From contig NZ_JADBGG010000024.1 of the NCBI RefSeq assembly GCF_014873765.1, positions 1 to 64,000 on the forward strand: 64,000 nucleotides of DNA, written 5' to 3'. The position numbers and the translations under genes are program-made. This document shows positions 1 to 64,000 of this stretch, in pieces. Every line of letters begins with the position of its first letter. The first letter of the stretch is position 1. The DNA is from Desulfomicrobium macestii. Its GTDB lineage: Bacteria; Desulfobacterota; Desulfovibrionia; Desulfovibrionales; Desulfomicrobiaceae. The notes under the pieces were generated by a model. The model had not been told where the DNA came from, ran no database searches, and saw only the letters and a program-made list of their open reading frames with translations.

Positions 1-147
1 GAAAATTTTTAGGTCGAAAGTCGCCTGGATTTTCGAAAAATATGGTTGAAATTTCGAGCCAACAACGTTGGCAACACTTATTCACGGATTCAGGTTTTGT
101 GTAAACGGTCAGTTGTCGAGAATCGCCCCCCCCCACAAGGAGACGAC

Positions 148-239
148 ATGACCGCACGCAAGACACTTCCCGTCGACCTGATCGACCCCCTCTTGGCGGA
201 CGATAAGAAGCCTGAAGACCTTTTCGGCGAGGAAGGGCG
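148..239 (+). pseudogene. IS256-family transposase, N-terminal fragment
   Basis: About 30 codons starting at an ATG with a good ribosome site (AAGGAGACGAC) encode a lysine/proline-rich start with a 'KKPEDLFGEEG' segment. This is typical of the first 30 residues of IS256-type mutator transposases, which normally run to about 400 residues. The frame then passes into unrelated sequence at 240 and stops at 274-276. The break coincides with a TGACCTGCCGGG motif that looks like an IS3-family terminus. The stretch before the ATG, including GTGTAAACGGTC, resembles an IS256 left end. I infer that an IS3 element inserted into an IS256 copy and both then decayed. The family call rests on a short match only. 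Confidence 0.6.
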
Positions 240-400
240 TGACCTGCCGGGAAACTTCGGACCACTCAATTCTTGAGGGTTTCCCCACGGTTCAGGTTTT
301 TTCCATACTGCCGACAGAAGTGTTCGGGCGTCATGTTGATCAGGTGGCCACGACCCAGTCCTTGCTTCTGGCAGCTTTATAGGAGCTTGTTCCCGCCGGG
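240..400 (-). mobile_element. IS3-family element, terminal remnant
   Basis: Starting with TGACCTGCCGGG, this stretch read on the minus strand encodes the tail of an integrase-core (rve) transposase, 'NMTPEHFCRQYGKNLN', ending at a stop near 274. It aligns with a second copy at 11598-11735, including the shared TCAGGTTTTTTCCATA block. Only the last 40 or so codons and the terminal repeat survive. The other end of the element is not recognisable nearby. Confidence 0.6.
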
Positions 401-758
401 GTGCTGATCAGTTCGGGGAAAGGCGTCTTTGCTCCGCCGGAGTTTTTGAAACGGATCGATGGGCCAGGCTGTAACTTCGAGGCTTGCATGCCAGTATCGC
501 AATCTTCTTCGTGTGCTGAAATTTGGCTTCCACGATCTTGACAGGATCGAAGGGAAACGCCTATTTGCCCAGTTAATTAGATATGACTAATTATTATATT
601 TTATTTATTCATTTAAATTGTTAATATTAATCAGTTTTTAATATAAATATGAAAAAAATATTTAAGAATATCAAATTTTGCGAGGGCTCAGAACGCACTG
701 TCGCCAAGATGAGTGCACAATCGCAGGGCTGGCCCTGTCAAGAATCGGGAGGTCTGGA
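401..758. other. gene-free, AT-rich spacer
   Basis: I see no gene here. The right half (about 570-680) is strongly AT-rich and holds a small inverted repeat, TTAATTAG (573-580) with CTAATTAT (587-594). It could carry the promoter for the downstream DUF2325 gene, but I cannot fix -35/-10 boxes. Confidence 0.4.
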
Positions 759-1967
759 ATGAACATGTTCATGGATGGATTGCAGGGAGGAGAGACGACC
801 GGGGTGACGGTTCCCCGGCGCAGGAAAGTCTGGGAAATCGATCAGGTTTTCAGATGTCCGGTGGTGGGCATGTGTCTGAGCATTTCCGAGCAGCGATCGC
901 TTTGCCGCAAGGTCGGGGCTGGGGTGCATGCAAAATCCGATTTTGCCGTGCACGAGATGGTCGTGTCCACCATGGATGCGGAAAACCCTCTGTCCCGAAA
1001 GCTCGAAAGTCTTCTGTCCCGCAAATACGAAGCCGCCAACTCCACGTATCTGTCCATGTCCGAAGAGGAGTTTTTGGACCATTGGCGTGGCAGTCTTGCC
1101 CGGGGAGATTACGCCGGAATGCTCTGGGCGGCAGCGGTGCGCCCCCTCAGCCATGTCGGGCTGGTGGAGGTTTTCGGCACAATGCACATGAGCATGCACG
1201 AGCACGTCAAGGCCTACGGAACGCTCAAGGCATCCCTTGCGGTTGCCGAGCGGAACCATTGCGCTGCGCGCTCCGACAAGCGCGATGCAGAAAAGCAGAA
1301 CGTCGTTCTGCGCTCGGAGAACTCCCGCTTGCGCCGGGCCTTGTCCAGTACTCAGGCCATGCTGGAGCAGGAGCGTCGAGCGGAACCCGTCGAGCAGACT
1401 GCCGCGAACATGGACACGGGCAGTGACCCCGAACATGACCGTTTTGCCGCTCGCCTGGAGCGTCTTGAGCAGGAGTTGGCCGTCAAGGACCGCGAGCTTG
1501 AGGACTTGCGCAAGGCGTTGCGCACGGCGCAAAGGGAAAAGCACCGTTTGCAGGACGAATTTCTGTCTCACCTGGCAAAGGAGGAGAGTGCACCAAAATC
1601 CTGTTCGGGCAGCGACTGCGGGCGCGTTGATTGCACCCCGCAATGCCCGTCCTATGACTTGTGCAGGAAACGGGTGCTCATCGTCGGCGGCATTGAGCGC
1701 ATGGAAAAGTCCTACCGCAAGCTTATCGAGGAGCGCGGCGGCGTGTTCGAATATCACGCCGGTCATATGAAGTCGGGTTGCAAGGGGCTTGAAAACAGCG
1801 TGCAGCGGGCGGACCTGGTCTTGTGTCCGGTCAACTGCAACAGCCACGGCGCGTGCCTGAAGGTCAAGAACCTGGGCAAGAAGTTCAAGAAGCCCGTGCA
1901 CATGCTCAGCAATTTCAGCCTGAGTGCCGTAGCCCGCACCATGGAGGAACTGCATGGTGCGAATTGA
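759..1967 (+). CDS. coiled-coil DUF2325-domain protein
   Basis: A 402-residue protein with three parts: an N-terminal region without a family I recognise, a central charged coiled coil (about residues 175-290), and a C-terminal DUF2325 domain (about 310-395). The last domain starts with the hydrophobic strand 'VLIVGGIERM' and contains the family's His/Cys/Asn features. A cysteine cluster (C-x4-C-x4-C-x3-C-x5-C) lies just before DUF2325 and could bind metal. The ATG at 759 is preferred over an upstream in-frame start because a GGGAGGT site lies 5 bases before it. DUF2325 has no established function. The gene lies 100 bp upstream of the MoxR/VWA pair on the same strand, so a shared role is possible but unproven. 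Confidence 0.8.
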   Translation: MNMFMDGLQGGETTGVTVPRRRKVWEIDQVFRCPVVGMCLSISEQRSLCRKVGAGVHAKSDFAVHEMVVSTMDAENPLSRKLESLLSRKYEAANSTYLSMSEEEFLDHWRGSLARGDYAGMLWAAAVRPLSHVGLVEVFGTMHMSMHEHVKAYGTLKASLAVAERNHCAARSDKRDAEKQNVVLRSENSRLRRALSSTQAMLEQERRAEPVEQTAANMDTGSDPEHDRFAARLERLEQELAVKDRELEDLRKALRTAQREKHRLQDEFLSHLAKEESAPKSCSGSDCGRVDCTPQCPSYDLCRKRVLIVGGIERMEKSYRKLIEERGGVFEYHAGHMKSGCKGLENSVQRADLVLCPVNCNSHGACLKVKNLGKKFKKPVHMLSNFSLSAVARTMEELHGAN

Positions 1968-2066
1968 GATCGTCCTGTTCGCCTATCACGTTCTTTTTGT
2001 TGCTATCAGTCTCCGTGAAACATTGATCAATTGAAATCATATCCAAATCAGCAAGGTTGAAGAATA

Positions 2067-3056
2067 ATGAAGCCATCGTCCGTCATGAATGCTCTTGAAA
2101 CCCTGATCCATGTCCAGCAGCCCGTGTTTCTGTGGGGCGCGCCCGGAGTGGGCAAAAGTCAGGTCGTGGCTCAGGCCGCGAAAAGGCTCGGCCTTGAACT
2201 GGTGGATGTTCGCGCCGTGCTCCTCGATCCCGTGGATCTGCGCGGCATCCCGCGCATAGACGATAACGGCAATGCGATCTGGTGCCCACCGTCATTCCTC
2301 CCTCGTCAGGGCCGGGGAGTTCTCTTCCTCGACGAACTCAACACAGCCCCGCCCCTGGTGCAGGCTGCCTGCTACCAGCTCATCCTGGACCGCAAGCTCG
2401 GGGAATACACCTTGCCCGACGGCTGGACCGTCATCGCCGCCGGGAACAGGGAGTCGGACCGCTCCGTAACCCATCGCATGCCCACGGCCCTGGCCAACCG
2501 CTTGGTACATCTGGATTTTGAGCCTGATCTGGACGACTGGCTGGCCTGGGCTGAAGGGGCGGGTATCGACGCTCGGCTTTGCCACTTTCTGCGCTTCCGC
2601 CCCAAACTCCTGCATTCTTTTGATCCGACGCGGGCGGAGAAGGCATTTCCCTCGCCCAGGTCCTGGGAGTTCGTGTCCCGTATTCTGGGTGCAGGAACCC
2701 GCTGGAACACGCTGCGCGATCTGCTCAAGGGAGCGGTGGGCGAGGCCGCGGCGGCGGAATGCATGGGATTTCTCAAGGTTCATAGCCTCATGCCCGATGT
2801 GGAGCAGGTGCTGGCGGATCCTGGCGGAGTGGCGTTGCCTGGTGATCCGGCGGTTCTGTACGCCATGTGCGAGGCTCTGGCCCGCAGGGCTTCGGAACTG
2901 ACCATGAACAGCCTGGCCGTCCTTGCGTCACGCCTGCCGGTGGAGTTTGGCGTGTTGCTCATGCGCGATGCCGCCGGAACGGATCCGGACATCGTCGAGA
3001 CCGACGCGTTCCAGATCTGGGCCTGCGCCAACAGCGACGTATTGGTCACCGCATGA
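2067..3056 (+). CDS. MoxR-type AAA+ ATPase
   Basis: A 329-residue single-domain AAA+ ATPase. Walker A is GAPGVGKS at residues 24-31 and Walker B is VLFLDE at 85-90, followed by a sensor-1-like 'VIAAGN' and an arginine-rich second half. MoxR-family ATPases act as chaperones that remodel a partner, usually encoded next door with a von Willebrand A domain, often to insert metals or cofactors or assemble complexes. That partner follows here with an ATGA overlap (stop 3054-3056, next start 3053), so the two are translationally coupled. The substrate is unknown. No membrane segment or signal peptide is visible, so it should be cytoplasmic. Confidence 0.9.
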   Translation: MKPSSVMNALETLIHVQQPVFLWGAPGVGKSQVVAQAAKRLGLELVDVRAVLLDPVDLRGIPRIDDNGNAIWCPPSFLPRQGRGVLFLDELNTAPPLVQAACYQLILDRKLGEYTLPDGWTVIAAGNRESDRSVTHRMPTALANRLVHLDFEPDLDDWLAWAEGAGIDARLCHFLRFRPKLLHSFDPTRAEKAFPSPRSWEFVSRILGAGTRWNTLRDLLKGAVGEAAAAECMGFLKVHSLMPDVEQVLADPGGVALPGDPAVLYAMCEALARRASELTMNSLAVLASRLPVEFGVLLMRDAAGTDPDIVETDAFQIWACANSDVLVTA

Positions 3057-4366
3057 GTCCGGCCGAATGGAAGATGATCAAGGCCCGGGCCGAGCTCATC
3101 CTGGACCACCCTTTTTTTGCCACTCTGGCCTTGCGGCTGGAGCTGCGCGAGGATGACGGATGCGCCACGGCCTGGTCCGACGGGCGTATCATGGCCTTCA
3201 ACCCCGCGTACATAGAGGCTCAGTCCCTGGCCCGAGTCAAGGGCATGCAGTGCCACGAGGTGCTTCATCTGGCCTGCTCGCATCATACGCGGCGTGGGAA
3301 TCGAGATTCCAGACTCTGGAACAAGGCGTGCGACTATGCCATCAATCCCATTCTTCTCGATGCCGGTCTTGAGCTGCCGGACGGCTATCTCGACGACCCC
3401 GCGCATCACGGCAAGAGCGCCGACGCCATCTATGAGAATCTGCTGGCGGAGATGGACGAGGTCCGGGGTGGAGCACAGAGCGGGGCCGAGCAGGATGCCG
3501 AGTCCGACGAGGACATGGACGCAGCGGCAGGCGGCGACAGGAGCCTGGGAGGTCGCGACAGTGCTGCTTCCGGCGGTCGGCCCGAGAATCGCTCGCCCGG
3601 CCTGACCCCGGCTGGCGGTGGCGGCGGGCAAAGCGCGGGCAGCGGCGACAACGCCGATCCCGGACAATCCGGGGAAGTGCGGGACGCTCCGGCCCAGGCA
3701 ATGGGTTCCGCCAATGACGGGGACGGTCCCGACCAGGAGGACGAGTGGCGCATGGCCGTGGCCCAGGCCGCGCGCGTTGCCAGGGAGGCCGGCAACATGC
3801 CCGGCGCACTGGAGCGTTTGCTGGACTCCACCCTTGAGCCCCGCCTCGGATGGAGGGAACTGTTGCGCCGTTTCGTGACCGAGTCGGCGCGTAACGACTT
3901 TTCCTGGGTCCGCCCCAATCGGCGATTCATCCATGCCGGGCTCTATCTGCCCGGGCTGGACAACCCCGAGCTGGCCCGCATCGCCGTAGCCGTGGATGTC
4001 TCGGGCAGTATCGCAGAGGAGGCTCTGAACAGTTTCGCGGGGGAGCTCTCGTGCGTGCTGGAGGAATTCGATACCGAGCTCTGCGTGATGACCTGCGACG
4101 TGAACGTGACCGCCTCCCGGCGCATGAGCCGTCATGATCTGCCATTGCGGCTCAGCGCCGGCGGAGGAGGCGGCACGGATTTTTGCCCGCCCTTCGAGCT
4201 TATCGAGAAGGAGGGCGAAGTCCCGGCTTGCCTGATCTATTTCACGGACCTGCAATGCAACCGCTACCCCGAGGAACCCGGTTACCCCGTGCTGTGGGTG
4301 ACTGCAAAGGAACCGCAGACCCCGCCCCCTTTCGGGGAGGTCGTGGTCATGGAGCACGCCTTGTGA
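3053..4366 (+). CDS. metallopeptidase-like/VWA-like (DUF2201) protein
   Basis: 437 residues. The N-terminal half is the putative metallopeptidase-like domain of DUF2201 proteins, with a zincin-like HEVLH at residues 68-72 and further histidines at 77-78. The middle (about 140-245) is a low-complexity linker rich in Gly, Ala, Asp and Ser. The C-terminal half is a VWA-like domain with a MIDAS signature: DVSGS near residue 314, a GGTDF threonine, and the late aspartate in YFTDL. The start overlaps the stop of the MoxR ATPase. Known MoxR-VWA pairs work together as ATP-driven remodelling machines. Whether the HEVLH site is catalytic is not known for this family. Confidence 0.88.
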   Translation: MSPAEWKMIKARAELILDHPFFATLALRLELREDDGCATAWSDGRIMAFNPAYIEAQSLARVKGMQCHEVLHLACSHHTRRGNRDSRLWNKACDYAINPILLDAGLELPDGYLDDPAHHGKSADAIYENLLAEMDEVRGGAQSGAEQDAESDEDMDAAAGGDRSLGGRDSAASGGRPENRSPGLTPAGGGGGQSAGSGDNADPGQSGEVRDAPAQAMGSANDGDGPDQEDEWRMAVAQAARVAREAGNMPGALERLLDSTLEPRLGWRELLRRFVTESARNDFSWVRPNRRFIHAGLYLPGLDNPELARIAVAVDVSGSIAEEALNSFAGELSCVLEEFDTELCVMTCDVNVTASRRMSRHDLPLRLSAGGGGGTDFCPPFELIEKEGEVPACLIYFTDLQCNRYPEEPGYPVLWVTAKEPQTPPPFGEVVVMEHAL

Positions 4367-4824
4367 ACATCGAATGGAAGATCGAAAAAAAGCGCGGCAA
4401 TTATCGCCCCCTTCTGCACTATACCGTTACTCTGAATGAGTTCGAGCGCGGTCTCTGCCTGCCCGCCGTGCGGGTGCAAAGCGTCATTCCAAAGCCGCCC
4501 GAGTCGAGCTGGAGCTATTGCTGGCCGGGACAGAATGAGAGGGGAGAGTGGATTCCGTCGGACTGGTATCTGCTCATGACCCCTTCCCACAAGGACGGAA
4601 GTTCATCTCATACTTTAAAGCTGCCTTGGCGTGAAAGCAATGCGTACCCTGAAGTGGAGGAATCCTTCGCTCTGCTGCGCGAAGCCTTTGAGCGCGAATT
4701 GTTCCGTGCCGTTGATAGCGCCCCTTTGAATCTGAACGGCAGTATGGAAATGTCTTCGAGCATGCGCAAAAGCGTTGCTCCTGCCTATGCGGCCCAGCGA
4801 ATCCTCAGAGCCGTGAACCGTTAA
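4363..4824 (+). CDS. small hypothetical protein coupled to the MoxR/VWA pair
   Basis: 153 residues from a GTG start at 4363 that overlaps the end of the VWA gene by 4 bases, giving a three-gene coupled unit. It contains a tryptophan- and proline-rich central part ('SSWSYCWPG') and an acidic/amphipathic C-terminal helix region. There is no signal peptide or membrane segment. I do not recognise a family. The tight coupling suggests it is a substrate, adaptor or target-recognition partner of the ATPase/VWA pair, but nothing in the sequence proves this. Confidence 0.75.
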   Translation: MNIEWKIEKKRGNYRPLLHYTVTLNEFERGLCLPAVRVQSVIPKPPESSWSYCWPGQNERGEWIPSDWYLLMTPSHKDGSSSHTLKLPWRESNAYPEVEESFALLREAFERELFRAVDSAPLNLNGSMEMSSSMRKSVAPAYAAQRILRAVNR

Positions 4825-4905
4825 AGAGAGAATTCATGAAGTCCCTCTTCTTTTTTATTTCAATTTTATCTAACGTTTCAGAAATTCTATATTCATTTTA
4901 TTCTT

Positions 4906-4960
4906 GGTCTCAGAGACTCAGTCGTCCCGCAGATTTATTCATTCCTGAGTCTATGAGACC
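4906..4960. terminator. long inverted repeat between convergent genes
   Basis: A 16-bp inverted repeat (4906-4921 and 4945-4960) pairs at 15 of 16 positions around a 23-base loop. The right arm includes the last codons and the TAG stop (4951-4953) of the minus-strand gene. It sits between two convergent genes and could end transcription from both sides, although no strong T-run follows. Confidence 0.5.
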
Positions 4961-6447
4961 TGATTCCGGATTTGAGGTTTTGCACGTGGGTCACACGACA
5001 TGACGTATTGTTTGATCTCGTGAGCAAAGTCCGATTGTACGTTTATGGTTTCGTATTCTGTTTGTGGGGAATTGATAAACTGGAGGATGAGATACTCCTT
5101 GCGGTCATATACTGGACAAGCCCCGGCGAAGAAGAATCCCATGTCCTCAAAAGCTGAGGTCATCGTCCTGGTGGCCGGGTCCTCAAGCGGGAGGGCCATC
5201 TGGATTGCCGTGATTCCCTGTGCGCAGGCGTGTCGCACTCTTTCAGACACCTGAGCCAGTACGTCACGTCCATATCCATCTATGCCGATCATGGCCCATC
5301 CTTCCACTATATCGAGTGTGCTCCACAGGGTCGTCTCGCCACCTGGAGCAAAATCGTTTGGGAGACTGTCTTCCATATTTACCACAAAGCCGTGCTGCGC
5401 ATATATACGCTCGACAATCTGCCGATGACGATCAGGGACATGAAGTACTTTTGCGGCAATACCTTTGAGGTATTTGATGTAAATCACATTCCCAATTCGC
5501 GGCCTGCCAGCTTCACTGTCCACCCAGGAACGGGACGCGGAGCTTGTGTCCAAGAGCAGTCCGGATTCTAAAAATCCGTTGCTCAGAACTGATCGCTGCG
5601 AATGGACATGGCTGGTCACGGCAAACACCTCGATGGCGTATACTCCACGCTCCACAGCGTTCCTCTCCAAGAAGTTCGCCATGGCGGTCGCGCCGCCCCG
5701 GGACCTGAAGCCCGGATTCATAATCCCGAACGTCATTTCTTCGACATGAGCCTCCGGAGCGCTTTTGACGAGCGCCCCATGGCCAACAATCTCGCGCCTG
5801 CTCGCAGTCTCCAGCACAACCGAGGTCATTTCTTCGGAACGAATCATTTCCCGGACACGGTCAGGGTAGTAGATGTTTTCAGTGAACAGGACATTCCCAT
5901 GAGATTGAAAGGCCAGGCGGGATATGGCTTCGGCATCTTCCGGCAGCGCCTGGCGGAGGATTGGATCTGCGCTGTCATCTGGTTCCAAGGGTCTCGCAGC
6001 TTGTGCAGTATCGGCAGCGATGTGCGCCGGGAGGTGCTTGTCCATGGATACAGTTCGTAGACCGTCAGGACCAGAAGAAAAGGATGCGCTGTCGAGCATC
6101 CTCTCGATGAGAAGGAGGCTTATGCCCGTGACATCGCCGTATTCCAGGGCTCTGGCCGGATCGTACTTGGGCAGCAGCTCGACGTTCAAGGGCAGGCCGT
6201 GGAATGTGGTCGCCAAGCGGATGCCCAGAGACGTGCGGGAGATCGTAATTTTTAGCGTCTCCCTGTCGCCTCCGTAACCGAATTCAAAGGCATGCACGCA
6301 TGCCTCCTCCATGGCCAGGCAAATCCTTTCGACGTCCTCGTCCGAAAAGCCGATCCTCTGTGCGCAGTGCCTGGCTGCAAAGGTCGCAACGGGGATATAC
6401 GAGGCGTCCGCAGGTAAGTCTAAGGTGAGAGAGTCTATTCTTTTCAT
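4951..6447 (-). CDS. RsbW-like ATPase domain fused to GNAT acetyltransferase
   Basis: 498 residues. Residues 1-140 resemble the GHKL ATP-binding fold of anti-sigma kinases such as RsbW, with an N-box-like helix 'AMEEACVHAF' and a 'DVTGISLLLIERMLD' segment. Residues about 160-310 look like a GNAT N-acetyltransferase with the acetyl-CoA loop 'NPGFRSRGGATAMANFL'. A third region of about 180 residues is unassigned. The N-box position normally held by Asn is His here, so ATP or Mg binding may be altered. Family logic suggests a regulator that combines partner-switching with acetylation. The gene stands alone, with no anti-anti-sigma partner beside it. Confidence 0.75.
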   Translation of the reverse strand: MKRIDSLTLDLPADASYIPVATFAARHCAQRIGFSDEDVERICLAMEEACVHAFEFGYGGDRETLKITISRTSLGIRLATTFHGLPLNVELLPKYDPARALEYGDVTGISLLLIERMLDSASFSSGPDGLRTVSMDKHLPAHIAADTAQAARPLEPDDSADPILRQALPEDAEAISRLAFQSHGNVLFTENIYYPDRVREMIRSEEMTSVVLETASRREIVGHGALVKSAPEAHVEEMTFGIMNPGFRSRGGATAMANFLERNAVERGVYAIEVFAVTSHVHSQRSVLSNGFLESGLLLDTSSASRSWVDSEAGRPRIGNVIYIKYLKGIAAKVLHVPDRHRQIVERIYAQHGFVVNMEDSLPNDFAPGGETTLWSTLDIVEGWAMIGIDGYGRDVLAQVSERVRHACAQGITAIQMALPLEDPATRTMTSAFEDMGFFFAGACPVYDRKEYLILQFINSPQTEYETINVQSDFAHEIKQYVMSCDPRAKPQIRNQVS

Positions 6448-6716
6448 GTTTTGTGTTGCCTGTACTTCGCCAGATTTTTTTTCAGGTTCTTAACCTTGTA
6501 CAATTCAGCTTCGGATCTGTAACAGGATTTCCTGGATATATAGTATTATCGCCATAAAATGAAATTTTTGCCACTTCTGAAATAAACATGACTTCAAATT
6601 ATCAGATTCAAGGTTTTATTCTTTGTTTATATTTCTAAAATGTTTTGGTGTTAATAAAATGGCGTTAAGCACCTGTTTCTTTGTGCTTTTTCTTTGTCTT
6701 TCTGGAAATTATTGCT

Positions 6717-7571
6717 TTATGTCAGCCTCGCGATGAACTCGGACGGCTCAAGTACGCATCGATTTTCAATATAGCCATATAGTGTAAACATTCGGGGAGT
6801 CTCTCGAAAATTAAAAACGCGGTATAAATAATATTTAGAAGAGTGCTCTCTTGAAAAATTGAGTTCATTGGGCGTAACAAAAAAAGGAGTATTCTTGCCA
6901 TACTTGGTCGTTTTTGCTTCGATAAAGCGGTCTGAGCCGTTATTCTCGAAAGATCGTATGTCAAATCCGGCATGTGGTCCAATGGTTACGGACACTTGCT
7001 CTACACGATCAGCTAGGGATTCATTCCCTGCGTGTATCAACCGGGCGCGTTCATAATTGATGACAAATTTTTCGCCAGTTTCTCCGAGAGACCTATTTCG
7101 TGCTTCCTGTTCCAAGTAGTTGATGCCTCCCGGATTGTAGATTGCCCGTGGTTCGGAAAAATTTGGAATTTTTTTTCCTTCTGATACGGGTGGATCTTCC
7201 AAAGCAGAAAGAAAGTCTTCAACAGTTGGAAATGAAGGAGTTGCGAGTGAGTCAGTATCGAATAATGTCTGGATCTCCGGGTTAGATTTGAGATAATTGA
7301 CCACTGCGTCTGGAAGCAAAGATCGCTGGTAGTTAAAGCGAGGTTTGTAGCCATTGATGTATGGAATTCCCATCTCAATCAAAACCGCGCTAATATTCTG
7401 ATGCTTGAGTTCCACTGAGGCAGCAGAACGATTGTTTAATTTCATCATTAGAGTTCTTCGATGCTTGGTCTTATTGTATTTACAAGCAGACAGCTCTAGT
7501 CGAAGCATGCTGAAGTAGGAATCTACTGTATTTTCGACTTCTGAGTATGACCAGTGGTTAGTGATAGGCAC
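6717..7571 (-). CDS. DUF3883 nuclease-like protein
   Basis: 284 residues from a GTG at 7571, preferred because a GAGG site lies 8 bases upstream; an upstream TTG at 7601 would add 10 residues. The N-terminal half carries the 'W-Y-x-E-V-x-x-x-V-x-x-Y-x-x-M-L' and 'KHQNISAVL' segments common to proteins linked to restriction and defence loci. The C-terminal 110 residues match DUF3883, a PD-(D/E)XK-like fold: 'GFDIRSFE' then 'FIEAKTT' then 'FFVTPNE', where D, E and K would form the active site. It is lower in GC than the housekeeping genes, which suits horizontal transfer. The biological target is unknown. Confidence 0.8.
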   Translation of the reverse strand: MPITNHWSYSEVENTVDSYFSMLRLELSACKYNKTKHRRTLMMKLNNRSAASVELKHQNISAVLIEMGIPYINGYKPRFNYQRSLLPDAVVNYLKSNPEIQTLFDTDSLATPSFPTVEDFLSALEDPPVSEGKKIPNFSEPRAIYNPGGINYLEQEARNRSLGETGEKFVINYERARLIHAGNESLADRVEQVSVTIGPHAGFDIRSFENNGSDRFIEAKTTKYGKNTPFFVTPNELNFSREHSSKYYLYRVFNFRETPRMFTLYGYIENRCVLEPSEFIARLT

Positions 7572-7640
7572 TATAGAAGCCTCACAAAAATATGAGTTCA
7601 AACATAAGGTTTGGCCGAGTTGACGTTAATTTTCGTCGAA

Positions 7641-9224
7641 TCATATCTTCATGAACTCGCCAGCATTCTTGAAGGCCGCTTTAACCCACGCTTTTGTTTC
7701 AGGAAGTGGGCTTTGGGCTCCCTTTTGAACGAACATACTCGACGTCGCATGAATGGACGTGACGTTGCCCTCTTTCGTCTGAGAACTCAAGGTAATAAGG
7801 GCTTTTTTCGCCTCTGATTGTGGGCCAAATAAGTCTTCGTAGCCCTGCCAGGTCGGGCCGGTGACGATGACGTAGCCCAAGTCGGTACGCGGGAGCGTCG
7901 TAGTCAATTTTTCATTCGCACGAACGCAGGCCCGCAAGGCGAGGGTCTTGGCCTTGTTGTCGAAGAAAAGCAGTATCACATTCTGTCCTCGATCTTCCTC
8001 AAAGACGAAAGCGATCGTCTTTGCAGAATTGTCCGACGATACCGCGTGAGTTAGTGGAAATGTTGCGGGTTGAATTGATTGCTGTCCATCTGGGATAGGC
8101 TTTGCTGGGGCCTGCTTGGTTTGCGTTTGTGTGCGGCTGAAAATGCTGGTCACTGTGGCCTGAATGGTTTTGAAGGCACCGATCAAAAGGAGGGCGGCCA
8201 GAGCGCATGCTGCTAATTTGAGCGTCAGCGCAGTCCACTTAGTTTGTTGGGTTGACGATTGTTTGTGTTGCGAATCCTGGTCGGAAAGAAGGGCTTGCAA
8301 TGTCGTGGTTAAGTCCTTGGGGGCTGCCGCCTGGGAGGACGTGCTGCCGTGAGGTGAATTCGTCTGGGCGCGGGCGTAGATGACGCCGCATTTCGGGCAT
8401 TCGCCCGCGCTAAAGTGCAGATCATCGTTTTGTGTGCGTTCATGAAAGCATTTCGGACAGATAATGCCGCCGGTCTGGGACTGAAGGACCATTGGGCTGG
8501 GTTGCGCTGCCTGGTTGGACAACGCAGCGGCCAGCAGGGGGATGATTTGATCCCTCGCCTGGACCGGAAGACTCCCGCGCTGCGAAAGAATATACGGCCG
8601 CAGGTAGCCGACATTGAGCACGGCCACGCCCCGCACCGGCCCTCGAATTTCAACGAATCCCCGCGAGAAGCAAAGGATTGGCTTGATCGACAGTCCGCGC
8701 AGTCTCTCTGCGTTCAGGTGATCCCGGAGCGAGTAGGCTTGGCTCCAGCACTGCTTCAAAAAATCCTTGAAGAATTTGCGTCCGTTTCTAAGCAAGACGT
8801 CGTGTTCCTGAGTTATGTTCCCTTTCTGGCTTTTGGTCTCAACCAAAAAGATGCCGTTGGGGCCGAGGACAACATGGTCGATGTTGAAACCAGGGAATTC
8901 GAGGTCATGGAAGACGTAGTAATCGTCAGGGAGTTCCTGAAGGGCGTCGGCGACGGCTTGTTCAGCTTTGGCGCCTGTGTCGGCGTGGGAAATGCGTTTT
9001 TTGAGCTTGATTCCGGTTTCTTCAAGCGACTCGATGGAGACGACATAGATGACAGCGACCACCGCACTCCAGAAAAGGTGGCCACGTGTGAGCAGATAGT
9101 ATCCGACAGGAAGTAGCAACAGAAAGGACAGCATGGGCAGGACGATGCGGGAGATCAGGTCCTGGTATCGAGTTTCCCCCATGGCAAAAGCACTTTTGCC
9201 CGCTGATCCATAGACCTGAGCCAT
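7641..9224 (-). CDS. membrane-anchored NERD-domain protein with zinc ribbon
   Basis: 527 residues from ATG 9224, which has GAGGAG just upstream; an upstream ATG at 9272 is possible. In order: two closely spaced hydrophobic segments near residues 30-65; a NERD (nuclease-related) domain at about 85-200 with 'NIDHVVLGPNGIFLVETKS', whose D, E and K match the PD-(D/E)XK-like core; a Cys4 zinc ribbon (CPKC ... CPKC) at about 255-280; a hydrophobic helix near 330-350; and a roughly 150-residue C-terminal domain I do not recognise. NERD proteins are thought to act on DNA, but few are characterised. It ends 70 bp upstream of the DUF3883 gene on the same strand, so the two may be co-transcribed. Confidence 0.82.
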   Translation of the reverse strand: MAQVYGSAGKSAFAMGETRYQDLISRIVLPMLSFLLLLPVGYYLLTRGHLFWSAVVAVIYVVSIESLEETGIKLKKRISHADTGAKAEQAVADALQELPDDYYVFHDLEFPGFNIDHVVLGPNGIFLVETKSQKGNITQEHDVLLRNGRKFFKDFLKQCWSQAYSLRDHLNAERLRGLSIKPILCFSRGFVEIRGPVRGVAVLNVGYLRPYILSQRGSLPVQARDQIIPLLAAALSNQAAQPSPMVLQSQTGGIICPKCFHERTQNDDLHFSAGECPKCGVIYARAQTNSPHGSTSSQAAAPKDLTTTLQALLSDQDSQHKQSSTQQTKWTALTLKLAACALAALLLIGAFKTIQATVTSIFSRTQTQTKQAPAKPIPDGQQSIQPATFPLTHAVSSDNSAKTIAFVFEEDRGQNVILLFFDNKAKTLALRACVRANEKLTTTLPRTDLGYVIVTGPTWQGYEDLFGPQSEAKKALITLSSQTKEGNVTSIHATSSMFVQKGAQSPLPETKAWVKAAFKNAGEFMKI

Positions 9225-9631
9225 TTTCTCCTCACCCGCCTGATGCATGAGCATCTGAAATATACTGCGCATTTTATTGCAGCCATTCTGATAAGCCTCA
9301 CCTGCGCAAGAGTGTCAAGAATTATAGGATGTAAGACATGTTGAACGGTGTTATTGAATTCGTGTCGAAAAATAGCGTTTGTCAGACGCGAGGCGAAACA
9401 GAGTGTTTCTAATACGCCTTCCTTGGGGCTTTTTCGTCTTGAATAGTGGACATCGTTTCAGGCTGTTGGGACGATGTCCGGATCTGGCATCAAATTTGGC
9501 CGTCCAGCTTTCGCTGAGCGGCCTTGAGAGGTGTCTAGAATCTGTCGAAGATGTCCGCGACTGTGGTTTTTAGCCTCGGATATACCCTGATTCTCATGCC
9601 AACCCGGTGGGGTAGCCGCTTTCTTGTCAGC
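9225..9631. other. gene-free spacer
   Basis: About 400 bases with no convincing gene on either strand. It separates the NERD and GIY-YIG genes. A short inverted repeat, GGCCGTCCAGC/GCTGAGCGGCC, lies near 9499-9525. It may hold the promoter of the NERD/DUF3883 pair or the decayed end of an older gene. Confidence 0.4.
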
Positions 9632-10312
9632 TTAAGACCTATTTTGTCCCTCTCTGTTCAGCAGAGACTCCGGGTATGCAGAGCTTGCAACTCCGATCAT
9701 GAGATATTCTAGAAATGTGAGGCGTGTTGGTCCGAAATTATTCCATATGCCGACTTCAGAACTCCGCCAAGCCTTGGCCCAAAAATGAACAGGAATTTTT
9801 AGTTTGGGGTATTGTCTTGGAAATTCTTCAAAGAGTCGAGAAGCCCAATTGGTATACTTGGATGTTACCTTTTCGCGCGGATGATCAAGCACAGCGACAG
9901 CACTCAAGTCACCTATGTGGTAAGCGTAACCATCTCCCCATCGTGCGAATTTTGATTTGTCTCGGTGTAGGTTAGCAATATTTGCAGAAAGATTTCCGCC
10001 ATTTTTTCCAATACTCTCAGCTTTTCCGATGTATAACGGGATTACATCATCGTGGTTGCTAATGGTGTACATGAGATAAATTAGACCGTCGTATTCCCCG
10101 CGTCCGGATTTCCAGTCATCAATTAGAATATCAGATTCAGCCAGAACAAGGGTTTCCATTTGAATGCTCCGCCGAAGTACCTGTCTCGGTCGAGAGCGGC
10201 CAATTGTGTCCGTTGAGACAAATTTTTTATCGAATGTGTCAAACAGAGGTACGCCATTTTGGGCAACTTGTTGAACGAGACAGAATTTATTCCATATCTC
10301 CAGATGGTTCAT
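9632..10312 (-). CDS. GIY-YIG-type nuclease
   Basis: 226 residues from ATG 10312; a GTG three codons upstream is an alternative. The GIY-YIG core appears as 'GLIYLMY' (residues 76-82) and 'PLYIGKAE' (92-99), followed by a basic stretch, a conserved Glu in 'LEYLMIGV' (about 202) and an Asn in 'LLNREG' near the end. These are the expected metal-binding and terminal positions of the fold. The N-terminal 70 residues are unassigned and may bind the target. GIY-YIG enzymes cut DNA in repair, restriction or homing. No methylase is nearby, so a solitary defence or anti-plasmid role is only a guess. Confidence 0.75.
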   Translation of the reverse strand: MNHLEIWNKFCLVQQVAQNGVPLFDTFDKKFVSTDTIGRSRPRQVLRRSIQMETLVLAESDILIDDWKSGRGEYDGLIYLMYTISNHDDVIPLYIGKAESIGKNGGNLSANIANLHRDKSKFARWGDGYAYHIGDLSAVAVLDHPREKVTSKYTNWASRLFEEFPRQYPKLKIPVHFWAKAWRSSEVGIWNNFGPTRLTFLEYLMIGVASSAYPESLLNREGQNRS

Positions 10313-10417
10313 ATTACTCACTGAGTAAATCTAATAACTATTTTAATTAACGAATTAAATAAGTATGATGCATTGAAATTTCATAAATGTGTCGCTGATT
10401 ATGATAAAAACATCGGC

Positions 10418-11359
10418 TCAATCGAGTTTGAAACGATGCCGATGCCACTCCAGATTCTCCGTTGCAGGGTAGTAGCACTCCCTATCCGGCAGGATCATGG
10501 GTCGGTGCGCAAACTGCTGGATATGTCCGGGAAGGTTGCCGTCGCGGGTTATCGAACGGGCGACAATGACGCGGTAGTCGTCGTCGAAACCCACCAGGCC
10601 GCTGTCGAAGGTCCAGTGGCAGAGCTTGCACAGGGCCAGGCCGTTGGTGGGGCTATCGTCGTGGGACACGGCCCAGTCCTTGATGTGGGCGGCGTCCACC
10701 ACGGTGCGGCTATCCGGTGAGATGATGCGGATGCCGCACAGGGCGCAGCGGTGGTCGTAGACTTTGACGATGACCCTGCGGAACGCCTGGTCGCGGACGG
10801 GCTTTTCCACCGGCTTTTCGTAGGCCGCCGGAGTTTCCCGGAGGAGTTTGGCGGCATAATTGAAAGCCGAGACCTGGGTCTTGGCCAGATCGAGCAGGGG
10901 CTTTTCCAAGGATGGCACGAAGCATCGGCGGATCAGTTCCAGTCGGGCCGTTGCGCGGGTCAGCGGGTTTTGGAGTAGTTCGAAGGCTGCCTCGTCCAGG
11001 GAAGCGAAGGCGTATCGCTCCCGCACGTTCTTCCAGGAAGACGGTTCGGTTGCGGGCAGCATCTTGCCGGGAAGAGGGTGCAGTACCCAGAAACCGTCCG
11101 TCTGCAGATAGAAGAAGGGCAGATGGATGCTCGGGCGCAGGCGGTCGGGCAGGATGGCGTTCCAGTAGAGCATGAACGCGTCGGTCAGGTCTTCGTCAGG
11201 CACGATCCGATTTTCCGTGATCCTGCCAGCATCCATGAGGTCGAGCACGGCCAGGAGCAGGAAAGGCTTGTACGGCGCCCGGCCAAGGGTTTCCTCCGTC
11301 CAAGTGCTTCTGTTGGTATCCTGCCTGATGGATGGGAACGTGAAGGGCGGGTTAAGCAT
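10418..11359 (-). CDS. HNH endonuclease (putative restriction endonuclease)
   Basis: 313 residues. The N-terminal 120 residues are the 'YKPFLLLAVLDLM' type domain common in putative restriction endonucleases. The HNH domain (about 205-285) has CALCG, then 'VDAAHI', then 'NGLALCKLCHWTFD', giving the zinc Cys4 and the His/Asn/His of the motif. No cognate methyltransferase lies in the window, so this is either a modification-dependent enzyme, an orphan, or part of a larger lost system. Confidence 0.85.
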   Translation of the reverse strand: MLNPPFTFPSIRQDTNRSTWTEETLGRAPYKPFLLLAVLDLMDAGRITENRIVPDEDLTDAFMLYWNAILPDRLRPSIHLPFFYLQTDGFWVLHPLPGKMLPATEPSSWKNVRERYAFASLDEAAFELLQNPLTRATARLELIRRCFVPSLEKPLLDLAKTQVSAFNYAAKLLRETPAAYEKPVEKPVRDQAFRRVIVKVYDHRCALCGIRIISPDSRTVVDAAHIKDWAVSHDDSPTNGLALCKLCHWTFDSGLVGFDDDYRVIVARSITRDGNLPGHIQQFAHRPMILPDRECYYPATENLEWHRHRFKLD

Positions 11360-11389
11360 GGGGCCTTTTAGCGCCCATGGTAGGAAATG

Positions 11390-11572
11390 TCAGTAGCGGA
11401 TCATGAACTTCAGCAACTTTTCATGCTCATGATGACAGCCGAGGCAAGATTGGTGCAGTTTTGAACCGTTCCTCCCCCTTACGATCAATTTCCCGGCGTC
11501 AGGAAATTGATCCTTGAATTCGACAAGGTGATAATCTGCGTTCATCAGCGCAATCCGTGGAGTATTTATCAT
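11390..11572 (-). CDS. possible small or truncated ORF upstream of the HNH gene
   Basis: A 60-codon frame that ends 30 bp before the HNH gene on the same strand and could be read upstream as far as the IS3 end at 11598. The C-terminal part has a 'CLGCHHEHEK' segment. It may be the 3' end of a gene cut by the IS insertion. I cannot assign a family, and it may be non-coding. Confidence 0.3.
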   Translation of the reverse strand: MINTPRIALMNADYHLVEFKDQFPDAGKLIVRGRNGSKLHQSCLGCHHEHEKLLKFMIRY

Positions 11573-11597
11573 TGTCAAAGGGGGTGATTTCGCCCCC

Positions 11598-11735
11598 TGA
11601 CCTGCCGGGAAACTGCGAACCTTCAATATTTGGGGGGCCTCACGGTTCAGGTTTTTTCCATATTGGCGACAGATGTGTTCGGGCGTAGTGTTGTCCAGGT
11701 TTGAATGTGGGCGAACGGAGCTGTAGCGCCGTCGT
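11598..11735 (-). mobile_element. IS3-family element, terminal remnant (second copy)
   Basis: It begins with the same TGACCTGCCGGGAAAC terminus as the remnant at 240. Read on the minus strand it encodes 'SVRPHSN' followed by 'TTPEHICRQYGKNLN', the hallmark C-terminal end of the IS3/IS481 integrase core. Frameshifts have destroyed the frame. It lies in the same orientation as the copy at 240-400. Confidence 0.65.
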
Positions 11736-11768
11736 CCAAAGAACGACGCGAAACGTGGAGGTGTAAGC

Positions 11769-12170
11769 GTGAATTATGTGGGATCGTGTCTGTGCGGCAA
11801 GGTCGCCTTCGAGGTCGAAGGCGAATTCGAGAGTTTCTATTTGTGCCATTGCGAACGGTGCCGCAAGGATACCGGGTCGGCCCATGCGGCCAACCTGTTT
11901 TCGTCCACGGCGAATCTACGCTGGCTATCGGGCGAGAACCTGGTGAAGACCTTCAACTTCAACAATACAGGTCACATAAAGAGTTTCTGTGCCGAATGCG
12001 GCTCTGCCTTGCCGAACATCCAAATGGACGGCAAGCTGCTGGTGCTCCCAGCGGGCAGTCTCGACTGCGATGCCCCAATTCCGCCCACGGCCCATATCTT
12101 CGTTTCCCGTAAAGCCAATTGGGACAAGGGGATGGAAATGCTTCCCACTTTTGAGGAACTGCCTGAGTAA
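11769..12170 (+). CDS. GFA/CENP-V family zinc protein
   Basis: 133 residues, the usual length of the glutathione-dependent formaldehyde-activating (GFA) fold. The zinc-binding cysteines are visible: C-x-C near residue 7, C-x-C-x2-C near 30-35 and C-x2-C in 'FCAECG'. Most members are zinc proteins of unknown substrate, and the original formaldehyde-glutathione role is disputed. It starts 34 bp after the IS3 remnant. A GTG/ATG choice is not an issue because the ATG at 11769 begins the domain. Confidence 0.85.
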   Translation: MNYVGSCLCGKVAFEVEGEFESFYLCHCERCRKDTGSAHAANLFSSTANLRWLSGENLVKTFNFNNTGHIKSFCAECGSALPNIQMDGKLLVLPAGSLDCDAPIPPTAHIFVSRKANWDKGMEMLPTFEELPE

Positions 12171-12303
12171 CCCGTTTCGTCCTTCTTCCATCCTGGAGTA
12201 ATGGCTCAGGCCGTCCAGATGGCTCGTCGGACTTCCAATGCGCACAAAAGTGGAATTAAGCGTCGAGCTTTGTGAATAAGTATCAGCAAGTTAGTTCAGG
12301 CCA

Positions 12304-12420
12304 TCAACCTGGTTTTGAAGCGTAATTGGTGCCTGCCATGGAGCGGTAGATGATCTTCAGCCATTTTGGTGAGCAGGTGTCGTCGCCCAGGGCGTGCAGG
12401 AGCCGGGTAGGTAGGGTTCG
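12304..12420 (-). repeat. 3'-end gene remnant, copy A of a direct repeat
   Basis: On the minus strand this encodes 'LLHALGDDT', then 'KWLKIIYRSMAGTNY' and a stop at 12304. Bases 12326-12405 match 13701-13790 at roughly three quarters of positions, including the identical GGTGCCTGCCATGGA. The parent gene is unknown to me. With copy B it brackets the ADP-ribosylglycohydrolase-like gene. The rest of the 12171-12530 gap holds nothing else that I can support. Confidence 0.55.
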
Positions 12421-12530
12421 AGCTTCCCTTAGTCGGGGGAGAAGTCTTCGACTGTTTCGCATACGGATGCGCACGTTTCTGGCGCGTGCCGCGTTTGCGT
12501 GAGGGAAGCCTGAACAACACGAAGGCTCAC

Positions 12531-13667
12531 TCAGGGCCCGGTCGTGCAAAAGGGGGAAAGCAAGGCCGCCATTTCCGCCTGTATGGCCTGATGGTCCACG
12601 AGTCGTTCAAACCAGTCATCGACTGTCATGCCGCACGACAGGCCGACAATGCCTCCGAGCACCGCGCCGCGATGGGCGTTTTCGCCGCCCAGGTTGGTGT
12701 TGGCCAGCAGGGCGGCCTTGAGATCGGTGCGGTATTTGAACGCCAGGAACAGAAGGCTGGGCCATGAATCGCTGATGTAGCATGCGGTGGAATACCTGCC
12801 GCCGACGATATCCCGGTCTGTCCGGGCGCGTTCGGCCATCTGCGCGAGATCAAGGCCCATGGTTGTGCGGGCTGCCTCCAGCAGATGGCGGTCAGGGGAC
12901 TCGTCCGCCTCGCGCAGCAGCAGGCCGGCGACAAGGGCGACATACCCGTCGCAGATGCGGCCCAACGACTCGTCCGGGTGGGTCAGGAAGAGGTGCTCCC
13001 GGCAGGTCGCCTGCACCGTGGTCAATGCGGTTCCCTGCAGCAGTTCGCTGATGGCCAGGGGGCCGATGGTGACCAGCCCGCCCATGGACGGGGTGTCGTG
13101 GGTCCGTGCGCCGCATTTATGGGGAGGCTTTCCGGCGACGAGGTTGGCAAAGAAGCCGCGGTGGTACGATTCGGCGTAGGTGTCCCGGTGCCGGGGCGGG
13201 TCGGCGGTCATGAACTCGATGTAGGACTGCAGGAAGTGGTCGCGGCTGTAGCGGCCGTCGTTCTCGATGATGGAACGCATGAGCACCCGGGCGCAGTGGG
13301 CGTTGAGGGTGTTGTCGCCGGCTTGCATGCCATGGTGATAGTGCCGGTTGGCCTGGCCCCAGAGGTGTCGCCGGCCCTTGAGGATGACCGATCCGATGAT
13401 CTCCGGAGAACCTGGCTGGCCTTGGTCCTGCCCCGACCGTCCGCCACGCCGGGTGGAATGGAGCGACATGATCGATGAGGGGTGGAATTCCGGCGCGGCT
13501 TCAAGGTCTTTGATGCCGCCGGGAAAGGCGCGTTCGATATCGGCGGTATTGTAGTACCAGTGCACCGGCATGGCCAGGGAGTCGCCGACAAAGAGCGAGG
13601 CGAGGGCCGCCGACGCCCGCTGCAGGGATACGGATGGCGCAGGGCGGTGGTTTTGCGTTGGTTCCAT
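12531..13667 (-). CDS. ADP-ribosylglycohydrolase-like protein
   Basis: 378 residues from ATG 13667 (CAGGA 9 bases upstream); in-frame starts at 13703, 13715 and 13751 exist but lie in the repeat copy. The fold is that of the ADP-ribosylglycohydrolase/DraG/crystallin-J1 family: an N-terminal 'ASLFVGDSLAMPVHW', a central 'GDNTLNAHC', and a C-terminal 'GGENAHRGAVLGGIVGL'. In active DraG-type enzymes the last block is usually GGD-x-DT and supplies metal-binding aspartates; here it is GGENAHR. The protein may therefore act on another substrate or have lost activity. It has no partner ADP-ribosyltransferase nearby. Confidence 0.75.
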   Translation of the reverse strand: MEPTQNHRPAPSVSLQRASAALASLFVGDSLAMPVHWYYNTADIERAFPGGIKDLEAAPEFHPSSIMSLHSTRRGGRSGQDQGQPGSPEIIGSVILKGRRHLWGQANRHYHHGMQAGDNTLNAHCARVLMRSIIENDGRYSRDHFLQSYIEFMTADPPRHRDTYAESYHRGFFANLVAGKPPHKCGARTHDTPSMGGLVTIGPLAISELLQGTALTTVQATCREHLFLTHPDESLGRICDGYVALVAGLLLREADESPDRHLLEAARTTMGLDLAQMAERARTDRDIVGGRYSTACYISDSWPSLLFLAFKYRTDLKAALLANTNLGGENAHRGAVLGGIVGLSCGMTVDDWFERLVDHQAIQAEMAALLSPFCTTGP

Positions 13668-13700
13668 GGGAACATCCTGCACGACCTCCGCCTTGATGTC

Positions 13701-13800
13701 CATGGTGCCTGCCATGGATAGATGGTCGTCACCGATTCCAGTGAGAGGCATCGTCGCCCAGAGTATGCAGGAGTCGGAATATGTCCAAGACGCGAGCCAC
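13701..13800 (-). repeat. 3'-end gene remnant, copy B of a direct repeat
   Basis: On the minus strand it encodes 'VARVLDIFRLLHTLGDD', then a stop and a 4-base deletion before 'SMAGT', so it is a decayed version of copy A. It lies just upstream of the ADP-ribosylglycohydrolase-like gene. Bases 13801-14014 hold nothing else I recognise. Confidence 0.55.
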
Positions 13801-14014
13801 GCTTTGCGGGTCGTCGACTGATCATGCCGAGCAACAAGAGAGGGTAAGAGCGAACATGGCCGGGCGGGGGATAAACGTGGTCAGCGTTCTTCAGCATGAA
13901 TTCAACTTGTCGGCATTCATTTTTCGAGATACTTAATTTTGATGCTTGAATTAACACTCTGTCTTCCTTAAAGGAAAAACAGCAAATTCAAGATAATAAT
14001 TTAACCCCTTCAAC

Positions 14015-14185
14015 ATGCCAACATTTCGCCATTATGATTTGAGCCTGCTCAACCCCGCCTTTGACTCGCCGTTGGTGGACGTGCTGACTGAACTGGAGCA
14101 CTTGCGTCGACTGCGCCTGGTAGGCACCACGATATTGGATACTTATGTCCAAAACAAGGTTCGCTGTCGCCTTCTTGTAAATTGA
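14015..14185 (+). pseudogene. Fic-family protein, N-terminal fragment
   Basis: 56 codons beginning '[20 protein letters not shown]' and running through '[14 protein letters not shown]', a strong match to the N-terminal end of Fic/DOC-type AMPylation proteins (normally about 350-400 residues). Homology ends near 14134 and the frame stops at 14183. The HPFxxGNG catalytic centre is absent, so this is a dead remnant. Confidence 0.7.
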
Positions 14186-14245
14186 CTTGTACGTAATGTG
14201 TCCCGACTTCTTTGATCTCAATCTGGTCCAATTGAATCGTGATTT

Positions 14246-14596
14246 TTAAATGACCTTATTTTTCCCAGAGATTTCTTTTTCAATACACTCGACAACAAAA
14301 GAATTAATGCTCTTTCCGCGCATTGTCGCTGCATTTGAAACAGTTCTATGCAATTAAGATGTCATTCGAATTTAAATTTTTTCACAGTATGGTTTTTCTG
14401 GTGTCTTGCCAAGCGCTGCACAATGGTCAATATAGTCATCTATCGCATCCTTCATCGCTTCTTTTAGATCATCGACAGATTTTGCATAAAAAGTGATCGT
14501 GTCGTTAATATCCAGTATCTCTCCTCGTAATAACTCGCATTCATTGTCAAATTCAATAAGAGCAGAATATCCGTTATATGCCATTGGACTGTTCAT
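14246..14596 (-). pseudogene. hicB: hicB-type antitoxin, frameshifted
   Basis: An intact first part (ATG 14596 with GGGAG upstream, stop at 14372-14374) encodes a HicB N-terminal domain: 'YNGYSALIEFD', 'ILDINDTITFYAKSVDDL' and 'DYIDHCAALGKTPEKPY'. A different frame just downstream (about 14246-14345) encodes the missing ribbon-helix-helix end, 'RTVSNAATMRGKSINSFVVE'. Rejoining them needs one inserted base near 14366 and removal of an in-frame TAA. No hicA toxin gene is visible on either side. I conclude the antitoxin is broken. Confidence 0.75.
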
Positions 14597-14824
14597 GGTG
14601 TTACTCCCATTTTTTGTCTGTCAGGGCCGAGCCCGATTGATGCCTCTGTTAACGTGAAGATAGCTCATTGTTCCCAATTCCAAACCAAGCCTAGATGAGT
14701 AAATTCCTGCCCGCCAATCTACTCACTTCCCCCAACGCTACGCCTGTCCCTTCGAGTTTAATCCTGCCAGTTGGTTCCATTTTCCCAGGGCACGACGATG
14801 ATCGCCGCAGGAGGAGCTTCGGCA

Positions 14825-14850
14825 AGAAAAAGCCTCGGAATCCGAGGCAA
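14825..14850 (-). terminator. rho-independent terminator after the TPR gene
   Basis: The palindrome GCCTCGGAATCCGAGGC at 14832-14848 is followed, on the minus strand, by a run of T. It lies 24 bp past the stop of the TPR gene. Confidence 0.8.
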
Positions 14851-14871
14851 TTGTTTTTGAACCACCACTTT

Positions 14872-15492
14872 TCATACGCGTTTTGTGGCCACGGTCTCTT
14901 TTTCCTTGTCCCACAACAGGGTGGGTTTGGGATATTTTTTGTCCAGTTCGTAGGCTCGCTGGAAATCGCGGTAGGCTTCGGTGATGTTTTTGAGCTTCAA
15001 GAGAACAGTGCCGCGCTGATAGTGATAATCGGCGACTCCCGGCCTGAGGTTTATCAGCTGGCTCAAGTCCTTGTAGGCTTGTGCGTGCAGCGCCATGCGA
15101 CGGCAGAGCTGCGAGCGGCCGTAAAGCGCCTTGGCGTGGTTTGGGTCCAGGGTGACCGCCAGGGTGTATCTGACAAGAGCCTCCTGAAAGTGCTCGGCCC
15201 TGGCCAGAGCCTCTCCCAGCGCAAAATGGGCATCCGCCGAATCGGGAGCCTGATTTGCGGCTTTGGTGAATGATGCGATGGCTCCTGCAAGGTTTTGTCC
15301 TTCTTGCGATCCTTGTTCGACTTTCATGTTTTGACTTGCCTGTGTTGCCGCCATGCGCGCATTTTTTACGTCAGGCGATGCAAACGATGCCTGATCTTTC
15401 GCATGGAACTCCCCGGCTCGGCACATGATCGGGCCGACGAGAGTCAGGAATGCGAGAGTAACCAGGCAAATGAGTAGGGTGGAGTTTTTCAT
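14872..15492 (-). CDS. exported TPR protein
   Basis: 206 residues: an N-terminal signal peptide (about 1-26, hydrophobic core 'LLICLVTLAFLTLVG'), a short Gln/Ala-rich linker, and three to four tetratricopeptide repeats (about 65-190) with the usual A-x-x-x-x-P spacing, for example 'ALVRYTLAVTLDPNHAKALYGRS'. TPR proteins are scaffolds for protein-protein contacts; here it should act in the periplasm. It has its own ribosome site (AAGGAGG) and terminator, so it is a single-gene unit. The partner is unknown. Confidence 0.8.
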   Translation of the reverse strand: MKNSTLLICLVTLAFLTLVGPIMCRAGEFHAKDQASFASPDVKNARMAATQASQNMKVEQGSQEGQNLAGAIASFTKAANQAPDSADAHFALGEALARAEHFQEALVRYTLAVTLDPNHAKALYGRSQLCRRMALHAQAYKDLSQLINLRPGVADYHYQRGTVLLKLKNITEAYRDFQRAYELDKKYPKPTLLWDKEKETVATKRV

Positions 15493-16200
15493 GTTTCCTC
15501 CTTGTGTATGTACGTACGTTGTTGTTTTTTGCGGGACGCAATGTTTCCAGTTTTTCCTGGATTGACCAAAAATACCGATTAGTATTTATTTGATCGTCAT
15601 TTGGTGTTATTAATTAAACCGTATTTAATATTTTTTATGTATTCTAATGATTATAATTTAATAACATGCTTAATTTTTTAATGATTTAAATTCTTAAATT
15701 TGGCGATTCGAGCTCTTTTATACGTGTTTATATGTATGAAATTTTATAAAAAAGTAAACACTAATAACTAATTTTCTTCCAACAAATAAAAATACCTACA
15801 TATATTTTTCATAAATGAATTTAATACGTAGGTATTTATTTTTAAAAACAGATTTGTTTTTCCGCCAAACGAAATTCAAAGTGTCTTTGTTTGTTAAGTT
15901 GAGTATACATAATTTTTCAAAATAGTTAGTTATGTTTATTTATTTCAGGCTGATTCTCAAATTATGTTGAACGCATTTAATAGAGACATGCACATGCTTT
16001 CCGATACATATTTTCAATATGTTATGGGGAAGATGCAAAAAGCCGTGAGAGAACCTGGACGCAATGTCAGCGAAGGCGGAAATCGAAGCGTTTTCTTGGT
16101 GGTTAAAAAGGCGCGGGTTTTTTTTTGAAGGGACTAACGGCTTTTTGTAGTGAACTCTGTTCTGAAATAAAGCGGAAAAACTTTTTATCCAGGACTTGCC
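15493..16200. other. AT-rich gene-free region with an inverted repeat
   Basis: About 700 bases, much more AT-rich than the flanks, with no supportable gene. AAATACCTAC (about 15788-15799) pairs with GTAGGTATTT (15828-15837) around a long AT loop, which may be a terminator or protein-binding site. The region may be an old insertion or a silenced regulatory zone. Confidence 0.45.
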
Positions 16201-16461
16201 ATGAACACGGATCAGGAACCAATGCAGGATGTTGAAGGCTGCACAGATGATGATTCGAAACTCCAATCAGGCCAGAAACCTTACGTGATGGTCGTTCCCG
16301 ATGCCGAGTTGTTGCGTCATGAGCGGTTTCGCGAAGCCGTGAAGCAGGTTTTGTCGCAACAGAGCAAAGCGCTCAATGAACCGATCAAGAAGGGCAGGGA
16401 AGGGGCGGGGCGCTACAAGAGTTTACTGACAAAGAATGAGCTCAATTTTCTGTTGAAGTGA
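16201..16461 (+). CDS. small hypothetical protein
   Basis: 86 residues with no signal peptide or membrane segment. The first 30 residues are acidic; the rest is basic and helical, with 'LLRHERFREAVKQVLSQQ' then a GREGAGRYKS turn. CCAGGA lies 7 bases upstream of the ATG. It is followed at once by a strong hairpin terminator, which supports a real transcription unit. I do not recognise the family. The basic C-terminal half could contact nucleic acid. Confidence 0.55.
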   Translation: MNTDQEPMQDVEGCTDDDSKLQSGQKPYVMVVPDAELLRHERFREAVKQVLSQQSKALNEPIKKGREGAGRYKSLLTKNELNFLLK

Positions 16462-16487
16462 AATTTCGTTGTAAGGCGCAGTACAAA

Positions 16488-16530
16488 CACGAATCCCCGG
16501 GGCAGACGGCTGTCCCGGGGATTCGTGCTT
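16488..16530. terminator. bidirectional hairpin terminator
   Basis: A 17-base arm (16488-16504) pairs with 16511-16527 with one mismatch around GACGGC. It lies between the convergent small gene and the aspartokinase. T-runs on both sides are weak. Confidence 0.7.
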
Positions 16531-16704
16531 GTCAGGCCGTCCAAAAACGGCAATCTGCTGCGTCAGCGGAATAATCCAGACCGCTTATGTATGCCAAATA
16601 CACTGCGCGCCCTGGATTTTTTCGCTTCCTTGCATCTCGCCATTTTTGAACGGCCTGCGAATTTTGAATTTTTTCAGTTAGTTGTGGTGAAGCAAAAACG
16701 GCAA

Positions 16705-18111
16705 TCAACCGGCGCAGGCCCTCGGGCCAGTCATGCACAGAGCCTTGTGCAGCGCAACCTGCGCCTTGGCGAACTGGCTGCGTTCGACCACGAACTGCAT
16801 GTTGGTCTGGCGGGCGGTCTGCGAGACGGCCAGGATGTTGATCCCGTCGGTTGCCAGCGCGCTGGCCGCCTTGGCCATGATTCCGGGCTGTCCGATGTTG
16901 GAGCCGATGGCGCAGACGATGGCCACCTTCTGAAGGGTGATCTGCTCGAACCTGTCTTGCAATTCGGCGATCATCTCGGGGCGGCAGTCGCGATCATTGA
17001 TGATCATGCCGATGGTGTTGGCGTTGGTGGCCTTGCTGATATAGGAAATGTCATGCTTGGCCAGCACCTGCAGGATGCGCAGGTCAAAGCCGACCTCGCC
17101 GACCATGCGCGTGTCGTGCACTTCCAGGCAGGTGACCTTCTCGGAGCCGGTCACGATCTCGACCATGGACTCGGGTGCGATGAAATCCTTGGTGATGAGC
17201 GTGCCGCTGTGGTCGGGATCAAAGGCGTTCTTGATCCGGATGGGGATATCGTTGACTTCCAGCGGTTTGGACGCCTTGGGATGGATGGCCTCCATGCCTA
17301 CGTCGGCCAACTGGTCGGCCACGTCGAAGTTGGTGTTGCAGACCGGGTGGATGTTTTCCTCGCCGATGAGCACGGGGTCGCCGGAACAGAGGTGATATTC
17401 CTTGTGGATTATGGCTTCGCTCGCGCCCAGGATCACCGCGACCTTGGAGAACGTGACCTCGGAATAGCCCCGGTCGAATTCGCGCATGATGCCTTCGGTG
17501 CCCTTGGTGTAGCCGGTGGCGAAGCAGATGGTCGAGAAGGGATCGATGCCTTCGAAGCTGGCCCTGATGCGCTCGTCGATGGTCAGCTGCCTGCTGTCTT
17601 CCCAGCCGCTCAGGTCCACGAAGGTGGCATCGTAGCCGCGATTTTGCAGGATGTTGGCGGAGTTGAAGGCGCTGTGCATTTCGCCCAGGGACGCCAGCAG
17701 CTCGCGCGCCGCCAGGAACAGGGCCGTGCGTGAAACGTAGCCCGAGGCCAGCACGTTATCCATGCTGCGCAGGATGTTTATGGCCAGATCGATGTGGTCG
17801 TCGACGAACTCATTGGCGGCGGCCAAGTCGAGTCCCGCGGGCACGAAGGTCTTGTTCAGCTCGAAGAGGGTGTCGCGCAGGGCGAGCATCTTCCTGGCGT
17901 AATTTTCCTGCTGCCGGAAGAGCTGGTAAATGCCGGGCTGCCCGGTTTTCTTGTGCTCCAGCAGCTCGTTGGTGACTCCTCCGTAGGCGGAGACAATGTA
18001 GATCCGGCCAAAGATGTCGGCAGGATTGCGAAGAATGATATTGTCGATGATTTGCGGGAACCGCGACATGGATGTTCCGCCGATCTTTTCAACACGAACT
18101 TTAGCTTTCAT
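16705..18111 (-). CDS. aspartate kinase
   Basis: 468 residues. It phosphorylates aspartate at the head of the lysine/threonine/methionine pathway. The N-terminal 'KIGGTSMSRF' is the aspartokinase KFGGTS motif, and the C-terminal third carries two ACT-type regulatory segments ('LAKHDISYISKATNANTIGMII' region and 'IGQPGIMAKAASALATDGINI'). The 'KIGGTSMSRF' start and the long 'LLEHKKTGQPGIYQLF' insert resemble the ectoine-linked aspartokinase group rather than classic LysC, yet no ectABC genes are beside it. The gene stands alone, divergent from yejA. Feedback control by Lys or Thr cannot be read from the sequence. Confidence 0.88.
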   Translation of the reverse strand: MKAKVRVEKIGGTSMSRFPQIIDNIILRNPADIFGRIYIVSAYGGVTNELLEHKKTGQPGIYQLFRQQENYARKMLALRDTLFELNKTFVPAGLDLAAANEFVDDHIDLAINILRSMDNVLASGYVSRTALFLAARELLASLGEMHSAFNSANILQNRGYDATFVDLSGWEDSRQLTIDERIRASFEGIDPFSTICFATGYTKGTEGIMREFDRGYSEVTFSKVAVILGASEAIIHKEYHLCSGDPVLIGEENIHPVCNTNFDVADQLADVGMEAIHPKASKPLEVNDIPIRIKNAFDPDHSGTLITKDFIAPESMVEIVTGSEKVTCLEVHDTRMVGEVGFDLRILQVLAKHDISYISKATNANTIGMIINDRDCRPEMIAELQDRFEQITLQKVAIVCAIGSNIGQPGIMAKAASALATDGINILAVSQTARQTNMQFVVERSQFAKAQVALHKALCMTGPRACAG

Positions 18112-18355
18112 GGACTTTCCCGGACTGAAGTGATGTTGACGGGCGCCGACGGCCAGGGCCGGCTGCTCTGGATAACCCCTGAGCGATATTGCCTAAAGTG
18201 CCAGGGCGTCAATATGAAGGGAAAAGAAAATCGATTTTCGACAACCTCTTCGTCGCCATGCCCGGCCAGTTCCTTGTTTACGCGCCGGACTTGTTTGACG
18301 CTCCCGGCCGCTACGGCTAAAAGGGCGCAAATTCGCCAACTCAAGCAGGTTCATC

Positions 18356-20167
18356 ATGAAGCATCTTTTCCTTCTTGTCCTTCTCCTCGGTACTGTCCTG
18401 CCTGCGTCGGCAGGGGATTCTTTTCACGCCCTGGCCATGAACGGACAGCCCCGTTACCCTGCTGATTTCAGCCATTTCGACTATGTCAATCCCGACGCGC
18501 CCAAGGGCGGGCAGGTGCGACTGGCCGCGACGGGCACCTTCGACAGCTTCAACCCCTTCATCGTCAAGGGCAACTCCGCCGACGGCCTGGGACTTCTTTT
18601 CGACACCCTGACCGAACAATCCCTCGACGAGCCCTTTACCGAATACGGCCTGCTGGCCGATCGGATCGAGGTGGCCAAGGATCGCTCCTCCATGACCTTC
18701 CATCTGCGCGAAGGGGCCCTGTTTCATGACGGCACCCCGGTCACGGCGCAGGATGTGGCCTTCACCTTCAAGATCCTCGTGGAGCAGGGCAACCCCCACT
18801 ACGCCCAGTATTACGCCGATGTGGAGCGGGTTCACATTGCCGATGCGCAAACCGTGACCTTTTTCTTCAAGCCGGGCAGCAGTCAGGAACTCCCGCTCAT
18901 TCTTGGGCAGTTGCCGGTGCTGTCCGAAGCATCCTGGAAGGGCCGGGATTTTGCCGCTTCAAGCCTGGACATTCCCGTGGGCAGTGGTCCGTATCGCATC
19001 GGGGAATTCAAGGCCGGACAGCGCCTGACCTTCGTGCGCGATCCCGAGTATTGGGGACGGGATCTGCCGGTGAACAAGGGGCGGCACAATTTCGACACCA
19101 TCATTTATGACTACTATCGCGACCTGACCGTGACCCTGGAGGCCTTCAAGGCCGGGGAGTACGATTTTCGCCAGGAATACAATTCCAAGCAGTGGGCCAC
19201 GGGCTACACCGGCCCGGCGGTGAATGCCGGGCTGATCCGCACCGAGAACATTCCGCACAAGCTCTCGCAGGGCATGCAGGCCTTCGTCTTCAACACCCGC
19301 CGCGACATTTTCTCCGACCCCCTGGTGCGCAAGGCGCTCAATTTCGCCTTCGATTTCGAGTGGAGCAACAAAAGCCTCTTCTATGGCCAGTATGCCCGCT
19401 CCACGAGCTTTTTCTCCAATTCCGACATGGCTTCCTCCGGTCTGCCTTCGGAACAGGAGAAGGAGCTGCTGAAACCCCTGGACCTGCCCGAGGAAGTGAG
19501 CACCCAGGCATTCTCCCTGCCGGTCAGCGACGGCAGCGGCAACATTCGCGACAATCTTCGCGAGGCCGCGGGGCTTCTGCGTCAGGCCGGGTGGAGCGTC
19601 AAGGATGGCAAGCTGGTCAAGGACGGCAAGCCCTTCGTCTTCGAGATGCTGCTGGTGCAACCCGATTTCGAGCGCGTGGTCCTGCCTTTCCAGCGCAACC
19701 TTACGCGGCTCGGCATCACCATGAGGGTGCGCATGGTGGACACTTCGCAGTATCTGGAGCGGCTGCGCGGCTTCGATTTCGACATGATCGTGTCCAGCTT
19801 CCCGCAGTCACTGTCTCCTGGCAACGAGCAGCGCTCCTTCTGGCATTCCTCCTCGGCGGACATGCCCGGTTCGCGCAATTATTGCGGCATCAGGAACCCA
19901 GCCATCGACGCCCTGGTCGACCTGGTCATCGCCGCTCCGGATCGTGAGGCGCTCATCCTGCGCTGCAAGGCCCTGGACCGCGCCCTTTTGTGGGGCTGGT
20001 ACGTCATCCCGCACTGGCACGCCACGTCCTGGCGTGTGGCCTATTGGGACAAGTTCGGGCGGCCGGAGAAGCCGGCTGATTACGGACTTGATTTTCAGTC
20101 CTGGTGGATCGACCCGGAGAAGGAACGGGGATTGGCGGACAGGCGCGGGCGGCTGGGGCTCAAGTAG
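18356..20167 (+). CDS. yejA: periplasmic oligopeptide-binding protein of the Yej importer
   Basis: 603 residues with a signal peptide (about 1-19, cleaved after 'PASA'). It is a family-5 solute-binding protein, with the YejA-type start 'NPDAPKGGQVRLAATGTFDSFNPF' and a conserved 'FNTRRDIFSDPLVRKALNFAFDFEW' block. It captures oligopeptides (microcin C in E. coli) in the periplasm and delivers them to YejBEF, encoded downstream on the same strand. The roughly 310-bp gap to yejB is filled with REP-like repeats. The first ATG has weak ribosome-site support. Confidence 0.92.
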   Translation: MKHLFLLVLLLGTVLPASAGDSFHALAMNGQPRYPADFSHFDYVNPDAPKGGQVRLAATGTFDSFNPFIVKGNSADGLGLLFDTLTEQSLDEPFTEYGLLADRIEVAKDRSSMTFHLREGALFHDGTPVTAQDVAFTFKILVEQGNPHYAQYYADVERVHIADAQTVTFFFKPGSSQELPLILGQLPVLSEASWKGRDFAASSLDIPVGSGPYRIGEFKAGQRLTFVRDPEYWGRDLPVNKGRHNFDTIIYDYYRDLTVTLEAFKAGEYDFRQEYNSKQWATGYTGPAVNAGLIRTENIPHKLSQGMQAFVFNTRRDIFSDPLVRKALNFAFDFEWSNKSLFYGQYARSTSFFSNSDMASSGLPSEQEKELLKPLDLPEEVSTQAFSLPVSDGSGNIRDNLREAAGLLRQAGWSVKDGKLVKDGKPFVFEMLLVQPDFERVVLPFQRNLTRLGITMRVRMVDTSQYLERLRGFDFDMIVSSFPQSLSPGNEQRSFWHSSSADMPGSRNYCGIRNPAIDALVDLVIAAPDREALILRCKALDRALLWGWYVIPHWHATSWRVAYWDKFGRPEKPADYGLDFQSWWIDPEKERGLADRRGRLGLK

Positions 20168-20238
20168 GGCCTGGACATTGATCCGGCCGCCATCATGGAC
20201 CGCCATGGACCATCATTGATTTGGCGAGATTGATGCAT

Positions 20239-20440
20239 GAATCCTCGCCGTCGCGGGGATGACACAGTGGTGATGTGGGCGGCTTGCGCCAGAAGATAAC
20301 TCGATTTCGAGTCGAGTTTAAAACAGTGGATCCCCGCCTTCGCGGGGATGACGCCGGGACGATGTGGGCGGCTTGCCATAAGAAAAAACCGTTCTGCCGC
20401 GCGGGCTGATACGTCATTCCCGCGCAGGCGGGAATCCATG
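20239..20440. repeat. REP-like palindromic repeats inside the yej operon
   Basis: Two direct copies (20239-20288 and 20328-20377, period 89 bp) share a hairpin core of the type ATCCCCGCCTTCGCGGGGAT followed by GATGTGGGCGGCTTGC. A third core lies inverted at 20413-20440 (GTCATTCCCGC...GCGGGAATCC). Between copies 1 and 2 is the perfect palindrome ACTCGATTTCGAGT (20299-20312). They lie between yejA and yejB and could stabilise or terminate the yejA message, giving more binding protein than permease. Confidence 0.8.
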
Positions 20441-20475
20441 TCTTGCAACAGAATTAACGATAAAATCCGGAACCA

Positions 20476-21579
20476 ATGTTCACATACATTCTGCGCCGCC
20501 TGGCTCTCATCATTCCGACCTTGCTTGGCATCCTGACGCTCAATTTCTTCATTATCCAGGCCGCGCCCGGCGGGCCGGTGGAGCAGATGATCGCCCGGTT
20601 GCAGGGGCTGGACGTTGCCGCCGCCGCGCGTGTCAGCGGATCGGGGGGGGAAACGGCCGGGGCGAATGTCTCGGCCCAGGCGTCCTCCAAGTCCGCCTAT
20701 CGCGGCGCCCAGGGCCTTGATCCGGACGTGGTGCTGCGCATCGAGCGCATGTACGGCTTCGACAAGCCAATGTGGGAGCGTTACGTCCAGATGCTGAAGA
20801 ACTACGCCACGTTCGATCTGGGCGAGAGTTTTTTTCGCAGCAAGGGCGTGCTTGAACTCATCGGCGAAAAGATCCCCGTGTCCCTGTCGCTCGGGCTGTG
20901 GAGCACGCTCATCATCTACACCCTGTCCATCCCGCTCGGCATCATGAAGGCCGTGCGCCACGGTTCGCGCTTCGACATCTGGACCAGCACGTTCATGATC
21001 GTGGGCAACGCCATTCCGGTTTTTCTGTTCGCCATCCTGCTCGTGGTCCTGTTCGCAGGCGGCAGCTACCTGAACTGGTTCCCCCTGCGCGGCCTGACCT
21101 CTCCGGGCTGGGACGATTTTTCACTCCTGGACAAGATCCTGGACTATTTCTGGCATCTGGCCCTGCCCGTCACGGCCATGGTCATCGGCGGCTTCGCGAC
21201 CCTGACCATGCTGACCAAGAACTCCTTCCTGGACGAGGTCGGCAAGCAGTACGTGACCACGGCCCGCGCCAAGGGCCAGACCGAAGGGCGCATCCTGTAC
21301 CGTCACGTCTTCCGCAACGCCATGCTGCTCATCATCGCCGGCTTCCCCGCGGCCTTCATTTCCATGTTCTTCACGGGCTCGCTCCTGATCGAGGTCATCT
21401 TCTCCCTGGACGGCCTGGGCCTCCTGGGCTTCGAGGCGACCATCAACCGGGACTACCCGGTCATGTTCGGGTCCCTCTACATTTTCACCCTGATCGGCCT
21501 TTTCACCAAGCTGCTCTCTGATCTGACCTACATGCTGGTCGATCCGCGCATCGATTTCGGCGCACGGGAGGAGCGATGA
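20476..21579 (+). CDS. yejB: Yej importer inner-membrane permease
   Basis: 367 residues, a binding-protein-dependent permease of the DppB/OppB type with six predicted membrane helices; the first is at residues 9-30. After it comes the YejB-specific periplasmic insertion (about 35-80, rich in Gly/Ala). The cytoplasmic EAA loop is '[25 protein letters not shown]'. The stop overlaps the yejE start by ATGA (21576-21579). It pairs with YejE to form the channel. Confidence 0.92.
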
Positions 21580-22592
21580 ACCCCATCACCCGTCGCAGGC
21601 TGCGCGCCTTTCGCGCCAACGGCCGTGCGTTCTGGTCCCTGTGGATCTTTCTGTTCCTGTTTCTCTCAAGCCTCGGGGCGGAATTCATAGCCAACGACAA
21701 GCCGCTCTTGGTCTACTATGACGGGGGCTTCTACGCCCCGGTCTTCAAGGCCTATCCCGAAACGGTTTTCGGCGGCGATTTCGAGACCCAGACCGTGTAC
21801 CGCGATCCCTACGTGCAGGAACTGATACAGGCCAAGGGCTGGATGCTCTGGCCTCCGGTGCGTTACAGCTACCGGACCATCAACTACGACCTGCCCGTGC
21901 CCGCCCCGGCTCCGCCCTCGCGCGAGAACCTGCTCGGAACCGACGATCAGGGGCGTGACGTGCTGGCGCGCATCATCTACGCGGTGCGCCTGTCCGTGCT
22001 CTTCGGCCTGGCGCTGACCCTGGGCAGTTCCGTGGTTGGGGTCTGCGTGGGCGCCATGCAGGGCTATTACGGCGGGATCATCGATCTGGCCGGACAGCGC
22101 TTTCTGGAAATCTGGTCCGGCATGCCCGCGCTCTTCATCCTGATCATCCTGGCCTCCATGGTCGCGCCCGGGTTCTGGTGGCTTTTGGCCGTGACCATGC
22201 TTTTTTCATGGATGAGCCTGGTCGACGTGGTGCGGGCCGAGTTCCTGCGCGGCCGCAATCTCGAATACGTGCGCGCGGCCAAGGCCCTTGGGCTGCCGGA
22301 CCGGGTCATCATGTTTCGCCACATTCTGCCCAACGCCATGATCGCGACCGTGACCTTCATGCCCTTCATCGTCAGCGGGTCCATCACCACGCTGACCTCG
22401 CTCGATTTTCTGGGTTTCGGCCTGCCGCCGGGTTCGCCGTCCCTGGGCGAACTGCTGGCCCAGGGCAAGAACAATCTTCAGGCCCCTTGGCTTGGTCTGT
22501 CGGCCTTCATGGTCCTGGGCACGATCCTGAGCCTTTTGGTTTTTATCGGAGAAGGAGTGCGCGATGCCTTTGATCCACGCCACGGAAGCTAG
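21576..22592 (+). CDS. yejE: Yej importer inner-membrane permease
   Basis: 338 residues, DppC/OppC-type permease. It has an N-terminal membrane helix (about 20-42), the diagnostic '[20 protein letters not shown]' segment, and the EAA loop '[20 protein letters not shown]'. It forms the heterodimeric channel with YejB. The end overlaps the start of yejF by 29 bases. Confidence 0.92.
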
Positions 22593-24207
22593 CCGGATGG
22601 CGTCCGCTCCGGGACCCGGCACACGGGGCGAAGCCCTCCTGGCCATCCGCGACCTGAGCGTGGATTTTTCCGTTGAAGGGCGGACCATCGCGGCCGTGCA
22701 GGGTGCCAGCCTGTCCGTGTATCCGGGAAAGACTTGCGCCCTGGTGGGCGAGAGCGGCTCCGGCAAGTCTGTCACCGCCCTGTCGATTCTGCGCCTGCTC
22801 CCGGCCCGGATCGCGCGCACGAGCGGTGAAATCCTGTTCGAAGGCCGCGACATGCTGCGCCTTGACGAAAAGTCCCTGCGCGAGGTGCGCGGCGGGCGCG
22901 TGGGCATGATCTTCCAGGAGCCCATGACCTCGCTCAATCCGCTGCACCCCATCGGCCGCCAGATCGCCGAAAACGTGATCCTGCACCAGCCCGGGGCCGA
23001 TGCGCAAAAGCGCACTCTCGAACTGCTTGAACTGGTCGGCATCCCGGACGCGGCTTCGCGTCTTTCGAGTTTTCCTCACCAGTTATCCGGTGGACAGCGC
23101 CAGCGGGTCATGATCGCCATGGCCCTGGCCAACGACCCGGTCCTGCTGATCGCCGACGAACCGACCACCGCCCTGGACGTGACCATCCAGGCCCAGGTGC
23201 TGGAACTCCTGAAAGACCTGCAAAAACGCCTGAACATGGCCATCCTGCTCATCTCCCATGATCTGGGCGTGGTCCGTCACATGGCCGACGAGGTGCATGT
23301 CATGCGCGAGGGCAGGATCGTGGAGAGCGGGACGCGGGACGAAATCTTCCAGAATCCCGGCCATGCCTACACGAAAACCCTGTTGACCAGCACCCCGTCA
23401 GGCAGGCCGGGCCCCCTGGCCGCGGACGCGCCGACCCTGATCGAGGCCCGGGGAGTGCGGGTCTGGTTTCCGCAGGGCAAGACCCTGCTTGGCCGTCCCA
23501 AGAGCTACATCAAGGCCGTGACCGACGCGGACCTCTCCATTCGCCAGGGCGAATCCCTCGGCGTGGTCGGCGAGAGCGGATCGGGCAAGACCACCCTGGG
23601 CCTGGCCCTGCTGCGCCTGCAGTCCTGCCGGGGCGAGGTGGATTTCGACGGGCAGCGGATCTCGGACATGCGCGAAGGACGGATCCGTTCCCTGCGCCGC
23701 AATTTTCAGATCGTGTTCCAGGACCCCTATGGCAGCCTCAGCCCGCGCATGACCGTCGGTCAGATCGTGGCCGAAGGCCTGGATGCGCACCGTCTGGCCG
23801 TGGGAGAGGAACGCCGGGAGCGCATCGCACAGATACTTGAAGCCGTGGACCTTGACCCCGGTGCCATGCATCGCTATCCGCACGAGTTTTCCGGCGGCCA
23901 GCGTCAGCGCATCTCCATTGCCCGGGCGCTCATTCTGCGGCCCAAATTCGTGGTGCTGGACGAGCCGACCTCGGCCCTGGACCGCACGGTGCAGTTTCAG
24001 ATCGTGGAGCTGCTGCGCAATCTGCAGGACCGCTTCGGCCTGACCTACATGTTCATCACCCATGACCTGGCCCTGGTCCGGGCCCTGTGTCACCGCATCG
24101 TCATCATGAAGGACGGGAGCATCGTGGAACAGGGGCAGACCGACACCATTTTCGCAAGTCCGGTCCAGGAATATACCCGCACCCTGCTGGCCGCCGCCCT
24201 GGAATAA
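22564..24207 (+). CDS. yejF: Yej importer ATPase, two ABC domains fused
   Basis: 547 residues with two full ABC ATPase domains in one chain, as expected for YejF. Domain 1 (about 18-275) has Walker A GESGSGKS, signature LSGGQRQR and Walker B 'VLLIADEP'; domain 2 (about 295-547) has [16 protein letters not shown] and 'FVVLDEP'. It powers oligopeptide import. The ATG at 22564 has GGAGAAGGAG upstream, inside the end of yejE; a second ATG at 22597 is possible. The next gene starts 4 bp after the stop. Confidence 0.92.
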
Positions 24208-24210
24208 GGC

Positions 24211-25557
24211 ATGAAACACGCGCAAAAATTCCTCTCTCCGGCATTTCTTCCGGTCTATTTCTTCATCGCGACCATCCTGCTCGGCGGGGTGCTGCTGCAT
24301 CTGCCCATTTCGCTGAACGGAACGCAGCTGGGCTGGGTCGACGCCATGTTCACCTCCGTGTCCGCCACCTGCGTGACCGGGCTCATCGTCGTGGATACGG
24401 GGACCATGTTCTCAAAGTTCGGCCTGACCGTCATTGCCTTGCTCATTCAGATCGGCGGCCTTGGAGTCATGACGTACACCAGCCTCGTTTTCTATCTGTG
24501 GCGACGGCGCGTTTCGCTGACCGACCGCATCGCCGTGGGCCAGTCCCTGCAGGGGGACCCGTCGTTCAATCTGGGGCGTTTTCTGGTACGCCTTTTCCTG
24601 GTTTGTTTTGGCATCGAGGCTGTCGGAGCCATCATTTTTTATTCCCTCGGCCTTGGCGAGGTGGATTGGTTCAGCTCCTTTTTTCATTCCGTGTCCGCCT
24701 TCTGCAACGCGGGGTTCAGCCTCTATCCGGACAGCCTGATGCGTTTCTCCGGGAACCTGCCCATAAATCTGCTCTTCATGCTCCTCATTTTTTTGGGCGG
24801 GATCGGCTTCCACGTTCTGGTCGAACTTCCCGGATTTCTGGGCTCCGCCTTCAAGGCCCGCCGGATGCGGGACACGCTGAGCTGGCAGAGTTCGCTGGTC
24901 ATCCGTACCAGCCTGTGGCTGATCCTCATCGGGTGGGTGGTGTTTTTTCTCATCGAGCAGAGGCAGGACGGACTGTTCACGGCGCTGCTGCAGAGCCTTT
25001 TTCAGTCCGTCACGGCCCGCACGGCCGGGTTCAACACCATGGACATCGGGATCATGACCGACACGTCGCTCTTCATCATGATTCTGCTCATGGTCATCGG
25101 CGGTTCTCCGGGCTCATGCGCGGGAGGCATCAAGACCACGACCCTGCGCGTGCTCCTCGGCTTTGCCGTTTCCCAGATCAAGGGCCGCGACCAAGTGGTG
25201 GTGGATCGCTGCGGCATTGACGCCCCCACCGTGAACAAGGCCATGACCCTCGTGATTTTCGCCTTTGTCCTCATAATGTGCTCCGTCTTTGTGCTCACCG
25301 TGACCGAAGGGGCAAACCTGCCGCATCAGATTGTGCGAGGAAAATTCATGGAACTCTTTTTCGAGGCGGCTTCGGCATTCGGTACCGTTGGCCTGAGCAC
25401 CGGGCTCACGCCGACTCTTTCGACCCCGGGTAAATTCGTCATCATGATGCTCATGTTCGTCGGCAGGCTCGGTCCCATCGTCTTCTTGACCATGCTTCAG
25501 GCATGGCAGACGAGGGAACGCTATCGCCGCGCGGAGAAGAGCATGCTCATAGGCTAG
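24211..25557 (+). CDS. TrkH/KtrB-type potassium transporter
   Basis: 448 residues, a potassium-channel-like translocator with four pore repeats. The filter glycines are visible in 'SVSATCVTGLIV', 'SVSAFCNAGFSL', 'SVTARTAGFNTMDI' and 'AASAFGTVGLST'. The size and repeat spacing fit KtrB. Potassium uptake depends on a cytoplasmic RCK ring, encoded 9 bp downstream. It is placed directly behind yejF, 3 bp apart, perhaps as part of the same transcript. Confidence 0.88.
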   Translation: MKHAQKFLSPAFLPVYFFIATILLGGVLLHLPISLNGTQLGWVDAMFTSVSATCVTGLIVVDTGTMFSKFGLTVIALLIQIGGLGVMTYTSLVFYLWRRRVSLTDRIAVGQSLQGDPSFNLGRFLVRLFLVCFGIEAVGAIIFYSLGLGEVDWFSSFFHSVSAFCNAGFSLYPDSLMRFSGNLPINLLFMLLIFLGGIGFHVLVELPGFLGSAFKARRMRDTLSWQSSLVIRTSLWLILIGWVVFFLIEQRQDGLFTALLQSLFQSVTARTAGFNTMDIGIMTDTSLFIMILLMVIGGSPGSCAGGIKTTTLRVLLGFAVSQIKGRDQVVVDRCGIDAPTVNKAMTLVIFAFVLIMCSVFVLTVTEGANLPHQIVRGKFMELFFEAASAFGTVGLSTGLTPTLSTPGKFVIMMLMFVGRLGPIVFLTMLQAWQTRERYRRAEKSMLIG

Positions 25558-25566
25558 GAGGTTTTC

Positions 25567-26220
25567 ATGGCTCGCAGGGAATTTGGCGTCGTTGGTCTGG
25601 GCAAGTTCGGCCTGAGTCTGGCAAAGTCCTTGATGGCGCATGGCCAGACGGTTGTCGGAGTCGATAGCGACCCGGAGAAGGTCAAGGCGGCTTCGGAGGT
25701 CCTGACCCAGGCCTACCAGGCCGAGGCGGTGGACAAGGTCGCCCTGGAACAGCTCGGCCTGGGCGAACTGCCGTCGGTCATCGTCAGCACGGGACACTCC
25801 ATGGAGGCGAGTATCCTCATCACGCTGTTTCTGAAGGAGCTCGGCTGCAAGAGCGTGACGGTCAAGGCCATGAGTCGCGACCACGAGAAAGTGCTCATCA
25901 AGGTCGGAGCCGACGCGGTCATCTTCCCCGAGCGCTACGCCGCCGAACAGTTGGCGGCCAAGCTCGCCGTGCCGGGCCTCATCGACTATCTGCCCCTGGG
26001 CACCAATGTCATCCTCAAGGAGATCATTGTGGAGGATTGGGCCGGCAAGACGCTGCGCGAGCTTGACCTGACCAATACCATCGGCATCCAGGTGGTGGCC
26101 GTGAAGCGGCTTGAGGAGAAGCAGTTCGTGTTCGTGCCCAAGGCCGACGAGCCGTTGCAGAAGGGCGATGTACTGGCTGTCATCGGACACGGGGAAGAGC
26201 TTTTGGACCTGGATTCCTGA
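25567..26220 (+). CDS. TrkA/KtrA-type potassium channel regulator
   Basis: 217 residues: a Rossmann RCK_N domain (about 1-125) with 'GLGKFGLSLAKSL' and an acidic end to strand 2 ('VVGVDSDPEKV'), then an RCK_C domain (about 135-217). It forms a nucleotide-gated ring under the TrkH/KtrB channel. The ribosome site GGAGG lies 5 bases before the ATG. Confidence 0.9.
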   Translation: MARREFGVVGLGKFGLSLAKSLMAHGQTVVGVDSDPEKVKAASEVLTQAYQAEAVDKVALEQLGLGELPSVIVSTGHSMEASILITLFLKELGCKSVTVKAMSRDHEKVLIKVGADAVIFPERYAAEQLAAKLAVPGLIDYLPLGTNVILKEIIVEDWAGKTLRELDLTNTIGIQVVAVKRLEEKQFVFVPKADEPLQKGDVLAVIGHGEELLDLDS

Positions 26221-26294
26221 TGGGAGGGCGCAGGTGATGGAAGAGGCGGACGCGATGGGCGCGATGGACAGAATGGACGAAATGGACGGGTGAC

Positions 26295-26726
26295 ATGGCG
26301 CGAGTACAGATTGAGTTGCCGCGGTCCTGGTTTTTCCGGACCCGGCTTTCCGTGCGGGTGACCGACGTGAATTATGGCGGACATCTGGGCAACGACCGGG
26401 TGCTGGGGCTGGCGCACGAGGCGCGGGTGCGGTGGCTGGCGTCCTGCGGCCTGTCCGAAAAGGACGTGGGCGGAGTGGGGCTCATCATGGCCGATGCGGC
26501 CCTGGTTTTCCGGGGCGAGGCATTTCTGGGCGATGAATTGGATGTGGCTGTCGGCGCCATCGAGGTGCGGCGTTCGAGCTTTGATCTTGTCTATCTTTTG
26601 GCCCGTCCCGCCGATGCGGTCGAGATCGCCCTGGTCAAGACCGGCATGGTCTGTTTCGATTACTCCTTACGCAAGGTCTCCCGTCTGCCCCAGGGATTGC
26701 TCCGATGCCTGGGGAGTGACGCCTGA
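26295..26726 (+). CDS. acyl-CoA thioesterase, 4HBT hotdog family
   Basis: 143 residues, the normal length of a 4-hydroxybenzoyl-CoA thioesterase-type hotdog. The motif 'VTDVNYGGHLGNDRVL' (about 21-36) supplies the catalytic Asp and the Gly-His-x-x-N that begins the long helix. The substrate is probably a short or medium acyl-CoA but cannot be fixed. Its last base is the first base of the next gene's ATG, so the two are coupled. Confidence 0.85.
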   Translation: MARVQIELPRSWFFRTRLSVRVTDVNYGGHLGNDRVLGLAHEARVRWLASCGLSEKDVGGVGLIMADAALVFRGEAFLGDELDVAVGAIEVRRSSFDLVYLLARPADAVEIALVKTGMVCFDYSLRKVSRLPQGLLRCLGSDA

Positions 26727-28093
26727 TGCAGTGCAGGATCGCCCACAAGCTCTTTCTGACCGACATCCCGGAGCCCATCAAGAACCAGGTCATGGCCGAG
26801 CTGACCCTGGAAAATCCCAAGTGGCTCGAAAACCTGAAGATGGGGCGCACCAACTACAAGGTCTCCCGGCATCTGAAGTTCTATTCCACACGCACGAACG
26901 GAGGGCTCATCCTGCCGCGCGGCTATGGCGGCCGGTTGGCGAGGATCTGCGCGGAGCATGGCGAGGCCGTGGAGTACAAGGACGAACGGCGCAGCCTGCC
27001 GGAGGTGGACTTCACCTTTGGCGGAGAACTGCGCCCCTATCAGGACGCCGCCTGCCAGGCCATGCTCAGGCGTCGTTTCGGGACTCTGTGCGCGCCCACG
27101 GGAGCGGGCAAGACCGTGTGCGGCCTGGCGCTCATCGCCAAGCGCCGCCAGCCCGCGCTGATCGTCGTGCACACCCGGGACCTGGCCATGCAGTGGGTGG
27201 AGCGCATCGAGCAGTTTCTGGACATCCCGGCCCGCAAGGTGGGCATGATCGGTAGCGGCAGGAGCACCGTTGGCGAGGCCGTGACCGTCGCCACCGTGCA
27301 ATCCGTGTACAGCCGGGCCAAGGATCTCAAAAAACGCGTCGGCCACATCATCGTCGACGAATGCCACCGCGCCCCCAGCCGCACCTTCACTACGGCGGTG
27401 ACCGCCTTCGACTGCGCCTATTCTCTTGGCCTCTCGGCCACTCCCTACCGGCGCGACGGCCTGACGCAGCTCATCTTCTGGCATCTGGGCGAAATGCACG
27501 CCCGCATCGACAGCGATGACCTGATGGACAGCGGGGCCATAATGCGGCCGGAAATCTGCATCCGGCCCACGGCCTTCGTGTGCGAGCGCGACCCCACCGA
27601 GGAGTACGGCCTCATCATCGCCGACCTGACCGAGGACGTCGCGCGCAACTGCCAGATCGTGGATGAGGTGGCCGCCGAGATCGCGTCCGGGCGCGGAGTC
27701 AGCCTGGTACTGTCCGACCGCAAGTGGCATTGCCGGGTGCTGCAGGAGCTTCTTCAGGAGCGTCACGGAATCAGCGCGCCGGTCCTGACCGGCGACACGC
27801 CCCTGCCGGAACGCAAGCGGTTGGTGGAGCAGATCCAGTCGAACCGGATCAGCGCGGTCTTTGCCACGGGCCAGCTCATCGGCGAAGGCTTCGACGCCAG
27901 CAACCTGACCTCCCTGTTTCTGGCGACGCCCATCAAGTTCAGCGGCCGCCTGATCCAGTATCTGGGCCGGGTGCTGCGTCCGGCAAGCGGAAAAGCTCAA
28001 CCAAAGGTTTATGATTTTGTGGACGAGAAGGTCGGCGTGCTCAATGCGGCCGCCCGGGCGCGGGCGGAGGTTTATGCCGGTATTGGAAGCTAG
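26726..28093 (+). CDS. superfamily 2 DEAD/DEAH-type helicase
   Basis: 455 residues, resembling XPB/SSL2-like phage and bacterial helicases. After an N-terminal 90-residue domain come Walker A 'APTGAGKT' (near 124), DECH in 'IIVDECHRAPS', SAT in 'GLSATPYRRDG', and motif VI 'QYLGRVLRP' near 410. It should use ATP to unwind nucleic acid or move along it. The gene overlaps the thioesterase by one base, an unusual partnership. It converges with the phosphotransferase gene 11 bp away. Confidence 0.88.
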   Translation: MQCRIAHKLFLTDIPEPIKNQVMAELTLENPKWLENLKMGRTNYKVSRHLKFYSTRTNGGLILPRGYGGRLARICAEHGEAVEYKDERRSLPEVDFTFGGELRPYQDAACQAMLRRRFGTLCAPTGAGKTVCGLALIAKRRQPALIVVHTRDLAMQWVERIEQFLDIPARKVGMIGSGRSTVGEAVTVATVQSVYSRAKDLKKRVGHIIVDECHRAPSRTFTTAVTAFDCAYSLGLSATPYRRDGLTQLIFWHLGEMHARIDSDDLMDSGAIMRPEICIRPTAFVCERDPTEEYGLIIADLTEDVARNCQIVDEVAAEIASGRGVSLVLSDRKWHCRVLQELLQERHGISAPVLTGDTPLPERKRLVEQIQSNRISAVFATGQLIGEGFDASNLTSLFLATPIKFSGRLIQYLGRVLRPASGKAQPKVYDFVDEKVGVLNAAARARAEVYAGIGS

Positions 28094-28104
28094 GCAGTCG
28101 GGAA

Positions 28105-29028
28105 TTACCCCTTGAAGAAGCGATCCGCCAGGGTCGTCATGTAGAAGATCTCGAATTCGATCATGTCCGTGTCTTCCCGGCGCAGCCATTCCGCCAGCCA
28201 GGCCGTGCGCAGGGCCAGGGTCCAGGTTGGCAGGTGCGGTTCCAGCGTGCCGTCCAGCAGGCCGCAGGAGCGCAGGGTGTCCAGAAAGGCGGTGATGAAG
28301 GGGCCGTCCAGCGCGTTTTCGTCTTCACTGCCGACGCAGCCAAGGATCAGGGCCATGTCGTGCAGGACGCATTTGGGTCCGCAGAATTCCCAGTCGATGG
28401 CCGCCAGGATGCGGTCCTTTCCCCAGATCATGTTCAAAGGGTGCGGGTCGCCGTGGCAGAAGGCCACGGGCAGGCTTGGGCACGCTTCAAGTCTCCTCTC
28501 GACGAGAGCGAAGACGGGGCGGAGTTGTGCGTGCGCTTTTGGATGCAATCTTCTGGCGTCGTCAACGATCCTCAAGACATAAGCGCGCAGGTCGAAGGGC
28601 TCTTCGTCAGCGGCCAGATCCCGGCTTGCCTGACGCAGGTCGCGCAGAAAGTCGGCCATGGCCCTGCCGCGCCATGCGTCCCGCCAGTAACTGTCCCTGT
28701 CCGGTTCAATCCCGTTCAGAAAAGGCGTCAATTGCCAATGGCGAGCGCCTGCATGCTGCACAGTGTCCCCGTCAAGCCCTGCCAGAGGCGCGCTGGCGGG
28801 CAATCCCCTGGCCGCCAGATGGGTGATGCGTCCGGCGACCACCCTTTTGCGCGGCAGTGTTCGGGAGTCCAGTTCTTCAAGGAAATGAAGCGAGTCTCCG
28901 GCGTCCACCACGACACGGTACAGGCAGCGCTCAGGGCTGCCCTGGATGCGGATTTGGGGATGAATGCCGGTGAAAGGCAGTCCCCAGCGGCTCAGGATGT
29001 CGCGCAGTAGTTCGTGGGATGGATGCAT
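28105..29028 (-). CDS. APH-family phosphotransferase
   Basis: 307 residues of the aminoglycoside phosphotransferase/choline-kinase fold. The catalytic loop 'FCHGDPHPLNMIWG' and the metal-binding 'AAIDWEFCG' are intact. An aminoglycoside substrate is not implied; family members phosphorylate many small alcohols, including homoserine and choline. It follows the 57-residue membrane protein by 25 bp on the same strand. Confidence 0.85.
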   Translation of the reverse strand: MHPSHELLRDILSRWGLPFTGIHPQIRIQGSPERCLYRVVVDAGDSLHFLEELDSRTLPRKRVVAGRITHLAARGLPASAPLAGLDGDTVQHAGARHWQLTPFLNGIEPDRDSYWRDAWRGRAMADFLRDLRQASRDLAADEEPFDLRAYVLRIVDDARRLHPKAHAQLRPVFALVERRLEACPSLPVAFCHGDPHPLNMIWGKDRILAAIDWEFCGPKCVLHDMALILGCVGSEDENALDGPFITAFLDTLRSCGLLDGTLEPHLPTWTLALRTAWLAEWLRREDTDMIEFEIFYMTTLADRFFKG

Positions 29029-29053
29029 GGCGGGTGTGCGAGGAAGCGGCGCT

Positions 29054-29227
29054 TCACCACTTGCGGTTCACGTAGCGGATGACGAAGAAGGCCAGGACGG
29101 CGATGACCACGGCCATGGCCGCCAGCAGTCCGAAGATGTCCGTATTCTTGCCTACGAAGCGCAGCGCGCCCATGGTCAGCACGCCGACCACGCCGCCGAT
29201 CCAGAGCAGGATGGATTGTTTTTTCAT
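29054..29227 (-). CDS. 57-residue two-helix membrane protein
   Basis: A short gene with a strong ribosome site (GGAGGGCGAA then ATG at 29227). The product has two hydrophobic helices (about residues 5-24 and 31-50) separated by the basic/polar turn 'RFVGKNTD', and ends in a basic tail 'RYVNRKW'. It lies between the terminator of the uracil permease gene and the APH-family gene. I do not know a family for it. The reading frame, ribosome site and helices make it likely to be real. Confidence 0.65.
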   Translation of the reverse strand: MKKQSILLWIGGVVGVLTMGALRFVGKNTDIFGLLAAMAVVIAVLAFFVIRYVNRKW

Positions 29228-29248
29228 TTCGCCCTCCGGGATTCAAGA

Positions 29249-29278
29249 AAGGGCGGGACACCCGGGTGTTCCGCCCCT
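29249..29278 (-). terminator. rho-independent terminator after the uracil permease
   Basis: A GC-rich stem, GGGCGGGACACC (29251-29262) with GGTGTTCCGCCC (29265-29276), is followed on the minus strand by TTTCTT. It lies 18 bp past the permease stop. Confidence 0.75.
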
Positions 29279-29295
29279 TCGATATCCAAGGTTGC

Positions 29296-30582
29296 CTAGT
29301 GTTCGGCCGGCTGATTGGTCAGGCCGAGGTGGTCCAGCAGGTGGAAGATCATGGACAAGGCCATGCCCACCACCGTGCCCAGGGCCATGCCCTTGAGCTG
29401 CACCGTGCCGATGTGCAGGGCCGTGCCGCTCAGGCCCACGATGAGCACCACGGCGGTCAGGATCAGGTTGGCGGGTTTGGAGTAGTCGACCTTGGCTTCG
29501 ACCAGCATGCGGATGCCCGAGGCGGCGATGACGCCAAACAGCAGGATGCAGATGCCGCCCATGACCGGAGTGGGGATGGACTGGATGAAGGCCGAGAGCT
29601 TGCCGATAAAGGCCAGACAGATGGAGATGACCGCCGCTCCGCCGATGACCCACACGGAGTAGACGCGGGTGATGGCCATGACGCCGATGTTCTCGCCGTA
29701 TGTGGTCACGGGCACGGAGCCCATGAAGCCCGACAGGGTGGTGGCGATGCCGTCGCCGAGCAGCGAGCGGTGCAGGCCGGGATCCTTGACCAGATCGCGG
29801 CCGATGATGTTGCCGGTGACGACCAGATGGCCGATGTGCTCGGAGATGACCACCAGCGAGGCCGGGATGATGATCAGGATCATGTTGATGTCGAACTTGG
29901 GCAGGTACACGGTCGGGAAGGAGATGACCGGGGCCGTGGCGATGGTCGCGAAATCGACCATGCCCATGCTGATGGCCACCGCATAGCCCACGATGATGCC
30001 GACCAGGACCGGGATGACCGCCATGAAACCGCGAAACACGATGGACCCGAAGGCGACGACCAGCAGGGTGACCATGGAGACGATGATGGCGTCCATGTTA
30101 TAGGCCCCGGAATCGTCGGGCATGATGCCGGCCATGCCCGTGGCCACACCGGCCAGTTCCAGACCGATGAGGGCGACGATGGGGCCCATGGTGGCCGGGG
30201 GAAGCACGATCTTGATCCAGTCGGATCCGAAGCGGCCGATGATCAGCGCCACGGTGCAGAAGATCAGGCCCGAGGCGATGAAGCCGCCCAGCGCGTAGGA
30301 GTAATTACCTCCCCACAGGGCCTGGTCGGCGCCGAGAACGACAAAGACCGGAGACAGAAACGCGAAGCTCGAACCCAGAAACGCGGGTGCCTTGCCCTTG
30401 CAGATGAACAGGTAAATGAGCGTTCCGATGCCGTTCATGAGGAGCACGATGGCCGGATCGATCTTGAACAGGGTCGGAACCAGCACCGACGCGCCGAACA
30501 TGGCGAAAAGATGCTGAAGACTTAACGGAAAGCCTTGAAGTAATGGAACTTTTTCGTCAACCTGGATAATTCTTCTGCTCAT
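29296..30582 (-). CDS. uraA: uracil/xanthine permease
   Basis: 428 residues, a nucleobase:cation symporter (NCS2) with about 12-14 membrane helices. Family features include 'LQHLFAMFGASVLVP' near residue 22 and 'GLELAGVA'. UraA-type proteins import uracil by proton symport. The ATG at 30582 is chosen because GGGAGAAACGC precedes it; an upstream in-frame ATG adds an unrelated 19-residue stretch. It lies 150 bp downstream of bioD on the same strand and may be read through from it, though a separate promoter is more natural for its role. Confidence 0.88.
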   Translation of the reverse strand: MSRRIIQVDEKVPLLQGFPLSLQHLFAMFGASVLVPTLFKIDPAIVLLMNGIGTLIYLFICKGKAPAFLGSSFAFLSPVFVVLGADQALWGGNYSYALGGFIASGLIFCTVALIIGRFGSDWIKIVLPPATMGPIVALIGLELAGVATGMAGIMPDDSGAYNMDAIIVSMVTLLVVAFGSIVFRGFMAVIPVLVGIIVGYAVAISMGMVDFATIATAPVISFPTVYLPKFDINMILIIIPASLVVISEHIGHLVVTGNIIGRDLVKDPGLHRSLLGDGIATTLSGFMGSVPVTTYGENIGVMAITRVYSVWVIGGAAVISICLAFIGKLSAFIQSIPTPVMGGICILLFGVIAASGIRMLVEAKVDYSKPANLILTAVVLIVGLSGTALHIGTVQLKGMALGTVVGMALSMIFHLLDHLGLTNQPAEH

Positions 30583-30732
30583 GCGTTTCTCCCTTCGAAA
30601 ATGATGTGTAGCAAGGCCAAATGGGCCCGTCCCGCGCACATGCCGGATGGGGTCCGCCGTGCAAACCCCAAAACTGCAATGTCCTACAAGCAGGGGGCGG
30701 CGTGGTCAAGAAAGGTTGTTGGACGGGGTGGG

Positions 30733-31422
30733 TCAGGAACCCTGGGAGGAGAGGATTTTTTCGATCACGGCCTGTGCGTGGCCATGCGGATTGCGCAGGT
30801 CGGCGATGCGGCCGATGACCCCGTGAACGGGCAGCCCGGAGAAGCTTTCGATGGCCGAGCTGTTTTCGGCCCGGTCAAGCTCCGGAACGGCGTCCGTTGG
30901 ATCGGTCAGGACCACGCCCAGGCAAGCGGCCTTGCGGGCCTTCATGGCTTCCAGGGTCAGCAGGGTGTGATTGATGGTTCCCAGACCGGCGCGGCCGACC
31001 ACGAGCAGGGAGGCTCCTGCCTGCATGGCCAGATCGAGCATGGTTTTTTGTGCCGTTATCGGCACCATGAGGCCGCCCGCGCCTTCCACAACCGTGATCT
31101 CGTGGCGGGTGGCGTGAGCGGCAATGAAACGGCACAGGGCGACGAAATCCACGGGATCACCCGCTAAAAGGGGGGCCTTGGGCAAGGGGCGGCAGGAATG
31201 GATGCAGTCCGAGGGCGTCCTGCCCCCCGGCAGACCGCCGGGCAGCAGGTCGTGCACGAAGGAAGCGTCGGAGTCCTGTCCGGGATCGGTACAACCCGTC
31301 TGCACGGGCTTCAGGTACACGGCGTCGCGGGCGGCCAGGGCGCGCATGACGAGCAGGCTGACCACGGTCTTGCCCACATCCGTGTCCGTGCCGGTGATGA
31401 AGATGATCCTGCCGGAGCTCAT
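30733..31422 (-). CDS. bioD: dethiobiotin synthetase
   Basis: 229 residues. It closes the ureido ring of dethiobiotin from diaminopelargonate, CO2 and ATP. The N-terminal 'FITGTDTDVGKTVVS' is the modified P-loop of BioD, and 'VVEGAGGLMVP' is its conserved second motif. The start overlaps the bioF stop by ATGA. It is the last biotin gene of the operon as seen here. Confidence 0.93.
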   Translation of the reverse strand: MSSGRIIFITGTDTDVGKTVVSLLVMRALAARDAVYLKPVQTGCTDPGQDSDASFVHDLLPGGLPGGRTPSDCIHSCRPLPKAPLLAGDPVDFVALCRFIAAHATRHEITVVEGAGGLMVPITAQKTMLDLAMQAGASLLVVGRAGLGTINHTLLTLEAMKARKAACLGVVLTDPTDAVPELDRAENSSAIESFSGLPVHGVIGRIADLRNPHGHAQAVIEKILSSQGS

Positions 31423-32576
31423 GCCTCGTCCTCCTTGTGCAGCGCGCTTGAGAGAGCGTCGCGCAGCCGCGATATGTCGTCCGCGCGGTGCTCGGCGGTC
31501 AGACAGACCCGCAGCATGGCCTGTCCCAGGGGCACGGTGGGGTAGCGGGCCGCGAAGACCAGAATTCCCGCTTCACGCAGGGCCGTGGCCAGGCGCCGGC
31601 AGCGGTTCTCGTCGCCGATTTCCAGCGCCAGGATGTGCGCAGCTCCGCGAACCTGCAGGCCCGCTTGCGGCAGCTCCTTGCGGGCCAGATTCCCGAGCAG
31701 GCGCAGGTGCTCGCGCTGGGCCTCCGACTGGCCGACCCGGTCGAGCATGGCCAGGACCATCTCCCCGTGCCAGGGCGGCAGGGAAGTGGTGTAGATGAAG
31801 CCCTGCCCGAAATGGATCAGATGCTCGCGCACGGCCCGGGGGCAGAGGATGAACGCCCCGAACATTCCAAAGGCCTTGCCCAGCGTGCCCACGGCCACAT
31901 CGGCCACTGCGCGGCCCAGCCCCCGCCCGCCGGGGCCCAGCACGCCGAAGGCATGCGCTTCGTCCACGATGCACAGAAAACCGTTTTCACTCTTGAGCTC
32001 TTGAAGTGCCGCAAAGTCCGGGCTGTCACCGTCCATGCTGAACAGCGATTCGGTCAGCACGGCCTGGGCCGGGTGCGCCATGAGCAATTTGCGCAGATGG
32101 CTCATGCGGTTGTGGCGGAAGGTGTGGAACTGCGCCCGGCTGTGCCGCACCCCAGCCACGGTGCTGGTATGGGCGCGCTTGTCGAGCAGGAGCGTGTCCC
32201 TTTCGGAAAAGAGCGTGGAGATGAGCGTGAGGTTGGCCAGGAATCCACTGCCGAGGATCAGGCAGGATTCATATCCGAAATAGTCGGCCAGGGCCTGCTC
32301 GGCGTCCAGGGTGGAACGGGTCGTACCCGTGACCAGGCGCGAGGCGCCGCTGCCGCTGCCAGAGCGTCGGCACAGCTGCGCCAGAGTTTCGGCCAGCTCC
32401 GGGTCCTGGGCCAGTCCAAGAAAATCGTTGGAGGAGAAATTGAGATACGCGCGGTCGCCCATGACCACGCTGGCGCCCTCTCGTCCGGTCACGGGCAGAA
32501 GCTCGCGGCCGAGACCGGCCTGGCGGCGGGCTTCGGTCTCGTTTTTCAGGCGCTCTAGGAAATTGTGCTCAGGCAT
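31419..32576 (-). CDS. bioF: 8-amino-7-oxononanoate synthase
   Basis: 385 residues, a PLP enzyme of the alpha-oxoamine synthase family that condenses pimeloyl-ACP or -CoA with alanine. 'GTLGKAFGMFGAF' holds the PLP lysine, and 'DEAHAFGVLGPGGRGL' holds the cofactor Asp and His. Its start lies 22 bases inside the upstream hotdog gene, an extreme overlap that implies translational coupling. It is the first committed biotin enzyme after the pimelate-making genes. Confidence 0.93.
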   Translation of the reverse strand: MPEHNFLERLKNETEARRQAGLGRELLPVTGREGASVVMGDRAYLNFSSNDFLGLAQDPELAETLAQLCRRSGSGSGASRLVTGTTRSTLDAEQALADYFGYESCLILGSGFLANLTLISTLFSERDTLLLDKRAHTSTVAGVRHSRAQFHTFRHNRMSHLRKLLMAHPAQAVLTESLFSMDGDSPDFAALQELKSENGFLCIVDEAHAFGVLGPGGRGLGRAVADVAVGTLGKAFGMFGAFILCPRAVREHLIHFGQGFIYTTSLPPWHGEMVLAMLDRVGQSEAQREHLRLLGNLARKELPQAGLQVRGAAHILALEIGDENRCRRLATALREAGILVFAARYPTVPLGQAMLRVCLTAEHRADDISRLRDALSSALHKEDEA

Positions 32577-32953
32577 GCGAAACGACTTTGAAAAAAGGTG
32601 TCCGGGGAGTCGGAGGCGGCATTCATCCCGATGAGAATCCGGCAGGCCGGACCGTCATCCACTGTCACTGCGTAGCTCGCGCCGGCCTTGGTCCTGGCGG
32701 TGATGTCGGCCCGGATGGTCAGGGGCTTTGCGCCAAGGCCCGGAGCATAGAGGAGGTCGGCCACGGACACAAGATAGGCCTGGATCCTGAAATCGTGCAG
32801 GTACCGCAGATGCATGCCGCAGGTCTGGGCCATGGCCTCAAGGGCCAGGTACGGCGGCAGGGAGTTGGTGCGGGTCACGATTTGCCGTGCATCGCAGGAC
32901 AGGATGGACTCCAGGGCCCTTGAGGGGTCGAAAGCACAAAAGTCTAGATCCAC
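32555..32953 (-). CDS. hotdog-fold dehydratase-like protein, Glu-type half site
   Basis: 132 residues from a GTG at 32953, which overlaps the ketosynthase stop. The segment 'SLPPYLALEAMAQTCG' (31-46) matches the FabZ/ApeP hotdog helix that carries the catalytic Glu (E39 here). In FabZ the catalytic His lies 14 residues earlier, in HFPG; at that position this protein has Ile25 and no HFPG motif. It therefore seems to have the acidic half of the dehydratase site only. A second small hotdog in the same operon has the opposite half. By context it should act on the hydroxyacyl-ACP intermediate of pimelate synthesis, perhaps as part of a heterodimer. Confidence 0.72.
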   Translation of the reverse strand: MDLDFCAFDPSRALESILSCDARQIVTRTNSLPPYLALEAMAQTCGMHLRYLHDFRIQAYLVSVADLLYAPGLGAKPLTIRADITARTKAGASYAVTVDDGPACRILIGMNAASDSPDTFFQSRFACLSTIS

Positions 32954-34110
32954 GGCCGCACCCCCAGGCAGGCGTTTTGCCCTCCGAAGCCGAAGCTTTG
33001 CAACAGAAGGCCCCGGGGGTTGCGCTGCAAGGGTTCGCGCAGCAGGGGCAGGTCGTCCCGGCAAGGGTTTTCAAGCCCGGCGATGGCCGGAAAGTGTCCC
33101 TGGGCGGCGCAAACAAGGCCGAGCGCAAGCTCAGCGCAGCCGCAGGCCGCCGCCAGATGGCCGATCCTGGACTTGAAGGCCGTGATGCCCATGGCCCGGG
33201 GCGCTGTCCGGGCCAGAATCTCCCCCTCCACCGAGTCATTCAGGACCGTGCCCGTGCCATGCGCAAGGACAAAGAGGTCATCGGCGCCAAGCGTTTCCAG
33301 GCAGCGCAGCACGGCGGTGCCGGCCGCTTGCCCGGCGGGGTCGGGGCCGGTCAGGCTCCCTCCGTCCAGGGAAGAGGAGGCGCTGACGATCTCGGCCAGA
33401 ATCCGGGCTCCGCGAGCCTCGGCATGTTCCAGACACTCCAGCGCGAAGACCGCGCCGCCTTCGCCGATGGCAAAACCGCAGCGGTCCCGGTCGAAGGGCC
33501 TGCAGGCCAGTTCCGGGCGATCGAAGCCCGTGGCCAGGACTCCGGCCTGTTTGTAGGCGCGAACTCCCTCCACGGAGAGGCGGGAGTCTCCACCGCCGGC
33601 CAGGGCCACGTCCGCAAGTCCCGTCGCCACGGCGCGAAAGGCCTGCCCCAGCGCCTGGGTCGAAGCCGCGCAGGCGGTCAGGATGGTCAGGTTTTCTCCG
33701 TGCATGCCCAGCATTTCGGCCATGACCGAGGACACGGTATTGGGCAGATAATCCAGAAGCCACAAGGCCTTGTCGTCCCGTGGGCGGGCCTGCAGATTTG
33801 GGCCGAGGCCCAGAAAAAGTCCGGCCTGACCCAGTTCGTTGGGGCCGAGCCCGGCGTCGTCCACGGCCCTGACGGCGGCGGCCAGGCAGAGCTGCTGGCC
33901 CCGGGTCAGATAGCGGGCGTTCTTGCAGCGGCTGACATGGGCCTTGAGATCAAAATCGGGGACCGGGCAGACCGCGACCTCCGGATCTGCCACGGAGCGA
34001 AGAAAAGGGCCGTGCGGCCGTTGCAGGGCGGAGAAGACCTCTGCCCTGTTCGAGCCGAGCGGCAGCACGAAGCCGCTGCCGGTGATCACCACCCGGCGCG
34101 CGCCGTTCAT
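32944..34110 (-). CDS. beta-ketoacyl-ACP synthase, FabF-like, biotin operon
   Basis: 388 residues. The full ketosynthase triad is present: C147 in 'TACAAST', H284 in 'AHGTGT', and K313/H318 in 'FKSRIGHLAAACG'. It should perform decarboxylative Claisen condensation on an ACP-bound chain. The ATG at 34110 follows the ACP stop by one base. Its position between bioB and bioF, with a dedicated ACP, reductase and hotdog proteins, suggests it elongates the pimeloyl precursor rather than membrane lipid chains. It shows no membrane segment. Confidence 0.85.
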   Translation of the reverse strand: MNGARRVVITGSGFVLPLGSNRAEVFSALQRPHGPFLRSVADPEVAVCPVPDFDLKAHVSRCKNARYLTRGQQLCLAAAVRAVDDAGLGPNELGQAGLFLGLGPNLQARPRDDKALWLLDYLPNTVSSVMAEMLGMHGENLTILTACAASTQALGQAFRAVATGLADVALAGGGDSRLSVEGVRAYKQAGVLATGFDRPELACRPFDRDRCGFAIGEGGAVFALECLEHAEARGARILAEIVSASSSLDGGSLTGPDPAGQAAGTAVLRCLETLGADDLFVLAHGTGTVLNDSVEGEILARTAPRAMGITAFKSRIGHLAAACGCAELALGLVCAAQGHFPAIAGLENPCRDDLPLLREPLQRNPRGLLLQSFGFGGQNACLGVRPWI

Positions 34111-34111
34111 C

Positions 34112-34492
34112 TCAGTTTCCTGCCGTGGCGGCCGGGAAGGCCTGGGCATAGGCCACCAGATCGCGCACCTGCAGCACCGGTCCGGCGGCCAGGTCGTCCA
34201 GGATTTCCTGTAGGCGGGTTTCGGGCAGATAGGGGTATGCCGACTCGAGGGCCGACAGGGCACCTAAGTTGTCGCGCTTGGCCCGGTTCAGGATGATGCG
34301 CACGTTCTTGAGAAAAAGCAGGTCGTCGTCCACGGCGATGCCCAGCCTGTGCTGCATGGCCACTCCGATCTCAAGCAGGTCGATGGATTCGGCCTTGAGA
34401 GTGCGGATGACATAGGTCTCGGGGGTGATCTCCGCCGGGTCCAGGTCCAGGATTTCGGCCAGAATGGAACAGATGGTCGGGAAGTGATTCAT
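34112..34492 (-). CDS. acyl carrier protein with C-terminal insertion, biotin operon
   Basis: 126 residues, against about 78 for a normal ACP. S36 in 'LKAESIDLLEIGVAM' is at the usual phosphopantetheine position (DSL in E. coli). The first two helices are clear. An extra segment of roughly 40 residues, with basic 'KNVRIILNRAKRD' and later acidic parts, precedes the last helix 'LQVRDLVAYAQ'. ATG 34492 overlaps the SDR stop. It should carry the growing pimelate chain for the operon's own enzymes. Confidence 0.78.
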   Translation of the reverse strand: MNHFPTICSILAEILDLDPAEITPETYVIRTLKAESIDLLEIGVAMQHRLGIAVDDDLLFLKNVRIILNRAKRDNLGALSALESAYPYLPETRLQEILDDLAAGPVLQVRDLVAYAQAFPAATAGN

Positions 34493-35223
34493 GCGTATTT
34501 TTGCGCCGTCAGTCCGGCGTCCATGGTAATGGTTGTGCAGGTCAGGGCCAGGGCCTGATCGGAGAGCAGGAACAGCAGCGTGCCCGCCGCCTGGTCCACG
34601 GTCACGATTTTTCGTGACAGGTCTTGCCGCCTGTTTTCCCTGTCCAGGAAACGCTCCCCGCGCCCCGCATCGACAAGGCCAAGACGAAGGCTCAGGCTCG
34701 TAATGCCGCGCGGGCCCAGTTCCAGGGCCAGGCTTTGGTACAGTCCCTCGGCCGATCTCTTGGCCGCGCAGTAAAATCCCTGACCGGGAGCGGGCATGGC
34801 GGCGGCGGTGGAAGAAAGATGCACGAGGCGACCGAAACGGCGCGCCAGCATGGACCGGGTAACCGCCTTGAGCAGGAGCAGTCGGTTGGCGATGTTGGCC
34901 TGGAAATAGGCGTCCATGTCGGTTTCGCCTGACGCCGCCAGGAGCACTTCGTGGTCGGCATGGGCAAGATCGACCAGATAATCCACCCCGGTTTGAAGCA
35001 GGGGGGCAAGGGTGGCCTGGCTGGCCTTGTCGCCGAGGTCCAGCCACGGACTCTTGCCCGTCAGTTCCGGAAATTTGCGGTATATGGCGGCTTTTCCGTC
35101 TTCCGAGGCATGCGTCGGGATGACGGCCAGGCCTTCCTCCAGCAGCAGGCCGGTCAGGGCCAGGCCGATGGAGCAGCCGCCTCCGAGGACAAGGACTGTC
35201 TTGCCGTGAAAGTCGAGCTTCAT
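34489..35223 (-). CDS. SDR-family ketoreductase, FabG-like, biotin operon
   Basis: 244 residues, short-chain dehydrogenase/reductase. The cofactor loop 'LGGGCSIGLAL' (13-23), N110, S137/S138, Y151 and K155 (Y-x3-K) form the expected active site. By context it reduces the beta-ketoacyl-ACP made by the operon's ketosynthase. The ATG 35223 overlaps the stop of the upstream hotdog gene by ATGA, and its own stop overlaps the ACP start. Confidence 0.85.
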   Translation of the reverse strand: MKLDFHGKTVLVLGGGCSIGLALTGLLLEEGLAVIPTHASEDGKAAIYRKFPELTGKSPWLDLGDKASQATLAPLLQTGVDYLVDLAHADHEVLLAASGETDMDAYFQANIANRLLLLKAVTRSMLARRFGRLVHLSSTAAAMPAPGQGFYCAAKRSAEGLYQSLALELGPRGITSLSLRLGLVDAGRGERFLDRENRRQDLSRKIVTVDQAAGTLLFLLSDQALALTCTTITMDAGLTAQKYA

Positions 35224-35528
35224 GCGGTGATCCTGCCTTGGGCGAAAATCGTGTCCTCGCGGCTCAGGGTGCACAGATACGTTCCCCCTTCGTCCTCTAT
35301 GCCCAACGCGTACTCCCCGGGGGAGGCGAAGCGGGAAAAGGAGAAACGGCGGATGTGAAGCGGTCCCTTGTGCCCAAGAAAGCTTGAAATGGCCTGCAGG
35401 CAAAGGCCCGTGACGAGCGAACCGGGCACCACGGGATTGCCGGGAAAATGTCCGTTGAAACAGCTGTCGGCCGGATCAAAGGAAACCGACATCTGCAGCG
35501 GATCGCGCGAGACGAGACTCAAATCCAT
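35220..35528 (-). CDS. hotdog-fold dehydratase-like protein, His-type half site
   Basis: 102 residues, short for a FabZ. 'GHFPGNPVVPGSL' (26-38) is the FabZ signature with the catalytic H27. Fourteen residues on, where FabZ has its catalytic Glu, there is Gly41, and the E-A-x-A-Q helix is missing. So this protein keeps the His half of the site and lacks the acid. The other small hotdog of the operon has the reverse. FabZ active sites combine His and Glu from two subunits, so a heterodimer would restore one full site. ATG 35528 overlaps the end of bioB. Confidence 0.75.
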   Translation of the reverse strand: MDLSLVSRDPLQMSVSFDPADSCFNGHFPGNPVVPGSLVTGLCLQAISSFLGHKGPLHIRRFSFSRFASPGEYALGIEDEGGTYLCTLSREDTIFAQGRITA

Positions 35529-36487
35529 GCGCCCTGCTCCAGCATTTTGAGATCCGCGTCCAGATCGCGCCCCTTTGTGGTCAGGTAGTTGCCGATCATC
35601 ATGCCGTTGGCTCCGGCCAGGGGCAGCCAGGACTGATAGTCGCCCAAGACCCGCTCCCGGCCACCGGCGATGGTGATGCTTGCTTTTGGGAGCATGAAGC
35701 GAAACAGGGCCACGGATTTGAGGGCGTCGTGCACGGACAGGAGCGGACTGTCCTGAAGGGGTGTGCCCGCGATGGGCGACAGGAAATTGAGCGGCACCGT
35801 ATCCACGTCCAGTTCGGCCAGGGTGGCGGCCAGTTCGACGCGCTGCGCCCATGACTCGCCAAGGCCGAGGATGCCGCCCGAGCAGATGCGCAGTCCGTGC
35901 TCTTTGGCCAGGCGGATGGTGGCGATGTCCTCGTCGTAGGAGTGGGTCGTGCAGATGGACGGGAAGTGGGAGCGGGCCGTTTCCAGATTGTGATGGTAGC
36001 GGGTCAGTCCGGCCCTCGTCAGACGGCGCGCGTAGTCCGGGTTCAGGAGCCCGAGGGAGGCGCTGAGCTGAAGCGAGGTCCGGGATTTGAGAGCGTCGAT
36101 GCAGGCGGCGATGCGGTCGATTTCGTCGATGGAGAGCATCAGCCCGCTGGTCACCAGCGAATAGCAGGCGGCTCCGGCCTGGTGCATGGCCAGCCCGCGG
36201 TCGATGAGCTCCTCCAGCGGGAGCAGCGCATGGGTCGGGCTGTCCGTATCGTAATGTCCGCTTTGAGCGCAGAATCTGCAATCCTGGGAACAGGTCCCGG
36301 ATTTGGCGTTGGTGATGGAGCAGGTGAAAGGGCGATGCCCCATGGCCCGGGTGATGGCGTTCGCCGCGAACAGAAGTTCGGTGGTGTGCCCGCTTTCAAG
36401 ATCGGCCAGCAGATTCCCCTGCTCTTCGCTCAAGGGTTTGCCGTCGAGGATCTGGCTGGAAAGACGTGTAATCAGTGGATGCAGCAT
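35519..36487 (-). CDS. bioB: biotin synthase
   Basis: 322 residues, radical-SAM enzyme that inserts sulfur into dethiobiotin. The cluster-binding C-x3-C-x2-C is 'CSQDCRFC', followed by the BioB-specific 'AQSGHYDTDSP'. The later conserved 'NLETARSHFP', here 'HHNLETARS', is also present. It is the first gene of the operon and divergent from mgtE over 125 bp. I looked for the TTGTAAACC-type BirA operator in that spacer and did not see it. Confidence 0.95.
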   Translation of the reverse strand: MLHPLITRLSSQILDGKPLSEEQGNLLADLESGHTTELLFAANAITRAMGHRPFTCSITNAKSGTCSQDCRFCAQSGHYDTDSPTHALLPLEELIDRGLAMHQAGAACYSLVTSGLMLSIDEIDRIAACIDALKSRTSLQLSASLGLLNPDYARRLTRAGLTRYHHNLETARSHFPSICTTHSYDEDIATIRLAKEHGLRICSGGILGLGESWAQRVELAATLAELDVDTVPLNFLSPIAGTPLQDSPLLSVHDALKSVALFRFMLPKASITIAGGRERVLGDYQSWLPLAGANGMMIGNYLTTKGRDLDADLKMLEQGAWI

Positions 36488-36612
36488 GGTTTTCCTGTGA
36501 AAGGGGCATTAGTCGCGGGGTCTGGGCGTTGTCAAATTCCAGTGTGTTTTTTCAGCGTCAATCCGAAGAGCCTTTTGACCTCGCAACCCGATTAGGCTAC
36601 CGATCACCCGTT

Positions 36613-37947
36613 ATGAATGCAAAGAAAAATTCCGATCCCACGCCCATGGACCATGCCTCCGTGCAGTGGTTGGCTACCTCCCTGGACAGCCAGCATCCGG
36701 CCGATACCGCCGATGAGCTGGAAAACCTGTCTCTGGCGGAACAGCTTGAATACATTCAGGAAATGGACGTGGAGGACGCTTCGGAGTCCATCACCGAAAT
36801 GGAGCGTCATGATCGCAATGCGCTCATGACCCAGCTTTCGCCGGATTTTGCCGCCGCCATTCTGGAAGCCATGTCGCCGGACGACGCGGCCGACATTCTC
36901 GAAGATCTCGACGTCTCCATCCGCGCCCGCATCTTCAAGAAACTGGAGCGCGAGGACGCCGAGGAAATCTCGGACCTGCTGCAGTTCGACCCGGATTCGG
37001 CCGGCGGCGTCATGAACACCGAAATCCTGGCCCTGGACCACTCCATGAATGCGCAGCAGGCCATCAACCTGATACGCGACCGGGTCGAGGAAACCGAAAT
37101 TCCCTACTATGCCTACATAGTCGACGAGTTCCGGCATCTCAGGGGCGTCCTGTCCCTGCGGGATCTTCTTTTGAGTCCCGGCCGGACGCTGCTTAAAGAG
37201 CTGCTGCACGAGCAGAACCTTATTTACGTATCCTTCGACGTGGACAAGGAAGAGGTCGCACGTCTCATCAGCCGCTACAATTTTCTGGCCCTTCCGGTCG
37301 TGGACCACGAGCAGCGCCTTCTGGGCATGGTCACCGTCGATGACGTCATCGACATCATCCAGGAGGAGGCCAGCGAGGACATGCAGTCCATGGTCGGCGC
37401 GGGTCGGGACGAAACCGTGGTTTCGCCGTGGACCTACTCCCTGCGCATGCGCCTGCCCTGGCTCATTCTCAATGTGCTCAATTCCGCCGTGTCCGCCTAT
37501 GTGGTGCATCTATTCGAAGGGACCATCGCGCAGATGGCCATTCTGGCCGCGCTCATGCCCATCGTCGCCAACCAGGCCGGAAATACGGGGCAGCAGGCCC
37601 TGGCGGTCATGATCCGGCAGTTGGCCATGGAGCGGTTCAACCGCAAGAAGAGCTGGGTGGCGGTGTTGCGTGAAGCCAAGATCGGAACGGCCAACGGGCT
37701 CATTGTCGGCGCGCTGGTTTTTTTCGGCCTCTTCATCTGGACGCACAACCTCGGCCTGGCCGTGGTCATGGCCGTGGCCCTGGGGCTCGACATGCTCCTC
37801 GGCGCCGTGGCCGGAGCGTCCATACCCCTCATACTCAAGGAACTTGGACGCGATCCGGCCCAGGCTTCAAGCATCTTCCTGACGACCTTGACGGACAGCA
37901 TCGGCTTTTTCACCTTTCTGGGGCTGGCCGCCGTTTTTCTTTTCTAG
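36613..37947 (+). CDS. mgtE: MgtE-family magnesium transporter
   Basis: 444 residues. In order: the acidic MgtE N domain (about 20-125, superhelical repeats of 'MSPDDAADILEDL' type), a CBS pair (about 130-250) and five membrane helices (about 275-444) with the pore region 'PIVANQAGNTGQQALAVMIR'. It is a magnesium-gated magnesium channel in the inner membrane. ATG 36613 begins the mature-looking domain; an upstream frame overlaps the bioB start and looks non-coding. Confidence 0.92.
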   Translation: MNAKKNSDPTPMDHASVQWLATSLDSQHPADTADELENLSLAEQLEYIQEMDVEDASESITEMERHDRNALMTQLSPDFAAAILEAMSPDDAADILEDLDVSIRARIFKKLEREDAEEISDLLQFDPDSAGGVMNTEILALDHSMNAQQAINLIRDRVEETEIPYYAYIVDEFRHLRGVLSLRDLLLSPGRTLLKELLHEQNLIYVSFDVDKEEVARLISRYNFLALPVVDHEQRLLGMVTVDDVIDIIQEEASEDMQSMVGAGRDETVVSPWTYSLRMRLPWLILNVLNSAVSAYVVHLFEGTIAQMAILAALMPIVANQAGNTGQQALAVMIRQLAMERFNRKKSWVAVLREAKIGTANGLIVGALVFFGLFIWTHNLGLAVVMAVALGLDMLLGAVAGASIPLILKELGRDPAQASSIFLTTLTDSIGFFTFLGLAAVFLF

Positions 37948-37987
37948 AAGGGAGCGGGGCTATCAGACTTTTGAAAAGATCAAATTT

Positions 37988-38114
37988 GCAGGCCGCTTGA
38001 AAATTGGCGAGATGCAAGGAAGCGAAAAAGCCAGGATGCGCAGTGCATTATGCATACATAAGCGGTCTGGCTTTTTTCGCTGACACGGCAGCTCTGCGTT
38101 TTGGGGCGGCCTGC
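37988..38114. repeat. nested palindromic element between mgtE and the CBS gene
   Basis: A 127-bp structure with outer arms GCAGGCCGC (37988-37996) and GCGGCCTGC (38106-38114), an inner stem GCGAAAAAGCCAG (38022-38034) with CTGGCTTTTTTCGC (38067-38080), and a central TGCATTATGCA. The right outer arm touches the stop codon of the convergent CBS gene. It may serve as a two-way terminator, and its organised shape suggests a mobile palindromic repeat. Confidence 0.7.
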
Positions 38115-38545
38115 TAGTCTTCCGGCTCCACGGCATCCATCAGATCGATGGTCAGCCGCAGGAAGTCGGCTTCGGTGATGATTCCGCAGAGCTTGTCGTC
38201 GCAAACCACGGGCAGGCATCCGTACTTCTCTTCCAGCAACAATCTGGCGGCTTCCTTCAAGGAAAGTTCCGCGGTGACGGTGACCACGTCGGTCTGCATG
38301 ATTTCGCGGATGGGAATTCCGGACTCGATTTCATCCTGGGTCTGACGATCAATGCCGGCCAGTTCGGAGATGGTCGCGGCCAGAATGTCGCGATGCGTAA
38401 GCAGGCCCGTGAACTTGCCCTGGCTGTCGACGATGGGGATGTGGCGGATGCGGGCCAGATCCATCAGATCCTTGGCCGCGCTCAGACTTTCGTTGTGATT
38501 GAGGGTGAAAACATCCTTGGTCATGATATTTTTTACCTGGAACAT
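38114..38545 (-). CDS. CBS-domain pair protein
   Basis: 143 residues, essentially two CBS domains: residues 7-60 ('MTKDVFTLNHNESLSAAKDLM') and 80-135 ('MQTDVVTVTAELSLKEAARLLLEEKYGCLPVV'). Such free-standing pairs bind adenine nucleotides and report energy state to partners. AAAAAGGAG precedes the ATG. The target is not evident. Confidence 0.88.
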   Translation of the reverse strand: MFQVKNIMTKDVFTLNHNESLSAAKDLMDLARIRHIPIVDSQGKFTGLLTHRDILAATISELAGIDRQTQDEIESGIPIREIMQTDVVTVTAELSLKEAARLLLEEKYGCLPVVCDDKLCGIITEADFLRLTIDLMDAVEPED

Positions 38546-38697
38546 GGCATTCTCCTTTTTTAAGCATTCTTTCCGATTCCAGCATCGCGGGCAAGAAAAA
38601 GGTTGGCGCGGGCGACGAAGGGCGGTTCACAATGATGTCCGTGTTGACTTGGATGGTGAAATCTGGTTTGCAACCATCTTTCTGGTAATGATTTCCA

Positions 38698-39369
38698 ATG
38701 AATCGAGCAGACCGGGAGAGCTTCACGTTGAAGGGATTTCTTCGCAATCGGGAAAGAATGGTGCGGGAGCAGATCGAGGCCAGGGGGATCACCGACGAAC
38801 GCGTGCTGTCGGTGATGCGTCAGGTTCCGCGTCATGTCTTTGTCGATGAAGCCTTGCAGATGCAGGCCTACGGTGATCATCCCGTGCCCATCGGTCTTGG
38901 GCAGACACTTTCCCAGCCATACATCGTCGCCCTGATGACATCGCTTCTGGTCGTCCGTCCGCGCATGCGCATCCTTGAAATAGGCACCGGCTCCGGATAT
39001 CAGGCCGCCATTCTTGCGGCCATGGGAGCGGAGGTCTTCACGGTGGAGCGGATCAAACAGCTCTACATAACCGCCCGCAGCCGGCTTTTGCAGATGAAAT
39101 ACTTCAATGTACGGGTCAAGCTCGACGACGGGACCATGGGCTGGCCCGACCAGGGACCCTTTGATCGCATCATCGTCACGGCCGGAGGCCCCGAGGTGCC
39201 CGCGCCCTTGCTGGAGCAGCTGACGGACCCGGGCATCATGCTCATCCCCGTGGGCGCGACCCGAAGGGACCAGCGGCTGCTCAGGATTTTCAAGAAGGAA
39301 GGGCGCATCCATCAGGAAGATCACGGCTCCGTCGCTTTCGTTGACCTGGTTGGATCGCACGGCTGGTGA
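38698..39369 (+). CDS. pcm: protein-L-isoaspartate O-methyltransferase
   Basis: 223 residues. It methylates isoaspartyl residues in damaged proteins using S-adenosylmethionine. The family signature 'GHxxxIG'-like loop appears as '[22 protein letters not shown]', the SAM motif as '[15 protein letters not shown]', and the later '[18 protein letters not shown]' is also conserved. A normal length supports the ATG at 38698, though its ribosome site is weak. Confidence 0.92.
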
Positions 39370-39509
39370 CCCCTGGTGTCGCGGAGCACGGAGCCGCTCC
39401 TGGTGCATCGATGCGTGCCATCAATAAACGCCGCGTAACCTTTACATGAATATCTGGCCCACGCAGCCGCTCAGAACGGCTGCGGATGGCCCATATCCCC
39501 GGAGGAAAA

Positions 39510-40418
39510 ATGTCCGAAACCAATTCATCCTGTTCCAGTTGCTCCGGCAAGAACACCCTGGGAACGATCCAGGACAGCCCGGAAACCAAGCTCGAACGTC
39601 AGGACAAGGTCATCGCCAGCACCCTGTCCAAGATCAAATACAAGCTTTTCGTCATGAGCGGCAAGGGCGGAGTGGGCAAGAGCTCCGTATCCACCAATCT
39701 GGCCGCCGCCCTGGCCATCAAGGGCTACAAGGTCGGCCTGCTGGACGTCGACATCCACGGACCCAGCGTTCCGCACCTGCTCGGGCTGACCGGCCTTCTG
39801 GACATCGATCCGCAAAAGGGCATCCAGCCCAAGCGATACAGTGAAAACCTGGCGGTGGTGTCCATGGAGTCCCTGCTCAAGGATCCGGATCAGGCCGTGC
39901 TCTGGAAGGGCCCCATGAAGACCTCGGCCATCCGCCAGTTCGTGTCCGATGTGGACTGGGGCGAGCTTGATTTTCTGGTCATCGATTCCCCTCCTGGCAC
40001 GGGCGACGAGCCAATGGCCGTGCTCAAGACAGTCCCCGATGCCCTGAGCATCGTCATCACGACGCCTCAAGAAATTTCTTTGGCAGACGTGCGAAAATCG
40101 ATTAACTTTCTTCAGTATGTGAAGGCGAACATTCTCGGTGTCGTCGAGAACATGAGCGGTCTGATCTGTCCGCACTGTGCGCAGAAGATCGACCTGTTCA
40201 AGAAGGGCGGAGGAGAGGAGCTGGCCAGAAAATATTCGCTGCCGTTTCTCGGCGCCATCCCGCTTGATCCGGTCACGGTGGTCGCCGGGGATCTGGGCAA
40301 GCCCGTGGTCATGCTCGATATTGAATGTCCGGCCAAGACGGCCTTGCTTGAGATGGCGGACCGGGTCATCGCCGCCGCCGAAAACAGCCTGGAGGCCGTT
40401 TCAAGCAGTCATGTATAG
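39510..40418 (+). CDS. Mrp/ApbC-type iron-sulfur carrier ATPase
   Basis: 302 residues from ATG 39510, which has GGAGGAAAA in front; an upstream ATG at 39486 is less likely. The deviant Walker A 'SGKGGVGKSSVSTNLA' and switch 'DVDIHGPSVPHLLGL' are typical of Mrp/NBP35. A Cys-rich N-terminus ('CSSCSG') and the C-x2-C in 'CPHCAQKIDLF' would hold a bridging [4Fe-4S] cluster. It probably delivers clusters to apoproteins. An 8-bp hairpin (39462-39484) lies just upstream. Confidence 0.9.
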   Translation: MSETNSSCSSCSGKNTLGTIQDSPETKLERQDKVIASTLSKIKYKLFVMSGKGGVGKSSVSTNLAAALAIKGYKVGLLDVDIHGPSVPHLLGLTGLLDIDPQKGIQPKRYSENLAVVSMESLLKDPDQAVLWKGPMKTSAIRQFVSDVDWGELDFLVIDSPPGTGDEPMAVLKTVPDALSIVITTPQEISLADVRKSINFLQYVKANILGVVENMSGLICPHCAQKIDLFKKGGGEELARKYSLPFLGAIPLDPVTVVAGDLGKPVVMLDIECPAKTALLEMADRVIAAAENSLEAVSSSHV

Positions 40419-40439
40419 GAAAATGGTGATACGAATTTC

Positions 40440-41042
40440 ATGAAACGTGGCTTGGTACTTTCATTTCTTGTTGTCCTGCAGTTTTTTCTCTTGGCTGGAC
40501 AAAGCGTCCACGCCAAAGGAATCTATTATATGGTCAAGGAGGATGGAAGTCTTTGCATAACGGACATTCCAAATTCAAGAAAATACAAGCCATACAAGTT
40601 TCAAAAGACGATCAATTATATACGGAATGCAATTGTTGCCTTCAAGCGCGATCACAGAAGCGTTGAAGAAGTGAACACCATAGTCTCCGGCTTATGTTCC
40701 AAATATGATGTAGACAAAAAACTCGTGATGGCGGTGATTGATGTCGAGTCCGGATTCAATGCCGCTGCGGTTTCAACCGCCGGGGCGCAGGGCTTGATGC
40801 AGATCATGCCTGAAACAGGAAGGGATCTCGATCTTGAGGATCCTTTCGATCCATCGGAAAATATCGATGCGGGTATTCGTTATCTCAAGTATTTGCTTGA
40901 TACATTTCCTGATAGGCGTCTTGCTGTCGCGGCATATAATGCAGGGCCAAATGCCGTTAAAAAATATGGAGGAATCCCTCCATACGCCGAAACTCAAAAC
41001 TATGTAGATAAAGTTTGGGCGCGACTTCAACATTATGAATAA
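40440..41042 (+). CDS. lytic transglycosylase (SLT domain)
   Basis: 200 residues with a signal peptide (about 1-25), a 50-residue spacer with a DUF4124-like start, and an SLT domain (about 85-195). E103 in 'VIDVESGFN' is the expected catalytic acid; 'GAQGLMQIMPET' and 'AVAAYNAGPNAV' are the other signatures. It cleaves peptidoglycan in the periplasm. The stop overlaps the pgsA start by 8 bases. Confidence 0.9.
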   Translation: MKRGLVLSFLVVLQFFLLAGQSVHAKGIYYMVKEDGSLCITDIPNSRKYKPYKFQKTINYIRNAIVAFKRDHRSVEEVNTIVSGLCSKYDVDKKLVMAVIDVESGFNAAAVSTAGAQGLMQIMPETGRDLDLEDPFDPSENIDAGIRYLKYLLDTFPDRRLAVAAYNAGPNAVKKYGGIPPYAETQNYVDKVWARLQHYE

Positions 41043-41586
41043 AAAAATGATGAACGTACCAAATGCCCTCACGGTGTTTCGAATATTGGCGGTGCCTTTT
41101 ATTATCGCCTTGCTGTATTTCCCCAACCCGACAACCTGTCTGTTGGCGACGGTCTTCTTTCTTGTCGCCATCCTTACCGATCTAGCTGACGGCTTCTGGG
41201 CCAGAAAGTACAATCAGGTCACCAATTTCGGGAAATTCCTCGATCCTTTGGCAGACAAGATACTCATTGCATCGGTCCTGATCATGCTGGTGGAGTTGAA
41301 TTGGATTCCGGCTTGGATCGCGATCATTGTCATTGTCCGGGAATTGCTTGTCACCGGATTGCGAGCCATAGCCGCGGACAAGGGGCAGGTTATCGCGGCA
41401 GACAAATATGGAAAGATGAAGACAATCATGCAGAGCGTCGCGCTGGTCCCGCTCATTTATCACTACCCGTTTTTTGGGATCGACACTGCGCAATTGGGCT
41501 TTTTGCTGCTGCTTGTCGCGGTGGTGCTCACTCTGTACTCGGGGTGGAATTATCTTTACGGCTTTTATCGGATTTGGGGTGACTGA
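41035..41586 (+). CDS. pgsA: phosphatidylglycerophosphate synthase
   Basis: 183 residues. The CDP-alcohol phosphotransferase motif D-G-x2-A-R-x8-G-x3-D-x3-D is complete in 'DGFWARKYNQ' through 'GKFLDPLADK'. Four to five membrane helices surround it. It makes phosphatidylglycerophosphate for anionic phospholipids. An ATG four codons later (41047) is an alternative start. Confidence 0.9.
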   Translation: MNKKMMNVPNALTVFRILAVPFIIALLYFPNPTTCLLATVFFLVAILTDLADGFWARKYNQVTNFGKFLDPLADKILIASVLIMLVELNWIPAWIAIIVIVRELLVTGLRAIAADKGQVIAADKYGKMKTIMQSVALVPLIYHYPFFGIDTAQLGFLLLLVAVVLTLYSGWNYLYGFYRIWGD

Positions 41587-41721
41587 ACTTTGCATTTTGT
41601 TTCTCTGAATTTTAGTGTACAGATAAACCCAACTTATTTGAACTGAAGGGTGCGACAAGAATCTGCTTGCCTATCACAGATTTTCATTTTTTGCGGACAG
41701 TTCCTTTGGAGGATGGCATAA

Positions 41722-42804
41722 ATGGCTCAAATAGATGCTTTTTTCAAGATGATGCATGAGCTTGGGGCCTCGGATCTTCATCTCTCATCAGGTTCGCAAC
41801 CGATTATCCGACTGCATGGCGAAATGCAGCGCATCAAGTACAAATTTCTTGAACACGAAGAACTCAAGAAACTGCTTTACGAAATTACCCCTGAAAACAA
41901 GATCAAGACATTCGAAGAATGTGGTGATGTGGATTTTTCCTACGAAGTCACCCACCTGGCTCGGTACCGCGCCAACTTTTTCATGCAGAAACGCGGAATA
42001 GGCGCGGTTTTTCGCGAAATTCCGCAAAAAATCCTCACCATCGAGGATCTGGGCCTGCCGGGCATCCTCAAGAATCTGGCGCTCTTGCCCAAAGGGCTCG
42101 TGCTGGTCACCGGCCCGACCGGAAGCGGTAAGTCGACAACCCTGGCAGCCATTGTCGATTACGTGAACAAGATCCGCAAGGATCACATTCTGACCATCGA
42201 AGACCCCATCGAATTCGTGCACGAACCTCAGAACTGCCTGATCAACCAGCGCGAAGTCGGCCGGGACACCCTGTCCTTCAGCGCGGCCTTGCGCGGGGCC
42301 TTGCGCGAGGACCCGGACATCATCCTGGTCGGCGAAATGCGAGATCTGGAAACCATTCAGCTGGCCCTTGAAGCCGCCGAGACGGGTCATCTGGTTTTTG
42401 CGACCCTGCACACCATCTCCGCCTCGAAAACCATCGACCGCATCATCGAGGTCTTTCCCGGTGATTTGCAGGGCCAGATCCGCTCCGGCCTCGCCGATTC
42501 CCTGAGAGCCATCATCGCGCAGAATCTTTTCAAGCGCATCGACCAGCCCGGGCGCGTGGCAGGCATTGAAGTCCTCATCGCCACCCCCGCCGTGCGCAAT
42601 CTGATCCGCGAAAACAAGATCTTCCAGATCAACTCCGTTATCGAGACCGGACGAAAGTTCGGCATGCAGAGTATCGACGATGCCATCATGAAACTTCTCA
42701 CCGCCGGTGTCATCGACGCCGAGCAGGCGTACAACAAGGCGGCCACAAAATCGAAATTCAGGGAATTTCTGACCACCCCGCCCCAAGATTTCACCGAGGT
42801 GTAG
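41722..42804 (+). CDS. pilT: twitching-motility ATPase PilT
   Basis: 360 residues, a hexameric retraction motor of type IV pili. After the N-terminal 'LGASDLHLSSGSQPI' come Walker A 'GPTGSGKSTT' (near 131-140), the Asp box, Walker B 'PDIILVGEMRD' and the His-box 'GHLVFATLHT'. GGAGG lies upstream. It is followed by a second family member one base later. No pilus structural genes are in the window. Confidence 0.93.
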   Translation: MAQIDAFFKMMHELGASDLHLSSGSQPIIRLHGEMQRIKYKFLEHEELKKLLYEITPENKIKTFEECGDVDFSYEVTHLARYRANFFMQKRGIGAVFREIPQKILTIEDLGLPGILKNLALLPKGLVLVTGPTGSGKSTTLAAIVDYVNKIRKDHILTIEDPIEFVHEPQNCLINQREVGRDTLSFSAALRGALREDPDIILVGEMRDLETIQLALEAAETGHLVFATLHTISASKTIDRIIEVFPGDLQGQIRSGLADSLRAIIAQNLFKRIDQPGRVAGIEVLIATPAVRNLIRENKIFQINSVIETGRKFGMQSIDDAIMKLLTAGVIDAEQAYNKAATKSKFREFLTTPPQDFTEV

Positions 42805-42805
42805 T

Positions 42806-43981
42806 ATGCAAAGAGCGCATCTTGACCATATCCTGCATCAGGTTCTCGATTTCGCACCTGATACCTCGGATATCCTCTTCACGGTAAACAAGCACGTGCA
42901 GGCGGAAGTTCACGGCGAGCTCGTCAACGCCAAGCTGGAGCCGAACCCGGGACCGCTCCTGCCCTTTCAGGTCGAAGCCGTGGCCATGTGCCTCATGGGC
43001 CGCAATATGCGCCTTTATGAGGATCAGTTGCGCACAGGCTCCTGCGATCTCTCCTACGAACTGCCTGGCCGCTGCCGCTTCAGGGTCAACGTGTTGGGGC
43101 AGAAGGGCTCGCTGGCCATCGTGATGCGCAAGCTGACCTCCATAGTGCCCACGATCAAGGACCTCGCCCTGCCTGAAGTTTTTTACGAAATGTCCAAGGA
43201 GAAGTTCGGCCTCATTCTGGTCACCGGCGCCACCGGCACGGGTAAAACCACTTCCCTTGCCGCCCTCATCGACAACATAAACCAGATGCACCGCAAGCAT
43301 ATCGTCACGCTTGAGGATCCGATCGAATATGTTCACGAGCACAAGCTCGGGACCGTGAACCAGCGTGAACTCGGCCTTGATTTCGATTCTTTCTCGTCGG
43401 GGCTGCGAGCTGCGTTGCGCCAGGCGCCAAAGGTTATCCTGGTGGGTGAAATCCGGGACCGCGATACGATCACCATTGCCCTGGAGGCCGCGGAGACAGG
43501 CCATCTCGTGCTCGGCACCCTGCATACCAGCGACACCGGCCAGACGATCAACCGCATCATCGGCATGTTTGAGCTTGCCGAAGAGCGATTGATCAGATCT
43601 CGTCTGGCTGAGAGTCTCAAGTTTGTCGTTTCGCAAAGATTGATGCCGCGTCTTGGTGGTGGGCGAGTGCCCGCTTTCGAGGTTTTGAAATCGAACTTGC
43701 GCATCAAGGAAGTGATTTACAACGGCGAGAGCGAAGACAAGTCCTTCTATAACATTGTTGAATCCGGTGATGCCTACGGCATGATCACTTTCGACAAGTA
43801 CATCGCCAACCAGTTTTACGAAAACATCATCACCGAAGATGTCGCCATGCTCTACGGATCGGACAAATCACGCCTGGCCCAGATGCTGGACAAGATCAAA
43901 ACCGCCCGAGGAGAGAAGGTTACGGATATTGAAGGCCTTGAACTTGATCATGAATATGATCGCAAGAGCTCCTTTTTTTGA
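42806..43981 (+). CDS. PilT/PilU-family ATPase
   Basis: 391 residues, a second retraction-type ATPase. Walker A is 'GATGTGKTTS', Walker B 'PKVILVGEIRD', His-box 'GHLVLGTLHT'. The C-terminal tail beyond the PilT core is longer ('LDKIKTARGEKVTDIEGLELDHEYDRKSSFF'-type ending, acidic then basic), as in PilU. It begins one base after pilT and probably works with it in pilus retraction. Confidence 0.88.
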   Translation: MQRAHLDHILHQVLDFAPDTSDILFTVNKHVQAEVHGELVNAKLEPNPGPLLPFQVEAVAMCLMGRNMRLYEDQLRTGSCDLSYELPGRCRFRVNVLGQKGSLAIVMRKLTSIVPTIKDLALPEVFYEMSKEKFGLILVTGATGTGKTTSLAALIDNINQMHRKHIVTLEDPIEYVHEHKLGTVNQRELGLDFDSFSSGLRAALRQAPKVILVGEIRDRDTITIALEAAETGHLVLGTLHTSDTGQTINRIIGMFELAEERLIRSRLAESLKFVVSQRLMPRLGGGRVPAFEVLKSNLRIKEVIYNGESEDKSFYNIVESGDAYGMITFDKYIANQFYENIITEDVAMLYGSDKSRLAQMLDKIKTARGEKVTDIEGLELDHEYDRKSSFF

Positions 43982-43990
43982 GAGGTTAGA

Positions 43991-44575
43991 ATGGACATCA
44001 CGTGCACTCACTGCAAATCCAGTTTTGTGATACCGGACGACCGTATTCCTGAAACCAGAAAGTTCAAACTCAATTGTCCAAAGTGCAGAGAACCGATTGT
44101 CGTCGATCAGGAAAGCGAAAATGAAAAAATCGCCCCGCCTGAACATTTTCCGCATGATGCGACAGTGGCGTTTTTGTTTGTCAAGAACAGGAAACTCTCC
44201 GAGAGAATAGGCCTTTTCCTGAAATCGCGCGGCATTTTTGTTTCCGAAACCTCACTTATTCACGAGGCGTTGGATAAGGTTCGCATCAATTACTACAACA
44301 TCCTTATCCTTGAAGAATCGGAAGAAGCCAAGGCCATCCTGGGTGTTGTCAGGAAATGGAACGGATTGCGCCGCCGGGATGTCAACATCATTTTGGTCGA
44401 AGCCGACTGCAAGAGCCTGCATGCCAACGAAGCCTTTTTCAGAGGCGTAAATGCCGTTGTCAGCGCGAAAGACAGTGAAAGAATCGAAAACATTCTTGAC
44501 CTTGCTATGGGTGAATTCAAAAGCTATAGTGAGCCTTGGGCTGTTGCAGCACAAAGACTGCACATGAAAGGGTAG
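43991..44575 (+). CDS. zinc-ribbon protein with degenerate receiver-like domain
   Basis: 194 residues. Residues 1-40 are an MJ0042-type zinc ribbon (C-x2-C ... C-x2-C: 'CTHCKSS' and 'CPKCREP'). Residues 58-180 follow the alternating strand/helix order of a response-regulator receiver, but the strand-3 end is 'LILEESEE', so the phospho-accepting Asp seems replaced by Glu. Such pseudo-receivers usually act by protein contacts. It follows the PilU-like gene by 9 bp and may regulate the motor. Confidence 0.65.
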   Translation: MDITCTHCKSSFVIPDDRIPETRKFKLNCPKCREPIVVDQESENEKIAPPEHFPHDATVAFLFVKNRKLSERIGLFLKSRGIFVSETSLIHEALDKVRINYYNILILEESEEAKAILGVVRKWNGLRRRDVNIILVEADCKSLHANEAFFRGVNAVVSAKDSERIENILDLAMGEFKSYSEPWAVAAQRLHMKG

Positions 44576-44578
44576 TTC

Positions 44579-44860
44579 ATGATTCATGGTAAAAATCAGA
44601 TTTTTCTTTTTCTGCTGTGCATAATCAATATATTTCTTGTCTTCAAGATATTTGATGAAGACAGCGGATTGCCTGTTTATAATGATTTGAAAAACAAGAT
44701 AGAAAGTGTGCAAGAGAAAATTGACGGTGTCGATTTTCGGAACAGGGAAATCAGTTCTGAAATTCGCATTCTCAAGAAGAATGACCAATATGTAAACAGG
44801 TTGATCAAGCGCGAGCTTTTTTACGTCGCCGACAATGAACTGATGTACATCCTGAAATAA
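44579..44860 (+). CDS. FtsB/DivIC-like septum protein
   Basis: 93 residues with one membrane helix (about 7-24) followed by a coiled coil (about 35-70) and the short conserved end 'IKRELFYVADNELMYIL'. This layout is that of FtsB/DivIC septum-formation initiators, which act with FtsL and FtsQ in the divisome. It sits 3 bp after the zinc-ribbon gene and 1 bp before the TPR gene. Confidence 0.75.
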   Translation: MIHGKNQIFLFLLCIINIFLVFKIFDEDSGLPVYNDLKNKIESVQEKIDGVDFRNREISSEIRILKKNDQYVNRLIKRELFYVADNELMYILK

Positions 44861-44861
44861 T

Positions 44862-45614
44862 ATGAACGATACACTACACCTTTTCGACGAACTTCTAGAA
44901 CATGACTCGGGATCAAAGATTTTTTTTCCTTTGGCCCGGCTGTATCGGAAGCAAGGTCATACGCAACGAGCCATCGAGATTGTACAAAAAGGGATAGAGC
45001 ATCATCCTGACTATCTTGAAGCGCAGCTGTATCTGATTGAGCTCTTGAGCGAAGTCGGCGATACTTCGGCCGCTGAAAACAAGGCGTTTTCCGTGTTCTC
45101 CAAGCTGCTGTCCTATGAAAAATTCTGGGTGAGCCTCCGCGCACACTATGCAAAGTCCCAGCGCTCCGATTTGGCGTTGGCGTCTTTTCTGGTTGAACGA
45201 AACGCACGGGGTGAAGATGTCGATCTGCTCAAGCTCCTGACCTACGGCATAGGCCATTACACCGAACTGACCAGTTCGGACTCTCCAAGTGTCGAACCGG
45301 AACAGGATCTTGATGCCGAAGAAGTCGCCCAAATTTGTCTCAATTCCGGAATAAAGACGAAAACCATGGCCAAACTCCTGGTGGCCCAGGGGGAATTCGC
45401 GCAGGCCATAAAAATTTACGATGACCTGCTGGAAGGGGTGGTCAACGAGGAAGAGCGGAAGGAGTTGAGCGCACTGCGCGCCAACGCACACAAGGAATTG
45501 GGCAGCGTGCCCGATCCGGCGGTCGAAAAAAACAACAAACTTTTTTTTGTGCTCAACACCCTGGCGGATCGTCTTGAACAAAAATCCAATCCGCAATCCC
45601 TGAATGGCGATTGA
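44862..45614 (+). CDS. TPR protein
   Basis: 250 residues, cytoplasmic as there is no signal peptide. Two or three tetratricopeptide repeats are visible near the start ('FPLARLYRKQGHTQRAIEIVQKGIEHHPDYLEA', described here by its A/G/Y/P spacing) and one near 170-205. A central acidic part separates them. It starts one base after the FtsB-like gene, which suggests a role in the same motility or division unit. Confidence 0.72.
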   Translation: MNDTLHLFDELLEHDSGSKIFFPLARLYRKQGHTQRAIEIVQKGIEHHPDYLEAQLYLIELLSEVGDTSAAENKAFSVFSKLLSYEKFWVSLRAHYAKSQRSDLALASFLVERNARGEDVDLLKLLTYGIGHYTELTSSDSPSVEPEQDLDAEEVAQICLNSGIKTKTMAKLLVAQGEFAQAIKIYDDLLEGVVNEEERKELSALRANAHKELGSVPDPAVEKNNKLFFVLNTLADRLEQKSNPQSLNGD

Positions 45615-45745
45615 AACTTCACGGCGAAATTCCCTCTTGATTCTTTTTTGTCGCAACTATAGGTCCTTATAAATTTTCATTTTTTACATGAGTTTGCCTT
45701 TTTTGGTACTTTCTTATTCAATTCCAATCGATTCCGAGAGACTCC

Positions 45746-46438
45746 ATGAAATTTATCATTCCAATCCTTGCGTTGCTTTTACTTGTAGCGTGCAAACCTG
45801 TTAAGGTTACGCAGCAATATTACAACGAATACGTTAATCCGGTAGCAAGTATTGATTACGAAGACACACTTTCTGCTGATATTCCTGCAGAATTTCTGGA
45901 TGATTATTATACTGTTGACAGTAAAATTGTTCGGCTGGCAAACCAGCTCGATCTTTTTGATTCACGAGTGGATGAAAATTGGATTGAATATCAAAAATCT
46001 ATTCAGCCGTGGATCAAGAATGTCGCGGTTCTGGATCAGGATCAGCTTTTTATTTCCGGTGATGACGCACTTGGCTTCGATCCGGCGATCCGCACTATAC
46101 TGGCTGACTTCAGTCCTGAGAAGAGCAGGGTTTTTGTATTTAAAGACAATCGACAATTCTTTATCCATCTTTACTCAACGCCTGACGGGCAATACAAGAC
46201 GACAGTCGTTGAAGTCGATATGAACGCTCTCGCGGTTGAAATACCTGACAACCGAACCGTGATCGCCGTTGACGACCAGATTTGCGGACCAGCAATCGTC
46301 AATTTTTCCGAAGCATGCATAAATTTGAGAAATTCATCCAAGTATTCAGGAAGTATTGAGATTAATGACAAACAGTGGTATTGGATCAGAAGCATGGGTT
46401 CTGATAATCTTGTATATTTACATCTCAATCAAGAGTAA
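45746..46438 (+). CDS. hypothetical lipoprotein
   Basis: 230 residues with a lipoprotein signal (lipobox LLVAC, acylated Cys16). The mature part is acidic, AT-richer than its neighbours, and I recognise no domain. It ends with several Trp/Tyr-rich strands. It lies just upstream of fbp (5-bp spacing), so the two may be co-transcribed, but a shared function is not obvious. Confidence 0.65.
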
Positions 46439-46443
46439 TAAGC

Positions 46444-47460
46444 ATGCGCCAAGTAACAGTTGTCGAACATTTGCTCCTGCGTCAAAAAGAGAGGCCAATG
46501 GCCTCCGGTCGTTTCACCAGATTGCTGACCGAACTGATCCTGTCCGCGAAGATCATCGATCGCGAAGTTTCCAAGGCTGGTCTGCTTGATGTTCTCGGCG
46601 TTACCGGGGAAGTGAACGTACAGGGAGAAATCGTCCAGAAGTTGGATGATTTCGCCAACCGTGTCATCATCAGAAGAATGGAACGGGCCGGCGTGCTTTG
46701 CGCCATGGTATCGGAGGAAAACGCTGATTTTATTCCGATCCCCCGCCAGTACCCCGTCGGCGACTACATCCTGATCTTTGATCCACTGGACGGTTCGGCC
46801 AACATCGACGCCAATGTCAGCATCGGGACCATTTTCAGCATTTATCGCCGGACGTCCTTCGATCAGCAGGCCGTCAGCGTCGGAGACCTGCTCCAGAAGG
46901 GCTCCATGCAGGTCGCGGCCGGGTACATCATCTACGGTTCCTCGACGATGATGGTCTATACCGCCGGAAACGGTGTTCACGGGTTCACTCTTGATCCCAG
47001 CGTGGGCGAGTTCCTGCTCTCGCACCCGGACATAAAAATTCCGGAACGGGGAAGAATCTACTCCGTCAACGAAGGGTATTTTTCCTATTGGGACGAGCCC
47101 ACAAAAAATATCGTGAATTATTTCAAGTCCAATGACAGCGCTACTGGCCGTCCTTACAGCTCGCGCTATATCGGCTCCCTGGTTTCCGATTTCCACCGAA
47201 ATCTGATTTACGGCGGCATTTTCATGTATCCCGCCGACTCGCGTGATTTGCGCAAGCCTTCAGGCAAGCTGCGACTCATGTGCGAAGCCGCGCCCATGGC
47301 CATGATCGCCGAGCAGGCCGGCGGCCTCGCGACGGACGGAATCCGCCGCATCCTGGACATCGAGCCTCAGGAACTGCATCAGCGCGTACCCTTGTTCATA
47401 GGATCCAAGCAAGACGTCGAGGTTGTCCTCAAGTTCTATGCAGACGCCGCCAAAAGCTAG
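46444..47460 (+). CDS. fbp: fructose-1,6-bisphosphatase, class I
   Basis: 338 residues. The metal-binding '[19 protein letters not shown]' and the earlier 'VSEENADF' are class I signatures, and the late '[21 protein letters not shown]' is conserved as well. The enzyme drives gluconeogenesis by removing the C1 phosphate. It starts just after the lipoprotein gene. Confidence 0.94.
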
Positions 47461-47504
47461 GAATTCACTTTGTCCCCAGCATCTCTTGAAAACATGTGCA
47501 GAAG

Positions 47505-48575
47505 ATGATCTGTCTTGGCATTGAAACCTCCTGTGACGAGACTTCCGTCGCGCTTTGGCAAGACGGACATCTCATCACCGATCTCGTGCACACGCAGATT
47601 CCCATGCATTCGGTTTTTGGCGGAGTCGTGCCGGAACTGGCCTCGCGGGAACACCTGCGCCTGCTGGACGGGCTTGTCTCCTCGGTGCTTCAAAGCGCGG
47701 ATCGGTCAGCGGGGCAGGGTATCGACCTCATCGCGGTCACTCGCGGACCGGGCCTGCTGGGCGCGCTTCTGGTCGGCATCTCCTATGCCAAGTCGTTGTC
47801 CTTGTCGCTCGGGATTCCGATCATAGGGGTCAATCACCTCCATGCGCATCTGCTGGCCTGCGATTTTACCGATGCCATCGAGTACCCAGCCCTTGGCGTT
47901 CTCGTTTCCGGGGGGCATACGCACATCTACGAAATGCCCGCTCCCTGCGAATTCAACCTGCTTGGAAAGACGCTTGATGATGCCGCGGGCGAGGCGTTCG
48001 ACAAGATTGCCAAGGTTTTGAATCTTCCCTATCCAGGGGGGAAATACATAGACATTCTGGCCGGGCACGGCACTGCGGATCCGCGTCTTTTTTCAAAGCC
48101 GTATCTGCACAACGACAACTGTGATTTCAGTTTCAGCGGTCTGAAGACGGCGGTTGCGCAATATGTGCATAAAAAATCATTTGCCGCCATTGACTATGCC
48201 TCCTTTGACGTGGAAAGCATCCCTCAGGAAATCAAGGACCTTTGCGCCACGGTGAACGAGACGATCGTCGAGACCCTGCTTGAGAAGACCAGACGGGCCG
48301 TGGCGCGCTGTCAAGAGGTCAAAACCCTGTGCCTGGCCGGCGGGGTGGCTGCCAACAGCCATCTTCGGCAAAGATTTTCTACGTTTGCGCGCGACCGGGG
48401 ATTCAAATTTTTAGCTCCCGCGCAAAACTATTGTGGTGATAATGCGGCTATGATAGCGTACGCAGGAGTTCAGTGGGCGAATAGAGGTCTCATGAGTTCC
48501 ATGGATTTTGAGGCCATCCCACGGGGAAAGATTGTTCCCAATGATTTTATTGTAAACCCTTTCTTCAAGGAGTGA
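47505..48575 (+). CDS. tsaD: tRNA threonylcarbamoyladenosine transferase TsaD
   Basis: 356 residues from ATG 47505; a GTG three codons upstream (47496) is possible. The start 'ICLGIETSCDETSVAL', the metal-binding 'NHLHAHLLA' and the late 'LCLAGGVAANSHLRQRF' are diagnostic. With TsaB and TsaE it adds the threonylcarbamoyl group to A37 of ANN-decoding tRNAs. It lies 4 bp before trxA. Confidence 0.94.
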   Translation: MICLGIETSCDETSVALWQDGHLITDLVHTQIPMHSVFGGVVPELASREHLRLLDGLVSSVLQSADRSAGQGIDLIAVTRGPGLLGALLVGISYAKSLSLSLGIPIIGVNHLHAHLLACDFTDAIEYPALGVLVSGGHTHIYEMPAPCEFNLLGKTLDDAAGEAFDKIAKVLNLPYPGGKYIDILAGHGTADPRLFSKPYLHNDNCDFSFSGLKTAVAQYVHKKSFAAIDYASFDVESIPQEIKDLCATVNETIVETLLEKTRRAVARCQEVKTLCLAGGVAANSHLRQRFSTFARDRGFKFLAPAQNYCGDNAAMIAYAGVQWANRGLMSSMDFEAIPRGKIVPNDFIVNPFFKE

Positions 48576-48578
48576 ATA

Positions 48579-48899
48579 ATGGCTGCACAAGTGAACGATG
48601 CCGGATTTGAAGCGGAAGTTTTGAAAGGTGATCTTCCTGTATTGGTGGATTTTTGGGCACCGTGGTGCGGACCGTGCAGGGCCATTGCTCCCGTGATTGA
48701 AGAACTGACCCAGGAATTCGAGGGCAAGGTCAAGATCGTCAAGATGAATGTCGACGAAAATCCCGGTACACCGAGCAAGTACGGAATCCGCGCCATCCCG
48801 ACCTTGATCCTTTTCAAGAACGGAGAAGTCGTGGAGCAGGTCACAGGCGCTGTGTCCAAGGCCAGCCTGAAGCAGATGCTCAGTGACAAGGCTCTCTAA
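48579..48899 (+). CDS. trxA: thioredoxin
   Basis: 106 residues with the active site WCGPC at 29-33, a buried Asp in 'VDFWAPW', and the cis-proline segment 'AIPTLILF'. It reduces protein disulfides in the cytoplasm. It ends in a terminator 30 bp later. Confidence 0.95.
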
Positions 48900-48927
48900 T
48901 TGTTGTTGATCCTTGAGATTGTCTGAT

Positions 48928-48968
48928 GAGGGTGGCTGCGAAAGCGTAGTGGTCACCCTTCCTTTTTT
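48928..48968 (+). terminator. rho-independent terminator after trxA
   Basis: GAGGGTGGC (48928-48936) pairs, with two G-U pairs, to GTCACCCTT (48952-48960), followed by TTTTTT at 48963-48968. Confidence 0.75.
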
Positions 48969-49059
48969 GTGTTGAGTTTGGTGCATTTCGCCGACGATCA
49001 GCTAAATGGCATTCAATCTCGTCCCATCACTTCCATTTACCGTGAGCCAGGTAATTGTA

Positions 49060-49773
49060 ATGCGTAACTATTTGATTCTTTTTTCTTTTGTCCTGCTTTT
49101 AAACGGGTGTGGAGCCATTGACTATTACTTCTTGACTCCGCCTGAAGACACCGCCCAGGAGCTTTACGAGAATGCTCGTGGCTTCATGCAAGACAAGGAA
49201 TATGTTGAAGCCATTGATTCCTTGACCAAACTCAATGACAGATACCCGTTCAGCCCTTACGCCACGGAAGCCAGACTCATGCTTGGCGATGCGTATGCCC
49301 TTGATGCGCAGTATCTGGAAGCCGTCGATGCATACGAAGAATTCCTGAACATGCATCCACGCCATGAGTCCATCGATTACGTTCTGTTTCAGATTGGCGT
49401 GAACAAATACAAATCACATCGATCCATCGACCTGCCGCATACGCAACTCGGTGAAGCTGTCGAGTCTTTCAGAAGACTTGTGAATGCATATCCCGACAGT
49501 GCTTATCGAGACCAAGCACTAGAATATATAGTCAAATGCAGAAAGCTGATGGCCGAACATGAAATGTTCGTGGCTGATTTTTATTTCAAGTCCGGCTCGT
49601 ACAATGCGGCATGGACACGTTACGCATACATCATCGAGAATTTTTCTGAACTGAGTGAAATCGTGCAGCTGGCCAAAACAAAAGCCAAAGTGGCTTATTA
49701 CTACGCGCAGGAGCAGGATAACGACACCAAGCGCCATCCGAGCAAGCTCAAGCAATATTTTGACTGGCTTTGA
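49060..49773 (+). CDS. bamD: outer-membrane assembly lipoprotein BamD
   Basis: 237 residues from ATG 49060, which begins a clean lipoprotein signal ('LLLNGC', Cys17); an upstream in-frame ATG at 49006 would spoil it. The mature part is a chain of TPR-like repeats with the BamD/YfiO features 'YPFSPYATEARLMLGDAY' and 'AYPDSAYRDQALEYI'. BamD works with BamA to insert outer-membrane proteins. Confidence 0.9.
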   Translation: MRNYLILFSFVLLLNGCGAIDYYFLTPPEDTAQELYENARGFMQDKEYVEAIDSLTKLNDRYPFSPYATEARLMLGDAYALDAQYLEAVDAYEEFLNMHPRHESIDYVLFQIGVNKYKSHRSIDLPHTQLGEAVESFRRLVNAYPDSAYRDQALEYIVKCRKLMAEHEMFVADFYFKSGSYNAAWTRYAYIIENFSELSEIVQLAKTKAKVAYYYAQEQDNDTKRHPSKLKQYFDWL

Positions 49774-49803
49774 TTTGGCTGCGGCCGTTATTTGAATTAT
49801 ATT

Positions 49804-49829
49804 GGGGCGTCTGAGACGCCCCTTTTTTT
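49804..49829 (+). terminator. rho-independent terminator after bamD
   Basis: The perfect palindrome GGGGCGTCTGAGACGCCCC (49804-49822) is followed by seven T. Confidence 0.9.
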
Positions 49830-49873
49830 ATTCCAAGCACGCCTGGCGTTTCAACTTCGATTGCGCTTATCCC

Positions 49874-50689
49874 TCAAATAAACAGCTCGGGTTCGCGACG
49901 CTCGGCAAATTTTTCATGCAGGGTGCGCCCAAGTTCCAAAATTCTTGGATGGACCATGACCCTGGCTCCAGTCGGACAGACGCGGACGCAAGCGCAGCAG
50001 CGCAGGCACGCCATCTTGTCGGTTTCCACGGTGTCGCTAGTCAGGGTGATGGCGTTGGAGGGACAGGACCTGACGCAATCGCCGCAGAGAACGCATGTGT
50101 CGGCGTCGGTCTCGGGTGAGATCGGGGCAGGCTGGACCCCTTCGCGATACGGAAAATTTCCCGGTACCTCCAGCATCTGGGTGTTGCCGTCGCCGTCCCC
50201 ACCTTCGAGCATTTTTTCCCGCACGCTTCTTCCAAAGCTCAGCGCCTTCTCCAGATCGATCTTGTCCGGTCGTCCGTGACCCACAGGAAGATCCGTCGTA
50301 GAAAAGGAATGTTCCCCCACGAAGGCCGCTGCCGCGACCGGCACAAACCCCAGTTCCACGGCCAGATCCCGAAGCTCCAGCAGGGCGTCTTCGTAGGCCC
50401 TGTTCCCGTAGACGACCACAAGCACCGCCTTGCGTCCTTTTCCCTCTACGGAAGCGCGCAGTCTTTCCACTGCCAGAGCGGGAATTCGTCCTGCATGAAC
50501 CGGCATTCCGATGAGCGCGATCTCGCCGTCTTCGATCCGGGCCCCCAAAGAAGATTTCCCTGAGCCAGGATACGTCAAATCCAGTTGCGTACAGGTTTCG
50601 GGCGCAAGGCCCGATGCTATGGATTCCAGGATCTTTCTGGTGGTCCCCGTCGGGGAAAACAGAATTTGCTGCGCGTCGAATTTATGCAT
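49874..50689 (-). CDS. flavodoxin-ferredoxin fusion (EFR1-type)
   Basis: 271 residues from ATG 50689 (GGAG upstream). Residues 1-165 are a flavodoxin-like domain with the FMN loop 'FSPTGTTRKI'. Residues 195-245 hold two [4Fe-4S] motifs: 'CVLCGDCVRSCP' and 'CLRCCACVRVCP'. EFR1-family proteins are predicted redox carriers in anaerobes. It stands alone, between bamD and a chemotaxis receptor that is transcribed away from it. Confidence 0.88.
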   Translation of the reverse strand: MHKFDAQQILFSPTGTTRKILESIASGLAPETCTQLDLTYPGSGKSSLGARIEDGEIALIGMPVHAGRIPALAVERLRASVEGKGRKAVLVVVYGNRAYEDALLELRDLAVELGFVPVAAAAFVGEHSFSTTDLPVGHGRPDKIDLEKALSFGRSVREKMLEGGDGDGNTQMLEVPGNFPYREGVQPAPISPETDADTCVLCGDCVRSCPSNAITLTSDTVETDKMACLRCCACVRVCPTGARVMVHPRILELGRTLHEKFAERREPELFI

Positions 50690-50937
50690 GTCTTGCTGCT
50701 CCGGTTTATATTCGAGAATTTTTACCCTGGCGGTGGTCCGCAAGGATCATTGTTGAAAATTTGATCTGCATTATCCGAATTCTTTCCGTCTCTGGCTTAC
50801 GGGCGAGTTCGTCACACTCCTGTCACCATCCTGTCATCCGTTTTTGACATTTTCAACGCACAAGACAGCAACGTCGGTGATAGACAATTCTTCAAAATAT
50901 CCATTTCAAACATCATCTTATTCAAGGTGCGATACTT

Positions 50938-52983
50938 ATGGGAAAAAATCTCGGATTTCAGATCAAGCTTTCTGTCGTCACCATAGCCATCGTTCTTGTG
51001 ACAGTTCTATGTCTGTCCCTGTCGCAGATATTCATGACGAGAAATGACGTCTTGCGTCAAGGACGTGATGGGCTTTTCAGCATCTCTTCCACGTTGGTGG
51101 AATCAGTGGCCTTGCAGCATGCTCTCATGCAAAAAAAGATCATCATCGATCGGGATATCATGAAAACCCAGTTCGAATTGGGTGGTTTTCCTGTTCCTGA
51201 AGTGCTCATGGATGCCGAACTTGATCTAGTGAATCAGGAAGGCGGAGAGTCCAGCAAGTCAATCATTCCCGCCATGAAGCACGGGTCAGTCTATCTGCAT
51301 GAGGATGATGCCGTGATGCGCAAGGTCGCCCAGTTCACCGGTGGAGTGGCCTCGGTGCTGCAAGTTCACGAGGGCAAGCTGGTGCGCATTTCAACATCCC
51401 TTGAATCTGTATTGCCGTTCTGGGGCAAGGGTTCTTTCATCGGGGAGGATTCCGAGATCCAGAAGGCGGTCCTGTCCAATCAAAGCTGGGAAGGCATCGT
51501 CTGGCTGGGAGGGTCGTGGCGCATGGCGGCCTACGTTCCCTTCACGGATTTGAACGAAGGCAAGGTACTCGGGGCCCTGGAAATTACGCATCCTTTGATC
51601 AGTGACGCCTTTGCGGATTTCGTGCGCAATGTCCGTGTCGATGGACACGGCGGGACGCTCGCCTTTGATGCTCTCGGGCGAGACATCATCTCCTTGCCCG
51701 AGGAGGGCGAAGTAGCCGCGGGCATCCGTGAGGCCAAGGCAAACAACGGGCATGCTGCCTTTGTCATGCAGGATGGAAGACATCTGGAAGTCGCCCTGCA
51801 GACCTTCGAGCCCTGGAATCTGACTTTTGCGACCTGGGTCGCGACAGAGGACCTCATGGACGGGGTCAATGCGCGGCTGATCAAAAATTCTCTGATCAGC
51901 CTGATTCTGCCGCTGGCCTTGTCCGTGATCCTGATCTGCATCGCGGGGCGTGTTCTGCTGGCTCCGGTGCGGCGCATGGCCATGCTTGCCGACGAGGTGG
52001 CCGCCGGCAATTACACGGCAACCATCGTCTACCCGGCTCGGGACGAGATAGGGCACCTGGCCGATTCCCTTAACTCCATGGTCGCCAAGAGCAGGGAGAT
52101 GCTCGCGGAAATCGTCACGGCCACCGGCTCTCTGTCCGGTGCGTCCTCGGAGCTTGACGCCTTGTCAACCGGCCTGACCGACAATTCCGCCGGAACCACG
52201 CGTAGGGCCGAAGCCGTAAACAGCTCGGCCAAGTCCGTGAGCGAAAACATGCATTCCGTATCTGCCGCCATGGAGCAGGCCACGGTCAACGTCGGCAGCG
52301 TGGCCGCATCCACGACCGAACTGGCCGCGACCATTCAGGGCGTGGCCCAGAGCGCCGAACTGGCCAAGCGCACAACCTCGGACGCCGTGGTCAAGGCCGC
52401 GGAAACCACTCGCCACATGGACCAGCTGGGCAAGGCCGCCAATGAAATAGGCTCCGTGACGGCAAGCATCGCGGCCATTTCCTCCCAGACCAACCTGCTG
52501 GCCTTGAACGCCACCATCGAGGCCGCCAGGGCCGGGGCCGCAGGGCGCGGCTTCGCCGTGGTCGCCGGAGAAATCAAGGAGCTATCCCAGCAGACCGCGG
52601 CCGCCACGGAAAACATCCGCCGAACGGTCGCGGCCATCCAGAAGGTGACCACCGTCACCGCCAGCGAAATCGCGGAGATCATATCCGTCATCGAGGACAT
52701 GAACGACATCGTCATCTCCATATCGGAAGCCATGGAGGAGCAGGCCGTAATGACCAGAGACATCTCCGAGAACGTGAACCAGGCCGCCCGGGGCATCGCT
52801 GAAATCAATTCCAACGTCACGTCGAGTTCCGTCATGACCAGGGAAATCAGCGCTGAGATCGAGCTGGTTCTGGATTCCTCCACCGCCATGCAGGACGAGA
52901 GCAGGATGGTGCTGCGCAGCGCCGGAGGGCTGGCCGACCTGTCCTCGCATCTGGAGAAGCTGGTCAGCCGATTCAGGTTCTGA
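50938..52983 (+). CDS. methyl-accepting chemotaxis protein
   Basis: 681 residues: membrane helix 1 (about 12-32), a periplasmic Cache-type sensor (about 35-318), helix 2 (about 322-343), a HAMP domain (about 345-398) and the signalling domain. The highly conserved hairpin tip 'ISSQTNLLALNATIEAARAG' lies near residue 515. It transmits ligand binding to CheA/CheW. Unlike many receptors it lacks a C-terminal CheR-docking pentapeptide, ending in 'SRFRF'. No che genes are adjacent. Confidence 0.93.
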   Translation: MGKNLGFQIKLSVVTIAIVLVTVLCLSLSQIFMTRNDVLRQGRDGLFSISSTLVESVALQHALMQKKIIIDRDIMKTQFELGGFPVPEVLMDAELDLVNQEGGESSKSIIPAMKHGSVYLHEDDAVMRKVAQFTGGVASVLQVHEGKLVRISTSLESVLPFWGKGSFIGEDSEIQKAVLSNQSWEGIVWLGGSWRMAAYVPFTDLNEGKVLGALEITHPLISDAFADFVRNVRVDGHGGTLAFDALGRDIISLPEEGEVAAGIREAKANNGHAAFVMQDGRHLEVALQTFEPWNLTFATWVATEDLMDGVNARLIKNSLISLILPLALSVILICIAGRVLLAPVRRMAMLADEVAAGNYTATIVYPARDEIGHLADSLNSMVAKSREMLAEIVTATGSLSGASSELDALSTGLTDNSAGTTRRAEAVNSSAKSVSENMHSVSAAMEQATVNVGSVAASTTELAATIQGVAQSAELAKRTTSDAVVKAAETTRHMDQLGKAANEIGSVTASIAAISSQTNLLALNATIEAARAGAAGRGFAVVAGEIKELSQQTAAATENIRRTVAAIQKVTTVTASEIAEIISVIEDMNDIVISISEAMEEQAVMTRDISENVNQAARGIAEINSNVTSSSVMTREISAEIELVLDSSTAMQDESRMVLRSAGGLADLSSHLEKLVSRFRF

Positions 52984-54132
52984 TCAGTCGGCAGGCTCAA
53001 GGTGCAGCAGCTGGCCGGGATCGTGGTCCGTGAGCAGCCACAGGTTGCCGTCCGGGCCCTGGCGCACGTCGCGGATGCGCAGTCGCAGGTTTTCAAGGAG
53101 CCGTTCCTCTTCGATCACAACCTCTCCGGCCAGCTTCAGCCGCGCGAGGTGGCGGTGGGAGAGGGCGCCGACGAAAAGGTCTCCTTTCCATGCGGGAAAG
53201 GCTTCGCCCGTGTAAAAAGTCATGCCCGACGGGGCGATGGATGGAGTCCAGTGATGCAACGGGTCAGCCATGCCGGGCATGTGCTTGAGCCCCTCCCCGA
53301 TGGTGAAACCGGTGTAGTCGATGCCCAGGGTGACGACAGGCCAGCCGTAATTGATACCGGGACGGATGATGTTGATCTCGTCCCCGCCCTTGGGGCCGTG
53401 CTCGTGGGTCCAGATTTCTCCGGTTTGCGGATGCACGGTCATGCCTTGGGGATTGCGGTGTCCGTAGCTGTATATTTCCGACCATGCGCCGAGTTCGCCA
53501 ACGAAAGGGTTGTCCTCGGGGACGCGCCCGTCTTCATGGATACGGATGATTTTTCCGGCATGGTCATCCAGCTTTTGCGCGCGCTGCATTTGCCCCCGGT
53601 CGCCCACGCTGATGTAGAGATGGCCCTGGCCGTCAAAGCTCAGTCGTGATCCGAAGTGCACCCTGCCCGAAGAGGCGGGTTCAGCCCTGAAGAGAACCTC
53701 AACGTCTTTGAGCGTATCGTCCTCAAGCCTTCCCCGGGCCACGTGCGTGGTCACATCGCCATTTAAATTCCCGGAATAACTGAAATAGAGCAGACGGTTT
53801 TTTGCAAAATCCGGATGTGGAAGAAGGTCAAGCAGGCCGCCCTGTCCCCGCACCCGAATCTGGGGCAGGCCCTGAACCGCTTCTTCCAGGAGGACTCCAT
53901 CCCGGACGATGCGCAACCGTCCTGGGCGTTCGCTGATCAGCATATCGCCGTCGGGGAGAAAGGCCAGGCTCCACGGATGCTCCAGTCCGCTGGCCACGGC
54001 CGTGACGCGAAAACGGTGATGCTTGGATGAAAACTCTTCGGCCTGCGCCGACATGCCGATGCCGGAAAGCAGCGTCATGGCGCAGATTATGAGGATCACA
54101 CCGCTGATGCGTGCGGACGCGCTGATTTTCAT
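52984..54132 (-). CDS. PQQ-type soluble aldose dehydrogenase
   Basis: 382 residues with a signal peptide (about 1-31). A six-bladed beta-propeller of the glucose/sorbosone dehydrogenase family follows, with 'GLEHPWSLAFLPDGDMLISERPGRL' at the start and 'HGPKGGDEINIIRPGINYGWP' near the middle, a segment that lines the PQQ and substrate site. It should oxidise sugars in the periplasm. It converges with the chemotaxis receptor, their ends touching. Confidence 0.9.
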   Translation of the reverse strand: MKISASARISGVILIICAMTLLSGIGMSAQAEEFSSKHHRFRVTAVASGLEHPWSLAFLPDGDMLISERPGRLRIVRDGVLLEEAVQGLPQIRVRGQGGLLDLLPHPDFAKNRLLYFSYSGNLNGDVTTHVARGRLEDDTLKDVEVLFRAEPASSGRVHFGSRLSFDGQGHLYISVGDRGQMQRAQKLDDHAGKIIRIHEDGRVPEDNPFVGELGAWSEIYSYGHRNPQGMTVHPQTGEIWTHEHGPKGGDEINIIRPGINYGWPVVTLGIDYTGFTIGEGLKHMPGMADPLHHWTPSIAPSGMTFYTGEAFPAWKGDLFVGALSHRHLARLKLAGEVVIEEERLLENLRLRIRDVRQGPDGNLWLLTDHDPGQLLHLEPAD

Positions 54133-54306
54133 GGTACCTCCCTTGGACTGGTCCTTGTCTGAAACAAAAGTTCCGTGTTGCGGATAAGATCCGAAACCTC
54201 AAGCGTCACATTAGGTATTGCCACGTGCGCTGGAATAAACGAATCCGGCTTTCATGACAAAATCGTCTGACGATGCTTGCCCGCATAACAGACAATTCGC
54301 CTGCAA

Positions 54307-54352
54307 GCAAAAAAGGCCGCCCGGGCGTCATCGTCCCGGGCGGCCTTTTTTT
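54307..54352. terminator. bidirectional rho-independent terminator
   Basis: A perfect 11-bp stem (GGCCGCCCGGG at 54315-54325 with CCCGGGCGGCC at 54335-54345), flanked by A-run and T-run. It ends the peroxiredoxin transcript on the minus strand. Confidence 0.9.
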
Positions 54353-54370
54353 GCCTGTGTCGTAAAGCCC

Positions 54371-54970
54371 TTAAAGCTTTTCCACGTTTTTGGCGAGGTA
54401 GTCGGCCACTCCGCCGGCGTCGGGCTTCATGCCGATGTCGCCTTTTTGCCATCCGGCAGGGCAGACCTCGCCGTATTTCTCGGTGAACTGCAGGGCGTCG
54501 ACGAGTCGCAGCATTTCATCCACGTTGCGTCCAAGCGGCAGGTTGTTCACGACCTGATGCTGCACCACGCCCTCGCGGTCGATCAGGAAGGAGGCGCGCA
54601 GGGCCACGCCTGCATCGGGGTGTTCGATGCCATAGGCCCTAGCGATCTCGTGCTTCACGTCCGCGACCATGCTGAAGCCCACCGGACCGATGCCTCCCTG
54701 GTCCACGGGGGTGGAGCGCCAGGCGAAATGGGTGAACTGGGAGTCTATGGAAATGCCAACCACCTCAACGCCTCTGTCGCGAAATTCCTGCAGGCGGCGA
54801 TCATGGGCGATGATCTCCGTGGGGCAGACAAAGGTGAAATCCAGCGGCCAGAAAAAAAGCACGACATATTTTCCGCGTAAGGAGGAGAGGGTAAAGTCCT
54901 CGATGCATCCGCCCGGAGTTACGGAGGGTGCGGTGAAATCAGGTGCCTGTTTGCTTACGAGTACGCTCAT
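54371..54970 (-). CDS. 2-Cys peroxiredoxin
   Basis: 199 residues from ATG 54970 (GGAG upstream). The peroxidatic Cys49 lies in 'DFTFVCPTEI', and the resolving Cys in 'YGEVCPAGW' near 170, so it is a typical AhpC/Prx1-type enzyme. It reduces hydrogen peroxide and alkyl peroxides, useful to an anaerobe exposed to oxygen. No AhpF or thioredoxin reductase lies beside it. Confidence 0.93.
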   Translation of the reverse strand: MSVLVSKQAPDFTAPSVTPGGCIEDFTLSSLRGKYVVLFFWPLDFTFVCPTEIIAHDRRLQEFRDRGVEVVGISIDSQFTHFAWRSTPVDQGGIGPVGFSMVADVKHEIARAYGIEHPDAGVALRASFLIDREGVVQHQVVNNLPLGRNVDEMLRLVDALQFTEKYGEVCPAGWQKGDIGMKPDAGGVADYLAKNVEKL

Positions 54971-55209
54971 TGCTAGCTCCATATGATTGATTGTTCATGA
55001 TTATGCATGCTTGATGGAATTGGTAATTATTCCTGGCTAAGTCCGAAGTCAACAAAATTTAACTTGTCTAACTTAATTTTCCAAACCACCTTGTGCCGCT
55101 GCGACGCGAATCATGAAACCGCGAAGGCAGCCCGCCTCCATCGTGGCGTTTCTTCGGGGACCGTTGCATTTTCAGGCTCAAATTTTCTTGGGATAAAAAG
55201 GAAGTCATC

Positions 55210-55863
55210 GTGAAATACAAAGCTGTCGTTTTCGATATGGACGGAACCCTGCTCGACACTCTGGCCGATCTGGCTGACGCCATGAACCGGGTGCTCGCGG
55301 AGCACGGTTTTGCGACGCACCCCGTGGACGCCTACCGGCATTTTGTTGGCAGCGGGGCAAGCCGTCTCGTGGCCCGCGCCCTGCCTGCGGACAGGCAGGA
55401 TGAAGAACTGCGAGCGCAGTGCCTGCAATCCTTCCTGCGCGAATATGAATCCGGCTGGCGGAACAAAACCTGCCTCTACGAGGGCGTGCCCGAGCTTCTG
55501 GATGCGCTTGCGACCCGCAAGATCCCCGTGGCCGTGCTGACCAACAAGCCTCAGGCCTTTGCCGAACTCTGCATGCAGGAATTTCTTTCACGCTGGGATT
55601 TCACATTGACCCTGGGGCAGATGCCCGGTGTCGCCGTGAAACCCGACCCGGCCGGGCCAAGGCAGGTCATCCGCCATCTGGGCGTGCAACCGGAGGAAAT
55701 TCTGTATCTGGGCGACACGGATGTGGACATGTTCACGGCCGTCAACGCCGGGATGCACCCGGTGGGCGTGCTGTGGGGATTCAGGGCCGAGCGGGAGTTG
55801 CTCGATGCCGGGGCGGCTGTGATTTTGCGGCACCCAATGGAACTGGTCTCTTTGCTGGACTGA
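55210..55863 (+). CDS. HAD-family phosphatase, phosphoglycolate phosphatase-like
   Basis: 217 residues of the haloacid-dehalogenase superfamily. The nucleophile loop 'VFDMDGTLLDTLADL', the Thr in 'VAVLTNKP', the Lys in 'GVAVKPDPAG' and the acidic 'LYLGDTDVDM' are all present, with a helical cap between. It is closest to Gph-type phosphatases, which remove 2-phosphoglycolate. Substrate is inferred. Confidence 0.88.
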   Translation: MKYKAVVFDMDGTLLDTLADLADAMNRVLAEHGFATHPVDAYRHFVGSGASRLVARALPADRQDEELRAQCLQSFLREYESGWRNKTCLYEGVPELLDALATRKIPVAVLTNKPQAFAELCMQEFLSRWDFTLTLGQMPGVAVKPDPAGPRQVIRHLGVQPEEILYLGDTDVDMFTAVNAGMHPVGVLWGFRAERELLDAGAAVILRHPMELVSLLD

Positions 55864-55914
55864 AAAAAACTCACCAAGGGCAGGACCTGGTTTTTTCAAA
55901 AAGCGCAGGGGCCG

Positions 55915-57093
55915 CTACCAGCCCCTGCCGCGTTCCCAAATTTCCGTCACCGTGTTCTTTCCAGCGCCGATGACATGGTAGCGGTCATGCTGCGTGGCTG
56001 TTGCACAGGCGTGGTTGGGGAGAATCCGCAGGCGCGTGCCGATGGGCAGATCGCAGTCCAACCGGGGGCTGCCCGGGCGCGCTGCGACAATGCCGTGTTC
56101 CTGGTTGACGATGGTGACTACAAGATCGGCCATGGGATGACCCGCGACGTCACAGACCAATCCATACCCCTGGTCCACGGTCTGACCGGCTGTGCCGCGA
56201 TCCGAAGACAGCGCGGTCCAACCGGCGTCGATGATCGTCCAACCCTTCTCGCGCTGATGTCCGATGACGGTGCTCAGCACCGAAAGGGCGATGTCGTCCG
56301 TGGTGCAGATGCCGATGCCTGCCTGGACCAGATCGAAAAAGACAAAGACTCCGGCGCGCACCTCGGTCACGCCTTCGTAGCTTTGAGCCGTAAAGGCCGT
56401 GGGCGTCGAGCCGACGCTGACCACCGGACACGGATGACCGGCCGCGCGCAGCGTCTCGGCGGCCGTGACCACGGCCATGCGTTCCTGTTCGGCGGCGGCT
56501 TCAAGCGCCGCTTGCCCACGCGCCTCGTAGCTCTCGCCAGCGTGGGTCAGCACGCCCATGAGCCGTGCCTTGGGCGTCAGCGCCTTTGCGATGGACAGGA
56601 GCAGGGTTGCATCCTGCGGCTTTACGCCCGAGCGATGACCGTCGCAATCGAGCTCGATGAGCACCGGGATGGGGTCGAAAGGGTCCGACGCCGAGGCCAC
56701 CGCGACGGCCTGCTCCACGCTGTCCAGCAAAACGGCAAGTGTGATCCCGCCTTTGCGAAGCCTTTGAACTCGCGGCAGTTTGTCAGGGGAGATGCCGACG
56801 GCGTAGATGATGTCGGTCACGCCATGCCGGATCAATTCTTCCGCCTCGCGCAGTGTGGAGACCGTGGCCGGACCGTGCGGACCGGTCATCATCCGGCTGA
56901 ACACATCCCACGATTTGGCCGTCTTGAAATGAGGACGGAAGGCCACGCCGGCTTTTTGCAGGCGATCGTGCAGACGGAGGATGTTGGTGTTCATCCGCGC
57001 CTCGTCAACAAGCAGGCAGGGTGTGTCCATGGTCTGCAGGGACTGCGAAAGGTCAGCAGGCGAATATATATTTATGGAAGAAAGTCCGTTCAT
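55915..57093 (-). CDS. PLP-dependent D-threonine aldolase/D-serine dehydratase-like enzyme
   Basis: 392 residues from ATG 57093 (GGAGC upstream). The N-terminal alanine-racemase-type barrel carries the PLP lysine in 'PHFKTAK' (about 55-60), and the C-terminal domain has the metal-binding His-x-Cys of D-serine dehydratases in 'PNHACATATQ'. Such enzymes (DSD1 family) cleave D-threonine or dehydrate D-serine. The exact substrate cannot be fixed. Confidence 0.88.
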   Translation of the reverse strand: MNGLSSINIYSPADLSQSLQTMDTPCLLVDEARMNTNILRLHDRLQKAGVAFRPHFKTAKSWDVFSRMMTGPHGPATVSTLREAEELIRHGVTDIIYAVGISPDKLPRVQRLRKGGITLAVLLDSVEQAVAVASASDPFDPIPVLIELDCDGHRSGVKPQDATLLLSIAKALTPKARLMGVLTHAGESYEARGQAALEAAAEQERMAVVTAAETLRAAGHPCPVVSVGSTPTAFTAQSYEGVTEVRAGVFVFFDLVQAGIGICTTDDIALSVLSTVIGHQREKGWTIIDAGWTALSSDRGTAGQTVDQGYGLVCDVAGHPMADLVVTIVNQEHGIVAARPGSPRLDCDLPIGTRLRILPNHACATATQHDRYHVIGAGKNTVTEIWERGRGW

Positions 57094-57485
57094 GCGGGCA
57101 CGCTCCAGGAAGATTTTTTTATGGACAATGTCATTATGTATGGACCTAGCCGACAACCCCATTCGACTCAAGCCCGGTGCCTTTGACGCCGCCACCCACT
57201 TCGGCGGGTCGCATCTTTTGCGGTTGCTCATCCTCGCGCAGGGCCTTTTTTGAGACTCCGCGCCTCCATGCGGGAAAGAAGTCCCCTCTCTCATCTCCCT
57301 CTTTATCTTGAGATAAATCTGGGCTATGCTTCCAAAACGCCCAGTTGCCAGGGTGGAGCAAGGATGCCTTGAATGCGCGCAGCGCTCTTTCCCGAGTGTT
57401 AAGGATTGCTGCCACGCATGACTCATGTCCCAATGGTGCTGACGAGACCGTGAACCGACTAACCTTGAATGGACCGGAGAAAACG
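57094..57485. other. intergenic region with no visible feature
   Basis: About 390 bases between the divergent PLP enzyme and chemotaxis receptor genes. I see no gene or strong repeat. It must hold promoters for both, but I could not fix the boxes. Confidence 0.4.
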
Positions 57486-59438
57486 ATGAAGAAGATTCCG
57501 ATTCGCATGAAATTGATCGGCGGTTTTATGAGTCTGCTGGTTCTGGTCTGCACCGGCCTTGCTTTCATCGCCTATGACCAAGCCAAGAGTTCGGCCTTGA
57601 ATCAGGTGCAGGAGAATATCCAGCTCATGGCGCAGGATGGCGCGCGATTGGTCCGGAGCCGTCTGGACTATTATCTGGTGGGCATGGAGGGGATCGCCAA
57701 TCGGGACGTGATCCGGTCCATGAATTGGGACCGGCAGCAAATCATTCTGGAGCGCGAAACCGAGCGGATGAAATACCTGGGCATGGGCGTCATCGATGCC
57801 GACGGCCAGGCCAGGTATCCCGACGGCAGTACGGCAGAGCTGGGTGACCGAGGATATTTCAAGGACGCCATGGCCGGAAAATCCGTGTTTTCCAATGTCA
57901 TCATCAGCCGGGTCACCAATTCGCCGGTCTTGATTCTCGCCACTCCGATCTGGGGATTTGCCGGGGATGTGAAGGGCGTCCTGATTGCCCGCCTCGATGC
58001 CACGCTGCTGAGCGAAATCACGGACAATATAAAGTATGGCGCTTCGGGGTATTCCTACATCATCGACGACAAGGGCGCGCTCATAGCCCACGGCAACCGG
58101 CAGTTCGTGCTGGAACAGCGCAACTTCATCGAAGAAGGCAAGAAGGACCCGGAATACGCGGCCCTGGCGGTGATGCTTCAGCGCATGACCAAGGGCGAGT
58201 CCGGATTTGATAATTATCTTTTCATGGGCAAGGACCGTTTTTTCGGATTCGCGCCCATCGACGGCAATGGCTGGTCCATTGCAGTGGGAGCCATGCAGGA
58301 TGATGTGCTCGCTGAAGTTTTCAAGATGCGCTGGATGATCGGCATCGCCTCCGTTGTCTTTTTCGGAGTCGGCCTCATCATTGCACTGCTGATCAGCCGG
58401 TCCGTTCTGCTCCCGGTGAAAAACTGTGTCGCCCTGCTGCGGGACATCTCCGAGGGAGAAGGTGATCTGACCAAGCGGCTTCCGGTTGAAAGCCAGGATG
58501 AGATCGGTCTCTTGGCCCAATACTTCAACACCTTTGTGGAAAAGCTTCAGCGCATCATCTCCGAAATAAGCGGCAACGCGCAGACCGTGGCATCTTCGGC
58601 CACGGAGCTTTCAGCGGTGAGCAAACAGACGACGCAAAGCGTGCAATCCCTTTCGTCCAAGACGTCCACCGTGGCAGCGGCGGCGGAGGAGATGAGCACG
58701 AATATCACGTCCGTCGCCGCGGGCATGGAACAGACCACGACCAACCTGTCATCGGTGGCGGCGGCCACGGAAGAGATGACCTCCACCATCGGGGAAATCG
58801 CGAGCAACACCGAGCGCGCCCGGGGTACCACCGACAGCGCCGCGCATCAGGTCGACAATTTTGCGGGCATCCTGCGCGAACTCGGCGTGGCCGCCCAGGA
58901 AATCGGCAAGGTCACGGATACGATCTCGGCCATATCCTCCCAGACCAACCTGCTGGCCCTCAATGCCACCATCGAGGCGGCCAGGGCCGGGGATGCAGGA
59001 CGGGGATTCGCCGTCGTGGCCAACGAGATCAAGGATCTGGCCCTGAAAACCGCAGAGGCCACCAACGACATCAGGACCAAGATCAACGGAATCCAGAGCG
59101 CCACGGGCAGCGCGGTCACCGATATCGGGCAGATCGTCAAGGTCATCAGCGATGTGAACGAGATCGTGACCACCATCGCCGCGGCCATCGAAGAGCAGTC
59201 CGCCGTGACCCGGGAAGTGGCCACGAACATCAACCAGGCGACGACAGGCGTTCAGGACGCATCCTCGCGGTCTTCGGAGATGTCCGGAGTGTCCAGGGAC
59301 ATCGCCCAGGACATCACCGCGGTAGACTCCATCACCAACGACATCCGTTCCGGCGGCGAACAGGTCCAGGCCAGCGCCGAAGAGCTTTCCAAGCTCGCGG
59401 AGCAGCTCAAGGGCCTGGTGGGGCAGTTCAGGGTATAG
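57486..59438 (+). CDS. methyl-accepting chemotaxis protein
   Basis: 650 residues from ATG 57486 (CCGGAGAAAACG upstream). Membrane helix 1 (about 8-30), double Cache-type periplasmic sensor (about 32-275), helix 2 (about 282-305), HAMP (about 306-360) and signalling domain with tip 'ISSQTNLLALNATIEAARAG' near 485. The sensor has 'GVIDADGQARYPDGS' and 'DRGYFKDAMAGKS', typical of dCache_1 domains that bind amino acids or organic acids. It is followed by a strong terminator. Confidence 0.93.
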   Translation: MKKIPIRMKLIGGFMSLLVLVCTGLAFIAYDQAKSSALNQVQENIQLMAQDGARLVRSRLDYYLVGMEGIANRDVIRSMNWDRQQIILERETERMKYLGMGVIDADGQARYPDGSTAELGDRGYFKDAMAGKSVFSNVIISRVTNSPVLILATPIWGFAGDVKGVLIARLDATLLSEITDNIKYGASGYSYIIDDKGALIAHGNRQFVLEQRNFIEEGKKDPEYAALAVMLQRMTKGESGFDNYLFMGKDRFFGFAPIDGNGWSIAVGAMQDDVLAEVFKMRWMIGIASVVFFGVGLIIALLISRSVLLPVKNCVALLRDISEGEGDLTKRLPVESQDEIGLLAQYFNTFVEKLQRIISEISGNAQTVASSATELSAVSKQTTQSVQSLSSKTSTVAAAAEEMSTNITSVAAGMEQTTTNLSSVAAATEEMTSTIGEIASNTERARGTTDSAAHQVDNFAGILRELGVAAQEIGKVTDTISAISSQTNLLALNATIEAARAGDAGRGFAVVANEIKDLALKTAEATNDIRTKINGIQSATGSAVTDIGQIVKVISDVNEIVTTIAAAIEEQSAVTREVATNINQATTGVQDASSRSSEMSGVSRDIAQDITAVDSITNDIRSGGEQVQASAEELSKLAEQLKGLVGQFRV

Positions 59439-59442
59439 AACG

Positions 59443-59484
59443 CATGACAGGCCCGGGAAGCGGTTCCCGGGCCTGTCATGTTTT
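59443..59484. terminator. strong bidirectional terminator
   Basis: A perfect 17-bp inverted repeat (59443-59459 and 59464-59480) around GCGG, followed by TTTT. It separates the convergent receptor and PfpI genes. Confidence 0.85.
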
Positions 59485-59505
59485 GAAGCTCGTTTATGAT
59501 TTTTG

Positions 59506-60084
59506 CTAAATGGAGATTTTGGCTCCAAGCAGCGCGGCGAACTTGGCGATCCAGTCCGGATGCGCAGGCCAGGCCGGAGCCGTGACGAGGTTGCCGTCCA
59601 CATGGGCCTTGTCGAGAGCGATGTCGGCGTACTTGCCACCGGCGCAGGTCACGTCCGGCCCGCAGGCGGGATAGGCCGCGCAGCTCTTGCCCTTGAGCAC
59701 CCCTGCCGTGACAAGCACGAGCGGGCCATGGCAGATGGCCGCGATGGGTTTTCCAGCCGCGTCGAACTCGCGGACGATCTCAAGCACGCGTGCATTGAGG
59801 CGGATGTACTCCGGAGCACGGCCGCCAGGAACGACAAGTCCGGCATAATCGGCCGTATCCACCGCGTCAAAATCCTTGTTCAGGGTGAAATTGTGACCCC
59901 GCTTTTCGCTGTACGTCTGGTCTCCCTCGAAATCATGGATGGACGTACGCACAAACTCTCCGGCCTTCTTGTCCGGGCAGACCGCCTCTACAACGTAACC
60001 GAGCATGGTCAGGGCCTGAAACGGGACCATGACCTCGTAATCCTCGACGTAATCACCTACCAGCATCAGTATTTTCTTGGACAT
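59506..60084 (-). CDS. DJ-1/PfpI-family protein
   Basis: 192 residues from ATG 60084 (GGAGG upstream). The nucleophile elbow 'AAICHGP' places Cys118 next to His119, and an acidic residue near 15-17 completes the usual DJ-1/PfpI centre. Members act as glyoxalases, deglycases, proteases or stress proteins. No sure activity can be given. Confidence 0.88.
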
Positions 60085-60329
60085 GTTCGCGCCTCCTTCA
60101 GCGGTTGAATTCAGGATCGCGCAAGGCATGCCTGAACTCGTTGGTTTATAAAGAAGGGTGATTCATAGATCCTGAAGCGGGTGCTTGTCCATTGTCCATG
60201 GATGTTCAGTGGGGAGCGGTCTGTGTCCGAAGCGGAAAAATTGATTTTTTCCCTTGGATCAGTTACGTAAGTATTTTACTCAAGGAATTGTTTTTTTCAT
60301 GACCACGAGCACAACCTCAGGGGATTTAC

Positions 60330-60734
60330 GTGAACTCATTTTTGAAAGTCTTTATCGCATGTTTTTTGGCCGGGTTTGTCATGGTGACGCCTGCGTCGGC
60401 TTGGGATGCGAATGGTTTCAAGCTCAAGACGCGTCCGCAAGCTGGCAGTGTCGAACATGAGCTCCAGACGTTGCCCCCCGTCGAAAAGGACGGGTGGAAG
60501 CTGGACACGCTCGTTTTGCAACCCGGCAGCAGAAGCCAAGGGTATCATGGGGTTTTGACTCGTGAAGGAACTGAAATCCAGGGACAGAAAGGGGAAGAGA
60601 TTGAAACACCCCTTGGGCTGCTTCAATATCACGGCTCGATGGACGAACGTCCGCATCTTTGGTCGCATTCCGGATGGGTCATGATCACCCCGGAATCTGG
60701 CGGAGAAAACAATATGCTCCCAATGAAGAAATGA
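60330..60734 (+). CDS. small secreted protein
   Basis: 134 residues from a GTG start, with AGGGGA upstream. A signal peptide (about 1-24, cleaved after 'ASA') precedes a mature domain of about 110 residues with aromatic and Gly-rich segments and no cysteine. I do not recognise a family. It is the first of three small secreted proteins in 1.4 kb. Confidence 0.65.
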   Translation: MNSFLKVFIACFLAGFVMVTPASAWDANGFKLKTRPQAGSVEHELQTLPPVEKDGWKLDTLVLQPGSRSQGYHGVLTREGTEIQGQKGEEIETPLGLLQYHGSMDERPHLWSHSGWVMITPESGGENNMLPMKK

Positions 60735-60836
60735 TGGTGCTGCAAAATAAACACTAAGTCTTTGCAGCATTGCCGCGCACGCGTGTCATGTCGGAAAATG
60801 GCGCGAAATTCATTCTTTTGAGATATTTTAAAAGAC

Positions 60837-60875
60837 ATTGATCCCCTTCTTCAAGGGGATGACGTCTTTTTGCAG
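60837..60875. repeat. REP-like hairpin
   Basis: ATCCCCTT CTTC AAGGGGAT (60841-60860), followed by GACG and TTTTT. The core resembles the REP-like hairpins of the yej operon. It may also serve as a terminator for the secreted-protein gene. The remaining 60735-61017 spacer has nothing else visible. Confidence 0.55.
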
Positions 60876-61017
60876 TGTCGTCTTCTTTGAAGAGGTGCAG
60901 ATTTTTTTTGCATTGATATCAGAAATAATATTTCGGTGATGACAATATTTTTGGAAACATTTTATCGTTACGAATGGATTGGTTGGTTGAAATTTCAAAA
61001 TTAGGAGGAAATTTGTT

Positions 61018-61311
61018 GTGAAATGTTTTTTTTCGTGTGTGTTCATCTTGTTTGCCATTGTCACATTCCCTTTTTCTTCAACAGCGTTCATGGGTTACGG
61101 CGGATGCATGGATAAATGCGACGGAGATCCTCAATGCATAAAGGACTGTCGTGAAATGTATAAAAGCGAAAAAGACGCCCATGAAGAATACAAGAATGAT
61201 TTCAGAGAATGCTTTAATTCCTGCTATGATCTTCGTGGAAAGGAAAAAGAAGATTGTCTCGAAAAATGCAGGGGTGATTATAAGTTTGGAAGGGATTTGC
61301 CAAAAAAATAG
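61018..61311 (+). CDS. secreted protein with four CX3C motifs
   Basis: 97 residues from a GTG start with AGGAGG upstream. A signal peptide (about 1-23) precedes a charged helical domain with eight cysteines in four CX3C motifs: C30/C34, C40/C44, C65/C69 and C80/C84. Twin CX3C or CX9C helices joined by disulfides (helical hairpins) are known from small Tim and CHCH proteins. A similar disulfide-stapled helical hairpin in the periplasm is an inference. I know no named family for it. Confidence 0.7.
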   Translation: MKCFFSCVFILFAIVTFPFSSTAFMGYGGCMDKCDGDPQCIKDCREMYKSEKDAHEEYKNDFRECFNSCYDLRGKEKEDCLEKCRGDYKFGRDLPKK

Positions 61312-61465
61312 ACCCTCATGCCAAAGTATCGCTGTTCCTATATGTCATGTTCTTGAGAAAGGGGATTGGCAAAAAAATACGGTGGCAAGTTGGCCTGCCC
61401 ACGAAAGGAGGGTCAGCGATATGTTCGGATATCAAATCCGCAAAATACAAAGGGAGAGTAGGGCA

Positions 61466-61738
61466 ATGCACTTTTTGAAAAACAAAATTTTCTGGATTAC
61501 TCTGGCGGTTTTGCTTTTTTTCGTGTCTCAGGCAAGTGCTTGGATTGTGCATGCCAAATGGGAGTGCTGCGGAGCAAACCCTAAAGAACGAGTCAAGGTT
61601 CGATGCAATTCAGGTGTTGTCCCGACCTTTGTGAAGGTCAATGAAAAGTGGTACTTCAAAAAAGAAGGTGGTCCTGATGGTGCAGGCACGGCCTACCCCT
61701 CTTTGGACGCAGCTGCCAAGGATTTTTGCAAAGAGTGA
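61466..61738 (+). CDS. small secreted protein
   Basis: 90 residues from ATG 61466 (GGGAG upstream); an in-frame ATG 15 codons earlier exists. The signal peptide (about 1-25) ends 'SQASA'. The mature 65 residues include a CC pair, two more cysteines and an aromatic-rich middle. Family unknown. It is followed by a good terminator. Confidence 0.62.
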   Translation: MHFLKNKIFWITLAVLLFFVSQASAWIVHAKWECCGANPKERVKVRCNSGVVPTFVKVNEKWYFKKEGGPDGAGTAYPSLDAAAKDFCKE

Positions 61739-61770
61739 TTTCTGAAGAATCAGGGCGGTTTTTTATGACA

Positions 61771-61805
61771 ATGCAGGAGAGCGAATAATCTCCTGCATTT
61801 TTTTT
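61771..61805 (+). terminator. rho-independent terminator
   Basis: ATGCAGGAGA (61771-61780) pairs with TCTCCTGCAT (61789-61798), followed by a T-run to 61805. It ends the small secreted-protein cluster. Confidence 0.88.
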
Positions 61806-61849
61806 AACACACGATAGCAGGGAAAACAGGAAATTGCGTCAGAGACCTG

Positions 61850-62533
61850 TTACTTATCGTCAATCAAAAGATCGACAATGTCATGATATCCAGGAACTGG
61901 ATCGCTTTTGGCCACTATCTCGACAACCCGTGCAAGACCCGATGCATACGCCGATTTGCCAAGCACCTTCGTTTCCAATCGAATCGAGACTTCAGGATTT
62001 TTGATCACGATCTCATGGTATGCATGTCGATCCAAAAATGAAGAGGGGATCTGAAGAACCTCGTTTTGCTCTTTCGGATCCCTGACGGATCGAATCCGGC
62101 TCTCGGGTACGCCCAGGGATTTGGCAAGATGGACGGCGGTGCCGGGCCTGGTGCTTTTCGATGCCTGGTGGGATTCGGTGATTTCGATGTCCTGGCCCTG
62201 GAAATATTTGGCCGACTGTTTGACCATGGCCATGAAGGAGAGCATCTGCATGTTCACGTTGGGGCAGATGACCACCGGGAACGAGATCGTGGCGGGGAAG
62301 CGTGATTCGCCGGTGGACAGGTCGAGCAAGGTGAAAGCGGTGGCGGCGCAGAATTCGATGACATCGCTGAGTTCACGTCCTGAACCGGCGTGCACCACCA
62401 TGTATCGATCGCTTTTTGGAGTGTTCTGGCCAGTCCACGGAATCACGCGAGAGATTGCCGAACCGTTCAGGCCATTCAAGAGTTCGGTCGCCAGTTTTCC
62501 GTGGCCAACGATGATAATCGTAAACTTTTCCAT
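61850..62533 (-). CDS. dihydrodipicolinate reductase-like protein
   Basis: 227 residues from ATG 62533 (GGAAAGGAAGG upstream). It has a Rossmann start 'IIIVGHGKLATELL' and a DapB-type central segment 'EITESHQASKSTRPGTAVHLAKSL'. Compared with DapB (E-[AS]-H-H-R-x-K-x-D-x-P-S-G-T-A), the catalytic His and Lys are kept, the second His is Gln and the Ser before GTA is missing. It may be a divergent DapB paralogue with another substrate. It lies next to no other lysine gene. Confidence 0.72.
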   Translation of the reverse strand: MEKFTIIIVGHGKLATELLNGLNGSAISRVIPWTGQNTPKSDRYMVVHAGSGRELSDVIEFCAATAFTLLDLSTGESRFPATISFPVVICPNVNMQMLSFMAMVKQSAKYFQGQDIEITESHQASKSTRPGTAVHLAKSLGVPESRIRSVRDPKEQNEVLQIPSSFLDRHAYHEIVIKNPEVSIRLETKVLGKSAYASGLARVVEIVAKSDPVPGYHDIVDLLIDDK

Positions 62534-62774
62534 ACCTTCCTTTCCTTGTCGTTGCGCTTGGGCGCCCCAGGCCCATGAATCCATGTTCAGTTCGCTACAT
62601 GATTGGCAGTGCTCACGGCAAGCGCTTATTTTGTCCTATATCCTTGTATCCATGAATGTTTTTCTTGCTTGTCAAAGGGACCGGGAAGTGCGCGGCATGC
62701 AATGTCACGATTTGCATGCCGCAAGAATGCTCGCGACAGACAGTCGCCTCAATCCAGCCACGTTCGCCAGCCCC

Positions 62775-62802
62775 CAAAAAAAAACCATCCGAATCCGGAT
62801 GG
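62775..62802 (-). terminator. rho-independent terminator of the histidine kinase gene
   Basis: CCATCCG AATC CGGATGG at 62784-62801 is followed on the minus strand by a run of T. The 11-bp tandem repeats lie between the kinase stop and this hairpin. Confidence 0.85.
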
Positions 62803-62809
62803 CCTGGCC

Positions 62810-62985
62810 GCTGCCTGATAGCTGCCTGATAGCTGCCTTGTCGCTGCCTTGCCTCTGCCTGGCCGCTGCCTTGTCGCTGCCTTGTCGCTGCCTTGCCTCT
62901 GCCTTGTCGCTGCCTTGTCGCTGCCTTGTCGCTGCCTTGTCGCTGCCTTGTCGCTGCCTTGTCGCTACCTTGCCTCTTCCTGGCA
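62810..62985. repeat. 16-unit, 11-bp tandem repeat directly after a kinase stop codon
   Basis: Sixteen units of 11 bp (176 bp); consensus GCTGCCTTGTC on the plus strand, GACAAGGCAGC on the minus strand. Nine units are identical; the outer units differ at one to four positions. It ends one base before the stop codon of the hybrid kinase (62986-62988), so it forms that gene's 3' untranslated region. Confidence 0.95.
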
Positions 62986-64000
62986 TCAGCCCTGGAGTAT
63001 CTGGCCCGCGACACGGAGCATCTCGCGGATGTCCATGGGTTTGGCCACATAGGCGTTCATGCCGACGTCCAGGAAGAGCTCCCTGTCTCCGGCCATGGCG
63101 CAAGCCGTCAACGCGATGACGGGAATGTTCCTGACCATCTCCCCGGCCTCTCCCCGGCGGATGCGCATGGTGGCCTCGATGCCGTCCATGTCCGGCATCT
63201 GCACATCCATGATCACAAGATCAAAGGGGTGGCCGCGCAGGGTGTCCAGGGCTTCCTGACCGCCACGGACATGAACCACTTCGCCTCCGTGGCGACCGAG
63301 CAAGGCCTGCTGGGCCAGGGCGCTGACCTGATCATCTTCCACCAGCAGAATGCGCCTTCCCGAAAGATTGGTGGCTTCCAGGCCATCGGCGTCGCCTGGG
63401 TGATCAAGGGTCGAATCCATCGCAAAAGACAGGGAAAAGGCAAAGGCCGTGCCCTTGCCCGCCTCGCTGATCACGGACATGCTCCCGCCCATGAGTTCCA
63501 CCAGGCGTTTGCAGATGGAGAGGCCGAGTCCGACACCCTTGCGGCTGCGGACATATCCATCACTGATTTGGATGAACGGGTCAAAAAGGCTCTTGAGTTC
63601 ATCGTCGGGTATGCCGATGCCCGTGTCCGATACCTCGAAAAAGATCCGAACCGTTTCCGGAACGACGGCGGGCAGTCTGAAAGCCTGTACGGATACGCTG
63701 CCCGAGGAGGTGAACTTGCAGGCGTTATCCACAAAATTGTTGAGGATCTGCTGCAAGCGAAACGCATCCCCGATGATGCGGCAAGGCAGGGCCGGATCCA
63801 GGGTGAATTCCAGCGTCACTTTGCTGTCCTCAAGAAAAGGCGCGAACAGTTCGCGAACTTGGACAAAGACACTCTCAAGGCTCATCGGTGACGCCTGAAT
63901 GGCGAGCTTGCCTGCCTCGATGCGGGAAAAATCCATGATGTCCGAGAGCAGCCGAACTAGGCGGTCGCAGGATCTGACGGCCATGTCCACGAAAGAATCC
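62986..64000 (-). CDS. hybrid histidine kinase, C-terminal part (runs off the window)
   Basis: At least 338 residues; the start lies beyond the right edge. In order: the end of the phospho-acceptor helix region ('IMDFSRIEAGKL'), an HATPase domain with N-box 'NNFVDNACKFT' and G-boxes 'DTGIGIP' and 'GVGLGLS', then a receiver domain with 'ILLVEDDQ', phospho-acceptor Asp in 'LVIMDVQMPDMDG' and the Lys in 'YVAKPMD'. It is therefore a hybrid sensor kinase with an attached receiver. The input domain is not visible. Confidence 0.92.
   Translation of the reverse strand, partial: DSFVDMAVRSCDRLVRLLSDIMDFSRIEAGKLAIQASPMSLESVFVQVRELFAPFLEDSKVTLEFTLDPALPCRIIGDAFRLQQILNNFVDNACKFTSSGSVSVQAFRLPAVVPETVRIFFEVSDTGIGIPDDELKSLFDPFIQISDGYVRSRKGVGLGLSICKRLVELMGGSMSVISEAGKGTAFAFSLSFAMDSTLDHPGDADGLEATNLSGRRILLVEDDQVSALAQQALLGRHGGEVVHVRGGQEALDTLRGHPFDLVIMDVQMPDMDGIEATMRIRRGEAGEMVRNIPVIALTACAMAGDRELFLDVGMNAYVAKPMDIREMLRVAGQILQG

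Follow-up and report, generated by a model that had tools for sequence, protein, structure and literature searches.

Analysis of the biotin operon within a 64,000-nucleotide stretch of Desulfomicrobium macestii DNA (the window) indicates that two small hotdog proteins, DHH and DHE, probably form a heterodimeric 3-hydroxyacyl-ACP dehydratase whose active site is split between H27 of DHH and E39 of DHE. Both the assembly and the catalysis are predicted from residue conservation, structural models and analogy to known enzymes. In the proposed mechanism the two proteins would pair as a hotdog heterodimer in which H27 and E39 come together at one interface site as a His/Glu pair of the FabZ type. 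The mirror site would lack a His and be dead, leaving the acid of DHH free to drift. The heterodimer would dehydrate 3-hydroxyacyl-ACP in a dedicated pimeloyl-ACP elongation cycle, the other parts of which would be a 3-oxoacyl-ACP synthase (KS), a 3-oxoacyl-ACP reductase (KR), a separate enoyl reductase and a dedicated ACP. In a less certain step, R50 of DHE, at the bottom of the tunnel in the live site, would bind the dicarboxylyl chain by its free carboxylate, and such binding would let the pathway run without the BioC methyl ester.

Neither the split-site principle, which ApeI:P of aryl polyene pigment synthesis already exemplifies, nor the extended biotin operon is new. Assignment of a split site to biotin synthesis appears to be new, and no recognition of one in vitamin synthesis was found in the literature. 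The drift, between lineages, of an acid that would be redundant likewise appears new, as does the R50 hypothesis, in which an invariant Arg takes the place of a hydrophobic tunnel residue of FabZ. The synthesis of pimeloyl-ACP without methyl ester protection in Desulfovibrio-type bacteria is stated to be an open question in PMC10102598. The proposal would give the dehydratase of this pathway a concrete form, name its two catalytic residues and a candidate residue for binding the carboxylate, and make the step directly testable.

The operon is compact and its gene order is bioB, DHH, KR, ACP, KS, DHE, bioF, bioD (Table 1), which corrects a detail of the operon in a first-pass annotation of the window. 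The C-terminal extension of the operon ACP runs for roughly 50–60 residues past the ACP domain match. Unlike in the extended operon of Desulfovibrio, bioA lies outside the operon and is found on a different contig of the genome. No BioC was found above the curated cut-off in this genome, and BioW is absent from it.

Table 1. Positions of the operon genes, the codons of interest and a second split pair on contig C30 of the same genome.
Feature	Sequence	Position	Strand	Basis or remark
bioB, biotin synthase	window	35519..36487	-	PF06968, PF04055
DHH, 102-aa hotdog protein, HFPG motif	window	35220..35528	-	translation, Pfam, AlphaFold, PDB match
Codon of H27 of DHH (putative catalytic His)	window	35448..35450	-	invariant in 39/39 operons
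Codon of G41 of DHH	window	35406..35408	-	position of FabZ catalytic Glu; drifts between orthologues
KR, FabG-like 3-oxoacyl-ACP reductase (SDR)	window	34489..35223	-	Pfam / NCBIfam
Dedicated acyl carrier protein, 126 aa, long C-terminal extension	window	34112..34492	-	PF00550, E 4e-7
KS, FabF-like 3-oxoacyl-ACP synthase	window	32944..34110	-	Pfam / NCBIfam
DHE, 132-aa hotdog protein, GTG start, EAMAQ helix	window	32555..32953	-	translation, AlphaFold, PDB matches
Codon of E39 of DHE (putative catalytic Glu)	window	32837..32839	-	invariant in 39/39 operons
Codon of R50 of DHE	window	32804..32806	-	invariant Arg at Glu+11; H. pylori FabZ tunnel residue Phe83
bioF	window	31419..32576	-	PF00155; place after DHE conserved
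bioD	window	30733..31422	-	PF13500; position conserved
ApeI-like	C30 locus	7679-8056		HFP/His kept, Leu at acid position
ApeP-like	C30 locus	11711-12169		Glu kept; locus found by the PF22817 search, which did not find DHE

A 2004 study proposed that an extended biotin operon provides a new route to the pimelate precursor (PMC545781), and the Desulfovibrio operon DVU2558-2565 resembles the present one in having two FabZ-like genes, KR, ACP and KS between bio genes. Transposon fitness data for D. vulgaris (PMC10102598) indicate that DVU2560 and DORF42491 (FabZ-like) are needed without biotin, like the rest of the cluster, and the authors infer that pimeloyl-ACP is made by a route without methyl esters. 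Phenotypes of this kind could reflect polar effects, which counts against the heterodimer reading. FabZ-like or dehydratase homologues are named in the available portions of both papers, and a split site or a heterodimer goes unmentioned in those portions.

The translation of DHH includes CFNGHFPGNPVVPGSLVTGLCLQA, from which the positions of H27 and G41 were read. The protein carries HFPGNPVVPGSLVTG, so that H27 is present and a Gly occupies the position of the FabZ glutamate. It passes the FabA-like Pfam family PF07977 (E 5e-7), while its scores against the NCBIfam models TIGR01750 and NF000582 (20.9 and 21.5 bits) are below the cut-offs of 155 and 113. The AlphaFold models of DHH (alignment of 40 sequences) and DHE (43 sequences) are both confident hotdog folds (pLDDT 90.0 and 92.3). 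The best PDB match to DHH was 6qsr_A (ApeI), at rank 1 in Foldseek and with Z 13.6, rmsd 2.1 and 96 aligned by VIA, as compared to Z 12.0 for the best FabZ chain by VIA.

Within the translation of DHE, SLPPYLALEAMAQTCGMHLRYL contains E39, which sits in LALEAMAQ, and HFPG is absent. Translation thus bore out the first-pass annotation in the location of both genes, in H27 and in G41 14 residues further on in DHH, and in the presence of E39 and absence of HFPG in DHE. The annotation had also read Ile25 of DHE as replacing the His, which proved to be an artefact of counting back 14 residues from the Glu. Profile alignment to FabZ places a 16-residue deletion directly after T29, and in the AlphaFold model strand 24-28 is followed by a short loop and then by the central helix at 34-52. 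Judged by the alignment and the model, the His-bearing loop of DHE is missing rather than replaced and DHE is without a catalytic His.

No Pfam family was found for DHE, and neither TIGR01750 nor NF000582 of NCBIfam matched it. The Foldseek list was led by FabZ chains together with 6qsr_B (ApeP; rank 2, E 6e-6). By VIA, FabZ chains reached Z values of up to 13.2 and 6qsr_B reached 10.9, a ranking that counts against the heterodimer reading. Profile comparison slightly favoured FabZ (E 4e-11) over ApeP (E 7e-7), with few ApeP sequences compared. Because VIA ranks FabZ above 6qsr_B, DHE is classed on sequence and model as FabZ/ApeP-like, with no firm choice between the two.

The DHE fold also resembles 4-hydroxybenzoyl-CoA thioesterases (Z about 11), and a normal, complete FabZ with both His and Glu (126.7 bits) is encoded elsewhere in the genome and might serve the pathway, which also weighs against the heterodimer reading. 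These observations would fit a pair that is not a dehydratase at all, the housekeeping FabZ dehydrating and the central-helix Glu of DHE, for example, hydrolysing acyl-ACP like the Arthrobacter-type hotdog thioesterases. This is highly improbable in our judgement, as the EAMAQ helix motif of DHE is a FabZ motif and the DHE profile matches FabZ. Furthermore, the proposed pathway requires a dehydratase for which the cluster holds no other candidate, and a role other than dehydration would leave the invariant HFP loop of DHH unexplained.

In FabZ, the site is made up of His58 of one subunit and Glu72 of the other (PMC2692856), which confirms the statement of the first-pass annotation that the two residues come from different subunits. 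For this reason a DHH:DHE dimer of the FabZ kind would have exactly one complete site. Both models have the hotdog fold of FabZ and the His/Glu pair would likewise lie at the dimer interface; FabZ, however, is homodimeric, has two sites and carries both residues on the same polypeptide, whereas DHH and DHE split them.

The two models match the two chains of one known dehydratase heterocomplex, PDB entry 6QSR, entitled 'The Dehydratase Heterocomplex ApeI:P'. PMC8041823 describes the ApeI/ApeP dehydratase as heterodimeric 'with a single active site', and the split arrangement is therefore not the new way of building a dehydratase that the annotation had taken it for. The details of ApeI:P used here were drawn from the PDB title, PMC8041823 and sequence. 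Like the biotin pair, ApeI:ApeP consists of two different small hotdog proteins, one with HFP/His and the other with a central-helix Glu and no such His, and DHH and DHE match the ApeI and ApeP chains of 6QSR, respectively. ApeP of 6QSR has the Glu and lacks that His, and ApeI of 6QSR keeps an Asp 14 residues after its His where most DHH proteins have no acid. DHE differs from ApeP in being shorter, in having no PF22817 match and in an invariant Arg unseen in the ApeP-like sequences examined; pathway and substrate differ as well. HadAB of Mycobacterium is likewise a hotdog dehydratase made of two different subunits, with one of its sites live and the other dead, but its Asp36 and His41 both come from HadB (PMC4491049), whereas the His and Glu of the biotin pair are on different proteins.

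The likeness to ApeI:ApeP raises the question of descent. It is conceivable that DHH and DHE work by the same mechanism and are true ApeI/ApeP members derived from an aryl polyene cluster, differing in substrate alone. The structure nearest to DHH among those solved is ApeI, the ApeI-like Pfam family PF22818 matches 13/27 DHH orthologues, weakly (best E 2e-4) and without a match to DHH of the window, and the genome holds an ApeI/ApeP-like pair of its own on contig C30. Set against this, the ApeP-like family PF22817 matches none of 26 DHE proteins, the longer loop of ApeP is absent from DHE and the DHE profile places FabZ above ApeP in a comparison that used two ApeI-like and four ApeP-like sequences. 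We consider this variant fairly unlikely. The C30 pair belongs to an aryl-polyene-like, pigment-type gene group (locus L135:5838-13225) that also includes one large exporter-like protein, one LolA-like and one 4HBT-like protein, and radical SAM proteins, named by eye from translations. The genome thus holds two pairs of an H-only and an E-only protein, each in its own gene neighbourhood. If the heterodimer reading is right, the biotin pair would extend the ApeI:P-like split-site design beyond pigment synthesis, most lineages having lost the redundant acid and some having retained it.

Conservation of the proposed catalytic residues was evaluated across 39 genomes with matching operons. The His of DHH and the Glu of DHE were both present in 39/39, so the co-conservation of the two residues on separate proteins to which the annotation had looked for support is found. 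At the acid position of DHH the same operons have Gly in 10, Ala in 8, His in 6, Gln in 6, Glu in 4, Asp in 3, Lys in 1 and Ser in 1. Three further genomes, two of which have DHH and DHE on separate contigs, have Ala, Asn and Glu at this position and keep both the DHH His and the DHE Glu. In total, out of 42 genomes with both genes, DHH has an acid in 8 (5 Glu, 3 Asp) and none in 34. On a KS+BioF tree the position has undergone at least 11 changes, at least 5 of them between acid and non-acid, and within one genus it is Glu in one genome (G278) and Ala in another (G581). The dN/dS values of 0.11-0.41 for DHH and DHE point to purifying selection, and as the half-motifs are in addition invariant in 39 operons they are not due to chance.

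An invariant His and Glu together with a drifting DHH acid is what a dimer with H27/E39 as its sole working site would predict; the acid of DHH would drift because it would belong to the dead site. The eight acid-bearing DHH proteins look like ApeI with its residual second acid, and the other 34 seem to have gone further. In principle these eight could also act alone as homodimers, which is an argument against the heterodimer reading. More generally, DHH by itself might be the dehydratase, as a homodimer in which H27 works with water or a different acid, DHE serving purely for structure or for docking of the ACP. DHH does have the entire HFPG loop and scores above the cut-off of the FabA-like Pfam family, and the acid 14 residues on is retained in this minority of orthologues. 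Most DHH proteins nevertheless lack an acid there, some having His, Lys or Gln, and a purely structural DHE would not need an invariant Glu and R50, making a lone DHH very unlikely. The first-pass annotation had held that a His and an acid in one orthologue would speak against the split. Such orthologues do exist, but refutation of the split on their account was rejected since in every one of these genomes DHE retains its Glu and is without the His loop.

The two genes go together, DHH being found in 42 of the 43 genomes with DHE. The sole exception (G018) is an incomplete assembly in which the contig starts just before the KS gene. No natural DHH-DHE fusion was seen among the operons. A scan of genome contigs for DHE with a narrow pattern gave 12 loci, and as the phylum and class searches touched few families beyond the order, the true spread of the pair is underestimated. 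On a short contig of one genome (G522; L099:1021-2053), two neighbouring dehydratase-like genes lie beside KS, both with His and Glu, and no bio genes were seen on that contig.

Fully invariant residues of DHE are limited to E39, R50 and one C-terminal Leu. R50, which lies in the same helix as E39, is found in 39/39 operons and throughout the 43-row alignment, H48 in 36/39, and the Glu+7 position is Gly or Ala in 38/39. The equivalent positions of H. pylori FabZ, Phe83 (Glu72+11) and Gly79 (Glu+7), line the hydrophobic substrate pocket (PMC2692856). In the ApeP-like and FabZ sequences examined Glu+11 is I, L, N, H, G or S, although in one alignment an anammox FabZ seems to carry a Lys at about Glu+11, which suggests that a positive charge at this position is not unique to the biotin pathway. 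An Arg buried at this point would be a natural acceptor for the free carboxylate that dicarboxylyl-ACP intermediates carry, and R50 may have this role for the pimelate precursor; of the whole proposal, this element is the least certain. Extended further, the split dehydratase might be specialised for unmasked dicarboxylic chains, R50 together with the near-invariant H48 holding the omega-carboxylate of 3-hydroxyglutaryl- and 3-hydroxypimeloyl-ACP, a possibility that we put forward tentatively and that is less probable than its alternatives taken together. If true, splitting of the dimer would let one tunnel turn polar and would explain how pimelate is made without the BioC/BioH methyl ester.

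Several further features of these genomes were observed. Ten PF00881 (nitroreductase family) matches are present in the D. macestii genome, several of which are candidates for the missing enoyl reductase, and DVU1220 is taken to have a counterpart among these genes. A nitroreductase gene is reported in such biotin clusters (PMC10102598). In three loci of other families (L089, L092 and L104) a gap of about 630-690 bases, roughly the size of a nitroreductase gene, separates the KS and ACP genes, a gap that is absent from the operon in the window. In two loci, L088 and L115 (Desulfothermus okinawensis), bioB, KS and bioF are each split over several frames with the gene order kept, and draft sequencing errors are a more likely cause of these broken frames than true decay.
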